From positions 1 to 45,243 of the IMG/VR virus record IMGVR_UViG_3300038439_000027: a stretch of 45,243 bases of DNA; one strand, 5' to 3'. The translations under genes and the position numbers were made by a program. Source of the stretch: a virus. The notes under the pieces are model-generated. The model searched no databases and had not been told where the DNA came from. It saw only the letters and a list, made by a program, of their open reading frames with translations. This document shows, one piece after another, positions 1 to 45,243 of the stretch (position 1 is its first letter; each line of letters starts with the position of its first letter).

Positions 1-2
1 AA

Positions 3-2615
3 ACTACAATTTTTGACAACCTACAACCATTCAGATTACTCCCAAGCAAACCAGGCAGCATAGAAGATCATTTCGAATTAAAAGATTCATACCGTGTGTT
101 AAAGTTTACGCCGGACGATGAAAACATCTACGAAACAAAATTATTAATTGATGGACTAACGAAAAAAAGTGAAGCATACCTATATAGAAATGGGGTTGCT
201 CTTAACGATGGACTTAAAGGAAGTTATGACAGAGAAATAGTAAAATTGTTTGGCACACCTAAATTATTTTTCAACTCGGTATTTGCCGCACAAAAGACCA
301 AGGGAATCTTTGCCTTAAAAGAAGGGGAGCGCCGCGAATTGTTTTATGAAATACTTGATATTGATGAGTACACAGTTAGGGAAGAAAACGCAAAGAAATA
401 TTTACAAAAAGAGCAAAACAGATTAAACGTTTTGGAAAGTGAAATAAAAATATTCACCGGCGAAATAACGGTATGCAACATTACCAAAGAAGATATCGAA
501 AAGAAGATTTACGAGCGTGAAGAATTATCATCAGCTAAAACAATGGGTGAAGTGAAGCTGAAGGAGACAAGAAAAGGAATTGATGATCTAAATATTGTTG
601 TTGCGGGATTAGGCGTAAAAATAGAACAGCAGCAGGAGATAACTAACCGTATAAGCGAACTTACGGAAGAGATTGAATTCCAGGACGAAAAGAAACAGCT
701 TGAACTTACCGAAATTGAGGGAGAAAAAGAAGCTGCACTAAATACCTTTACTTCTTCAAATGAATTTGATAAACACATAAAAGAGTTAGAGACGAAAAAG
801 AACTTTCTGAACGAGGAGTTCGAGAAAGAAAATGAAGAGATAAGCGGATCAATCGCCACAATGAATGACGAGATCAACGCAAATGATTTGAAGAAGGTGC
901 AAATTGAGGCGAAGATAAGCAGGAGTAAAACGATACTTGAAAATAAAGGCACGATAGACGTTAATCTTGATGAAAAAAGGAAATGTACGGATGAAGCGGC
1001 GAAAATACTTGCATTGGAGAAAGAGCATCTTTTAGAAATAGGGAAACTGCAAGAGGGGAAAGAAGGGGAAGAAAAACTTTTACAAGTTTTGCGCGAAAGT
1101 TACGCGAATACGGATAAAGTCAAATCTCAGAAAGATCATCAGCTTACTACGGTAAATGAGTTAATTGCATCTTTAGAGGAATTAAAGAAAACCGGATTAG
1201 ATCGGTTAAAGGAAGAAATCTCAACAATTGATAAAGTACCATGCAGCGAAGTTGTAGGACGGGGTTGTATGTTCCTTACAAGAGCAATGGAAAGCAAGGA
1301 TACGCTGAAAGATGTTGAGAACGACTATGATGCTAAAATAGTCGGTAAGGAAGAAGCGCGCGATGCAATATTTGGGGAAATAGAAAACACTGAAAAGTTT
1401 TTGGATGAAGCTAATGAAGAAATAAAAGCCAAAGAGAAAGAGATAAAAGATAGTTTTACCGATCAAATAGCTTTGATAAATGAAAAAGTGGATGCATTGC
1501 GTGTAAAAATTAAAGAAGTTGCAGGCAAGTTAGCGGAACTTGCAAAAACTAACTGGGAAGCGCTCGACAAAGAACTTGCAGAGGCGGAAAGGAACGCCGA
1601 ACTATGGCAAAACGAAATTGAAGGTTTAGATAAAGCTTGCGATGATAAGCGCAAACAAATAAAGGATTTGCAAGAAAGACTTGTTAATATACAAGAGAGA
1701 CTAACAAATAACATAAAAGATGTTGAAAAACAAATAGTTACGCATAATGACCTCTTAGAAAAAGAAAAAAAGACGATTATTAGTTTCTACGCGGAGAAGA
1801 AAAAAACTACCTCCGCAAGATATGAAGCGCAAAGTGAAAGTTTAAATAAAGAGTTGACTGCGAATAAAGAGAAGATAGACGAAACTTTGCAGCGGCAAAA
1901 AACCGAAAAAGAAATAATGTTGAGAAATTCGAGAGTAGAGATTGAAGAAGAAGAAACTTGGTTAAAGGGAACAGAGAAAGAATTAACCGATCTGCAAGTA
2001 GAAATAGCCGAACTAAACGAAAAGTTGATAAAAAAACAATCTTTGGTTGATAGGATTGCCGTTAAGAACGCCGAAAGACTGTTCGTTGAGGAAGAGATAA
2101 GACAGTGGTCCGTTGTGCGAGAAGCTATGTCGAAGACCGGGATTCCGGTTCTTAAGTTGGAAGTTTCAGGAACTGGAATATCAAAACTTACAAACAATTT
2201 TTTAAGCAATTATGAAAATAAATTTCGGGTTGTATTTGAAACAACCTCCTTTACCAAAAAAGATAAAAAGCAAATTGAAGTATTCGACATAAAAGTGTTG
2301 GATGAAGATGGAATTTGTAACATCGATTACAAGAGCGGCGGGCAGAAAACAGAAATTGAAACAGCGCTGCAATTAGCAATTGCACATTTTAAAAGAGAAC
2401 AGGGGAAGGTAAAAGCAAAAACCGGATATTTGGATGAAGGCGATGGAGCGTTGGACCTTAAAAGCGCCAACCGCTATTTTAAGGTAATTGAAGAAGCGCA
2501 TAGGCTTAGTGGGGTTTTCAATACGATAGTCATCACTCATCGTCCTGAATTAATTGAAAGAATTAGTCAACGGATTGAATTGTCGGATGGTTATTTTGAG
2601 ATAATTAGGAATTAG
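3..2615 (+). CDS. SbcC/Rad50-like ATPase, 5' end outside window
   Basis: Probable large subunit of an SbcCD/Rad50-Mre11-type nuclease used in phage DNA repair, recombination or host DNA breakdown. The frame is open from the first bases of the window, so the GTG at 96 is not the true start. The Walker A half lies upstream; the visible N-terminal residues fit the segment just after it. Numbering from position 3, long charged coiled coils run at about 130-400 and 425-740. Between them two cysteines (C414 and C422) sit at the zinc-hook position, spaced CSEVVGRGC rather than the usual CxxC. The C-terminal lobe has the ABC signature (YKSGGQKTEIETALQ, about 774), Walker B (GYLDEGDGALD, about 808) and the H-loop THRPEL (about 845). 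An SbcD/Mre11 partner would be expected just upstream but cannot be seen. Family assignment is firm; substrate is inferred. Confidence 0.9.
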   Translation, partial: TTIFDNLQPFRLLPSKPGSIEDHFELKDSYRVLKFTPDDENIYETKLLIDGLTKKSEAYLYRNGVALNDGLKGSYDREIVKLFGTPKLFFNSVFAAQKTKGIFALKEGERRELFYEILDIDEYTVREENAKKYLQKEQNRLNVLESEIKIFTGEITVCNITKEDIEKKIYEREELSSAKTMGEVKLKETRKGIDDLNIVVAGLGVKIEQQQEITNRISELTEEIEFQDEKKQLELTEIEGEKEAALNTFTSSNEFDKHIKELETKKNFLNEEFEKENEEISGSIATMNDEINANDLKKVQIEAKISRSKTILENKGTIDVNLDEKRKCTDEAAKILALEKEHLLEIGKLQEGKEGEEKLLQVLRESYANTDKVKSQKDHQLTTVNELIASLEELKKTGLDRLKEEISTIDKVPCSEVVGRGCMFLTRAMESKDTLKDVENDYDAKIVGKEEARDAIFGEIENTEKFLDEANEEIKAKEKEIKDSFTDQIALINEKVDALRVKIKEVAGKLAELAKTNWEALDKELAEAERNAELWQNEIEGLDKACDDKRKQIKDLQERLVNIQERLTNNIKDVEKQIVTHNDLLEKEKKTIISFYAEKKKTTSARYEAQSESLNKELTANKEKIDETLQRQKTEKEIMLRNSRVEIEEEETWLKGTEKELTDLQVEIAELNEKLIKKQSLVDRIAVKNAERLFVEEEIRQWSVVREAMSKTGIPVLKLEVSGTGISKLTNNFLSNYENKFRVVFETTSFTKKDKKQIEVFDIKVLDEDGICNIDYKSGGQKTEIETALQLAIAHFKREQGKVKAKTGYLDEGDGALDLKSANRYFKVIEEAHRLSGVFNTIVITHRPELIERISQRIELSDGYFEIIRN

Positions 2616-2633
2616 AAATTGAGAATTAGGAAT
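2603..2633. repeat. Heptamer repeat, GAATTAG family
   Basis: Degenerate tandem copies of GAATTAG/GAATTGA span the stop codon of the SbcC-like gene and the few bases after it. Seven such tracts occur in the window, nearly all at gene borders. Here the repeat forms the last codons of the ATPase. Confidence 0.7.
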
Positions 2634-2798
2634 AAAATTGGAATAAAAAAGAGCACGAATTACAACGAGCGGCTTAAAAATACAATGATATTTGCTAACG
2701 CAATGTTTGATGGCAGATTAAAAACGAAGCGTGAAATTCAAAACAATAAAATAATAGAAATATATATTCCCAAAAACCAAAAGAGGCTTGCTGAATGA
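2619..2798 (+). CDS. Small hypothetical protein
   Basis: A 59-codon frame with a possible TTG start at 2619; an in-frame ATG at 2685 would give 37 residues. The C-terminal half is basic and helical (NERLKNTMIFANAMFDGRLK, then KREIQNNKIIEIYIPK). It fills most of the gap between the SbcC-like gene and the ASCH gene. No good ribosome binding site precedes either start, and the heptamer repeat overlaps the upstream start. I recognise no family, and it may be untranslated. Confidence 0.3.
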   Translation: MRIRNKIGIKKSTNYNERLKNTMIFANAMFDGRLKTKREIQNNKIIEIYIPKNQKRLAE

Positions 2799-2856
2799 AG
2801 ATATTGTTGATAATTGCTTTAATAGCCGTTTCTTCTAACCCAAGAGGAGATATTTA

Positions 2857-3516
2857 ATGAAAGAACATCCGATATTATTTAGCGGCGATATGGTTAAGGC
2901 GATTCTTGAAGGAAGAAAAACGCAGACGCGAAGGATAATAAAACCGCAGCCGGAATTAAAAACATATCCTCATCTTGATAATGTTTATTCCGAGGAATTG
3001 CAAAAATTCATCACTCGACCAAATATTAACCTTATATGGAAAGGGGTTCAAACGCATATTGATGAATTTAACCAAAGATGTCCTTACGGAAAAGTTGGTG
3101 ATCAACTTTGGGTAAGGGAAACTTGGGCGAAAGTTTATTGTGAAGAGGAAAATGAAGATGAGACATTTGTTTATAGGGCAACAGACCCGGGACTAACCAC
3201 AGGTGATGAAGACGAAGAGGGGAATATCTTCAAATGGAGACCGTCTATTTTTATGCCGCGCTACGCTTCACGGATACAGTTTGAGATAGTTAATATAGCA
3301 GTTGATAGATTAAATAACATTTCGGAAGAAGATGCAAGAGCGGAAGGGATAGAGATGAACAACAAGCCTTATGCAGGTTGGTTTTGGATGGAAAATATTT
3401 ATTCTACTGATTACGCCCCATTGGCTTACGAAAAACTTTGGGATAAAATTAACGGCAAAGATTCATGGTTAAAAAATCCGTGGGTTTGGGTTATTGAATT
3501 TAAAAGAATTAACTAA
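2857..3516 (+). CDS. ASCH-domain phage protein
   Basis: Resembles the phage ASCH proteins whose N-terminus reads PILFSGDMVKAILEGRKTQT followed by RRIIKPQP, a hallmark of that family (RNA/nucleotide-binding PUA-like beta barrel). The barrel continues through PYGKVGDQLWVRETWA, RYASRIQFEIVNIAVDRLNN and ISEEDARAEGI; the C-terminus (LAYEKLWDKINGKDSWLKNP then WVWVIEF) is also typical. Length of 219 residues is normal. The start follows an AGGAG box with good spacing. It sits among early DNA-metabolism genes. Members are annotated across phages without a settled role; nucleic-acid or nucleotide binding is inferred from the fold. Confidence 0.85.
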   Translation: MKEHPILFSGDMVKAILEGRKTQTRRIIKPQPELKTYPHLDNVYSEELQKFITRPNINLIWKGVQTHIDEFNQRCPYGKVGDQLWVRETWAKVYCEEENEDETFVYRATDPGLTTGDEDEEGNIFKWRPSIFMPRYASRIQFEIVNIAVDRLNNISEEDARAEGIEMNNKPYAGWFWMENIYSTDYAPLAYEKLWDKINGKDSWLKNPWVWVIEFKRIN

Positions 3517-3528
3517 ACTGGTGACAAA

Positions 3529-3702
3529 ATGGATTTACGAAAGAAATTTATCGAAGACAATTTAAAGAAAGCTGAAGTGAAGAAAGGCTTAACGGAATGG
3601 GAAAAAGAGCTAATCGCTTCGGTAAAGGAGGATTTGAAGGAAAACCGTTTCGTGTCGCAATGGAAGTATAACCATTTAGAAATATTAGCAGAAAATAGAT
3701 AA
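3529..3702 (+). CDS. Small charged hypothetical protein
   Basis: A 57-residue frame lying exactly between the ASCH gene and the exonuclease gene. It is highly charged and predicted helical (KKFIEDNLKKAEVKKGLTEW, EKELIASVKEDLKENR). The spacing (12 bases after the upstream stop, 11 before the next ATG) fits the compact operon. Ribosome-binding sequence is weak (ACTGGTGAC). No family recognised. Confidence 0.6.
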   Translation: MDLRKKFIEDNLKKAEVKKGLTEWEKELIASVKEDLKENRFVSQWKYNHLEILAENR

Positions 3703-3713
3703 AGGAGCAAAGG

Positions 3714-4520
3714 ATGAATTTATTACTAACAAAACCGGCAATTTGTTTCGACATTGAATCCACCGGAACGGATCCCGTGAAAGATAAAATTTTGGAACTT
3801 GGAATAAGACGGTTAGACCCAAACAATATTTTTCCAGAGCAAAGATATTTGACTTACAATTTCCGGTTTAATCCGGGGAGACACATACCGGAAGAATCAA
3901 CGGCAATACATGGGATTACGGATGAGGATGTTGTAAACGAACCTCTTTTTGAAAAGCGAGCGGAAGAGATAAAGCTAGTATTCGCCGGATGTGACATTAT
4001 TGGTTATAACAGCAACCGCTTTGATGTGCCTATGTTAGTTGAACACATGCTCAAATGCGGAATAGAAATTTTTTCTGAAGATACGCAGTTTGTTGACGTG
4101 CAGACAATTTTTATGAAGAAAGAGGAGCGGACACTCTCGGCAGCGGTAAAGTTTTTCTTAGGGGGAGATCATAAAAACGCACACTCAGCTTTAGCGGATG
4201 TTGATGCAACAATTAACGTACTAATCGCAGAGATTGAAAAATATCCCGACATAGGCACAACCATAGGTGAGCTTGTAAAATTTTCTAAATACGGCGATAA
4301 ACCGATTGTAGATTATGCGGGAAAACTTGTTTACAATAATGAAGGAAGAGTTTGTTATAACATTGGCAACTCGAAAGGAACGCCAGTTGAGGAAGACCCG
4401 GGATTTGGTGAATGGATGATGCAAAGAGATTTTCCTTTAGACACCAAGAGAAAGTTAAAAAAATATTTGGATATAGCTTATTACGGTGAACGAGTTGTAA
4501 ACGATAAGGAGGAATTGTAA
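3714..4520 (+). CDS. DnaQ-like 3'-5' exonuclease (DEDDh)
   Basis: A proofreading-type 3'-5' exonuclease of the DnaQ/DEDDh family, likely a stand-alone epsilon-like enzyme for phage replication or repair. All active-site motifs are visible: Exo I D13-I-E15 in CFDIESTGTD, Exo II around D104 in GYNSNRFDVP, and Exo III H157-S-A-L-A-D162. HGITDEDV at about 66-73 is also characteristic. Residues 225-262, with FGEWMMQRDFPLDTKRKL, form a C-terminal extension that I associate with Bacteroidota-type DnaQ homologues. A strong AAAGGAGCAAAGG box precedes ATG 3714. The stop overlaps the next gene's ATG by one base (TAATG), implying translational coupling. Confidence 0.93.
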   Translation: MNLLLTKPAICFDIESTGTDPVKDKILELGIRRLDPNNIFPEQRYLTYNFRFNPGRHIPEESTAIHGITDEDVVNEPLFEKRAEEIKLVFAGCDIIGYNSNRFDVPMLVEHMLKCGIEIFSEDTQFVDVQTIFMKKEERTLSAAVKFFLGGDHKNAHSALADVDATINVLIAEIEKYPDIGTTIGELVKFSKYGDKPIVDYAGKLVYNNEGRVCYNIGNSKGTPVEEDPGFGEWMMQRDFPLDTKRKLKKYLDIAYYGERVVNDKEEL

Positions 4521-5434
4521 TGGCAAACACAAAAATTCAATGGACAGACAAGGTTTGGAACCCGATAACCGGTTGTACAAAAGTTTCGCAAGGTTGTAAA
4601 AATTGTTACGCTGAAACAATAGCAAAGCGATTTTGGGGAGAGAGAAAATTTACGAATGTTCAATGTCATCCCGAAAGATTAAGCCAACCATTGCATTGGA
4701 AGAAACCGGCGAAGATTTTCGTTAATAGTATGAGTGATCTTTTTCACGAAGATGTGCCGTTTGAATTTATTGATGAAGTATTTCATACGATAGCTTTCGC
4801 TCCTAAACATACTTTTCAGATACTTACAAAGAGACCGCTAAGAATGATGAAGTTTTTTGCTCAATCGAGTTATTGTAAAGGCATTGAAAATCTTAAAAAC
4901 ATTTGGCTTGGCGTTTCTGTTGAAAACCAACAAACGGCGGATGAAAGAATCCCTTTGCTATTGCAAACACCGGCGGCTGTTAGATTTTTAAGTGTTGAAC
5001 CGATGTTGGGGGATATTAAGTTAAAATTTATTGGTTGCCCGGAATGTGGGCACTCAGAAAATCACTGGTTCCCAAACTACACTATTTGTCACCATTGTAA
5101 AAAAGAAGTAAAATCTCCTCCCGATAATATGATTAATTGGATTATTTGCGGAGGAGAAAGCGGACCGCACGCGCGACCGATGCATGTAGATTGGGTGAGA
5201 GCGATAAGAGATCAATGCAAAGAGGCAAACGTGCCATTCTTTTTCAAACAGTGGGGAGAATGGGCACCGGAACCGGATATACACAAGGGCAGAACTCTTT
5301 GGTTCGATGGTTCGATGGATACGGGCATAGCAAGTAAAAACGGAATTGGTAGAAATGTAAGAAGAGTTGGCAAGAAAAAAGCGGGGCGATTGTTGGACGG
5401 AGTTGAACACAATGAATTTCCAGAAGGAGTATGA
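4520..5434 (+). CDS. Phage Gp37/Gp68-family protein (DUF5131)
   Basis: Matches the phage Gp37/Gp68 (DUF5131) family from end to end: KIQWTDKVWNPITGCTKVSQ at the start, GCKNCYA, FVNSMSDLFHEDVP, ILTKRP, FLSVEPMLG, WIICGGESGPHARPMHVDWV and FFFKQWGEW. Three cysteines (C19, C26, C29) form the conserved cluster; the family has been likened to radical-SAM or metal-binding proteins, but its reaction is not established. An extra zinc-ribbon-like insertion (CPECGH...CHHCKK, about residues 174-195) sits before the GGESG motif. The gene is coupled to both neighbours by 1-4 base overlaps. Family is certain, function unknown. Confidence 0.92.
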   Translation: MANTKIQWTDKVWNPITGCTKVSQGCKNCYAETIAKRFWGERKFTNVQCHPERLSQPLHWKKPAKIFVNSMSDLFHEDVPFEFIDEVFHTIAFAPKHTFQILTKRPLRMMKFFAQSSYCKGIENLKNIWLGVSVENQQTADERIPLLLQTPAAVRFLSVEPMLGDIKLKFIGCPECGHSENHWFPNYTICHHCKKEVKSPPDNMINWIICGGESGPHARPMHVDWVRAIRDQCKEANVPFFFKQWGEWAPEPDIHKGRTLWFDGSMDTGIASKNGIGRNVRRVGKKKAGRLLDGVEHNEFPEGV

Positions 5435-5979
5435 AATTGGAAAACCAACTAAATGAACTTTGGGTAACGATAGAAGGGTTTGCTGGACAATATGAGGTTT
5501 CGAATTTGGGTAGAATTCGTTCTTTAGATATGTTGGTTTGGAGCGGAAGGAGCCATTATATGAAAAAGGGACGGATATTAAAACCAGGGCTTGGAGGGAA
5601 CGGTTATTTAACTGTCGCACCCAGAGGCGTATCGCAGAAAGTTTCAAGACTAGTAGCAATTGCTTTTGTACCGAAAATAGAAGGGAAAGAAATTGTAAAC
5701 CATATTGACGGGAATAAGTTAAATAACTTAGCCACAAATTTAGAATGGGAAGACCATCATGGGAACGAAAAACACGCATACAGAACCGGGCTTAAAAACT
5801 CAAATAGTGTCAGAAAGTTAAGCAAATCGGATTATGCTGAAATTATTAAAAGGCGGGGCAGAGGAGAAAAATTCACTGAAATCCACAAAGACTATCAGCA
5901 AGTAACCATCTCGACAATAAAAAGAATAGGGCATATATACAATAAAACAAGGGGACATAAACACGGAAAACAATTTTAA
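5431..5979 (+). CDS. NUMOD4-HNH homing endonuclease
   Basis: Free-standing HNH endonuclease of the NUMOD4 type. Residues about 10-50 hold the NUMOD4 DNA-binding motif (WVTIEGFAGQYEVSNLGRIR), and about 75-115 the HNH core (VNHIDGNKLNNLATNLEWED). The C-terminal helices (LSKSDYAEIIKRRGRGEKFT) look like an HTH/NUMOD3-like recognition part. It begins in an ATGA overlap with the preceding gene. The AAGGAG box at 5424-5429 is only one base from ATG 5431 but seven bases from the in-frame TTG at 5437, so TTG may be the real start. Such genes are selfish and spread between phages; the overlap shows it is settled into the operon. Confidence 0.9.
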   Translation: MKLENQLNELWVTIEGFAGQYEVSNLGRIRSLDMLVWSGRSHYMKKGRILKPGLGGNGYLTVAPRGVSQKVSRLVAIAFVPKIEGKEIVNHIDGNKLNNLATNLEWEDHHGNEKHAYRTGLKNSNSVRKLSKSDYAEIIKRRGRGEKFTEIHKDYQQVTISTIKRIGHIYNKTRGHKHGKQF

Positions 5980-5992
5980 GGAGACATAAAAA

Positions 5993-6229
5993 ATGAAAGT
6001 TATAGATTTATTAAATCAAGTTAAACTTGGAATTGATAATGGACACATTACTGAAAATTCAGAAGTGTTTTTTGCTGTACCAGGAGAGGATGGATTTATT
6101 TTGGAAATTAAGAGCACTTGTCTACCGGCAGTTATCCACAAAACAGCACCAAAGAAATTAGGTGTGTTATGTTTTTCAAATATAAAATTACCACAAGAAG
6201 AAGTCCGAGGAAATACTGATGAAAATTAA
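5993..6229 (+). CDS. Hypothetical protein
   Basis: A 78-residue protein with an excellent AAGGAG box 9 bases before the ATG. The pattern MKVIDLLNQVKLGIDNGHIT, EVFFAVPGEDGF, AVIHKTAPKKLGVLCFSN suggests a small alpha/beta domain. Similar short sequences occur in phages, but I cannot name a family. It overlaps the next gene by 11 bases. Confidence 0.75.
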   Translation: MKVIDLLNQVKLGIDNGHITENSEVFFAVPGEDGFILEIKSTCLPAVIHKTAPKKLGVLCFSNIKLPQEEVRGNTDEN

Positions 6230-6485
6230 CGTATCAGATGCAGTAATAGGACACTTTTGGGAAGAGCCGCCGGAAGATAGTTGGGAGTTTTGGGCTTTTA
6301 TTTGGCCGGTTAAGGCAAAAGTAGGAGACCCGATTTTCTTTTACCACAACAAACAACTGATTGCACAAGCGGTGATAGCAAAAATTGAGAAACCGGGTGA
6401 AAGTGAATGCGAAGCAACCGGCAATTACCGGAACCGGTGGAAGGTGTATTGGCGACCAGAGAGCTTCGAAGACCTTAGAAATTAG
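6219..6485 (+). CDS. Small PUA/ASCH-like hypothetical protein
   Basis: 88 residues rich in aromatic residues. The pattern WEFWAFIWPVKAKVGDPIFF, YHNKQLIAQAVIAKIEKPGE, WKVYWRPESF resembles the core of PUA-like (ASCH/EVE) barrels, in which a GD-x-hydrophobic turn precedes the strands. That fold assignment is an inference from strand pattern only. A GAGGAAAT box lies 6-7 bases before the ATG, inside the upstream gene. The last codons run into a GAATTAG repeat. Confidence 0.7.
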   Translation: MKINVSDAVIGHFWEEPPEDSWEFWAFIWPVKAKVGDPIFFYHNKQLIAQAVIAKIEKPGESECEATGNYRNRWKVYWRPESFEDLRN

Positions 6486-6502
6486 GAATTACGAATTAGG
6501 AA
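6475..6502. repeat. Heptamer repeat, GAATTAG family
   Basis: GAAATTAG-GAATTAC-GAATTAG copies cross the stop codon of the upstream gene and lead into the AAAAGGAG box of the next gene. Confidence 0.75.
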
Positions 6503-6527
6503 GAAAGAAAATAAAAGGAGTAACAGT

Positions 6528-7058
6528 ATGAAAAATTTAGAGGGAAAAACCTATGAAGAAATACTTGAGCCAATTTTAACTCAGGCAAGAAATACTTGGA
6601 CGGGAGGAGAAGGGTTAAAACGAGAACAAAGGGTTAAAGAAGTTATCGAGAGAGTTACAACCGAGTATGGGAAGTTCTTGAATTTAGATAAACTTACTAT
6701 GTTAAGAACAATTGAGGAGAGAAGGGACTATAATACAGTAAATTACTATCAAGATGCTAATTTCCCGAAATTAGATACCAATGACGTTTTAGTATTCCAA
6801 AATCAAAAGGAATTTATGGAGCGTTTCCCATCAAAACAATTTATTTGCCCGGCTTGTAAACAAATTTCAACAGATCCATATATATGCAACTCAAACCATA
6901 TTGATAAAAAGGGAAAGGTTTGTGATTGGAAGGCTTATGGATTATTCCATACGATGGGAAAGGGGATAAAAATATTATTTAAGGATAAGTTTTTAGAATG
7001 CCCGACACCGCAAGAAATATTTAGACCGATAGAACTAAATAAAAATATTGAGGCTTAA
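6528..7058 (+). CDS. Hypothetical protein with cysteine cluster
   Basis: A 176-residue protein with an AAAAGGAG box 8 bases before the ATG. The N-terminal half is helical and charged (EGKTYEEILEPILTQARNTW). A C-terminal zinc-ribbon-like segment (FICPACKQISTDPYIC, then HIDKKGKVCDWKAYG, about residues 104-135) has four cysteines that could bind zinc. No family recognised. It lies among early replication genes. Confidence 0.75.
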   Translation: MKNLEGKTYEEILEPILTQARNTWTGGEGLKREQRVKEVIERVTTEYGKFLNLDKLTMLRTIEERRDYNTVNYYQDANFPKLDTNDVLVFQNQKEFMERFPSKQFICPACKQISTDPYICNSNHIDKKGKVCDWKAYGLFHTMGKGIKILFKDKFLECPTPQEIFRPIELNKNIEA

Positions 7059-7059
7059 A

Positions 7060-7413
7060 ATGGAAATAAAAATGGAAGAGATGAAGCCAATTGGATTTGT
7101 GGCAGCGATGAATGCAATGAGTGTTAAACTAATTAAACTAAAGAGGAAAAATATGATTGCATGGATTATTGGGGTGTTGGAGGAGAGAAGGAAAACGCGC
7201 GATATAGTTTTCCATTCTGCAAATTTGATTGTTGAAAAGAAAATGACATTTACGCAGGCGGTTGATCACTTGACCTCAAGTAAGATTAAGTACGGCATCG
7301 AAATACAGAACGGCGAACGGAAACTTGAACTGTACACCGGTTTAGGGCGCGGTTCGTTTCTTTGGAATGATGGGGGTGCGGTGTTGGTCCATTATCAAGT
7401 AAAATTAAATTAA
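7060..7413 (+). CDS. Hypothetical protein
   Basis: 117 residues from ATG 7060, which starts two bases after the upstream stop; an in-frame TTG at 7048 is less likely. Helical and basic N-terminus, with strands at the C-terminus (KLELYTGLGRGSFLWNDGGA). The segment AANLIVEKKMTFTQAVDHLT-like (IVEKKMTFTQAVDHLTSSKI) suggests a small DNA-binding or adaptor helix, but this is not diagnostic. Family unknown. Confidence 0.65.
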   Translation: MEIKMEEMKPIGFVAAMNAMSVKLIKLKRKNMIAWIIGVLEERRKTRDIVFHSANLIVEKKMTFTQAVDHLTSSKIKYGIEIQNGERKLELYTGLGRGSFLWNDGGAVLVHYQVKLN

Positions 7414-7426
7414 CAAAGGCTTTATT

Positions 7427-8449
7427 ATGGCGCGTCCGACAAAAGTAGGGATAAGTTATTTCCCATATAACGTTGACTTTTATGAAGATGAGAAAACTGA
7501 ATTTATCCCGGCTAAGTACGGATTGATCGGGGAGGCAATTACAGCAAGATTGCTCGAACGTATTTACCGAAACGGATATTTAACGAAATGGGACGAAGAT
7601 GTTAAGGTTTTGTTTGTAAGTAAATTGAGAGCGCCGGGATGTGATAATTTAAGTGAAATTGTTGACGGGGTTATAACAGAATTATTGAAAAGAGATTTTT
7701 TTAGTAAAGAGTTGTTTGACAAGTATAAGGTTTTAACCGGGAGAGGAATACAAAAAAGGTATCTTAAAATTTGTGCCGATGCAAAGAGGAAACATAGTGT
7801 TATTAGCCATGAATATAATTTGATTGATGAAGAGGAAACACCGAAAGTAACAACATTTGATTTATTCCCAGAGGAAACCCTTATTACCACCGGAGTAATA
7901 CCGGAGGAAACCCCTATTTCCACGGGGATTACACCGGAGTTTAGTACACAAAGTAAAGTAAAGAAAAGTATAGAAAACAAAAGTAAAGAAGAGAAAACAA
8001 AAACAGACGAAACTCCTTACTTTTTTACGTTTTCAAATTTTGACGATCCTTACTTTTTACAAGCCGCATTAAGTGACATAATAGGACATTACTGTTGGGA
8101 ATTGGAAATAACAAAATCGGTAAGAACGAGGCTATTTAACATAATTTTTCAGAGTGTACTCCCAAGAGACCGGTGTTATAAAATAGCCTTGGTTGTATTT
8201 GGAGAATACAAAGAATATCCGCCGGAGAAGAAAAACTTTGCTTACATTTTTTCCAGAATTGAAGGAAAGATTAAAGATGCAATAATTATTTATCGTGAAG
8301 AATTGGCGGAACTGGATAAGGGAAAAGAAAGGGTTGAGGCGGAAAAGATGTTGCAGAGTGACGGCAAAGGACCGCCGGGGGAAGAAAATTTCCAATCGAT
8401 TCTAAAAGGCATGATTAATTCAAAAAGCATAGCGGAGAAAAAAGTATGA
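7427..8449 (+). CDS. Replisome organiser-like protein (DUF4373 / Lin1244-Lin1753-like N-terminus)
   Basis: Residues 1-120 resemble the N-terminal domain of phage replisome-organiser proteins: MARPTKVGISYFPYNVDFYE, FIPAKYGLIGEAITARLLER, IYRNGYLTKW, then a helical domain ending RGIQKRYLKICADAKRK. This winged-helix-like module usually binds the phage replication origin and recruits helicase or loader. The middle (about 130-185) is a low-complexity linker with repeated PEETPISTGI-type units; the C-terminal part (about 195-300) may be the helicase-interaction domain. SSB lies 1.2 kb downstream. The stop overlaps the next gene's ATG (ATGA). Role inferred from family and neighbourhood. Confidence 0.75.
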   Translation: MARPTKVGISYFPYNVDFYEDEKTEFIPAKYGLIGEAITARLLERIYRNGYLTKWDEDVKVLFVSKLRAPGCDNLSEIVDGVITELLKRDFFSKELFDKYKVLTGRGIQKRYLKICADAKRKHSVISHEYNLIDEEETPKVTTFDLFPEETLITTGVIPEETPISTGITPEFSTQSKVKKSIENKSKEEKTKTDETPYFFTFSNFDDPYFLQAALSDIIGHYCWELEITKSVRTRLFNIIFQSVLPRDRCYKIALVVFGEYKEYPPEKKNFAYIFSRIEGKIKDAIIIYREELAELDKGKERVEAEKMLQSDGKGPPGEENFQSILKGMINSKSIAEKKV

Positions 8450-9183
8450 ATTTAGAAAAAGTATTTAACCGGAAGCGAGTGAAAGAGGAAGCGGAGAAAA
8501 CACCTCTGACAATTGGAGAAATGCAAGGAATGTTCCATGATTACGGAATACGAGTATTTAACACAGAGACGAACGAGCTTGAAATTGCAACGATGCACAA
8601 TGCCACCACCGCTGATTTGTTGAGAGTCATTAAATATTACGAAGATAATTTAATCCGCATATCTAAAGAATATGCGGAAGAACAGCAACTTTTACAATTA
8701 CAAAAAGAAATAAGAGAAATAGCAGATGGTGAGTTTTTGCCTGATGGTGACAGTGTGAATATTCCAACTCTATTATGGGCGGAAAATTGGGTAAGAATAT
8801 TTGACGAGATTGCACCACTTGCAACAGAAGAAGGAATGCAAGAACAACTTCTTAGCTCTGCAAATAAAATGGTTAAGCAAGCGTTAAATACAAAAATTGC
8901 CGATATAATTTGGGAGAAACGTTACAGCGTTACTGAAGCAGACGATGGGTTTGGAAGATGGATGAGGATAGGCAGAATAAACGACATGACGGTAGCAATT
9001 ATTACCAAAGCCGTTCACCTGGAGAAAACAAAATATGTTGTAAAGCTTCCGAATAACAAGGGAGATGAAAGTTTGCAAAGTGATATCATAGTAAACAGCG
9101 AGAATGAGGCAATGTTGGAAGCTGAGAAGTTTATCGCCGGGTATGTTGCAAATTTTAGAAAAATGGAAGCGATCGGAAAATAG
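8446..9183 (+). CDS. Hypothetical early protein
   Basis: 245 residues, coupled to the replisome-organiser-like gene through an ATGA overlap, with a GGAGAA box upstream. Mostly helical: an acidic coiled-coil stretch at about 60-95 (LRVIKYYEDNLIRISKEYAE EQQLLQLQKEIREI) and a C-terminal alpha/beta part. Coupling suggests a replication accessory such as a loader or adaptor, but no motif proves it. No Walker motif is present. Confidence 0.7.
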   Translation: MNLEKVFNRKRVKEEAEKTPLTIGEMQGMFHDYGIRVFNTETNELEIATMHNATTADLLRVIKYYEDNLIRISKEYAEEQQLLQLQKEIREIADGEFLPDGDSVNIPTLLWAENWVRIFDEIAPLATEEGMQEQLLSSANKMVKQALNTKIADIIWEKRYSVTEADDGFGRWMRIGRINDMTVAIITKAVHLEKTKYVVKLPNNKGDESLQSDIIVNSENEAMLEAEKFIAGYVANFRKMEAIGK

Positions 9184-9212
9184 TTTTTGTAAAATTAAAT
9201 AAAATGAAATAA

Positions 9213-9242
9213 GTTAACACATGTAATTTTTAATAAATTAAC
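9213..9242 (+). promoter_or_regulatory. 30-base GTTAA...TTAAC dyad element, copy 1
   Basis: Begins GTTAACACAT and ends AAATTAAC, with 5-base inverted ends 20 bases apart. It lies just upstream of the ATAGGAGC ribosome site of the next gene. Five related 30-base elements occur upstream of other genes. It could be a promoter or an operator; the strand and role are inferred. Confidence 0.45.
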
Positions 9243-9256
9243 ATAGGAGCTGAAGC

Positions 9257-9589
9257 ATGGAAAAAAGAATGAGAACTAAGCCGCGATTTGATCTTGAAGA
9301 AGTTAAAAAAATATTTGAAGAATTAATTGGGAATAAGATAACAAACGGGATAGAAACAACTACAAAGATCGTTACCAGATGGAGACGAGGGGAGTTGAAA
9401 AGAATAGAGGTTAACAACGAGGATATTGGGGTTACGAACAGACATCAATACGAAACAAAACTTAACCGCGCGTTATTAATGAGCGGAAGGTTCAGACCAA
9501 ATTTTACCGGACGATTAGAGTTTGAAGTAACGATAACCGGCGGGAAATGCAGAAAAATCCATTACTCAATAAGCAATTTTATTTTTTAA
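9257..9589 (+). CDS. Hypothetical protein
   Basis: 110 basic residues with an ATAGGAGC box 8 bases before the ATG. Helix-rich N-terminus (FDLEEVKKIFEELIGNKITN) and beta-rich C-terminus (GRLEFEVTITGGKCRKIHYS). It sits directly before SSB and after a possible regulatory element, so it may open a new transcript. Family not recognised. Confidence 0.7.
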   Translation: MEKRMRTKPRFDLEEVKKIFEELIGNKITNGIETTTKIVTRWRRGELKRIEVNNEDIGVTNRHQYETKLNRALLMSGRFRPNFTGRLEFEVTITGGKCRKIHYSISNFIF

Positions 9590-9602
9590 CAAAGGAGCGA
9601 AT

Positions 9603-10013
9603 ATGTCATTTACGTTGAACCAGGTAACACTATTAGGAACGTTGGGAAAAGATTGTGAGACGAGAACAGCAGGTTCAAACACTGTTTCATCATTTAGTAT
9701 TGCAACGGAAAGAAGTTGGAAGGATAAAGCCGGAGAGTGGAAGAAGGAAACGGACTGGCATAACATTACAGTTTGGAATCCCTCAGATTACATAAAGGAG
9801 AGATTGAAAAAAGGGGCAAAAGTTTTAGTTACCGGAGAAATGCGAACGGACAAATATGAGAAAGACGGGGTTACACACTACAATACCAAAGTTATAGCAA
9901 AACAAGTTATTCCTGTGGACCGGAAGAGTGATTCGCAAAGTGAAAGCAGTGGACAACACGAAGAAGAGCGCGGAGAACAACAAACAGAAGCAACTGAAGA
10001 TTTACCGTTCTAG
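9603..10013 (+). CDS. ssb: Single-stranded DNA-binding protein
   Basis: Coats single-stranded DNA during phage replication and recombination. The OB fold covers residues 1-105: MSFTLNQVTLLGTLGKDCET, SSFSIATERSWKDKAGEWKK, ETDWHNITVW, KKGAKVLVTGEMRTDKYEKD. The tail is acidic and glutamine-rich and ends in DLPF, the canonical tip that recruits partner proteins. At 136 residues it is the usual size of a phage SSB. A clear AAAGGAGC box precedes the ATG. Identification is firm. Confidence 0.95.
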   Translation: MSFTLNQVTLLGTLGKDCETRTAGSNTVSSFSIATERSWKDKAGEWKKETDWHNITVWNPSDYIKERLKKGAKVLVTGEMRTDKYEKDGVTHYNTKVIAKQVIPVDRKSDSQSESSGQHEEERGEQQTEATEDLPF

Positions 10014-10064
10014 GATAAAAGACAAATAACAAAAATCAATCAACAAATAACAAAGGAACGTACT

Positions 10065-10949
10065 ATGAAAAAGTTACTCATTTCAATCTTGGCATTTATT
10101 TTTTCACCGATTATAAATGTGTTAAACGAACTAAAAGAGAAATTAATAGAGAAACATCACGATTTGATACTTTCGTTAAGTGCAAATTTGACAGCGGAAG
10201 CGATGAGAACTCATGAATTATTGGAAAAGATTGAGCAACGGCAGTTAGAGACAAACTACTTTATCGGTGGAGTTGCGGCAACAAAGGATGAAGAAGCGCA
10301 GTTAGGCATGATGCAAGTGTTGGGGAACTTATCTCAGCAGCTTAATCACATCGGAAGAAAAGCAACAATGCCATTAATATTTACAGCAAAAGGGCTTGCT
10401 CTAAACGTTTTACAATGCAAGAAGATCATGTTTGAATGTACTTGGGATAACATTAACGTTATGCGTTTTCTGTTAATGGTTGACGGGATTGTAGCCGATA
10501 CGTTTGAATATAACTTTGAAAAGATTTCGCTTGATCCGGGTTTTGAGAAGTCGGAAGACAAACCGGTATTTGATTTTGCACGGGTATTTTTGAAAAAGCA
10601 TACAACACTTACAAACGGGAAGAAGAATATCAGCATTATTGATCACATTGCAACATCTGCAAGCAGACTGTTAATTAGCTATGTGCCGCAAAGAGACATT
10701 CTCTATCATGCAGAGATTAATATGATTTGCTTCCGATCGATCATTTCCGCAGTAACACCGTTTTATGAAAAAGAGAAAGCGGATAGCCAAGCACTGAATA
10801 AAGCGGAAGAGCCGAAAGAAATAGAACAAGCGAAAGAAGAGCAGAACAGTGAAGAAAAAATAGAACAGACTAACATTTTCCCCTTAAATGATGCGGGTAG
10901 AACAGATGTTGCAGAACAGTCCGAAAAATCAGAACAAAAAGAACAGTAG
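10065..10949 (+). CDS. Hypothetical protein with hydrophobic N-terminus and acidic tail
   Basis: 294 residues. The N-terminus (KKLLISILAFIFSPIINVLN) looks like a signal anchor or short membrane helix. Residues 24-110 are helical; about 115-215 have mixed alpha/beta character. The tail from about 235 is made of KAEEPKEIEQAKEEQNSEEK-type repeats and is probably disordered. An AAAGGAACG box lies 7 bases before the ATG. It separates SSB from the terminase genes. I do not recognise it. Confidence 0.7.
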   Translation: MKKLLISILAFIFSPIINVLNELKEKLIEKHHDLILSLSANLTAEAMRTHELLEKIEQRQLETNYFIGGVAATKDEEAQLGMMQVLGNLSQQLNHIGRKATMPLIFTAKGLALNVLQCKKIMFECTWDNINVMRFLLMVDGIVADTFEYNFEKISLDPGFEKSEDKPVFDFARVFLKKHTTLTNGKKNISIIDHIATSASRLLISYVPQRDILYHAEINMICFRSIISAVTPFYEKEKADSQALNKAEEPKEIEQAKEEQNSEEKIEQTNIFPLNDAGRTDVAEQSEKSEQKEQ

Positions 10950-10968
10950 ATAAGAACGGTCTATACCT

Positions 10969-11745
10969 ATGCGGACAAAAGAATTCGACCAAGAGATAGT
11001 TGAGCTTATTAAAAAGCACACTCCCTTTCGTGAAATAATGGAAAAATACGGCTTCCACAGCACTTCCAAAATTGCAAGAATAAAAGCGGAGTACATTGAT
11101 GAGCCGAAGGGGAAGAAGACGCGCAGGTCCAGACCGATGAAGCAAGCGCACAAAAACAAACTTAGCATTACCGCCAACGCAATAGCTATCACTGCCAAGA
11201 GTGAGATAATAGTAAACAATGTAATCGATATTTTGGCGGGGATGAGGTACAGCATTTTTAATCTCGAGAGCATACAGAGCGAGCAGAAAGAAAAGAGCGA
11301 AAATGTTGTAGGTGAGTTGCAAGAGTTGAATAAGAAGGTTGACACTTTCTTGGATTGTGCGACCGAGGTTAGCACAGAAGCGGGAATGATTGAACTGCAA
11401 AAAGAAAAGGATGCACTAAACAAAAGGATAGGACAGGCAATAGCTGAAGCGGGAAACTTCTATGCAAGGGATACGCTAAGGATAAAGGCAATTGCGGAGT
11501 TGAGAAATCAGTTTAAGGCATTTGTGGATTTGGAAATTGTAGCTAAGGGGCTAACGCAAGTTAAGGAAGTTTTAGACACACTATTTATAGCAATGCAAGT
11601 ATTATCAGACGATACGTATGTTAGATTTAGAAACAGAGCAATCGAAATTAACCCCGTGGTTAGAGGACTATTCGCCAAGAACGAGGCGACAGTGGACGAA
11701 CCAGACAAACCGGGCGAAACACTCGATAGCGATACAAACAAGTAA
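10969..11745 (+). CDS. Putative small terminase subunit
   Basis: Position directly before the large terminase, an N-terminal HTH-like segment (FREIMEKYGFHSTSKIARIK, about 20-40), a basic linker (KGKKTRRSRPMKQAHKNK) and a long helical middle with coiled coil (about 95-150) match the usual build of small terminase subunits, which recognise the packaging site. No sequence motif proves it, as this family diverges quickly. The start has only a weak ribosome site. The 3' 128 bases overlap the large terminase frame, which is unusually long. An unrelated DNA-binding protein is the main alternative. Confidence 0.55.
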   Translation: MRTKEFDQEIVELIKKHTPFREIMEKYGFHSTSKIARIKAEYIDEPKGKKTRRSRPMKQAHKNKLSITANAIAITAKSEIIVNNVIDILAGMRYSIFNLESIQSEQKEKSENVVGELQELNKKVDTFLDCATEVSTEAGMIELQKEKDALNKRIGQAIAEAGNFYARDTLRIKAIAELRNQFKAFVDLEIVAKGLTQVKEVLDTLFIAMQVLSDDTYVRFRNRAIEINPVVRGLFAKNEATVDEPDKPGETLDSDTNK

Positions 11746-13642
11746 AAATACAATTTACCGGCGCGATGTTGGTGAAGTTGCAGACGTACTTTCTTTCTTG
11801 AGAGAATTTCTTGGGAGAGAACCGGGAAAGTTGCAACAGGACGCATACCGCGCCGTTTGGGGCGATGATCCGGGAATATGGGATACGAGATTTCACGAGA
11901 TTATTTTACTTGTTGGAATGAAGGGAGGGAAAAACTATTGGGCTGAGGGTGACATAGCATACGCAACGTACCGGATAAGCTGTTTAGAGAATCCGCATGA
12001 ATATTTTGGAAAAGTAACGGGTTCACTTATTTCCTATCCTTCAGACAAAACTTTTGATCTGGTGAACGTTAGTGTGGTTAATGAGTTGCAGGCAAAACAT
12101 GCGTTCTTTGAAAGTGTGAAAAAAGTATTAAAGCTAACAAAAGACCCAAAGACCGGAGAGAATTGGTTTGAAAGGTATGCGGGGTTAGACTTACGGGAAC
12201 AGTTTGGAGATCTGAAAAAGAAAGAAATAGTTTTTCCGGTGAAGAAAAGCGGAGGAGGAAGCATAAGGCTTTTATCTTTTAACAGCAGCAAGCAAGCGCC
12301 GGAAGGAATTCACATGCTTAGGGGTTACGCGGACGAACTTTCACGAGCAGAAACAAAAGTTGCTTATGCACAGGCGGAAGGATTGTTGGACCTTCTTTTA
12401 GGAAATACAAAAGCTTCTTTTCCGGGCAATATCGGTAAAACTATTGGATGGGCTTATCCGAATGAAACAGATTTTGATTTAACAAATTACCGGTTTGAAC
12501 TTTCGCAAGAGTTGGACGAACAAGGGATTTTGAAGAATCCCGACATGTACGGAATGAAAGCCACAACTTGGGATTTTAACCCGGCAAGAACGGAAGCGAT
12601 GTTTGAAAAGGAGTTTAGGACAAATCCTTTACGCGCAAAGTGTAGGTTTTCTTGCATTAAACCGATAAGCAAGGATAACTTTTACCAGCCGTACAGCTTT
12701 AAGTTGAAGGAAGCGGTTGATCCGGCGATAAAAAACAAGATACATTACAAGCAAACGAAAGTTTATCGAAAGTTAGAGAACGGACAAACAAAAACGGTTT
12801 CAAGCATTGAAGTGATAAATATTGTAGGAGACAAAAGGGAGAGATGTTTAGCTTATGACGCGGGTAAAACAAAGGATAGGTTTATTGTTGGTGTAGGTTA
12901 CGGTGAAACAATCGATGTAAAAAGGATGGAGTTATTCTTAGACGCTGAAACTGAGGTTATCCTTACAAACAAAAAACCGGTGGTGGACGTATTGGTGGTT
13001 ATTGAGCCGTCTCCCGGTTGTCCGGTTGATTATTTGAAGATAGGCGATATCCTTTCGATATTTTTAAAAGCATTCCCCAACATAAAAACGGCAAACAGCG
13101 ATCACTTTCAGAATGAAAAGCTTAGGCAGGAGCTTGAGGCGAAAGGAAAGGACGCGAACACCTATAATTTTAGCAACAAACAGCAAGTGAGGCTTTACGA
13201 AAAAGTAAGGTGGAATGTTTGGAACAACAACCTTGCAATTTGCGATGACACGGAAGAAACACACAAGCTGCAAATACTGATGAAGAAAATTTCTCCTTCC
13301 GGTTTATGGGTAAGCGAAGGGGAGAAGTTGTTAAACCTTGGAAATAAAATCGATCATCCGGTTTCTTCCAGCAAGGACGTGCAGGATGTTGTAGCAATAT
13401 TAAATAACGATATAATGCAGCTTGAAACGCAAGGAGTAGCAGGTATGGCAGATGGAATAGACGGATTAAGCGAAGCAAAGCTAAGGGAACTTGCAGAGCG
13501 GTTTATGGATATTAAAAGCGATTTGTTAAGGGAAGAAGTTGGACCGGACAAGATGCTGAAGATGATTGCGGAAAAGATGAATCTTGATTTGCGGCGAACG
13601 GTAAAGTTAGCAGAATTTGTAAGGGAAACCTATGATTATTGA
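11618..13642 (+). CDS. terL: Terminase large subunit
   Basis: Packaging motor: ATPase plus headful/cos nuclease. The ATPase half shows a deviant Walker A, LLVGMKGGKNYW (about residues 96-107), and a Walker B-like IHMLRGYADELSRAE (about 230-245). The RNase-H-type nuclease half has its acidic residues in YDAGKTKDRF (about 412), IEPSPGCPVDY, ANSDHFQNE and DHPVSSSKDVQDVVA (about 579), a strong large-terminase signature. At 674 residues it is large but within range. The only ATG before the conserved part is 11618, inside the small-terminase frame without a clear ribosome site; a non-ATG start after 11745 (ATT near 11755 or TTG near 11798) is possible. Function is firm, start is not. Confidence 0.93.
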   Translation: MLDLETEQSKLTPWLEDYSPRTRRQWTNQTNRAKHSIAIQTSKNTIYRRDVGEVADVLSFLREFLGREPGKLQQDAYRAVWGDDPGIWDTRFHEIILLVGMKGGKNYWAEGDIAYATYRISCLENPHEYFGKVTGSLISYPSDKTFDLVNVSVVNELQAKHAFFESVKKVLKLTKDPKTGENWFERYAGLDLREQFGDLKKKEIVFPVKKSGGGSIRLLSFNSSKQAPEGIHMLRGYADELSRAETKVAYAQAEGLLDLLLGNTKASFPGNIGKTIGWAYPNETDFDLTNYRFELSQELDEQGILKNPDMYGMKATTWDFNPARTEAMFEKEFRTNPLRAKCRFSCIKPISKDNFYQPYSFKLKEAVDPAIKNKIHYKQTKVYRKLENGQTKTVSSIEVINIVGDKRERCLAYDAGKTKDRFIVGVGYGETIDVKRMELFLDAETEVILTNKKPVVDVLVVIEPSPGCPVDYLKIGDILSIFLKAFPNIKTANSDHFQNEKLRQELEAKGKDANTYNFSNKQQVRLYEKVRWNVWNNNLAICDDTEETHKLQILMKKISPSGLWVSEGEKLLNLGNKIDHPVSSSKDVQDVVAILNNDIMQLETQGVAGMADGIDGLSEAKLRELAERFMDIKSDLLREEVGPDKMLKMIAEKMNLDLRRTVKLAEFVRETYDY

Positions 13643-13949
13643 ACCAAGGAATTGTAAAAATCCAACGTGCGGGGAAATATTTACGCCGTTAGTAAAAACA
13701 ACAGAAACGTGTTCACGGCGATGCGGGCAGGCGTGGAGAATTTACAAGGCTGCTATTTGCCAGCAGTGCGGCGATCCGCTTGATAGGAAAGGTTTTGTTT
13801 GCATAAAATGTAAAACTGCAAACCGGTTGAAGCAACAGAATATTGATAATGCAAAAAGAGGAAGCACAAAGAAATCTAATTTTGAGAAGAAGTACGAAAT
13901 CCCCTTACGGCATGATATAGTTGCGCTAGCGTATGGATGGGTACAATAA
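13632..13949 (+). CDS. Zinc-ribbon hypothetical protein
   Basis: 105 residues starting 11 bases inside the terminase gene. Paired cysteines (CKNPTCGEIF, TCSRRCGQAW, CQQCGDPL, CIKCK) form two treble-clef or ribbon-like zinc sites in the first 60 residues. A basic tail follows. Similar Cys-rich proteins accompany HNH nucleases in phages; here an HNH gene lies just downstream. DNA binding is inferred only. Confidence 0.75.
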   Translation: MIIEPRNCKNPTCGEIFTPLVKTTETCSRRCGQAWRIYKAAICQQCGDPLDRKGFVCIKCKTANRLKQQNIDNAKRGSTKKSNFEKKYEIPLRHDIVALAYGWVQ

Positions 13950-13965
13950 ATAAAATCTCATAAAT

Positions 13966-13995
13966 GTTAATATATAAGAAAATGAATATGTTAAG
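13966..13995 (+). promoter_or_regulatory. 30-base GTTAA...TTAAG dyad element, copy 2
   Basis: Begins GTTAATATATAAGAA and ends ATATGTTAAG. It overlaps both candidate ATGs of the next small gene (13982, 13988), so it cannot be a simple promoter for that gene unless translation is leaderless. The 5' half is identical to copy 6 over 15 bases. Confidence 0.45.
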
Positions 13996-14131
13996 TTTGA
14001 AACTGAAATATAAAATTAAATACTACTACACAAAGGTTTGCCATTTGTTTGGCTTTTGCCCGAAGTGTGGAACGGACGTTAATTATACGCAGAGCGGAAA
14101 GGCTGTTTGTCCGAGAGGATGCAAGTATTGA
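13982..14131 (+). CDS. Small zinc-ribbon protein
   Basis: 49 residues (ATG 13982; ATG 13988 also possible). A lysine/tyrosine-rich N-terminus precedes a ribbon with FCPKCGTDVNY and CPRGCKY, four cysteines in two pairs. The TGA overlaps the ATG of the HNH gene (TGATG), so the two are probably translated together. No ribosome binding site is evident; the 30-base element covers the start. Small Cys4 proteins of this kind are common next to phage nucleases. Confidence 0.65.
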   Translation: MNMLSLKLKYKIKYYYTKVCHLFGFCPKCGTDVNYTQSGKAVCPRGCKY

Positions 14132-14796
14132 TGCAAAGGAATCATAAAATATGTTCTGTTTGTGGCGGATTGATGCACAGACAAAGTAAAACTTGTAGAA
14201 CGTGTTACACAAACAATAAAATCAAACTTGGGAAATATATTTATAAAAAATGTGAGTATTGTGGGGAAAGTTTCCGTACACATCAATCTCAAATAAATGT
14301 CAATCAAGGGAAATATTGCAGTATAATTTGCGCAAGAAAAGGTAGCCCAACAAGAAAAAGAAATCGAGCAATTGTAAGATGTTTCCAATGCGGGTCTGAA
14401 TTAGAAAGGCATCTAAGCGAGACCAAAAGAAGAAAAGGGGATAATAATTTTTGTTCAACTAAATGTTGGTATGAATACAACCAAAGGCAAAATCACTCAA
14501 ATTGGCAAGGGGGACAAAGTGAAAGAATGACTCACGAATATCCACATTGGAGAAGAGATGTACTAAAAAGAGATAAAGGTTTTTGCCGTTTATGTCATTC
14601 AACTACAAAGATTGAAGTACATCATATCAAAAAATTTAGTCAATATCCCGATATAAGGTGGGAGATAAGCAATGGTATTTCCCTATGCGAAGATTGCCAT
14701 AAACTTGTTACTACCTCAGAAGAATATTATGAGGCATATTTACAATTTTTAGTCGGTTTACAAGTTGTTGTTTTCGATTTCGAGAAGGTAGCATAA
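14131..14796 (+). CDS. HNH endonuclease with zinc fingers
   Basis: The C-terminal third is a classic HNH nuclease: CRLCHSTTKIEVHHIKKFSQ (from about residue 152) then NGISLCEDCHKLV, with paired cysteines and the HH catalytic pair. Upstream are three more Cys-pair fingers: CSVCGG...CRTCYT, CEYCGESF...CSIICARKG, CFQCGSEL...CSTKCWYEY. These probably bind DNA. ATG 14131 is chosen because it couples to the previous stop and has GAGAGGA upstream; earlier in-frame starts are TTG 14107 and ATG 14119. It is likely a homing-type or phage-exclusion nuclease in the accessory island; a packaging nuclease is less likely. Confidence 0.88.
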   Translation: MQRNHKICSVCGGLMHRQSKTCRTCYTNNKIKLGKYIYKKCEYCGESFRTHQSQINVNQGKYCSIICARKGSPTRKRNRAIVRCFQCGSELERHLSETKRRKGDNNFCSTKCWYEYNQRQNHSNWQGGQSERMTHEYPHWRRDVLKRDKGFCRLCHSTTKIEVHHIKKFSQYPDIRWEISNGISLCEDCHKLVTTSEEYYEAYLQFLVGLQVVVFDFEKVA

Positions 14797-14797
14797 G

Positions 14798-15235
14798 ATG
14801 GGAAGGTTTAGCGGATGGACGGAGGCGGCAGTAAGGCAGGTGGAAAGTAGAAAGTTACAAGTGGAAAGTGAAGGGAGTACGATTAAGAATAAGATTATGA
14901 TTAAGAAAAAGAAAGGGGAGGATGTTATAGGGAAAATTGTTTCGGCTTTGAGCGCAATTGGGTTTAAGGCAACGAGGGAATATAAGTTTTTGAGGGATAG
15001 GCGCTTCCGGTTTGATGCAGCGTTACCAGCTCATCACATTGCAATTGAGTATGAGGGAGGCACGTATTCCGGAGGAAGACACGTTCGAGGGAAAGGATAT
15101 ACGAACGATTGTAAGAAATATACCATGGCCGCTATGGAAGGGTGGACGTTATTACGTTTTACAGTTGACATTACGAAGGAAAAGAATTATGAGTACAGAA
15201 TAGCTGATGATATTAGGAGGCTGATTGAAAAGTGA
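14798..15235 (+). CDS. PD-(D/E)XK-type endonuclease
   Basis: Resembles small phage endonucleases of the PD-(D/E)XK superfamily (VSR/DUF559-like). The core is FRFDAALPAHHIAIEYEGGT (D73, E84, E86), followed by SGGRHVRGKGYTNDCKKY and GWTLLRFT, a pattern found in phage resolvase-like nucleases. Residues 15-26 (VESRKLQVESEG) are encoded by four GAAAGTG-type heptamers. This suggests that the N-terminal extension was added by the repeat; the original start could be the ATG at 14897, which lacks a good ribosome site. Start 14798 has AAGG 10 bases upstream. Could process replication or recombination intermediates; inferred. Confidence 0.78.
   Translation: MGRFSGWTEAAVRQVESRKLQVESEGSTIKNKIMIKKKKGEDVIGKIVSALSAIGFKATREYKFLRDRRFRFDAALPAHHIAIEYEGGTYSGGRHVRGKGYTNDCKKYTMAAMEGWTLLRFTVDITKEKNYEYRIADDIRRLIEK
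14843..14870. repeat. Heptamer repeat, GAAAGTG family, inside a gene
   Basis: Four consecutive 7-mers (GAAAGTA, GAAAGTT, ACAAGTG, GAAAGTG) lie within the 5' part of the nuclease gene and are read as VESRKLQVES. The same repeat is found in two other genes and one intergenic gap. Confidence 0.8.
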
Positions 15236-15560
15236 CGGCGACATCTTGTTTTTGCGGATAAAGAATGTTGCTTTGCAGAATCCGCAGCGTGATGAGGAGT
15301 TTAAGGATTTAGTGAGAGAACAAATTCCGGGGAGTGAATTTCATCATGTGTTTACAAGTACGGTAGGGATGAAGAGCACGGACCTCTTGGGTATAGCGGT
15401 AAGACCGGAAGAGCACAACAAAAACCAAACGAATCGTGACTGGCTGATTGAGAAGATACCGGGAGCGATAAGAAATTTAATAATGTATGTAATTAAGCTG
15501 AAGAAGGAAATTAATCAATTGAAAAAGGAGCTGAACAATGCAAACAAATCCATTAAGTGA
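15225..15560 (+). CDS. Hypothetical protein, possibly nuclease-like
   Basis: 111 residues from a TTG at 15225 inside the previous gene's last codons. The centre EFHHVFTSTVGMKSTDLLGI then VRPEEHNKNQTNRDWL has closely placed histidines, loosely like small phage HNH/DUF968-type proteins, but there is no cysteine pair. The C-terminus is a lysine-rich coiled coil (IKLKKEINQLKKELNNANKS). Identity is unproven. Confidence 0.6.
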   Translation: MKSDGDILFLRIKNVALQNPQRDEEFKDLVREQIPGSEFHHVFTSTVGMKSTDLLGIAVRPEEHNKNQTNRDWLIEKIPGAIRNLIMYVIKLKKEINQLKKELNNANKSIK

Positions 15561-15786
15561 GATAATTACGGATGAGCAGTACGAGCAATTGATGAAAGAG
15601 GGGTTGTTAAATCCGTTAAGGGTAAGGGACAAAATAATAAAGAAACGGTACGAAGAATTGAAAAACGGTACCGAGAAAATGTCATCCTCCGAACGTATAG
15701 ACAAAATACAGCGCGAGGAATATAAGTATTTAACTTTTGAAACAATCAGAAAGATAGTGATGAACAAATGGAAAAAGAGAAATTAA
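15538..15786 (+). CDS. Small helical hypothetical protein
   Basis: 82 charged, helical residues (ITDEQYEQLMKEGLLNPLRV, RDKIIKKRYEELKNG). AAAAGGAG lies 8 bases before the ATG, inside the preceding gene. It overlaps both neighbours, so it belongs to the same operon. No family recognised. Confidence 0.7.
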   Translation: MQTNPLSEIITDEQYEQLMKEGLLNPLRVRDKIIKKRYEELKNGTEKMSSSERIDKIQREEYKYLTFETIRKIVMNKWKKRN

Positions 15787-16253
15787 AAAGCATAGACGCG
15801 GAAAAGATTTTAGAGGAAGCCATAGAGATAGCTGAGGGTTTGGCGAGTGGATATGACAACGAGAACGGAGACGCCATGAGCACTTATCTTAGTGTGTTGG
15901 TCACTTATCTTGCCCGTTTGCCGAAGATGGAAGCGGACGCAGAGTATTTAATGAATTACAGCAAGGGAGATTATGGAGATACGGAAGCGAAGAAGGTGAA
16001 AAAGGATCAGATAAGCGCGACTTTGTTTAAGGAGGTAATGGGGGGAGAAGTTGCAACGTTTACGCGGATATATAGTTTCGTCCACCGGTTAAACTCGAAT
16101 ATTATTGAGATACAGAAATCGGTAATAACGCAGCTTAGTTACCTAAAATCAACCATGCCAAGGAACATAAATGAAGGTGAGTTGGTAAAGAAGATTGAGA
16201 GCTTAACGCGGGAAGTATCGGCGCTGAAGAAATGGAAGGAAGAAATTTTATAA
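15768..16253 (+). CDS. Helical hypothetical protein
   Basis: 161 residues, almost all helix, with a C-terminal coiled coil (EGELVKKIESLTREVSALKK). Leu and Lys heptads suggest oligomerisation. ATG 15768 lies in the 3' end of the previous gene. No catalytic motif. The length and helical content would also fit a small terminase-like or adaptor protein, but the candidate small terminase is elsewhere. Confidence 0.7.
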   Translation: MEKEKLKSIDAEKILEEAIEIAEGLASGYDNENGDAMSTYLSVLVTYLARLPKMEADAEYLMNYSKGDYGDTEAKKVKKDQISATLFKEVMGGEVATFTRIYSFVHRLNSNIIEIQKSVITQLSYLKSTMPRNINEGELVKKIESLTREVSALKKWKEEIL

Positions 16254-16279
16254 TTACGAATTAGGAATTAGGAATTAGG
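16252..16279. repeat. Heptamer repeat acting as ribosome site
   Basis: Four units (AATTACG then three GAATTAG copies) run directly into the next ATG: AGGA-ATTAGG-ATG. The AGGA of the repeat sits six bases before the start codon, the ideal Shine-Dalgarno distance, and no other ribosome site is present. Confidence 0.75.
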
Positions 16280-16474
16280 ATGAAAAAGAAGAAAGAAGAA
16301 ATAATTTATTTATTACAGGATGCGCGAAACGGGCTATATGTAGCATCGTTAGGGCATACAACGCAAGCGAAGTATGGAAGAACGTTTACAGAGAAGCAAG
16401 CGGAGAAGTATTTGGTAAAGCATCCCGAAGGTTATGAAAAGATATTGGTGCGGGAATGGGAAAAGGAAGAGTAA
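16280..16474 (+). CDS. Small hypothetical protein
   Basis: 64 basic residues (EEIIYLLQDARNGLYVASLG, TFTEKQAEKYLVKHPEGYEK). Its ribosome binding site seems to be the heptamer repeat that touches the ATG. It overlaps the following gene by 19 bases. Small proteins of this appearance occur in phages, function unknown. Confidence 0.65.
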   Translation: MKKKKEEIIYLLQDARNGLYVASLGHTTQAKYGRTFTEKQAEKYLVKHPEGYEKILVREWEKEE

Positions 16475-16653
16475 AAAAGAGGATGTGTACGAAGAAAAGG
16501 GCTTATAAATATTTCAAGTCAGCTTTGCGGGATGCTGAAAAGTTTAACAGAAGAATTTACCGATGCCCATATTGTAATAATTATCATTTAACATCAACAA
16601 AATTATGGCTGATGAAAATTATACCTATTGTAATAGGAATAATTTGCAATTGA
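16456..16653 (+). CDS. Small zinc-finger-like protein
   Basis: 65 residues. KKRAYKYFKSALRDAEKFNR then IYRCPYCNNYHLTSTKLW resembles small phage proteins with one CPxC...H knuckle (CPYCNNYHLT), which probably bind nucleic acid. After the knuckle the end is hydrophobic (LMKIIPIVIGIICN), unlike those relatives. ATG 16456 overlaps the previous gene; ATG 16483 is an alternative. Confidence 0.65.
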   Translation: MGKGRVKKRMCTKKRAYKYFKSALRDAEKFNRRIYRCPYCNNYHLTSTKLWLMKIIPIVIGIICN

Positions 16654-16665
16654 AAGGATAAGCGG

Positions 16666-16944
16666 TTGGAAAAGATAACAAAGAACGATAATCCAATTAA
16701 ACGACCACACATTTTGGGATATAGTGGTTTATTCTTGGCATCTATGATGTTTATGAATTATGAGAAGTTAAGTATTCCCTCTTTTGGAAAGGGAGAACAG
16801 ACTTATGGAAGTCGAGTAGCAAAAAGCATTAATCCGGCGGAATGGAAAGAGATATGCAAGAAAAAAGAGCAAGGGCGTAATGAATTGTGTGCATGCGGCA
16901 GCGGGAAGAAATATAAAAAGTGTTGTGGAATGTATGGAAAATGA
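16666..16944 (+). CDS. SEC-C motif protein
   Basis: 92 residues from a TTG with AAAGGA 8 bases upstream. The C-terminus carries a full SEC-C zinc motif, NELCACGSGKKYKKCCG, as in the tail of SecA and in many nucleic-acid-associated proteins. Here the motif ends the protein. The N-terminal 70 residues have no recognisable domain. The 3' end overlaps the PAPS-reductase-like gene. Confidence 0.75.
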   Translation: MEKITKNDNPIKRPHILGYSGLFLASMMFMNYEKLSIPSFGKGEQTYGSRVAKSINPAEWKEICKKKEQGRNELCACGSGKKYKKCCGMYGK

Positions 16945-17761
16945 ATTTAGATATTTAATAAACTTGAATAGTAGTTCAAGATTGGGGAGCCAAATAGACG
17001 CATTTACGGAACAACGGAACATTTGTTGGTTTTCTTGCGGAGCGGCTTCCGCAGTGATGACAAAGATCGTACTTAAACAAAACCCCAAGGCTATCCCGGT
17101 TTATTGTGATACAGGTTCAGAGCATGAGGATAATTTGAGATTTCTTTCAGATTGCGAACAGTGGTTTGGGAAGAAAATTATAGTTATTAAATCGAAAAGT
17201 TTTGAGAACGTTGACGCAGTAATTGAGGCACGGGAATATATGAGCGGAGTAAATGGTGCGCCGTGTACGGTTGAATTGAAGAAAGTACCAAGAATGGAAT
17301 TCCAAATGCCCGACGACATTCATTATTTCGGATACACTATTGATGAATGGAAAAGGGCAAGAAATTTTTCGATCAATAATTTTGAGTTAAATCTTAGGCA
17401 TGTACTTATCTATAATCTTTTAACCAAAGAAGATTGTTTGGGGATATTAAAAAGTGTAGGGATAAAAATACCGTATTTATACACAATTGGGTTAGAACAT
17501 AATAATTGTATCGGTTGTGTTAAAGCAGCATCGCTAAAATATTGGGCGATCATAAGATATTACTTCCCGGCAGTTTTTATGATACGATGTGAGCAAAGCA
17601 GAAAGTATAGGGTAAGGTTAATTAAAATAAAAGGGGAAAGAAGATTTTTAGATGAATTGCCAGCCGGAATAGATTTCCCGAATGAACCGGAAGAGAGTTG
17701 CGATTTTTTATGCAGCTCATTAGCGAACGAATTGAAAGTAAATGATGAAAGGATGAAGTAA
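16934..17761 (+). CDS. PAPS reductase-like phage protein
   Basis: Adenine-nucleotide alpha-hydrolase superfamily, phage branch annotated as phosphoadenosine phosphosulfate reductase-like. From ATG 16934 the PP-loop is WFSCGAASAV (S34-C35-G36-A37-A38-S39), followed by IPVYCDTGSEHEDNLRFL. GAPCTVELKKVPR and HNNCIGCVKAASLKYW supply conserved cysteines, and the end ESCDFLC adds two more. Bacterial relatives handle sulfate, DNA phosphorothioation (DndC) or tRNA thiolation; phage members have no settled activity. A true sulfate role is unlikely, with no partner genes here. The frame remains open to 16880, but ATG 16934 is preferred because upstream codons are the SEC-C gene in another frame. Confidence 0.82.
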   Translation: MENEFRYLINLNSSSRLGSQIDAFTEQRNICWFSCGAASAVMTKIVLKQNPKAIPVYCDTGSEHEDNLRFLSDCEQWFGKKIIVIKSKSFENVDAVIEAREYMSGVNGAPCTVELKKVPRMEFQMPDDIHYFGYTIDEWKRARNFSINNFELNLRHVLIYNLLTKEDCLGILKSVGIKIPYLYTIGLEHNNCIGCVKAASLKYWAIIRYYFPAVFMIRCEQSRKYRVRLIKIKGERRFLDELPAGIDFPNEPEESCDFLCSSLANELKVNDERMK

Positions 17762-18063
17762 TGAAGATAAACGGTGAAGATGTAAATGTATTGGAGGATG
17801 GTAAAGAGGAATTAACGGATCAGACAGTTGCACAATTCTTTGTGATAAAGAAGCATCTGCAAGAAAACAAATTACCGCCACATGAGAGAAATTATATCCG
17901 CTTCTTTTTGGAGATGTACAAGATAGAGTTTGATGTAGAAGAAATGGTCGAATTTCGCTCATTTGCTGAAGAGGATTATGCTGGTTGGAAACAGTCGCAG
18001 ATAGCAGATGATTTTGCGCGGGGTGGATCGTTTGTGGACTTGCGGGGGATGGGGCTGGAGTAA
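17761..18063 (+). CDS. Hypothetical protein
   Basis: 100 acidic residues, coupled to the PAPS-reductase-like gene through TAATGA, with AAAGGATG nearby as ribosome site. Helical in the middle (TVAQFFVIKKHLQENKLPPH, IRFFLEMYKIEFDVEEMVEF). No family recognised. The coupling suggests it works with the upstream protein. Confidence 0.7.
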   Translation: MKINGEDVNVLEDGKEELTDQTVAQFFVIKKHLQENKLPPHERNYIRFFLEMYKIEFDVEEMVEFRSFAEEDYAGWKQSQIADDFARGGSFVDLRGMGLE

Positions 18064-18073
18064 TGAGGTAGTT

Positions 18074-18108
18074 AAAAGTGGAAAGTGGAAAGTAGCAAGT
18101 GGAAAGGA
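18074..18108. repeat. Heptamer repeat, GAAAGTG family, intergenic
   Basis: Five 7-mers (AAAAGTG, GAAAGTG, GAAAGTA, GCAAGTG, GAAAGGA). The last unit contains AAGGA six to eight bases before ATG 18114 and probably serves as its ribosome binding site. Confidence 0.8.
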
Positions 18109-18113
18109 AAACG

Positions 18114-18419
18114 ATGAGAGAATTTATTATTTGCGCGGCTATACATTTTAAGGATGGGAAAAAGTATGAACATCAACCAAAGAATATTGAGACCGGAATT
18201 GTGGTTACGGGAAGACGGCATCATAACTGCTATTTAACGGTGTTTATGTTAAGCGGTGAGAAATGGAACGCGGTTGATCATGTTCAAGGTTTTCTAACTT
18301 CTACGGATATTTTTGTTAATCGTAAGGAAGCTTATCAAATAGCAAAGCGGGAAGGGCAGTTGTTTAGCGAAATGTTGCATGATGATAAACCAACGTTGAT
18401 AAGTGAGGAGTTGTATTAA
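18114..18419 (+). CDS. Hypothetical phage protein
   Basis: 101 residues from ATG 18114; the upstream in-frame GTG 18099 lies in the repeat and is less likely. FIICAAIHFKDGKKYEHQPK, TGRRHHNCYLTVFMLSG and VNRKEAYQIAKREGQLF recur in phage hypothetical proteins I have seen, without known function. Clustered histidines and a cysteine (RHHNC) may bind metal. Confidence 0.7.
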   Translation: MREFIICAAIHFKDGKKYEHQPKNIETGIVVTGRRHHNCYLTVFMLSGEKWNAVDHVQGFLTSTDIFVNRKEAYQIAKREGQLFSEMLHDDKPTLISEELY

Positions 18420-18420
18420 G

Positions 18421-18963
18421 ATGAAAGATAAAATAACAACTATCGAAATAGAGGCAAGGTTAGCAGGGCATTTTAATTACCGGCAGAACTTAATAGTCCC
18501 AAATATTTCATGGGGAATGAATATACACGAATGCGATTTGTTGATAGTTACTAAAAGCGGATACGCTACTGAGGTTGAAATTAAAATAAGTAAGGCTGAT
18601 CTGAAAAAAGATGCATTCAAGAAACATAACCACGAAGATAGATTTAACCGGATTCGGCGATTGTATTTTGCCATCCCGGAAAGTTTGATTGACTGCATAG
18701 GGTTCATCCCGGAACGAGCCGGAATAATAATTTTAAGCAGAGGAAAAAGTTTCGGGGAAGATATTATTTATTGCGAGGTTTTGAGGGAGGCAAAGATTAA
18801 TAATACTTGTAAAAAGTTTACTGAAGAAGAAAGGTTTAATGTAGCAAGATTAGGCACTATGAGGGTTTGGGGGTTGAAAAGGAAGATAATCAAAATGAGG
18901 AAGAACCCCATCCCTACCCTTCCCCTTTCCTCCAGAGGCGGACAAGGCCAAGGGGAAGGATGA
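18421..18963 (+). CDS. MmcB-like PD-(D/E)XK nuclease-fold protein
   Basis: 180 residues from ATG 18421 with GAGGAG about 9 bases upstream. The core HECDLLIVTKSGYATEVEIK gives D39 and E53-I-K55, the PD-(D/E)XK pattern seen in MmcB-like proteins linked to DNA repair. The N-terminal YRQNLIVPNISWGMNIHECD is typical. The last 20 or so residues (NPIPTLPLSSRGGQGQGEG) are encoded by a GC-rich hairpin repeat with 10-base arms (18918-18927, 18950-18959), so the normal stop has probably been replaced by repeat insertion. Nuclease activity is inferred. Confidence 0.72.
   Translation: MKDKITTIEIEARLAGHFNYRQNLIVPNISWGMNIHECDLLIVTKSGYATEVEIKISKADLKKDAFKKHNHEDRFNRIRRLYFAIPESLIDCIGFIPERAGIIILSRGKSFGEDIIYCEVLREAKINNTCKKFTEEERFNVARLGTMRVWGLKRKIIKMRKNPIPTLPLSSRGGQGQGEG
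18918..18959. repeat. GC-rich hairpin repeat at 3' end of gene
   Basis: CCTTCCCCTT at 18918-18927 and its exact complement AAGGGGAAGG at 18950-18959, with CCAGAGGCGG in the loop. A related GGCGGA repeat is seen near 42524 and 44369. The element looks like a host-type intergenic repeat captured into coding sequence. Confidence 0.6.
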
Positions 18964-18978
18964 GACTGAGGAAAGTTG

Positions 18979-18998
18979 AAATTTCAACCCTTCGGAGA
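18979..18998. repeat. 20-base direct repeat, copy A
   Basis: AAATTTCAACCCTTCGGAGA, identical to 39303-39322. Here it lies before the portal gene; the other copy lies before the protease-scaffold gene. In this copy a GTTGAAATTTCAAC palindrome (18975-18988) precedes it. Confidence 0.75.
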
Positions 18999-19022
18999 AT
19001 AAATAAATAAGTAAATCGGATT

Positions 19023-19052
19023 GTTAATATATAGGAACTCATCACAATGAAC
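19023..19052 (+). promoter_or_regulatory. 30-base GTTAA element, copy 3
   Basis: Begins GTTAATATATAGGAA and ends ATGAAC, so the 3' arm is degenerate. It spans the portal start codon (19047). Its AGGA may also be the ribosome site, though the spacing of about 11 bases is long. Confidence 0.45.
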
Positions 19053-20837
19053 ATATTTTTAGACGAAAGCGCAAAAAATTCCAAAGATACCGAAGAACAT
19101 GTACTAAGTACGGAGGAATTGTTAGACGATATGATGATGGATGAACCGCTGCAAAAACGTTTGAGCGAGCAGGGAAAATCGGGAGGAATTGTTCTTCCTC
19201 TTGCGGAGGAGATGAATTCAGTATTACAAGAGATTGAGGGGTTTACTTTTGAATATAGCGGACAGCAGAAGATAATCAATTGGGAAAATAGTGATGTGCC
19301 TTACCGTGTACTAAGACGCGCAGGCAGTACGGAAGCGGGAAGGTTGATAAAGAACCAGCGTAGGCTTGGTTTAGCACAATACGGAAGGGTGCCAAAATCA
19401 GACGGGATACAAAGAGGCGCAAAACTTATTTTTAGCGATCCCGATTACGCCCCGACAAAGGATGAAAAGCTGAGGTTAAGGGTTTGGGAAGACAAGATTT
19501 TTAAGAACTTTTTTTTCCCGGCAAATGACCGTTGGGCAAACCTCGCCAAATTTATTGGGAACGCTTATGAGGATTGGTTTGATCTTGATGATATAACGGC
19601 AGAGATACGGCGTGACGGGTTAGGCGATCCGATAGCTATACATTTACAAGACCCGATTATTTATAAGCCGGTGCTAAAGCAAACGAGGATACACCCGGAT
19701 TGGAGGTTGGGCGATGATTTTATGACACCGTACATGGAGAATTGGGAAGAAATGGTAACGGGTAAACGAGCTTTTCTTGACGAGGAAAACGTTGAACCGG
19801 ACTATGTGCTGCATTACAATAATCGCCGGTTAGGAGCGGCAACGGATTACAACGTAAGAAAGTTTCACTTTTTTACCAGGAGTGATTTTAGGTTTGCACA
19901 AAGGGGTTATGGAATAGTTGAACAATCTATTACCATTCTAACTTACATTATTAACGCGCTGAAGATGAACGCAAGTAATTTTATGAACAATAAATTACCG
20001 AAAGGGTTCGTGCTTTTCACGGGCGGCGGAATAGGAGCGTTACAGCTCGAGAAATTGAAAAAGGTAATGAGCGCGTATATGGGCGGAACAGCGCCAAACC
20101 GATTTCCGATAATGGGTTTGAACAGTGAGAAGGGGGACGGTAAATGGGTAGGGATTGGAGGCAACAGCCGCGAAATGGAATATCATCTTTGGATTACACT
20201 TTTGTTTTCCATTTTTTGCCGGTTAAGCGGAACAGATCCCCGTGAGGTTAGTTTAGGCGCACACAGTGACGCAATAAGACCGCAAAGCATAGGTGAGAAA
20301 AGCGCGGACGGAGTTGTAAACGAGAATAGAGATATGGGGGAAAGAACTTTTCTTACTCACTTAAAGGATTCACTTAACGTTACGGACAAGTACGGGTTGA
20401 ACCTCTTTCAGCAATTAACGCAAATGAAGGTTGAACTTGATTTTGCCGGATTTGAAATTGAGGATAAGAAATTAAAACAAGAAATAACAAAGTTGAATTT
20501 ACAGACGAGTAAAAGTCTGAACGAAGTTTTGAGCAACGAGGACAAAGAGAAATATACGCTGATGATTGACGAAGAAACGAACCTCTTTGATATTCCGGCG
20601 GTGAATAGTGAAGTTGTTAGGGCAGTTGTACAGTTTAAGTTACAAGCCTTTGCAAATAAGCAAGCGGCGGAACAGCAGCAGGCAGGCGGCGGAATGCCAG
20701 GACAACCAGGAGCGGAACCGGGCTCAGAAGGGGAACAAGCCGGAGGAGAGGGAGAATTAACGGATGATGATAAAGCGTTGATTGAAAAATATAAAGGAGC
20801 TTCAAACGTTGAGATCGATAAGGAGCTACAGCAATGA
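19047..20837 (+). CDS. Phage portal protein
   Basis: Dodecameric channel at the packaging vertex. The 596-residue size and gene order (terminase, portal, MuF) fit, and the sequence has portal character: YRVLRRAGSTEAGRLIKNQR, RFAQRGYGIVEQSITILTYI (wing/stem helices, about 290-310), then NKLPKGFVLFTGGG, GGNSREMEYHLWI, FCRLSGTDPREVSLG and the C-terminal EETNLFDIPAVNSEV. The last 60 residues are a Gly/Gln-rich linker and an acidic helix. The stop overlaps the next ATG (ATGA). Assignment rests on recognition of these segments and context rather than a single catalytic motif. Confidence 0.85.
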   Translation: MNIFLDESAKNSKDTEEHVLSTEELLDDMMMDEPLQKRLSEQGKSGGIVLPLAEEMNSVLQEIEGFTFEYSGQQKIINWENSDVPYRVLRRAGSTEAGRLIKNQRRLGLAQYGRVPKSDGIQRGAKLIFSDPDYAPTKDEKLRLRVWEDKIFKNFFFPANDRWANLAKFIGNAYEDWFDLDDITAEIRRDGLGDPIAIHLQDPIIYKPVLKQTRIHPDWRLGDDFMTPYMENWEEMVTGKRAFLDEENVEPDYVLHYNNRRLGAATDYNVRKFHFFTRSDFRFAQRGYGIVEQSITILTYIINALKMNASNFMNNKLPKGFVLFTGGGIGALQLEKLKKVMSAYMGGTAPNRFPIMGLNSEKGDGKWVGIGGNSREMEYHLWITLLFSIFCRLSGTDPREVSLGAHSDAIRPQSIGEKSADGVVNENRDMGERTFLTHLKDSLNVTDKYGLNLFQQLTQMKVELDFAGFEIEDKKLKQEITKLNLQTSKSLNEVLSNEDKEKYTLMIDEETNLFDIPAVNSEVVRAVVQFKLQAFANKQAAEQQQAGGGMPGQPGAEPGSEGEQAGGEGELTDDDKALIEKYKGASNVEIDKELQQ

Positions 20838-21124
20838 TAAAAATTAAAATTTGGGGGCAGACCGTTTTAGAAGTAGAGGGGATTGAAACAAAGGGAACGG
20901 TGAATAATTTTCATTATTCTAATTGTGTGTTTGGGCAGCCTATAATTGCAACGATAAAGAAAGAGGATGGAACGGAAGCAGAGCGAGAAGTAAAGAGAGA
21001 AACTATATCGGAAGAAAAATATCTTAAAATGGTTAAGAAAGTTTCGGACAAAACCGGTTTCAATGCAAGTGAAATAGAATGGATATTACGAACAGCCGAA
21101 GGATACTTAGGAGAAATTGAGTAA
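20834..21124 (+). CDS. Hypothetical protein between portal and MuF
   Basis: 96 residues with AAGGAGC eight bases upstream; starts in an ATGA overlap with portal and ends in TAATG with the MuF-like gene, so all three are coupled. Beta-rich start (IKIKIWGQTVLEVEGIETKG) and helical end (KMVKKVSDKTGFNASEIEWI). Probably a head accessory protein; no family recognised. Confidence 0.7.
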   Translation: MIKIKIWGQTVLEVEGIETKGTVNNFHYSNCVFGQPIIATIKKEDGTEAEREVKRETISEEKYLKMVKKVSDKTGFNASEIEWILRTAEGYLGEIE

Positions 21125-22176
21125 TGTTAATCTCACCGCTTGACGGGAAAATTCTGCATTTAAAAGAATTAGGAATGATTGAGGAAATTCTTTTTAACGA
21201 GGTTATTTCACCCGATGAATTTTACAAAGAACTCACCTCTTTTCTGAAGAAGAACTATAACCTTGACGCACGGGCAACTTTTACAACAGAAGAGCTACAG
21301 CAAGTCGATTTTTTTATCAATACTTTTTTTAACACAAGAATAAACGAGGCTAAGGTTTGGCTTTTACGCGCGTATGTGATGGGGAGATATTTAGCGCATA
21401 CCGATCTAACCGGACAAATTTTTAGACTTGGGAATTTAAGCAGCTTACCAAAGTATGTAACGGATGCGGCAAAGCAATACGGACTAAGCATTGAGGAGGC
21501 AATGGCATTACAGCAGGCGGTAGAGGAAAGCGCCGTACTGATGACAAACACAACGCAAAGCACCATCCAGACGGTACGTGAGGCGCTTGTTGAAAATGTT
21601 AAGAGAAATGGAGATGCAAAGGACTTAATTACAAAACTTCGTGAGCTGAGCAAGGATGATGTTGGAGAGTTAAACCGGAATTGGAAAAGAGTATGCATAA
21701 CTGAAGCGAATTCAATTTTTGCTAATGGTTATTTGTCAATGATTCCAGAGGGTGATTATGTTGTTGGAATGAGTATGCCGGATGCTTGCGGACATTGTAC
21801 GGAAGTGATCAACGGGCAGGTGTACAAAGTAAGGAAGAATGCGCCGCCGGATTACAGCAACATGAAAGGGGATGAATATGAGAAATGGGCGCATGTTTGG
21901 GAAACGGAAGTTTGGGCGGGGAAGAATAATTTTGGCAGAAGTACAAGCAATCGTAAACGGATTGATAAGCACAGAGGGAACAAAGAAGAAAATCTGCGCG
22001 AGAAAGAGCACCATGAATTTTCTATGCCAGCGATTCCAGATCATCCAAATTGCAGGTGCAGATGGGTGCATTTTAATCCTAAGTTCCAATGGGTTGATAG
22101 CAACAACCAAATAAGGCTGCGGGTTGAGGATGAGGACGCATGGGAAACCTGGTATGAGAATACAATTACGAATTAG
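21124..22176 (+). CDS. MuF-like minor head protein
   Basis: Phage Mu gpF / SPP1 gp7-type minor capsid protein that attaches to the portal and may be injected with DNA. The hallmark C-terminal core runs CITEANSIFANGYLSMI, MPDACGHCTEVINGQVYKV, then AIPDHPNCRCRWVHFNP, with the conserved HPNCRC and paired cysteines. The first 200 residues are helical. At 350 residues it is a plain member without an obvious C-terminal toxin domain. It follows the portal gene as usual. Ends in a GAATTAC repeat. Confidence 0.88.
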   Translation: MLISPLDGKILHLKELGMIEEILFNEVISPDEFYKELTSFLKKNYNLDARATFTTEELQQVDFFINTFFNTRINEAKVWLLRAYVMGRYLAHTDLTGQIFRLGNLSSLPKYVTDAAKQYGLSIEEAMALQQAVEESAVLMTNTTQSTIQTVREALVENVKRNGDAKDLITKLRELSKDDVGELNRNWKRVCITEANSIFANGYLSMIPEGDYVVGMSMPDACGHCTEVINGQVYKVRKNAPPDYSNMKGDEYEKWAHVWETEVWAGKNNFGRSTSNRKRIDKHRGNKEENLREKEHHEFSMPAIPDHPNCRCRWVHFNPKFQWVDSNNQIRLRVEDEDAWETWYENTITN

Positions 22177-22185
22177 GAATTAGGA
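22164..22185. repeat. Heptamer repeat, GAATTAG family
   Basis: AATTACG and two GAATTAG units cross the MuF stop codon (22174-22176) and end in TTAGGAG, which is the apparent ribosome site for ATG 22195. Confidence 0.75.
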
Positions 22186-22194
22186 GAAAACATT

Positions 22195-22431
22195 ATGAAA
22201 AATAAATTATTCGAAAAGATAAAGGTGTTTTTTAAGGGGTTGTGCCCGGAAATTGGTGAGAAGGTAAAACCGGTTGTAATTGCAGAGGTTGTACCGGAAC
22301 CGAAGTTTAATAACAATCCGCCAAAAGGTGGTAGTGGTGTAATAAATAACGGTTCGGTGAAGAAAAGGAAAGTAGTTAAGAAGACGAAAACTGAAATTAA
22401 CGTAAACCTAAAAAGAAAGGGAAAGAAATGA
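22195..22431 (+). CDS. Small lysine-rich protein
   Basis: 78 residues: an N-terminal amphipathic helix (KNKLFEKIKVFFKGLCPEIG), a Pro/Gly/Asn linker and a strongly basic tail (KKRKVVKKTKTEINVNLKRK). The basic tail could bind nucleic acid or another head protein. AGGAG of the repeat lies 9 bases upstream. Four-base overlap (ATGA) with the next gene. No family recognised. Confidence 0.6.
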   Translation: MKNKLFEKIKVFFKGLCPEIGEKVKPVVIAEVVPEPKFNNNPPKGGSGVINNGSVKKRKVVKKTKTEINVNLKRKGKK

Positions 22432-22823
22432 TACCGGCAATTATAACGGGTTTGTTGTTTGTGTTATTCGCTTCTTTAGCAGAAAGTTTTGAATATGCGG
22501 AAAGATACGTTGTAACGGATATTTTGCAGGATAAGTTTTTAAGTAAGGCTTGGCATTGGTTCCAATTGTTGGAGCGGATATTTGCCATAGTGTTTGGTTT
22601 TAGCCTATCGTTCTATTTGATTGGCATAGGCGAGGCTGTTAAGGTGGTTTTCTTAACAGCCTCAGTTTTTTGGATAGCTTATGACGGGGCAATAAACATT
22701 GCGCGGAATAAGAATATATTTTTTATAAGCGGACAGAGCGCAAGCACGTTTGATGTTTTTGCTCATCCGGTTTTAAAGATCGGTTTACTAATCACTTCAC
22801 TTATTATTTTATTGTTTTTATGA
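22428..22823 (+). CDS. Membrane protein with four predicted helices
   Basis: 131 residues with hydrophobic segments at about 2-18, 49-67, 69-88 and 114-131. A holin or other lysis or superinfection membrane protein is possible, but location in the head cluster without an endolysin neighbour leaves this open. Inside the gene an 11-base perfect inverted repeat followed by AGTTTTTT (22632-22669) looks like a terminator. Confidence 0.7.
   Translation: MIPAIITGLLFVLFASLAESFEYAERYVVTDILQDKFLSKAWHWFQLLERIFAIVFGFSLSFYLIGIGEAVKVVFLTASVFWIAYDGAINIARNKNIFFISGQSASTFDVFAHPVLKIGLLITSLIILLFL
22632..22669 (+). terminator. Intragenic terminator-like hairpin
   Basis: GAGGCTGTTAA (22632-22642) and its exact complement TTAACAGCCTC (22653-22663) enclose a 10-base loop, followed by AGTTTTTT. 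It has the form of a Rho-independent terminator but lies in the middle of the membrane-protein gene. Confidence 0.6.
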
Positions 22824-22836
22824 AAGGAACGAAGCA

Positions 22837-23280
22837 ATGCCACCGGAGTTTACACAGAAAGATTTTGATAATGAATTATTCAAAGCCGATTACAACGAGT
22901 TTAAGGGGGAAATAGGGACGAAGTTAGATCAAATAATAAAAAAACTTGATGCGTTTGATATGATCTTTATTGTAAACGGCGGGAGTGACGGTAAGGAAGT
23001 CGGGTTTAAAAGGAAAGATTTGTTCCAAATATTGTATGATAATGGAGTGAAGAAGACCAAGGCAATGGAGGAGTTTTTTACGAGAGAAATAGATGAATTA
23101 AAGGAAACGATTGAAAAACACATTGACACCGGGTTTAAGAGCGGGATAGGCAAGTTGAATTGGTGGAGTTCAAAATTATTGCCGATAATAATTTTAGCGG
23201 GAGTTATCGTATCGATTATTCTTGTGCTAATAGGTCAGCATGAATTAGCGCAAAAAATCCAAAATATTACAAAGAATTGA
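22837..23280 (+). CDS. Coiled-coil protein with C-terminal membrane anchor
   Basis: 147 residues: helical N-terminus (FNELFKADYN-like charge pattern, residues 8-40), a middle helical section ELKETIEKHIDTGFKSGIGK, then a single strong membrane helix at about 114-133 (LLPIIILAGVIVSIILVLIG) and a short tail. AAAGGAACG precedes the ATG. The layout is seen in phage holin-like and tail-anchored proteins. It follows the four-helix membrane gene and may pair with it. Confidence 0.7.
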   Translation: MPPEFTQKDFDNELFKADYNEFKGEIGTKLDQIIKKLDAFDMIFIVNGGSDGKEVGFKRKDLFQILYDNGVKKTKAMEEFFTREIDELKETIEKHIDTGFKSGIGKLNWWSSKLLPIIILAGVIVSIILVLIGQHELAQKIQNITKN

Positions 23281-23334
23281 ATTAGGAAATTTAAATACAG
23301 AGAGAGAAGAAAAGAACAAAAGGAGTAGTGTAAA

Positions 23335-23703
23335 ATGACAAAATTAAGTGTTTCGCTGGAAGATATAAATCCAGACATCGATATGAAGAGAGATATTATC
23401 AAGGAAATTGAGGGAAAAGCAAGAGAGGTTAAAAATGCGTATAGGCATCCAGAATATTTGTTGATTTCTCTTGATCTTTATTTACTGTTGCTTTCTAAAC
23501 TTAATGAAAATGGGCTAATTAGGCAAATAGACGATATAGATATAATAAATGTTGGAGAATGGCAGATCAAGGTAATATTGGTAGGGTATCCAATAAAAAA
23601 TTATTTTGACATTTCTTATTCGCTTAACTATGGTAATAGAAAAATTGATTTGTTAAACCAACACCCAAAAACAAAGAGAGAAGAAAATGTGGAAATACAT
23701 TAA
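23335..23703 (+). CDS. Hypothetical protein
   Basis: 122 residues with AAAAGGAG ten bases before the ATG. SLEDINPDIDMKRDIIKEIE, then helices AYRHPEYLLISLDLYLLLLS and strands WQIKVILVGYPIKNYFDISY. Probably a small soluble alpha/beta domain. Overlaps the next short gene by 17 bases. Family unknown. Confidence 0.65.
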   Translation: MTKLSVSLEDINPDIDMKRDIIKEIEGKAREVKNAYRHPEYLLISLDLYLLLLSKLNENGLIRQIDDIDIINVGEWQIKVILVGYPIKNYFDISYSLNYGNRKIDLLNQHPKTKREENVEIH

Positions 23704-23818
23704 AGATCGATGGACTTTGGATTTGAATTTTATAGCTGATTATTGGTGGTTCTATGTGATAATTATTGCAATAGCAGTAATTGGAAATATTGTTCAGATA
23801 AAAATGAATAGGAAATAA
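23687..23818 (+). CDS. Single-pass small membrane protein
   Basis: 43 residues: MWKYIKDRWTLDLNFIADYW followed by one membrane helix (WFYVIIIAIAVIGNIV) and a short basic end (QIKMNRK). GAGAGAAG lies just upstream, and the gene fills the gap before the giant polyvalent gene. Too short to assign; small membrane peptides of this kind occur in phage head and lysis regions. Confidence 0.6.
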   Translation: MWKYIKDRWTLDLNFIADYWWFYVIIIAIAVIGNIVQIKMNRK

Positions 23819-23821
23819 AGA

Positions 23822-26800
23822 ATGTTTTTATATAAATTACCGGATTATGAAGGGGGATTTGTTACTAAATCTATTGAGTGTAACTGCATTGTTACAAGAG
23901 ATGCAAACGGGCACTTGCTGGATAGTAAACCGGTTAATTGTGTAAAGAAGGGAGTGAAAACAAATTTTGGTAAGGTTGTGGATTATTCGAAGAATTTTGT
24001 AATTCTGGAAAAAGGGACTGAGCTTAAAAGGGTGAAAAGGGAAGTTCTGAATAATATTTTGGTAAAGAGTTTGGACCAACCCGAGATGACTTTGGAAGAG
24101 ATAAAGGTATCGGGAAAATTTAATACACTTGCGGGAAAAGTGTTGGTAAAAAGTGAAGATGAAACTGTACGTGGAATTCTTACCGATCCGGACAGAGTAT
24201 TGATAAAGGGGAAAACCGTGTTTTTCACCAAAACAGTAAACAATAAAGAGCTTGAGGCAAAGGTTGAAAAAAGGGGAATTCTCAATAATACATTGATATT
24301 AAAGGGAATAACAACAAAAGAATTGACAGCTTCAAGAAAACTTTTGATTAAGGGAGTTGCAGTAGCTTTTAAAACTCCAAAAGTTTTTAATCTGAACAAT
24401 ACTCCATCGAACCCGGGAAGCGGTGGAACAGCATGGAACGCTAAAGGCGGGATGAAACCAAACCATAAGTACATCGAACGCAAACCGGCGAAAAGTGGAG
24501 ACGGATATATTTATCTGTATGAACTCCCTTCCGGCAAAAAGGAATGGAGAGATGAAGCCGGAAAAGCCGTTGAGGGAGGAAGCGCAAACGGGAGTGCGGA
24601 TTACCAGGTAGAAGATTTTAAGGTTGGTGATGTTGTTAAACAGGATAACAAACTTGGGCGGATAACGGAAGCATCAACCAATATGCTTGCGGTGAATTTC
24701 GGGGGAGAGATGAAAGTGATCAACAAAAAAGAGCACGTTGAAAAGGTTAAGCAGCATCAACTTATGAAAGAGGGAGACACGATACAGTATGAGGGGAACG
24801 ATGCAAAGATATTGCGGATAACGGGCAAAGCGGCATTGATAAATACGGCGGACAATAAGCTAAAGGTAATTAATCTTGAAAAGCAATTGGAGAAATACGA
24901 ACCAAAAAAAGAAGAGAAGCGGTTAAATAAGTATAGTGATGTTTATCAGGGTGAAGCGGAAAAACGCGCCAGACGAGGCGGAGCCGATGATTACAACATA
25001 AGTTATGAAGAACAGCCGAGATATAAAAAGTATGTGGACGCGGCGAAGAAAACGGGATTTGGACGCAAAAGCGATCTTGAAATGGTTAAACGGATTGAGA
25101 CCGGCAATAGGCTAAGAACCGTTCGATGGAATTACAACCCGGAGACGCAGGACGTTAGTTATATGGTTGACGGTGTTGAGGATTATCCGTTAAATTTTAT
25201 GGGGAAGAAGTATCTAATTAGGGATATTACAGACGATGGATATAGTTTGGAAGATAAAGAGACAAAGGAGAGAGGTTTGTTCTTATCACATAAAGATTAT
25301 GCCGTACACGCGAAGGACAACGAAATGCGAACCGATCTAAAGCATGAAAGAGTTGGGGGAGTAAATGGGTACGAAATTGTAAAAGAACCGGCGCGGATAT
25401 TTCATTATAAACCAGAATATAGCGAAGAGGAAAAAGAAAGATTTGAGAAACGAGGTGGAAGCAGACCGAGTAGATGGACGAGACGGAAAGAAGAACCACT
25501 ACAGAGCCAAGAAGAAAAGAAACGATTAACTGAATTGCAAGGTGAAAGGGATAAAAAAAATAAAGAAGTTTTGGGAACGAAAGATTTTGCCGATTTTGAA
25601 AAACTGCATAAGGAGCGGGGTTTTGAAATTGGGGCAAATAGATTTCACGCGACAAAAGAAATTGAAGCGGGAGGAAGAACATTCAGGATAAAGAGTGAGT
25701 TTAAGCCGGATAAGATGAGTTGGGAAACCTCCATTGATGGACCGGTTAAAAAGTTGCAATTGGGAGATAAGCGTTTACCTATTACGGACATTTCGAAAGA
25801 TAAAGTTTTCTACCATGAAGGTGGCGATGAGAAAAGCATAACGTTTGATGAGCTGAAAACTATTAACGGCAAGAGTTTGTTTGAACCGACAAAAGAGAGC
25901 AGGGGATTAGTGAGTAAACAAGATCCGGTGAAGATTTATTTTGGAAACGATGATAAGGATGTAACGAGCGGGAGTTATGAGATAGTTGAAGCGGATGAAA
26001 TAATTGCATCGCACAAAACGGACGGAACTCCAAACAGAGATTACACGATATCAGACGCGCAGAATAGAGACCGCAGCACTCCGCAAAGTATTGCACAAAT
26101 AAACAAAATTGCAACGAATCCGAATTTTGACTTTCTAAGCGACAGTAAAACAGCACAGGACGGCGCACCGATTGTTGATGAAGATTATAACGTAATTGCC
26201 GGGAACGGACGGGGAATAGGCGTACAGCTTCACTACAACAACAAAGGGGAGAAATACCGTGACGATCTGTTAAAGAATGCGGAGAAGTATGGTTTTAGCC
26301 GCGATGACGTTGAGAAGATGAAACAGCCGGTATTGGTAAGGCGAACGAATGTTGACGCGAAGGAAGCGCAACGATTGGGAGCAATTAGCAATACCTCACA
26401 GATGCTTGCAACGGAGGAACGGGAAGCGGCAAAAGGAAAGGCAACAAGAATTGATGACGCTACAATAAATAATTTAGCTGAGATGTTCACCAAAGGGAAC
26501 CATGAATCACTTAACCAATATTTGGATGAGATTGGTCCGGACGTGGTAGGTGAATTGTTAAAGAAGAAAATTATTCCAGAGAATGAAGCGCACTTATACA
26601 TTGATCCGAAGAGCGGAAAGATGGATGCGGGGCATAAGGAAAAGGTTAAGCAGATACTCACACAATCGGTTTTGGGTGAGAGCAGCCAGCATTTTGAGAA
26701 GATACCGGAAGCGGCAAGAGCGGGGACGGTTAAAAGTCTTGGGGATATTTTTGCGCTGAAGGGGAAAGCGGGTGATCTTGTTCCTCACTTGCAAGAAGCG

Positions 26801-28027
26801 ATAAAGGTATTGGCAAAGTATGAAGCGGTTAAGGATAATTTTAAATCTCCCGATGATTTTGTTAAACAGGCAGCCAATGACGCATTTGAACCGTTGAAGG
26901 GGAGTAAGGAGGGATTGGCATTGTTTGATCTATTAGCAGACCCGATAAGAGAAGTAACGAAGGAAAACGGAAAGAAGGAAAAGAAAAACATAATAAGTGA
27001 TTTTGTCCGTAAATACAAGTTAAGTATGGAAGGGGATATGTTTTCAGGCGGGCTTCCTCCGGAAGCGGCATTTGCAAGAGTATTTAAACCCAAATATCAA
27101 AACGGAGTAAATACCGAAGCGGCATATAAACAACAAATACGAGATGCGATTAAGGTTGGGCATAAAGTTCCCAAAGAAGTTCTAGATAAATACCCGGATT
27201 TAGAAAGAGAATATAATTCGCAGCATGTGTTGAAATCGATTAGTAGAAAAATATTTAAGCCAAGATACGCAAGCGGAGTGAATAAGAGTTTGTTTAGTAG
27301 ATTGCGTATATTTGGTAAAAAAGTATTTATGAAATCTGTTGATACGACAAAGAATATTTTAGCGCCGAGTAAGAAAAACCCGTTGGTGAAGAGATGGCAG
27401 AAAGTGGAAAGTGGAAAGTTAAAAGTAGAAAGTGAAAAGACCGAAAACAAAAAGCAAGTACCGCAAACGGAGACGGAGAATTTTATTCACCCAAGCATTA
27501 AAGAAATTGATAAAGAGTTGGCAAGCGAAGTTGTATCATCTTTCAACAAACTTTGTGAAATGTACGGGATAGATAAAATTAAAGAAAAGATTACTATAAA
27601 AGCGTTTTCTATATCAATCCCCGGCATGGGGAAAAGTCCAATAGCATTTGTAAAAAGGATGGAAGATGAGGGGCTAACATTATATCTTGATGCCGGAAAG
27701 TTTCGGAACAAATCAGATTTTAGTATGAGGATAAAACAACAAATGGATTTTGGATATTTGCCAAATGTTGGATTGACACCGGTAGAAATGATTATATCAC
27801 ATGAGTTCGCCCATATTTTACAACATATAAATTATGATACCGATTATATTAATGACATTTCAAAAGAAGGAACGGCGAGTGAAGAGGCACACTTAATTTG
27901 TAAATATGCCGAGGGCAATAAAATGGATGAAGAGGCTTGTGCTTTTATACTCGATTATGCGGGGCGAGGCAATGAGATAACTAAAAGAATACTCACGGAA
28001 TTCTATAATAAACAGAAGGAGAAGTAA
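23822..28027 (+). CDS. Polyvalent protein 1: ddrB-ParB domain plus zincin metallopeptidase
   Basis: A 1401-residue multidomain protein of the polyvalent type, large phage or plasmid proteins thought to be delivered with DNA to counter host defences. N-terminal 200 residues are beta-rich repeats; HKYIERKPAKSGDGYIYLYE (about 217-236) is a motif I associate with phage head-linked proteins. Two SH3/KOW-like repeats follow (about 266-310, 313-360). A ddrB-ParB domain occupies about 705-890, with the ParB-like core IVDEDYNVIAGNGRGIGVQL and AISNTSQM. A linker holds NPLVKR and GAAAGTG heptamers. The C-terminus has a zincin active site, MIISHEFAHILQH (H1327, E1328, H1331), with SEEAH as candidate third ligand. 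AGGA precedes the ATG. Domain calls are by recognition; the target of the peptidase is unknown. Confidence 0.82.
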   Translation: MFLYKLPDYEGGFVTKSIECNCIVTRDANGHLLDSKPVNCVKKGVKTNFGKVVDYSKNFVILEKGTELKRVKREVLNNILVKSLDQPEMTLEEIKVSGKFNTLAGKVLVKSEDETVRGILTDPDRVLIKGKTVFFTKTVNNKELEAKVEKRGILNNTLILKGITTKELTASRKLLIKGVAVAFKTPKVFNLNNTPSNPGSGGTAWNAKGGMKPNHKYIERKPAKSGDGYIYLYELPSGKKEWRDEAGKAVEGGSANGSADYQVEDFKVGDVVKQDNKLGRITEASTNMLAVNFGGEMKVINKKEHVEKVKQHQLMKEGDTIQYEGNDAKILRITGKAALINTADNKLKVINLEKQLEKYEPKKEEKRLNKYSDVYQGEAEKRARRGGADDYNISYEEQPRYKKYVDAAKKTGFGRKSDLEMVKRIETGNRLRTVRWNYNPETQDVSYMVDGVEDYPLNFMGKKYLIRDITDDGYSLEDKETKERGLFLSHKDYAVHAKDNEMRTDLKHERVGGVNGYEIVKEPARIFHYKPEYSEEEKERFEKRGGSRPSRWTRRKEEPLQSQEEKKRLTELQGERDKKNKEVLGTKDFADFEKLHKERGFEIGANRFHATKEIEAGGRTFRIKSEFKPDKMSWETSIDGPVKKLQLGDKRLPITDISKDKVFYHEGGDEKSITFDELKTINGKSLFEPTKESRGLVSKQDPVKIYFGNDDKDVTSGSYEIVEADEIIASHKTDGTPNRDYTISDAQNRDRSTPQSIAQINKIATNPNFDFLSDSKTAQDGAPIVDEDYNVIAGNGRGIGVQLHYNNKGEKYRDDLLKNAEKYGFSRDDVEKMKQPVLVRRTNVDAKEAQRLGAISNTSQMLATEEREAAKGKATRIDDATINNLAEMFTKGNHESLNQYLDEIGPDVVGELLKKKIIPENEAHLYIDPKSGKMDAGHKEKVKQILTQSVLGESSQHFEKIPEAARAGTVKSLGDIFALKGKAGDLVPHLQEAIKVLAKYEAVKDNFKSPDDFVKQAANDAFEPLKGSKEGLALFDLLADPIREVTKENGKKEKKNIISDFVRKYKLSMEGDMFSGGLPPEAAFARVFKPKYQNGVNTEAAYKQQIRDAIKVGHKVPKEVLDKYPDLEREYNSQHVLKSISRKIFKPRYASGVNKSLFSRLRIFGKKVFMKSVDTTKNILAPSKKNPLVKRWQKVESGKLKVESEKTENKKQVPQTETENFIHPSIKEIDKELASEVVSSFNKLCEMYGIDKIKEKITIKAFSISIPGMGKSPIAFVKRMEDEGLTLYLDAGKFRNKSDFSMRIKQQMDFGYLPNVGLTPVEMIISHEFAHILQHINYDTDYINDISKEGTASEEAHLICKYAEGNKMDEEACAFILDYAGRGNEITKRILTEFYNKQKEK
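27400..27434. repeat. Heptamer repeat, GAAAGTG family, inside polyvalent gene
   Basis: Five 7-mers (GAAAGTG, GAAAGTG, GAAAGTT, AAAAGTA, GAAAGTG) are read as two 7-residue repeats, KVESGKL and KVESEKT, in the linker before the peptidase domain. The frame is kept. Confidence 0.85.
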
Positions 28028-28347
28028 TGTATCTTCCAATTTGCGCTTGTTGTGAACACGGGAAAAATACTGTAGGGTTAACTTGCAAAGCATTCCCTAA
28101 TAAGATACCCAAAAGTATCATAGAGGGGAATCCGCATACAGAACCAATAGAGGGGCAGGAGAATGATATTGTTTTTACACCATTACCCGGCTTAACTGAA
28201 CAACAAATGAGAATAGTTAAAGAAGATTATGGTGTTGATATTGAGAGAAAGAGCACGGAGAAATCTATTGATATAACAAAGAGTACAAAGATAACGAGGA
28301 AAATAATTTTGAAGAAAAAGAAGAAGGATGAAACTTTTTTATTGTAA
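28027..28347 (+). CDS. Cys-rich small protein
   Basis: 106 residues, coupled to polyvalent protein 1 by TAATG with AGAAGGAG upstream. The N-terminal LPICACCEHG, GLTCKAFPNKIPKSIIEGN, HTEPIEGQENDIVF follows a pattern (CxxC, then C-x-AFP-x2-IP and GD/EN-x-I-x-F) that I recall from small phage proteins coded beside MuF-type genes. It may form a small zinc or disulfide domain. The tail is lysine-rich. Function not known; pairing with an injected protein is suggestive. Confidence 0.72.
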   Translation: MYLPICACCEHGKNTVGLTCKAFPNKIPKSIIEGNPHTEPIEGQENDIVFTPLPGLTEQQMRIVKEDYGVDIERKSTEKSIDITKSTKITRKIILKKKKKDETFLL

Positions 28348-28367
28348 GAAGCAAAAAGAATATTTAA

Positions 28368-28397
28368 GTTAACATATAGGAATTTATATGAATTAAC
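28368..28397 (+). promoter_or_regulatory. 30-base GTTAA...TTAAC dyad element, copy 4
   Basis: Begins GTTAACATATAGGAA and ends GAATTAAC; inverted ends GTTAA/TTAAC and inner ATAT on both sides. It lies 38 bases upstream of the next start codon, so a promoter or operator role fits well here. Confidence 0.5.
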
Positions 28398-28435
28398 ATC
28401 AAACAACAAACAACTCTAAAAGAAGGAGAAAGATC

Positions 28436-28900
28436 ATGGTACAATTCCCATTACTCACCGATGCCCAGGTTGCGGCAAAGGATTTTATGAATCAAGGAGA
28501 TGCTTTAAAAGCGTTAGACCTTTTGCAGAATCTTCCTTACGTAAACGTTTCAGCCGCATTGGCAGCGGGCGCAACGGGCGTAACTACAAACGAGCACATC
28601 TTTGTAGCGCCGTGCAAATTGGAAATTTTGGAAGCGAAGTTCATCACTACCGTAGTTAACACCGGTACAAGCAACGAACCGGAAGTAAAATTGTTAGCGG
28701 ACACAGCCATTGTTGGTGTTAGCGGCGCAATTGTTTTAGCAGGCGCAGCAGTTGGCGATGTTGCAACTTTAACGCTTGATGCGGCTGAGGTTGTAGTAGA
28801 AGCCGGGACAAAACTTATTCTTAGAATAGTTAATCCTACTGCAACAATTACTACTCCGTTAACCGGAAAGCTTCAGTTCATCTGGAAACCAACTGTTTAG
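28436..28900 (+). CDS. Beta-rich head decoration-like protein
   Basis: 154 residues, rich in Ala, Val and Thr with alternating strands (GATGVTTNEHIFVAPCKLEI, GAIVLAGAAVGDVATLTLDA, KLILRIVNPTATITTPLTGK), the profile of a beta-sandwich decoration, head-fibre or cement protein. The first 40 residues are helical. It has its own AGAAGGAG box, a 30-base upstream element and a terminator just after, so it forms a single-gene unit, as expected for an abundantly made structural protein. No strong sequence match recognised. Confidence 0.6.
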   Translation: MVQFPLLTDAQVAAKDFMNQGDALKALDLLQNLPYVNVSAALAAGATGVTTNEHIFVAPCKLEILEAKFITTVVNTGTSNEPEVKLLADTAIVGVSGAIVLAGAAVGDVATLTLDAAEVVVEAGTKLILRIVNPTATITTPLTGKLQFIWKPTV

Positions 28901-28917
28901 TTCATTAGTACGGTTGT

Positions 28918-28954
28918 AAGTGGTTAGTAGTAATGTGTGACTAACCACTTTTTT
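28918..28954 (+). terminator. Rho-independent terminator
   Basis: AAGTGGTTAGT (28918-28928) and its exact complement ACTAACCACTT (28940-28950) with an 11-base loop, followed by TTTT. It follows the decoration-like gene by 17 bases. Confidence 0.85.
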
Positions 28955-28984
28955 AATTACGAATTGTCAATTAGGAATTAGGAA
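28955..28984. repeat. Heptamer repeat, GAATTAG family, before methyltransferase
   Basis: AATTACG, AATTGTC, AATTAGG, AATTAGG, then AATG. The repeat abuts ATG 28984 and supplies AGGA as the only visible ribosome site. Confidence 0.75.
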
Positions 28985-30492
28985 TGAACGGCAGAATAGT
29001 AAAGAGTGATAGTTTGGAGTTTATGAAAAAGCAAGAAGATTGTTCTGCTGATATTATCTATTGTGATCCACCGTATGCATTGGGGAGTGAAATTATTATT
29101 CGCAAAGACGGTAAACCGGATTATAAAAAAGCCGTTGATTTTATGAATAAATGGGAACAGCCAAACGGCGATTTTTGGGAAGCTTGGTTTAAGGAAGCGT
29201 TTAGAACATTGAAGTATGGCGGACGTGTAATAATGTTTGGAATGGACCGCCAATTAATGCTGAATAAATATTATGCTTGTAATGCCGGATTTGAAGAACA
29301 GCAAAGTTTGTATTGGTATTTCATTTCGAACTTTCCGAAAGCAACTGATTTAAGCAAGATGATTGATAGGAATGCAGGAGCGGAAAGGGAAGTAATCGGG
29401 GAAGGCGTTGGTAGTAATTTAAAAAAGCAAAATGAATTAAATAAAGAACAAGGTTATAGACCTAATAATTATTATGAAGATAATGAGGGTAAATTTGACA
29501 TTACTAAAGCCAATTCTAATCTTGCAAAGAAATATGAGGGATACAAATATTCTATATCTCCATTAAAGCAAACAAATGAAACGATAATGATTTTTCAGAA
29601 GCCGTATAAAACCGGGAGTTGTTTACACGACACTTTGGCGCATGAAAACGGCGATAGGGAATGTTTGTGCGGAGCTTTGAATATTGACGGCGGGAGAGTG
29701 CCAACAAATGAAACCGATGACAAAAGGCTTAATGGGAATGGAAGTTGGAGAACCGATAAAGCAGCAAAGAATGTTTATGAAGGGGGATATGAAGGCAAAG
29801 ATATTGTCTCATCTTCTTTAGGCCGTTATCCCGCACAAACTTTTATTGATGAAGAAGCGGCAAAGAGATTGGATAGACAGAGTGGAGAAAAGCAAAGCGT
29901 TAAAAGTAAAATAATACATAATGCTTATGGGGATAAATTCAAATTTGGCGGTGGAATATCAACACCCGACAATCAATACGAAGATACCGGCGGGTGCAGT
30001 AAAATTTTACACAAGTGTAAATTTGATGAAGAAGAGCACGATATTTATTTTTATTTCCCGAAGGTGAGTAAGGCTGAACGAAACGGCGGACTGAATGAAC
30101 TGGAAGATAGTTTGATGGCACGAAGCGGAGGCGCACAACAGGCTGAACGAAACGGCGAGACTGAATACCTACAATCTCATATTGGTATGAATAGAATATC
30201 AACTGTAAAGAATAATCATCCCACATTAAAACCAATTGCGTTAAACAAAAGAATTTTATCTCTGTTCAAAACACCGAATGAACAGAAAATACTTTATCCT
30301 TTTGCCGGGACATTTTCGGAAGTGATAGGAGGATACTTAGCGGGGTTTACAAATTATGAGGGTTGTGAGTTAGAAGAGGCATGGATAACCATAGGCGAAG
30401 CAAGGTTTAGTTACTGGATAAATAGAGAGAAAAAAGAAGTTGCCGGGAATGAAGATCAATTTAATTTATTCATCAAGACCGAGGCGGCGTAA
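28984..30492 (+). CDS. DNA methyltransferase (DPPY type, beta class)
   Basis: Amino-methyltransferase acting on adenine or N4-cytosine in DNA. Motif IV is near the start: DIIYCDPPYALG (D28-P-P-Y31). AdoMet-binding motif I comes near the C-terminus (YPFAGTFSEVIGGYLAGF), so this is the beta order. NHPTLKPIALNKRIL before it and FPKVSKAERN are typical of the phage group. A long middle section (about 130-340), with CLCGALNIDGGRVPT, is the probable target-recognition domain. The gene stands alone, without a restriction partner, next to the second polyvalent gene, so it likely protects phage DNA from host restriction. Target sequence unknown. Confidence 0.92.
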   Translation: MNGRIVKSDSLEFMKKQEDCSADIIYCDPPYALGSEIIIRKDGKPDYKKAVDFMNKWEQPNGDFWEAWFKEAFRTLKYGGRVIMFGMDRQLMLNKYYACNAGFEEQQSLYWYFISNFPKATDLSKMIDRNAGAEREVIGEGVGSNLKKQNELNKEQGYRPNNYYEDNEGKFDITKANSNLAKKYEGYKYSISPLKQTNETIMIFQKPYKTGSCLHDTLAHENGDRECLCGALNIDGGRVPTNETDDKRLNGNGSWRTDKAAKNVYEGGYEGKDIVSSSLGRYPAQTFIDEEAAKRLDRQSGEKQSVKSKIIHNAYGDKFKFGGGISTPDNQYEDTGGCSKILHKCKFDEEEHDIYFYFPKVSKAERNGGLNELEDSLMARSGGAQQAERNGETEYLQSHIGMNRISTVKNNHPTLKPIALNKRILSLFKTPNEQKILYPFAGTFSEVIGGYLAGFTNYEGCELEEAWITIGEARFSYWINREKKEVAGNEDQFNLFIKTEAA

Positions 30493-30493
30493 C

Positions 30494-33400
30494 ATGAAAT
30501 TATTTGGAATGACAATAGCAAAGAGTAAAGTAATTATTGAAAATCTTGATGATAAGTTGAAAGCGGAAAAGACTTTCAAACTTCAGGATAGAATTTATTT
30601 TAAGGGGCTTGATATTGCTATAGAAAATAAAAAGGGAAGCATACGGCGCGGGGTGAATGATGATGGTACAAAATGGGAAACGTTCATGCACATCCCTTAT
30701 GGTTACGTTAGGCGAACGGAAAGTATTTCGGACGGGGAGAAGATCGATTGTTACATAGGCGATAACCGGGAGAGTGAGAAGGTTTTTATTGTTGATCAGA
30801 ATAATCCTTTTACCGGCATGTTTGACGAACAAAAGTGCATGTTGGGTTTTAACACGGCCGAAGAAGCGAAGACTGCATATTTGAAGCAGTATGACAGTCC
30901 AAAGTTTTTTGGCAGCATGAAAGAAATAAGTTTTGATGAGTTTAAGAAAAAAGCGTTAGCAACATTGGAAAAACCGAAATTATTAAAAGCATTTGGAATA
31001 ATGTTAAAAGCGTTCGGTACGCAGTTAGGAATGTTTGAGAATGAAGTTATCGAGGGACAGACGAAGCAGAAAGACGGGCACAGCTATGTAGTTAAGCGAA
31101 GTAACAAAAATCCATTAGTAAAGAGGTTGTTTAGGGCTGATAAGGAGGAGAGTAAGCCGAAGGAGTTATCGTTGTTTGATAAGAAGGTAACGGTAGGCAG
31201 TCGGCAGTCAGCAGTTAGCAGTAGGCAATCGGCAGTAGGCAATCGGGCAGGAAGTAAACCACCAAAAGCGGAACCGATAAAGCCAAAAGAATTAACAGCA
31301 GAAGAACTTTCCGAATTACCTGAATCCATTTTAATGATGGGGGAAGTGTTTGGAGATAGTGCTGCAGATATTGAAGCAGTTAGACAATATCACGCAAAAA
31401 CAAAAAATTATAAACCAAATATCTTTTATCATGCAACAGGTGGAACGGGTGAAGCTGGTGTTGGACGAGGCTTGTACCTTGGGAAAGACAAAGAAGCGCT
31501 TGACAAATTTTATAACATCGACCAGATTGCGGATATAGAAGAATATCAAGGCTCTCCTAATTTTTTAGATTTAACTAATTATGATGCTTTTAATGCCTTC
31601 GAGAAAGAGGCTAAGAACAAATATAAAAGCAATAATCCTTTACGGGATTTAACTATAAAACAAGGCTATGATGGAATTAGATATTATGACCCACAAGCAA
31701 CAGGGGAAGAATTTGTTTTATTCAATACGGAAAAAGTAAAAAAGGTTGCGGAAACAAAAGACGATCTTTTTAACCAGCCGAAGGAAGAGAGAAAAGAGCC
31801 GAAGGCAGAAATAAAAGTTGTTAAGGGGAAGAAAAACAGAAAAGAGATTAACGCTAAGGTTGAGGAGTTATTAAAGACAAAGAAAAACGATGAGATGAGC
31901 GCCGAGGATGTAGAACTCTTAGCACAGTACACCGGACGCGGCGGATTGTTGGGGGATACGCTTGAGGATATTTCGCTTAATGAATTTTACACAAGGAAAG
32001 ATGAAGCGGAATTTATTTGGGATATGATAGGGAAGTTAGGTTTTAAGGGAGGTAATGTTTTAGAGCCTTCGATGGGAACGGGAATTTTTGTTGAGACAGC
32101 GCCGGAGAAAGCGCTTGTAACCGGAATTGAGATCGAGGAAACGAGCGGGCGCATCGGACAGATTTTACACGGCAACGAGCACGATATAAGAATACAAAGT
32201 TTCGAGCAGTTTATAAAAGACTATGATAATATGGGAGCGGATTTAGAAGGGGGAGAGTATGACGCGGTAGTTGGGAATTGTCCGTTTGGCAAAAGGGGAT
32301 TAAGCGCAATGGATGATAGGGAGAAGAGTGATATAAAATTCCATGAGCAATATTTTATTGATAGAGGTTTGGATATGTTGAAGCCGGGGGGAATAATGGC
32401 AATGATCGTTCCAACAAGTATAATGGATAATCAACTTAATCAATGGCGGGGTGAGGTAAACAAAAAAGGGGAATTTCTTGGAGCAATAAGAGTACCAACC
32501 GGAGCATTCAAACACACAGACGCGCAAGTAACAACGGATATAGTTTTCTTTAAGAAAAGACCGCCGGAAGTGATTGACCATTTGAACAAACTTTCTAAGG
32601 AAGGGCTTGGAAAAGCTTATGATGATATGGTAATGGATGCTGATTTTGTTGCGGGAAATTTCTTTAAGAATAATTCTGAGTATGCGTTAGGAACGGAAAC
32701 AAGCGGAATGTTCGGGATGAAGATATGGAAAGGCGATGTTACAAAGGCTGATTTGGAAAAGGTCGGGGAGTTGTTAAACCATGAGGCAAGGGATTATAGC
32801 AGTTTAGGTATTGATGTTAGCAAATATGGTGAGTTAGAAAAAGAACTTGAACCGGGAGATGTAAAGATATTAAACGGAAGAACTTACATCCTTAATAAAA
32901 ACCATAGATGGGAAAGACTGAAAGATCAGGAAGTAGTATTACAAAACTTACCGGAAGACATTAAAAAACTTGGTATTAAGAGTTGGGATGAATGGAGAAT
33001 TAAGAGCGAGGACATCGGCTATTTGTACGGATTGAATAAGGACCAACTTAAACTTTTTGGACAAACAAGAATTGTAAATGAATTGGAAGGATACAATGGT
33101 AAGAATGATTTTCAGACGGAATATTTAACCAAGGGAGTTATTCTTGGTTTAGCAGTAAAGGATTTTAGGAAGGAACTGCAAGACGGAAGATTATCCGCTG
33201 AAGAGGCGCAAATGGAAGCGGGGAAACTGAAAATATTACTGAAGGATTTTATTGAAAAGTACGGACATCCAATTGATAATTTGAAGTTGAATAAATTTTT
33301 TAGGAACAGCGGAAATGCGCCACTCTTGGATTTAGCAGGTAGCTATGATAAGAACGGTAACACAATCAAGATGTTTGATGATCCGCTGTCTTTTTATAAA

Positions 33401-36400
33401 GTTTATCAAACGAAGAGCGAAATAGGAACGGTGGACCGGAATGATATTGTTTCGGTGATTAGTTTTCTTTTTGCAAATAATTTTCCAACGGATTATCAAA
33501 CGATACGCGGCGAGTATGAAGGGGATGGAGATATTGAAAGAGAGCTTGCATACAGTGATGAAATTTATTTTGATGAAGAGGGAAATTATAAACCGAAAGA
33601 GGAAGTCCTTTACGGTTATATTTACGAAAAGATAGACGCATGGGAAAAGCAACGGACAGAACTGAAGAAGGAATCCAAGAACGATAAGTTAAGCGATAAA
33701 GAAAAAGAACTGAACGCACAAAAAATGCGGAAGCTTGAAGATCAGATAATTGAGGCGAAGACTAGGGCAAATATCAGGGAGATAAAGCAACTACCGATAA
33801 TGTTAAGCGATGCAGGGAGTATTTACGATATAGGCATCTTAAACAAATATTTAGAAGAAAAAATAGGGGCGCATTTCTTAGGCGAATTACGCAAAGATGA
33901 AAAGAGCGGATTTATTTTACCGGTGGACGAAAGTTCGGCAAAATTATATTTAGGTTATGCAGATATAACGAAAGAGGGAAAATCAACGAGTGTAAAGAAA
34001 GAATTGCGGGATCTCTTTAATAAAGATGAGCATCCTTTATTGTTTATGATTTTAAATAAGATGAACGGATTAGGTTTACCGGCATTACGAACAGAGGAAG
34101 GGATAGCTAAGAAAGAACAAGTCTTACAGCTTGAGACAGATTTTAAGCAGTATTTATCCGATAGTGAAGAAGCTGATAAAATTGCAGATACTTATAATAG
34201 GCTGTTTAATTCCTACATACAAAAAACGTATGATGAAAAACCGATAGAGGGAATAAAACATTTTGCTTATGATAGAGTAGTTGGAAAAGACGCAAGCGGA
34301 AAAGATATAACCGGACGAGATAAGGCGGGCGGACATACATGGGCAACGGTAAGACGGATGTATGAATCAGGCAAGGGTATGATAGCGCATGGTGTGGGTT
34401 TAGGAAAAACTTTGGAAGCATTAACTTTAACTTTGTTGAGTAAAGAGACGGGAAGGGCAAATAAGCCGTGTATAGTTTCTCCGAAATCGGTGTTGTTAAA
34501 TTGGGTTGCGGAAATTGAGAAGTGGACGCAAGGGGTAAATTATTTGTTAGTTGGTTACAAAAAAGATTCTACCGGCGCTTGGATTGAAGAAAGCCGTGAA
34601 GAAAAAGAATTGAAGTTGCAACGTGCAGCAAATGAAGATTTTGACATGATTTTAATGAGCCGTGATTTGTTCGGTACAATTGACTTTTCGCCCGAAACGA
34701 AAAAGAATATGCTTAATGAATTGATGGACAAGTATTACCCGGAAGGAAGCCGGTTATCAAGTTTCGCCGACAAAGATAGCAAGCAAGCAAAGAATGTGAA
34801 AAAGAAAAGAGATACTTTGTTAAAGAATCTTTCCGAAATGATGGACATACCGGATCCAATGGGGGGAGTGTATCTTGATAATTTGGGGGTTGATATGTTG
34901 GTAAGGGATGAAGCTCACGACACGAAGAACTTATTAGTGCCAATGGAAAGTGAAATTAGCGGAGTAAACAGCAGCACTTCACAAAGGGCGATGCACAATT
35001 TATTTGCAAGTAAGATCATACGCGGACAGAATAATGATATGGGGTATTACGGATTAACTGCAACACCGATAAGTAATTCTCCGTTAGAAGTTTTTAATAT
35101 GATGGTGCCGTTTGCGGAGAAAGAACTTGAAAAATTAAAAGTTCAAAACATGGATGATTTTGTTGCAAGATTTGCAGATATAGATAATATTCCAACAACA
35201 AATGCAGACGGCAGGGTTATAGTAAAGAATAAATTTTCGGGCTGGAAATCGGCTGAGGCATTAAGAAATACTTTCTTTAGGTTTGTTGATTATAAGACTA
35301 AGGATGATGTTGAAAGCGTAAAAGCAAATATAAAATTCCCGAAAGAAAAAGCAGCGAATGTTTTAAGTGATCTGAACGAAGGGCAAAAAGAAATAGTGAA
35401 GCATTGCAAATTAAGGTTATGGATGTTAAGCAGCCGCGTATTTGATAAGGACAGCAAGACATGGGATTTTGACGCGAAGAAGTTACAGGAAAAAGTAGGT
35501 GAGGGATTAATTAGTCAGGAAGAAGCAACGGAAGTTTTGAGTTATTTTAATAACGAATATTTACCCAAGTATAAAGAATTGAACGCTTGGCTTGGACCTG
35601 ACGATACACCGAATGACGATCACTTTTTTAAGGTGCAGCAAGATTTGATAAAAGCAACGAGTGATTTGCCCTGGTATCAGGAAAAGAGCAGTGAATTTTC
35701 TAAAAAGGTTGACAATGATTTGGTTAAACAGCATAGTGATTTAAAGAAGTTCGCGCAGTTGAATGAGAATGCATTATCAATACATAAGAGTGGAGGCAAA
35801 CAAATAGTTTTCGCCATTAACACGGCTTTGCATGATAAGATTAAAAACGATCTTGTAAAAGCAGGCATACCGGAGAACGAAATAATAATTGTAAACGGAA
35901 AGACGGTTAGCAGCTCGAGTAAAAGATTACAGATAAGCAAAGATTACAATAACGGAAAGTATAAGGTTGTAATTGGTAATTATGCAACTATGGGAGAAGG
36001 GTTGAACTTTAACTACATGACGAGCGATATTCACCACTTACAACCAGCTTGGAACCATTTGCAGATAGAGCAGGGCAACGGAAGAGGAATAAGGCAGGGA
36101 AATCCGTTAGACAGTGTAAATACGCATTACTACTTAACGAAAGGGAGTATTGACGGATTTATGAATACAAAAATCATGGATAAGGCGGGAATGGTAGATA
36201 AGTTCTTAAAGGGTGAAACGAGCCGATGGGATGACGAAGTGCAGCTTGAGGCTGATGAAATGATGATTGAGTTAGCCGATAATCCGGAACAGGCAAAAGC
36301 ATTATTAGCATTCAGAAATAAAAAGTTACAGGATGCACTTGCAGAACAGCAACGGCAATCTAACTATAAACAGCTTGATAGATTGTATGAGGTAAAAAGG

Positions 36401-37498
36401 AAAAAGGCGGGAATGGAGGAAAAAACTTCTAAACAATACCAGATGATGGAACAGGAAGAAAGAAGTTTAACCGAAAAACTTATCGGGGCAAATTTTGAGC
36501 ATAAGGGGAAACTTGACTATGACAGAACTCCGGTAATTTTACCGGGGATAAACAAAGTTATTCCGGTAGGTGGTATTTTGGAAGGGAAAGAAGGAGAGTT
36601 TTACGCGGTTGAAGATTACGCGCCATCTACCCAGAGAGTGAAGATAAGAACGTATAAAGCCGGGGCGCAAGGCGATATGGTAGGAACCCGCGCGTTAAGC
36701 GCAAAAGAACTTGATAAAGAATTCAACGCATTGTACAAAGAAACCGATTTAGATTTAGGCGGAATGTTTAAGAAAATTATTGATGATAATGAAGAGCTTG
36801 GAATTAACTTTATAAGCAAAATGCCAAAGGAAATTTTGCAAGCAAATAAAGTTAAATTGCTTGATAAACTTAACAATACCGATGAAGTATTGTACCAAAC
36901 TATGGACGGTGATTTTAAGGTAGCGGTTTATGAAAATGCAAAGTATGAAATTACAAGCGAAGGAGGGAAGATAATTTTCCCACAGGAGAAGCCGGAATTT
37001 CCAAAGATACTTAATGAGTTGATCAAAACGAATAAACCAAAGCAAAATTGGGGAGAGGGTTATTATCAATTTAGGAAGTATAAGAATTTTGCAACTTCTA
37101 TTTATGGTGAGAATTACGAAAACGCAATTAAGAAAGAGATCAAACGGTTAAATGGTGAAGCAACTGAAACAAGTATCGCCATCCACACAACCGGCGCGAA
37201 GTACAAACAAGAATTAAAGCGGTTGTTTGAAAAAGGGTATATGAGTGATTATACTTATAAAAGAATTATGCAAGGTAAGGCTTGGAACGAGCAAACTGAT
37301 TTTAGCCATGCGTTAAGGGCAGAGTTTTTTGATAATTACCACATAAAGGAAGACGGCGGAGAGTATAGGTTCAATCCGAGTTTAATTACTGCCGAGGCTA
37401 TTGATAGAGCCAGAGCAATTGATGAAATAAAAAGTGAAGACAACAAAGATTTATTAGAGGATATACTTACAAATAAAATGAGAGGAGTTGCGGCATAA
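30494..37498 (+). CDS. Polyvalent protein 2: InPase, ART, N6-methyltransferase and SNF2 helicase (DarB-like)
   Basis: A 2334-residue protein from ATG 30494, preferred over the upstream in-frame TTG 30440. Domains in order: inorganic-pyrophosphatase-like polyvalent domain (about 39-155: IRRGVNDDGTKWETF, DGEKIDCYIG, DEQKCMLGF); ADP-ribosyltransferase-like domain (about 305-415: FYHATGG, GLYLGKD, EFVLFN); class I methyltransferase (about 490-650) with LEPSMGTGIF and N595-C-P-F598 in place of NPPF; HRWERL linker (about 810); SNF2-type helicase with Walker A HGVGLGKT (K1305), DEAH at 1472-1475, GLTATPIS and QGNGRGIRQG (R1864, R1867). The methyltransferase-helicase pairing recalls phage P1 DarB, a capsid protein that shields injected DNA from type I restriction. 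Capsid packaging and injection are inferred from family and location. Some activities may be lost. Confidence 0.85.
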   Translation: MKLFGMTIAKSKVIIENLDDKLKAEKTFKLQDRIYFKGLDIAIENKKGSIRRGVNDDGTKWETFMHIPYGYVRRTESISDGEKIDCYIGDNRESEKVFIVDQNNPFTGMFDEQKCMLGFNTAEEAKTAYLKQYDSPKFFGSMKEISFDEFKKKALATLEKPKLLKAFGIMLKAFGTQLGMFENEVIEGQTKQKDGHSYVVKRSNKNPLVKRLFRADKEESKPKELSLFDKKVTVGSRQSAVSSRQSAVGNRAGSKPPKAEPIKPKELTAEELSELPESILMMGEVFGDSAADIEAVRQYHAKTKNYKPNIFYHATGGTGEAGVGRGLYLGKDKEALDKFYNIDQIADIEEYQGSPNFLDLTNYDAFNAFEKEAKNKYKSNNPLRDLTIKQGYDGIRYYDPQATGEEFVLFNTEKVKKVAETKDDLFNQPKEERKEPKAEIKVVKGKKNRKEINAKVEELLKTKKNDEMSAEDVELLAQYTGRGGLLGDTLEDISLNEFYTRKDEAEFIWDMIGKLGFKGGNVLEPSMGTGIFVETAPEKALVTGIEIEETSGRIGQILHGNEHDIRIQSFEQFIKDYDNMGADLEGGEYDAVVGNCPFGKRGLSAMDDREKSDIKFHEQYFIDRGLDMLKPGGIMAMIVPTSIMDNQLNQWRGEVNKKGEFLGAIRVPTGAFKHTDAQVTTDIVFFKKRPPEVIDHLNKLSKEGLGKAYDDMVMDADFVAGNFFKNNSEYALGTETSGMFGMKIWKGDVTKADLEKVGELLNHEARDYSSLGIDVSKYGELEKELEPGDVKILNGRTYILNKNHRWERLKDQEVVLQNLPEDIKKLGIKSWDEWRIKSEDIGYLYGLNKDQLKLFGQTRIVNELEGYNGKNDFQTEYLTKGVILGLAVKDFRKELQDGRLSAEEAQMEAGKLKILLKDFIEKYGHPIDNLKLNKFFRNSGNAPLLDLAGSYDKNGNTIKMFDDPLSFYKVYQTKSEIGTVDRNDIVSVISFLFANNFPTDYQTIRGEYEGDGDIERELAYSDEIYFDEEGNYKPKEEVLYGYIYEKIDAWEKQRTELKKESKNDKLSDKEKELNAQKMRKLEDQIIEAKTRANIREIKQLPIMLSDAGSIYDIGILNKYLEEKIGAHFLGELRKDEKSGFILPVDESSAKLYLGYADITKEGKSTSVKKELRDLFNKDEHPLLFMILNKMNGLGLPALRTEEGIAKKEQVLQLETDFKQYLSDSEEADKIADTYNRLFNSYIQKTYDEKPIEGIKHFAYDRVVGKDASGKDITGRDKAGGHTWATVRRMYESGKGMIAHGVGLGKTLEALTLTLLSKETGRANKPCIVSPKSVLLNWVAEIEKWTQGVNYLLVGYKKDSTGAWIEESREEKELKLQRAANEDFDMILMSRDLFGTIDFSPETKKNMLNELMDKYYPEGSRLSSFADKDSKQAKNVKKKRDTLLKNLSEMMDIPDPMGGVYLDNLGVDMLVRDEAHDTKNLLVPMESEISGVNSSTSQRAMHNLFASKIIRGQNNDMGYYGLTATPISNSPLEVFNMMVPFAEKELEKLKVQNMDDFVARFADIDNIPTTNADGRVIVKNKFSGWKSAEALRNTFFRFVDYKTKDDVESVKANIKFPKEKAANVLSDLNEGQKEIVKHCKLRLWMLSSRVFDKDSKTWDFDAKKLQEKVGEGLISQEEATEVLSYFNNEYLPKYKELNAWLGPDDTPNDDHFFKVQQDLIKATSDLPWYQEKSSEFSKKVDNDLVKQHSDLKKFAQLNENALSIHKSGGKQIVFAINTALHDKIKNDLVKAGIPENEIIIVNGKTVSSSSKRLQISKDYNNGKYKVVIGNYATMGEGLNFNYMTSDIHHLQPAWNHLQIEQGNGRGIRQGNPLDSVNTHYYLTKGSIDGFMNTKIMDKAGMVDKFLKGETSRWDDEVQLEADEMMIELADNPEQAKALLAFRNKKLQDALAEQQRQSNYKQLDRLYEVKRKKAGMEEKTSKQYQMMEQEERSLTEKLIGANFEHKGKLDYDRTPVILPGINKVIPVGGILEGKEGEFYAVEDYAPSTQRVKIRTYKAGAQGDMVGTRALSAKELDKEFNALYKETDLDLGGMFKKIIDDNEELGINFISKMPKEILQANKVKLLDKLNNTDEVLYQTMDGDFKVAVYENAKYEITSEGGKIIFPQEKPEFPKILNELIKTNKPKQNWGEGYYQFRKYKNFATSIYGENYENAIKKEIKRLNGEATETSIAIHTTGAKYKQELKRLFEKGYMSDYTYKRIMQGKAWNEQTDFSHALRAEFFDNYHIKEDGGEYRFNPSLITAEAIDRARAIDEIKSEDNKDLLEDILTNKMRGVAA
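31193..31248. repeat. Heptamer repeat, GTNGGCA family, inside polyvalent gene
   Basis: Eight consecutive 7-mers: GTAGGCA, GTCGGCA, GTCAGCA, GTTAGCA, GTAGGCA, ATCGGCA, GTAGGCA, ATCGGGC. They are read as a 7-residue period (VGSRQSA, VSSRQSA, VGNRAGS) in a linker between the pyrophosphatase-like and ART-like domains. Three heptamers equal seven codons, so frame is maintained. Confidence 0.9.
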
Positions 37499-37875
37499 TG
37501 GAACTAAAAGAAAAAGTTAAGCAATTACTTAACACATGGATACAAACGGAAGACGGAACGGGAAACTTTAAGTTGACCGGACCATACTGGGAAGCTCTTT
37601 ACCCAATATTAAAAAAACACGAACCGGAATTATTGCAACAGTATGAAAATAAACTGCAAGAAAAGTTTGAAAACTTTAACGAAGAAATTAGAGAGAAAGT
37701 TTCTTCCGGTGATGAAGAACAGGACTATGTGAATGCAATTAATTACATGAACGCGCGGGAACGGCAGTACGCAAATAACGGCGATGTTCATTATGTTGAT
37801 AATGACGGAGATGATTACGCATATATTCCAAATGAGAGCATTGATCAGAACGAACATTTTGGAAGAGAAGTTTAA
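37498..37875 (+). CDS. Hypothetical acidic protein
   Basis: 125 residues, coupled to the giant polyvalent gene by TAATG, with GAGAGGAG upstream. Helical and acidic (KHEPELLQQYENKLQEKFEN, EEIREKVSSGDEEQDYVNAI), ending in an Asp/Tyr-rich stretch (GDVHYVDNDGDDYAYIP). The strong coupling suggests a partner or chaperone of the polyvalent protein; no family recognised. Confidence 0.65.
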   Translation: MELKEKVKQLLNTWIQTEDGTGNFKLTGPYWEALYPILKKHEPELLQQYENKLQEKFENFNEEIREKVSSGDEEQDYVNAINYMNARERQYANNGDVHYVDNDGDDYAYIPNESIDQNEHFGREV

Positions 37876-37876
37876 C

Positions 37877-37890
37877 GGCGTAATTACGCC
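37877..37890. other. Perfect 14-base palindrome
   Basis: GGCGTAATTACGCC begins two bases after the TAA stop codon at 37873-37875. It could be a repressor site or a 5-base-pair hairpin with an AATT loop. No T tract follows, so it is not a typical terminator. Confidence 0.5.
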
Positions 37891-37906
37891 ATAATCAAAG
37901 GAGTTT
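37891..37906. repeat. 16-base direct repeat of a ribosome-site leader, copy A
   Basis: ATAATCAAAGGAGTTT is identical to 38680-38695. The second copy is the working ribosome site of the cassette gene at 38699. This copy has no start codon at a suitable distance and looks orphaned. Confidence 0.7.
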
Positions 37907-37944
37907 GTTCACGGGATACACAAATCTAAAACGTAGGAATAGTA

Positions 37945-38427
37945 ATGCAGATTTGCGATGTGGACGAAAATACATTAGAACAGTTAATAAAAGATTTTAC
38001 GGATGAGTTTGGGGAAGAAGTGTTAAAAGCTGTTTATCGGTTCCACCGGAAATTGGCGAATAAAATAGACGTGAAGAATTTTCCGGCGGCGGAGATTTAT
38101 CATAGGCTATTGATAAAGGACTTACGCGAGGGCAAATACGCTCAAATGAGTGTGCGTGAAATTGCAATAATTGAAAAAGTAAGCGAAGGTACGATCTATA
38201 ATATTATCGGGAAAGCGTGTAGGGTAAAGAAACCGATTTATCAATACTCAATTAAAGGTAAGTTGATAAAAAAATGGAACAGCGGGACGGAAATAGAGAA
38301 AGAATTAGGCTATAGCGCAAGTCAGATACGGGCAAACTGTAGATTAGGGAATGGTAGGGCGACTTATGGTTTTGTTTGGAGATACCAGGAATTAACGGGG
38401 GAAGAACTTTTGTCAATTAGGAATTAG
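37945..38427 (+). CDS. HTH-NUMOD1 regulator-like protein
   Basis: 160 residues. The N-terminal helices (about 8-65) are followed by an HTH (MSVREIAIIEKVSEGTIYNI, about 68-93) and a NUMOD1 module (PIYQYSIKGKLIKKWNSGTE, IEKELGYSASQIRANCRLG, YGFVWRYQEL; about 97-150). NUMOD1 normally guides GIY-YIG or HNH homing endonucleases, but no nuclease domain is present. It may be a transcriptional regulator derived from a homing enzyme. AGGA lies 7 bases before the ATG. The last residues (LSIRN) are encoded by a GAATTAG repeat. A terminator follows at 38578. Confidence 0.78.
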   Translation: MQICDVDENTLEQLIKDFTDEFGEEVLKAVYRFHRKLANKIDVKNFPAAEIYHRLLIKDLREGKYAQMSVREIAIIEKVSEGTIYNIIGKACRVKKPIYQYSIKGKLIKKWNSGTEIEKELGYSASQIRANCRLGNGRATYGFVWRYQELTGEELLSIRN

Positions 38428-38442
38428 GAATTAGGAATTAGG
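38414..38442. repeat. Heptamer repeat, GAATTAG family
   Basis: Four successive GAATTAG-type units cover the 3' end and stop codon of the HTH-NUMOD1 gene. Confidence 0.8.
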
Positions 38443-38577
38443 ATGTTGAGGGAATAGCCGAAATTATCAGAAATTTTATTTGTAAAGAGAAATGACAAAT
38501 TTAGTTTAAAGTGTAAAGTTTTGGGGTTACATTTTTTTCTTACATAATATTTTACATAATCTACGTTTATTTTTGTG

Positions 38578-38609
38578 AACCTCCGGAGATGAAAGCTTCG
38601 GAGGTTTTT
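38578..38609 (+). terminator. Rho-independent terminator upstream of cassette
   Basis: AACCTCCG (38578-38585) pairs with CGGAGGTT (38599-38606); further G-U and A-T pairs extend the stem, and TTT follows. It closes the HTH-NUMOD1 transcript. The arm sequence is shared with the terminator at 39251. Confidence 0.75.
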
Positions 38610-38617
38610 AGTAGTAA

Positions 38618-38647
38618 GTTAATACATAACTTGTTCTATAAATTAAT
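38618..38647 (+). promoter_or_regulatory. 30-base GTTAA...TTAAT dyad element, copy 5
   Basis: Begins GTTAATACAT and ends AAATTAAT, immediately after the terminator and 51 bases before the next start codon. Position is right for a promoter or operator of the cassette gene. Confidence 0.45.
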
Positions 38648-38679
38648 ATTTAATAAGTTTGGGGTGAAGATTAGAACAA

Positions 38680-38695
38680 ATAATCAAAGGAGTTT
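38680..38695 (+). repeat. 16-base direct repeat of a ribosome-site leader, copy B
   Basis: ATAATCAAAGGAGTTT, identical to 37891-37906. Here AAAGGAG lies seven bases before ATG 38699 and works as the ribosome binding site. Confidence 0.7.
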
Positions 38696-38698
38696 AAA

Positions 38699-39226
38699 AT
38701 GAATTATATATTTGAAGAAAGAAATGATGCCTTAGTAATTGAATACAGTACTAAAGACAATTTTCGAGAGTTCACACAAATAAAATACACGCCGGATTCA
38801 GAATATCCACTATCTACAGAAGTAGTTGAAAACATAAAAGACTTAGACAAGCCGGTGGTATTCCACAACTCTATTTCGCATGAAGATTATAAATTCATAT
38901 GCGAACAATTTAAGATGCCTTTAGATCGTGGATATGGAAATTGCAAGATTTGGGCTGCTATCTGTTTATATAACCATCAAGAAACTGCGGCAAATAATAC
39001 GATTAGAGTTTTTTTGGATGCAACAAAAAATCAAATGTTGGCATCGCATCATCCCTTGTTACGAGAAAAGCTTAAGAGAGACAAGCAAAAAGAAATAGAG
39101 ATTTCTTTTTGTGTAAATTATGGTATAAGAAGAACAACAAAGATGGTGATTGATGAGAAGGACGAACTTTACACAAAAACCGATGAAGAAATCTATGAAA
39201 TGATAAAAAAAGTTTTTACATCTTAA
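38699..39226 (+). CDS. Terminator-flanked single-gene cassette (moron candidate)
   Basis: 175 residues of unknown family with mixed alpha/beta character: MNYIFEERNDALVIEYSTKD, DKPVVFHNSISHEDYKFICE, FLDATKNQMLASHHPLLREK, FCVNYGIRRTTKMVIDEKDE. It has its own upstream 30-base element, strong ribosome site and a terminator on each side with matching arms. This layout is that of a moron, an independently expressed accessory gene, often for superinfection exclusion, anti-defence or host fitness. No homology to known anti-defence proteins is recognised, so function is open. Confidence 0.72.
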   Translation: MNYIFEERNDALVIEYSTKDNFREFTQIKYTPDSEYPLSTEVVENIKDLDKPVVFHNSISHEDYKFICEQFKMPLDRGYGNCKIWAAICLYNHQETAANNTIRVFLDATKNQMLASHHPLLREKLKRDKQKEIEISFCVNYGIRRTTKMVIDEKDELYTKTDEEIYEMIKKVFTS

Positions 39227-39250
39227 AATTTAGTAGCAAAAGACAATGAC

Positions 39251-39285
39251 AAACCTCCGAGGAATTGAAAACCTCGGAGGTTTTC
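39251..39285. terminator. Bidirectional-type terminator after cassette
   Basis: AAACCTCCGAGG (39251-39262) and its exact complement CCTCGGAGGTTT (39272-39283), nine-base loop, followed by TCTATTTT. A perfect 12-base-pair stem with T-rich flank. Strong terminator after the cassette gene. Confidence 0.9.
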
Positions 39286-39302
39286 TATTTTAAACAATCT
39301 TC

Positions 39303-39322
39303 AAATTTCAACCCTTCGGAGA
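39303..39322. repeat. 20-base direct repeat, copy B
   Basis: AAATTTCAACCCTTCGGAGA, identical to 18979-18998. It lies 46 bases before the TTG start of the protease-scaffold gene. Confidence 0.75.
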
Positions 39323-39367
39323 GAAACGCTTTCCTTAAATATGCAATAAAAAAAAGAGTAAACAATT

Positions 39368-40744
39368 TTGTATAACAAGTTTGAATTTTTTGCCCCGGCG
39401 TATTTGGTAAAAAGCGGAAGTAAAACCGAGCCTTTTAAGGTAGGTGGAACTATTTCTACAGAGAACCGGGATACTGATAATGAAATAATGAAAAGTATTG
39501 ATTGGAGTTATTTCACTTCCGGTTTTGGCAAAATTAAATATGAACATAAGGATATCCCGGAGCCGCATTGTTTTATCGGCTTTCCGACAAAGTTAGGGAA
39601 GAGCGGGAAATCTTGGAACTTTGAAGGAGAACTTGTTGGGTTTGACCCGGAATTGCCGGATGAGAAATTAACGCAACAGCAAAAACTTGCAAAAAGTACG
39701 GTTACTTTATTACAGCACATGGATGAGTTTAATAAACGGCATCCGAACGCAATGCAAAAAGCGGGATGGAGTGTTGAAGGGGAATATTTATCAAAGAGTA
39801 AAGACGGGGTTGTTTCGGCAAGGGTTGTAAATGTAGTATTCACAACTAAACCACGGAACAGAGAAACGTTTGCAAAATTAGTTAAGAGTTTAGAAGTGGG
39901 GTATGGAATGGCACCCGATACACAAACGGGTTTTGGAGCGACAAGAAAAGAATCAATAGATCATAACATTAAACTAAATGGAGTTACAAAAATGGAAACG
40001 AAGAATGATATCTACAAAAAATGTTTAGCCAAAGGCATGACCCCGGAACAGGCGAAGAAAGAGGCTGACGATTTTGAGACGAAACAAAAGGGAGAGATGA
40101 ACGAAAGTTTTGAAACCGCTGCAAAATCATTGGGCACGGCGAAATTATCTCTTCAAAAATCACTTGATACGGCGAAATCAATCTCTGAAATAGAGTTTGA
40201 AGTTGATATTAAAGCGCAGGAAAAGAGTTTGCAAAAATCAATCGCGCTTATGAACAAAGGCGGAGAAGAGGCAGATATTTCCGAATATCTTGAAAAATCC
40301 TCTGAAATTTCTTTGGGTGCGTTAAAAGCGTTAGATGCAATTAATCAAAAAGTTGATCTGTTGGCAAAATCTATTGTTCTTTTAGCCGAAGGACAATTGA
40401 ATCAAGTTAGCGGTGATGAGCATTTGGTAAAATCACTTGATTTGGTAAATAACCAGGTCGAAGATCAACGGATGGGACTTATAACCTTAGTTTCTAAACT
40501 AAGAAAAAGCTCCGGCGGAAATTTGTTGACGGATAATATTAATTGGGTTGAAAACAACAAGAACGTTGGAACAGGCGCAGAGCTTAATAAAGCGCAGAAA
40601 GTTAAAGTGCTTGAAAAATTAGTTGCAGAAAAATCTGTTGACGAAATTGTTCTGGTTGACTTTAGCGCAGGCGGAACGCAAGCAACATTGCCGGAATCGG
40701 TTGAACAGTTGGTGAAATCAAAAGCTGTTGACATGTTCAAGTAA
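39368..40744 (+). CDS. Prohead protease-scaffold fusion
   Basis: Residues 1-170 resemble prohead maturation proteases of the herpesvirus-like serine protease fold: KIKYEHKDIPEPHCFIGFP gives candidate catalytic His60, and KAGWSVEGEYL gives Ser135, then VVNVVFTTKPRNRETFAKLV. Residues 209-458 are helical with repeated KSL/KSI units (SLQKSLDTAKSISEIEFEVD) and resemble a scaffold. The gene stands immediately before the major capsid gene, as expected. TTG 39368 has only a weak ribosome site. Residues about 175-198 (LEVGYGM then QTGFGATRKES) match the N-terminal arm of the capsid protein. An internal ATG at 39992 with GGAG could express the scaffold alone. Protease identity is by motif and order; catalytic residues need modelling. 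Confidence 0.78.
   Translation: MYNKFEFFAPAYLVKSGSKTEPFKVGGTISTENRDTDNEIMKSIDWSYFTSGFGKIKYEHKDIPEPHCFIGFPTKLGKSGKSWNFEGELVGFDPELPDEKLTQQQKLAKSTVTLLQHMDEFNKRHPNAMQKAGWSVEGEYLSKSKDGVVSARVVNVVFTTKPRNRETFAKLVKSLEVGYGMAPDTQTGFGATRKESIDHNIKLNGVTKMETKNDIYKKCLAKGMTPEQAKKEADDFETKQKGEMNESFETAAKSLGTAKLSLQKSLDTAKSISEIEFEVDIKAQEKSLQKSIALMNKGGEEADISEYLEKSSEISLGALKALDAINQKVDLLAKSIVLLAEGQLNQVSGDEHLVKSLDLVNNQVEDQRMGLITLVSKLRKSSGGNLLTDNINWVENNKNVGTGAELNKAQKVKVLEKLVAEKSVDEIVLVDFSAGGTQATLPESVEQLVKSKAVDMFK
39980..39994 (+). promoter_or_regulatory. Internal ribosome site and start for scaffold
   Basis: GGAG (39980-39983) stands eight bases before the in-frame ATG 39992-39994 inside the protease-scaffold gene. This spacing is ideal and is better than the site of the TTG start of the full gene. 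Confidence 0.55.
39992..40744 (+). CDS. Nested scaffold protein (internal start)
   Basis: In-frame shorter product of 250 residues, METKNDIYKKCLAKGMTPEQ onward, made from the internal start of the protease-scaffold gene. It is almost all helix with heptad-like LQKS repeats and acidic residues, as expected for an assembly scaffold. Nested scaffold genes are known in other phages (lambda C/Nu3). The evidence is the well-placed GGAG and the domain border at that point; expression has not been shown. Confidence 0.5.
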   Translation: METKNDIYKKCLAKGMTPEQAKKEADDFETKQKGEMNESFETAAKSLGTAKLSLQKSLDTAKSISEIEFEVDIKAQEKSLQKSIALMNKGGEEADISEYLEKSSEISLGALKALDAINQKVDLLAKSIVLLAEGQLNQVSGDEHLVKSLDLVNNQVEDQRMGLITLVSKLRKSSGGNLLTDNINWVENNKNVGTGAELNKAQKVKVLEKLVAEKSVDEIVLVDFSAGGTQATLPESVEQLVKSKAVDMFK

Positions 40745-40747
40745 AAA

Positions 40748-40777
40748 GTTAATATATAAGAAAAATTAACAAGTAAC
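40748..40777 (+). promoter_or_regulatory. 30-base GTTAA...GTAAC element, copy 6
   Basis: Begins GTTAATATATAAGAA and ends CAAGTAAC. A second GTTAAT/ATTAAC inverted pair spans 40748-40770. It lies 30 bases before the major capsid start and four bases after the scaffold stop. Placement before the most abundant structural gene favours a promoter or transcript-processing role. Confidence 0.5.
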
Positions 40778-40807
40778 TTTTAATAATATAAAATTGGAGT
40801 AAATAAA

Positions 40808-42241
40808 ATGGACGATTTAATGTTTGGCGAATTAGCCGGAAACGGATCAAGTTTCGGCGGCGCATCAACAGTAAAAGAACTCCAGGACTTAGCCAAAGCT
40901 CTTGAGGTTGGTTATGCGATGGGGACAACGGATCAAACCGGATTTGGAGCCACAAGACTTGAAAGCCTTGACCCGGTTGTAAAATGGCTTACCTTAAACG
41001 AATCATCCCCGGCATTCTTTAGAGCAATACGAAAAGGAAAAGCTTCCAGCACTGTTGAGGAATTTGTAACCATGAACGAAGTAGGAGACGCTAATTTTTA
41101 TTCTGAAGGCGGATTACCGGATGAATACGATGAAGATATCCGAAGAGAATTTGAGCAGGTGAAATACATCGGAACCGTAGGTAAAGTGCCTTTACAGGCG
41201 TTAATGGTAAAGAGTAATACCAACAACGAAGCGCTTGTTACGAGAGCGAAAGCACTTGCAATAATGAAAACCGCTGACAGTAAACTTATTTATGGTGATG
41301 CTGCACGTAATCCTTACGAATGGAACGGTTATTACAAACAATTTAAGACCAAAGCAAAAAGTGTAACCCAAAACACTATTGATTTGCGCGGTAAACGAGT
41401 AAGACCGGAAACCTTAAACGAATCGGTACAAATTATTGCCGATAACTGGGGTAATCCAAACAATGTAAAATGCTGGATGAGCGCAAAAGATTTTCAGTAT
41501 TATACCGATGAATTGTTAGCCGGTAGAAGATTTGTAGTAGGAAGTTCCGAAGCCCGTGATCTTATTGCAAGCGCAAAAAGATTTGAACTTGGAAACGGAA
41601 AAGGAAATATTGAAACAGATATTTTATTGAAATACAAAGGTCAAAATTACATAGGCGCAGAGTATCCTAAAACCAACAGCTTAATGACGGTATTTGCCGC
41701 AACAAACAGCAAAGCGCCGGCAACATTAAGCGCAGGCACTGCAACAATTTCGGTTGACGCAGATACAGCTACCTTGCTTGACGCGGCAACTTATGATTAC
41801 GCATTTGTTCCGGTTAATAGATATGGTTCAGGCGCAGCATTTGAAGTAAAAACAAATGTTGTTGCAGCTTCCAAACGTTGTACTTTTACCTTAACCGATA
41901 ACGGTTCACCTTCGGGACAAGAAGCAACAAGTTTTGATATTTACCGTAAACTTTCATCCGCTACCGCAATTACAAGTTATAGATATTTAACTTCGTTTAC
42001 AGCAGCCGAAGCAAAGATTGACAACGGAGAATGGATACCGGGAGCAACCAATATTTTCTTATGGGATTGGGACTTTGAACAAGTGCTCGATTTCAGACAA
42101 TTACTGCCAATGACAAAAATGGAATTAGCAAGAATTGATGATTCCAAACGTTGGATGCAGAAATTATGGGCAGTTCCGATTCTTGCAGCACCAAATAAAA
42201 TGGTGATGATAAAGAACGCAGGTTCTACTGCTTGGTCTTAA
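40808..42241 (+). CDS. Major capsid protein (HK97 fold, SPO1/A511-like)
   Basis: 477 residues forming the head shell. The N-terminal arm LEVGYAM...QTGFGATRLESLD then SPAFFRAIRKGKASSTVEEF, the spine-like helix region NNEALVTRAKALAIMKTADS, the NPYEWNGYYKQ section and the end FRQLLPMTKMELARIDDSKR with WAVPILAAPNKMVMIKN resemble the capsid proteins of SPO1/A511-type phages as I remember them. Residues about 300-398 form an Ig-like inserted domain (APATLSAGTATISVD, FDIYRKLSSATAITSYR). TTGGAG lies 8-10 bases before the ATG. The position after a protease-scaffold gene supports the call. The N-terminal arm is the probable protease-processed or scaffold-contacting part. Confidence 0.9.
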   Translation: MDDLMFGELAGNGSSFGGASTVKELQDLAKALEVGYAMGTTDQTGFGATRLESLDPVVKWLTLNESSPAFFRAIRKGKASSTVEEFVTMNEVGDANFYSEGGLPDEYDEDIRREFEQVKYIGTVGKVPLQALMVKSNTNNEALVTRAKALAIMKTADSKLIYGDAARNPYEWNGYYKQFKTKAKSVTQNTIDLRGKRVRPETLNESVQIIADNWGNPNNVKCWMSAKDFQYYTDELLAGRRFVVGSSEARDLIASAKRFELGNGKGNIETDILLKYKGQNYIGAEYPKTNSLMTVFAATNSKAPATLSAGTATISVDADTATLLDAATYDYAFVPVNRYGSGAAFEVKTNVVAASKRCTFTLTDNGSPSGQEATSFDIYRKLSSATAITSYRYLTSFTAAEAKIDNGEWIPGATNIFLWDWDFEQVLDFRQLLPMTKMELARIDDSKRWMQKLWAVPILAAPNKMVMIKNAGSTAWS

Positions 42242-42266
42242 CGGATTAACAAACAAACAAATTTCT

Positions 42267-42300
42267 ATTCCCCTCTTCCGTTTATGCGGCGGAGGGGAAT
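42267..42300 (+). terminator. Stem-loop after major capsid gene
   Basis: ATTCCCCTC (42267-42275) pairs with GAGGGGAAT (42292-42300), with TTCCG...CGGCG partly extending it. It follows the capsid stop by 25 bases. No T tract follows (AAATTAAAAC), so it could be a weak terminator or an RNA-stabilising hairpin. Confidence 0.55.
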
Positions 42301-42326
42301 AAATTAAAACACATCAGAGGCTAAAA

Positions 42327-42755
42327 ATGATTAAGCATACATACCTTAAAAATTTAACGTTAAATGTACCAACATCCGTTAACAGTACGGGCAAACTTCA
42401 CTTGGATGAAGACGGTTGTATAGTTGAGGAATTGAGTTTTGAACAAGAGCAAGAATTGATCGATCACCCGGATTTTGTGACAGTTGAAAGTGGAAAGTCG
42501 CAAGTAGAAAGCAAAGAGTTGCAATCCGCCGAAGGCGGAGAAAGTAACGATCAAGAGAACAACCAAGGGCAAGAAGAAAAAACCGCAGATCAAGAGAGCG
42601 GAGAAAATTCTGAAGGGAAAGCCGGGGAACAAACCGAAGACGAACTGAAAGAATTTGATACCAAAATTGTAAACGGCAAAGGTTTTATTTACAAGAAAAA
42701 TAAAGCAGATATTTTGATGTGGTTACGCCATCCAGAAATTGACGAAAAAGGGTAG
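42327..42755 (+). CDS. Acidic hypothetical protein after capsid
   Basis: 142 residues: an N-terminal beta-like segment (HTYLKNLTLNVPTSVNSTGK LHLDEDG), a Glu/Gln-rich disordered middle (QENNQGQEEKTADQESGENS) and a C-terminal FIYKKNKADILMWLRHPEID. The middle begins with GAAAGTG heptamers (VESGKSQVESKEL) and a TCCGCCGAAGGCGGA hairpin repeat (SAEGGE). AGAGG precedes the ATG. Position suggests a head-completion or decoration partner. No family recognised. Confidence 0.65.
   Translation: MIKHTYLKNLTLNVPTSVNSTGKLHLDEDGCIVEELSFEQEQELIDHPDFVTVESGKSQVESKELQSAEGGESNDQENNQGQEEKTADQESGENSEGKAGEQTEDELKEFDTKIVNGKGFIYKKNKADILMWLRHPEIDEKG
42486..42520. repeat. Heptamer repeat, GAAAGTG family, inside a gene
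   Basis: GAAAGTG, GAAAGTC, GCAAGTA, GAAAGCA, AAGAGTT, read as VESGKSQVESKEL. A palindromic TCCGCCGAAGGCGGA follows at 42525-42539. Confidence 0.85.
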
Positions 42756-42759
42756 GTAA

Positions 42760-43119
42760 ATGTTAATAATAGAGATATTGATTTATCTTGCCGCCGTTTT
42801 TTTATTAACCGCGTTTGGAGCGTTACTTTACATTGTGTTGACTAATCCATATAGAGATAAATTATTAAAAAGATTAGATACAATGCTATGCGAAAAGGAT
42901 GGCTTTTGGAGCAGTACACGTTTCAGATTTCTTTTGGAAACACTTATTGCTAACGCATCATTTTGGGGATTGGTAATTTATCTAACCATAAAGAACAGCA
43001 AATTTCCCAACATCCCGGAAAGCATTTTAATTGCTTACGGAGGCATACAAATAATTTCAGCAGTATTAAAATTTAAACAGAAAACCGTTGAGACGGAAGA
43101 ACCAGCAGAAGAGAAGTAG
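42760..43119 (+). CDS. Membrane protein with three predicted helices
   Basis: 119 residues with membrane helices at about 4-27, 62-80 and 88-103, a soluble loop (DKLLKRLDTMLCEKDGFWSS) and an acidic tail. GTAGGT lies near the ATG. A small membrane protein between head genes could be a holin or an entry-exclusion protein. No further family evidence. Confidence 0.65.
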   Translation: MLIIEILIYLAAVFLLTAFGALLYIVLTNPYRDKLLKRLDTMLCEKDGFWSSTRFRFLLETLIANASFWGLVIYLTIKNSKFPNIPESILIAYGGIQIISAVLKFKQKTVETEEPAEEK

Positions 43120-43128
43120 AGATGTGCA

Positions 43129-44205
43129 ATGAAGACAATAAAAAAAGGGATTTCACAACTTATAACCCTTGATCAAACATTATTAGGCAGCGGAAAAAGC
43201 GTTTACCTAACGATGATTGGTGAAGACGGTTCGGTGATTAAAAACTCTTCAGCGGCAGATATTAAAGATTTAGCACTTTCCTACAACGCAACTTCATCTC
43301 TCTATGAAGCAGCCGTAACTGTAGCCTCGGATGAGCCGGAACAATATGTCCGGCTCTTCTTTTATGCAACAGACGCGAGCGTACAGAATAAATATTATCC
43401 GGAAGACGCAAAGTTGGAAGCGGTGGCTGGAATAATTACAACAGAGGCTGAGATTGTACCTGTACAATTTTTTATTGATTACGTTCTTGCATCGTCTAGC
43501 AGATTAGACCCGGCGTATGAGCAAGCGATAACGGCTTTTTCAGAGGATAGGGCGGGATTGAGAAGTTACTTAAAGAGCGCACAAGACGCGCTTGAAAAGC
43601 AATGTGAAATCTATTTTACCGAACGGACAAAAACCGAAAACCGCGATAATTATTTTGAAAAATTCAGCATGAATCTTTGGCAGATTCAAGTCTATAACCC
43701 GCCGATAAATGATTTAACAAGTGTAAAGATAAAATATGGTAATACCGAGTTAATGGGTATTGGCGTTGATCTTTTTACTTTTGACCGTATGACGGGTATT
43801 ATTGAATTTTTACCTTTACCTACCGGAGGCACAGCCGGACTTTACACGTTGTTGTTGGGCAGTTTAAGCGCGTTAGGTTTATCCGTATTAACCGGCGGAG
43901 CGCTTGAACGGATACCAAACTTTTTTGAGGTAACGTACAAAACGGGGTTAGTTTATGCAGGCGCAGACCCGTTTGAGGTTGAGGGGATTAGGCAAGCAGT
44001 TTGCCGGAGAGCATTTCTTAGTTTGGTCCATCACGTAGATCCGGCGGCAAGAGTAATTAGTGAAAGTGAAAGCATTGACGGAGTTGCAAGCAGCATTAGT
44101 TCGGGTGTAGCTAAGGTAATTACCGAACTGAAGCAGGACGAAGTAAGTTACTTAAACGGTTTGCGGCAGAAGTACGGAAAGAATTTTAATGTAGTGATCG
44201 GGTAA
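43129..44205 (+). CDS. Putative head-tail connector/head completion protein
   Basis: 358 residues. The N-terminal 100 residues are beta-rich (GSGKSVYLTMIGEDGSVIKN, SLYEAAVTVASDEPEQYVRL). The middle and C-terminus contain FSEDRAGLRSYLKSAQDALE, MNLWQIQVYNPPINDLTSVK, FFEVTYKTGLVYAGADPFEV and ESIDGVASSISSGVAKVITE, features I associate with head-tail connector proteins coded after capsid genes. ATG 43129 has only a weak GAGAT box. Role inferred from position and sequence character. Confidence 0.62.
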   Translation: MKTIKKGISQLITLDQTLLGSGKSVYLTMIGEDGSVIKNSSAADIKDLALSYNATSSLYEAAVTVASDEPEQYVRLFFYATDASVQNKYYPEDAKLEAVAGIITTEAEIVPVQFFIDYVLASSSRLDPAYEQAITAFSEDRAGLRSYLKSAQDALEKQCEIYFTERTKTENRDNYFEKFSMNLWQIQVYNPPINDLTSVKIKYGNTELMGIGVDLFTFDRMTGIIEFLPLPTGGTAGLYTLLLGSLSALGLSVLTGGALERIPNFFEVTYKTGLVYAGADPFEVEGIRQAVCRRAFLSLVHHVDPAARVISESESIDGVASSISSGVAKVITELKQDEVSYLNGLRQKYGKNFNVVIG

Positions 44206-44240
44206 TTAGGAATTACGAATTACGAATTACGAATTAGGAA
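44204..44240. repeat. Heptamer repeat, GAATTAG/GAATTAC family
   Basis: Five copies beginning at the stop codon of the upstream gene (TAATTAGG) and ending directly at ATG 44240. AGGA of the last unit is very near the start. Confidence 0.85.
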
Positions 44241-44395
44241 TGAAAGAAGAATATTTTGATAGTTTAAGAAAATTGCCGGTTGGGGATTGGAGAACGATTG
44301 CATGGTTCCATAGAATAATTATGAATTATAAAAAGATGAAGCGGTTAGCTGATAAGCATAAAGTATCCGCCAGAGGCGGATCAGCCAAAGGCTGA
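44240..44395 (+). CDS. Small basic hypothetical protein
   Basis: 51 residues: EEYFDSLRKLPVGDWRTIAW FHRIIMNYKKMKRLADKH, then SARGGSAKG. The last nine codons come from a TCCGCCAGAGGCGGATCAGC-type hairpin repeat. The ribosome site seems to be part of the GAATTAG repeat. Similar short proteins occur between phage head genes; function unknown. Confidence 0.55.
   Translation: MKEEYFDSLRKLPVGDWRTIAWFHRIIMNYKKMKRLADKHKVSARGGSAKG
44369..44395. repeat. GGCGGA hairpin repeat at gene end
   Basis: TCCGCCAGAGGCGGA forms a short inverted repeat, and CAGCCAAAGGCTG follows it as a second. It encodes the last residues of the small gene and is related to repeats near 18930 and 42525. Confidence 0.7.
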
Positions 44396-44406
44396 AAAGG
44401 TGAAAG

Positions 44407-45198
44407 TTGTTAAAAATTATTGATGAAAATATTGTACGGAGTTTGAGACGGTTTGGACAAACGGTAAAGCATTACCCGGGTACGTTGTGCAGTTGTATCG
44501 CTGAAAATAATGGTGTGCCGTTGTTAAACCATACTTGTAACCAGGGTTATTATTACGGAGCGCCGGAAACGATAATTGCAATAAGAACGGCGATATCATA
44601 CAAGTATTTAAACACTCCGCAAGGGGTTATTTATGACGGAGGCGCAACGTTTACCATACCGAGATTAAATTTAAGCGGAGCCGAACAGAGAGCTTATTCA
44701 GTTATTACACATGGTGATATTTTGGTTTGCGACAATAAGACCAGACGCGATACGGATATACTGAAGCGCGGAACCCGTGATTTTATTTACGCTTTTGATA
44801 TTACCGAGGTAATTGGCATATACCGAAATAACACAAAATATGACGCGACCGATTACACAATTATTGAGGATGATTATAAAACGTTACTTGGTGATGACGG
44901 TTTACCGCTTACTGATGAGAATGGAGTGCCAACGGGAGAGGTTAGAGATAAAGCGGATATTGTGGGTAAGTTAATGGCGGTTGTTTGGGCAACCGGCAAA
45001 GGACCGGCAACGGGTGAAAGTTACACGGTAGAATTCATCGCGAAGCAACAATTTAAAGTGTGGGAAGATGCGGGAAGTGATAGGGGAACGGATGAAAACA
45101 GACTACCGAAAAAAATGCTAACCGTGCTTAGAAGGTTTGTTAGTCCGGTTGAGAATAATCTTGACACGGTAGAAACGCAACAGGAGATATATACATGA
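44407..45198 (+). CDS. Putative head closure/neck protein
   Basis: 263 residues from a TTG. The N-terminal YPGTLCSCIAENNGVPLLNH TCNQGYYYGAPE is a cysteine-containing motif like those near the start of head-closure proteins in several phages; a beta-rich middle (ATFTIPRLNLSG, THGDILVCDNKTRRDTDILK) and a C-terminal FVSPVENNLDTVETQ follow. Position after the connector candidate supports it. The start is uncertain, with AAAAGGTGAAAG just upstream. The stop overlaps the next ATG by four bases. Confidence 0.6.
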   Translation: MLKIIDENIVRSLRRFGQTVKHYPGTLCSCIAENNGVPLLNHTCNQGYYYGAPETIIAIRTAISYKYLNTPQGVIYDGGATFTIPRLNLSGAEQRAYSVITHGDILVCDNKTRRDTDILKRGTRDFIYAFDITEVIGIYRNNTKYDATDYTIIEDDYKTLLGDDGLPLTDENGVPTGEVRDKADIVGKLMAVVWATGKGPATGESYTVEFIAKQQFKVWEDAGSDRGTDENRLPKKMLTVLRRFVSPVENNLDTVETQQEIYT

Positions 45199-45243
45199 TA
45201 ATCACACTTTTTGGAAAATCTATAAAAATTGGTAACAACCCCA
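45195..45243 (+). CDS. Start of a further gene, cut by window end
   Basis: MIITLFGKSIKIGNNP begins in an ATGA overlap with the previous gene and runs to the last base. Presumably the next head-tail joining gene. Too short to identify. Confidence 0.5.
   Translation, partial: MIITLFGKSIKIGNNP

Follow-up and report, generated by a model that had tools for sequence, protein, structure and literature searches.

Is the small orphan gene just upstream of the head-maturation protease gene in this viral record an accessory cassette with transcription signals of its own, and, if so, how might it have arrived and what might it do? The window analyzed here is a viral record of 45,243 bases that carries phage head genes, those for the protease (39368) and the major capsid protein (MCP; 40808), and its capsid protein matches those of SPO1-like and Bacteroides phages at 25–29% identity. 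An initial annotation had proposed that the gene is a likely moron, equipped with a 30-base element and a ribosome site and enclosed by terminators. The open reading frame is real; it has an ATG start and a well-placed AAAGGAG upstream, and its features and surroundings are collected in Table 1.

Table 1. Features at the cassette site, in window coordinates
Feature	Position	Strand	Remarks
NUMOD1/HTH gene	37945–38427		Conserved in all relatives; no nuclease domain; adjoins variable spot
Hairpin 1, AACCTCCGGAGATGAAAGCTTCGGAGGTTTTT + T-run	38578–38610	+	−18 kcal/mol; probably terminates the NUMOD1 gene unit upstream
P element, GTTAATACAT-N16-TAAT...TAAGTTTG	38616–38661	+	Repeated promoter-like sequence of the phage group
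Ribosome binding site, AAAGGAG	38686–38692	+	
Accessory gene, 175 aa	38699–39226	+	ATG start; predicted soluble orphan protein; absent here in relatives
Hairpin 2, AAACCTCCGAGGAATTGAAAACCTCGGAGGTTTTC + T-run	39251–39285	+	About −20 kcal/mol; putative terminator
L element, TTCAACCCTTCGGAGA-N-TTAAATA	39279–39350	+	Repeated intergenic element before late genes

Four related records (G001–G004) were retrieved with the capsid protein as query. G001 and G004 are the same over the site and, with G002 and G003, give three distinct relatives; a fifth record (G005, L105) is the same as G003 over the 13.7 kb compared. The MCPs of the three relatives are 99, 95 and 89% identical to that of the window. Around the site, all of them are collinear, and each also carries the protease gene that lies downstream. 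Alignment to these genomes skips from window position 38612 to 39298. The gene and hairpin 2 are missing in every relative, and the position of the cassette is occupied by 54–84 bases with a different hairpin. The gene is also missing elsewhere in the relatives' records, save for one distant homolog. Presence or absence in related phages had been offered as the check on the moron proposal; the site proved empty in three distinct genomes (five records), and the gene is not universal. Its absence, with that of hairpin 2, from all relatives marks the gene as accessory, and such variation among close relatives, at a site where they are otherwise collinear, is as expected of a moron. These comparisons support the view that the gene is a lineage-specific accessory transcription unit with a promoter-like element and a hairpin, and it is the absence in relatives that suggests the gene to be dispensable for phage growth. 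The relatives could have lost the gene instead of the window having gained it, although it is missing in three lineages. The cassette lies in a variable spot (37498–39298), around which other relatives carry other small orphan genes (92 residues in L003; 124 and 95 residues in L004), none of which has a known family. We also considered that the insert might be the cargo of a homing endonuclease, given the NUMOD1/HTH gene at 37945; this candidate was rejected because that gene is conserved in all relatives and lies outside the insert.

On either side of the gene stands a strong hairpin, and the two share their outer arms (AACCTCCG/CGGAGGTT) exactly; this bears out, at the level of sequence, the terminators with common arms that had been noted on both sides. 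Within the window, these two 8-mers are confined to hairpins 1 and 2. Perfect GC-rich hairpins of 8 bp are rare: three distinct ones occur in the window, two of which flank the gene, versus zero to two per shuffle when the whole window was shuffled 10 times. Viewed as a direct repeat of 24 nt, the pair is just 83% identical. A simple terminator scan picked hairpin 2 alone of the pair, with a regional hit total at chance level. Hairpin 1 is common to all three related genomes and hairpin 2 is found in the window alone. From sequence, we infer that both act as terminators. Hairpin 2 (39251–39285), with its T-run and folding energy of about −20 kcal/mol, would give the gene a terminator of its own, as in a moron. 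The same arms have at least 120 matches in viral contigs and are not specific to this phage; their use as a marker of the phage group was dropped for that reason. Separately, short AATTAGGAATTAGGAA repeats stand at gene ends at window positions 16261, 28971 and 38417, and they are possibly an intergenic repeat of host type.

The upstream element described in the annotation exists and recurs in the phage family, although it extends over ~45 bases rather than 30 and, unlike the hairpins, is found on the 5′ side of the gene only. Window positions 38616–38690 are 78–85% similar to other places in the related genomes, and a profile search for the element (hereafter P) found five strong copies plus weaker ones. 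Its general form is GTTAAYRYA-N17-TAAY with fixed spacing. This motif occurs six times on the gene strand of the window and never on the other strand, against 0.08 expected from dinucleotide shuffles; there are eight copies in G002 and ten in G003. Four of the six window copies fall outside open reading frames, which leave just 5% of the sequence, and are situated 44–81 bases 5′ of an ATG, before the genes at 9257, 28436 and 38699 and the MCP gene at 40808. Further copies precede the leader of an SbcC-like gene and, in a relative, a second accessory cassette. Promoters read by Bacteroidota sigma-AB have TTTG around −33 and TAnnTTTG at −7 (PMC7366714). The copy at 38616–38661 resembles this consensus in containing CTTG-N20-TAAGTTTG, but most P copies have the phage-specific GTTAAYRYA box and several are only partial at −7. 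Taken by itself, the Bacteroidota consensus is close to its chance frequency in the window (two found, 1.3 expected), so the case for a promoter depends on the repeated element. We infer that P is a phage-specific promoter. Since P also precedes the MCP gene, the cassette gene is probably expressed during lytic growth, which is likelier than expression from a prophage.

Two other loci with P elements deserve description in their own right. A core single-gene unit of like layout is present at 28368–28952 of the window, where P is followed by a gene (28436–28900) and a terminator-type hairpin (28917–28952); the 154-residue product is kept in all relatives and is perhaps structural. Elsewhere, P is followed by a leader of ~100 bases in which two interleaved stems are possible (an H-type pseudoknot), with a T-run at the end. 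The leader lies at about 1393–1500 of L148 (G002 14758–14863), in L147 (G003 31733–31832) and, on the minus strand, in L149 (G004, near 10400–10520), a site that corresponds to the sequence just left of window position 1. It precedes the SbcC-like gene in G002 and G004 and an inserted HNH-like gene in G003. The stems of G003 are not those of G002/G004 in sequence but remain complementary, both sides having changed as judged by eye; one arm in G003 is also similar to the region where the downstream gene begins. The leader has no Rfam match and is possibly a new phage regulatory RNA.

A second repeated element (L) spans the right-hand junction. Copies were located at window positions 18983 and 39300 and at 35716, 54782, 67519, 73713 and 79690 of G002; they precede portal, protease, tape-measure-like and other late genes, often directly 3′ of a hairpin. 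The 16-base core occurs two to five times per record, where a few occurrences per million such records are expected, and the extended pattern, sought in viral contigs, turned up in this phage group alone. L is likely a late promoter or leader. At the junction itself, positions 39279–39300, made up of the end of hairpin 2 and the bases that follow it, are 100% identical to G003 86427–86448 and 95% identical to G001 45352–45373, both of which are non-orthologous L copies at another late gene, whereas at the orthologous site the relatives differ from this sequence. The junction thus fits non-orthologous L copies better than its own site, a trace that recombination between L copies would leave.

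The second accessory cassette, in G002 (72639–73730), has a comparable arrangement. After P at 72639 come three orphan open reading frames (151, 65 and 77 aa), a hairpin of the AACCTCCG type (AAACCTCCGAAG...TTTCGGAGGTTTTT, at 73655) and an L element (TTCAACCCTTCGGAGA). In G003 and G001, the genes that flank this site overlap at ATGA. In the window and G002 cassettes alike, 81 bases separate the beginning of the GTTAA box from the start codon. The matching layouts indicate two insertions at different loci that share the 5′ element, the type of 3′ hairpin and the downstream L element. Recombination between such repeated elements is the probable route by which the cassette arrived.

The protein was correctly described as belonging to an unknown family, with no assignment accepted in Pfam, NCBIfam or PADLOC and no sequence match in the PDB; the same searches gave no acceptable match to a known defence or anti-defence family. 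It has no membrane segment (the highest 19-residue mean hydropathy is 0.52) and a pI of 5.6, and is predicted to be soluble and cytosolic. The GC content of the gene (0.320) is below the mean of the other genes (0.383, SD 0.035), a shift of less than two SD. Structure prediction with AlphaFold gave a pLDDT of 48.6 from one sequence and 43.4 from two, too poor for a fold search. A sole homolog was found, at G003 21751–22365 (37% identity over residues 9–94, E = 5e-9), and was seen again in one further contig of the G003 kind; no others were detected in bacterial genomes, plasmids, phage records or viral contigs. Its neighbors in G003, one a small gene and the other ParB-like, lie side by side in G004 and G002, which indicates that the homolog, too, was inserted as a single gene. 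The two proteins align poorly in their C-terminal parts, and this suggests a shared N-terminal domain with differing tails. A DnaQ/RNase H-like exonuclease, considered on the basis of a 'VVFHN...D' pattern, was rejected: neither families nor profiles support it, and the acidic motifs are misaligned.

Other readings of the gene were weighed against this evidence. As a classical prophage moron, it would act in superinfection exclusion or lysogenic conversion and be expressed from the integrated phage. Its accessory status, promoter-like element and terminator-type hairpin would suit that role, as would the tyrosine recombinase encoded by G002 and G003, which may be temperate. However, P also precedes the major capsid gene and a further core gene, pointing to lytic expression, and a search for MCP matches in bacterial genomes, for host and prophage relatives alike, found none. 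Superinfection exclusion proteins usually, though not universally, have a membrane or lipoprotein signature; this protein has neither. We therefore regard the prophage reading as improbable. An accessory structural protein, such as a head decoration protein or a scaffold partner, seems equally improbable. The gene does lie directly 5′ of the protease and capsid genes, in the head cluster, and its promoter class is in common with that of the MCP, yet the three related genomes, with the same head genes, all lack it, and its G003 homolog is in a non-structural region, next to the ParB-like gene.

Kinship with the terminase large subunit is very improbable indeed. What prompts it is a weak match to Twortvirinae terminases (PHROG E = 0.0013; tblastn E = 4), which we rejected as chance-level: the tblastn value is the best in the whole collection, an unrelated NCBIfam family scores equally (E = 0.0016), the match covers the Cys-rich part of the terminase without its cysteines being kept, and the window's own terminase is not matched.

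The reading that we favor, with good though not full confidence, is a moron-like accessory single-gene cassette with the following architecture and expression. The cassette would have entered a tailed phage in the gap between the conserved NUMOD1/HTH gene and the gene for the head-maturation protease, most likely when repeated regulatory elements (a hairpin plus P or L) shared across these phage genomes underwent homologous recombination with one another. Hairpin 1 would stop upstream transcription and P restart it; the gene would be translated from its good ribosome site, and hairpin 2 would end the transcript ahead of the protease unit. Our guess as to its role, a tentative one, is host interaction in lytic infection, through takeover or counter-defence. 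The exclusion or anti-defence function suggested in the initial annotation drew no support from the searches of Pfam, NCBIfam, PADLOC and the PDB or from the look for a membrane segment. The annotation's 'new system' is not indicated because there is one orphan gene.

How far the cassette resembles known systems can be stated with some precision. It is like a moron in being a single gene of somewhat lower GC between conserved genes, with a promoter-like element and a terminator, present in one of several relatives. It differs from a classical moron, which a prophage expresses, in that the promoter-like element comes from the phage's own capsid-gene set and lytic expression is expected. The term moron, as originally applied, is therefore apt for an accessory single-gene cassette absent in relatives, but less so for prophage expression, given a P class shared with the capsid gene. 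The borders invite comparison with the promoter-early stem-loops (PeSLs) of T4-type phages (Arbiol 2010; Comeau 2014), for which PMC4503421 reports the shuffling of genes among close relatives, and for which exchange by recombination of the kind favored here has been proposed. Both are intergenic, genome-repeated stem-loops beside a phage promoter-like element that border swapped genes. Here, copies of P and of hairpin plus L occur at several loci (the window and G001–G004), and element copies border exchanged genes at window 38614–39300 and G002 72639–73730. The phage group and the sequences are different, however; the phage is not of T4 type, its capsid protein matching those of SPO1-like and Bacteroides phages, and the promoter class may not be early. 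Because the phage is not T4-type and the elements also precede late and capsid genes, the borders may be said to work like PeSLs rather than to be PeSLs, much as the cassette works like a moron.

A bolder proposal, which we put forward as an unlikely one, is that a phage group with probable Bacteroidota hosts shuffles single-gene cassettes into its late region by PeSL-like terminator and promoter repeats, and that the cassette founds a new counter-defence family with an N-terminal domain (EYST...QIKYT...EYP) shared by otherwise different proteins. The locus offers an example of single-gene cassette swapping among phages, and a clean one, resolved by close relatives, in which phages differ by one gene as a complete putative transcription unit. 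Its small orphan family, found in this phage group alone, is a candidate for phage–host conflict, and the repeated regulatory elements at the cassette borders suggest that PeSL-like shuffling may extend beyond the T4-type phages.
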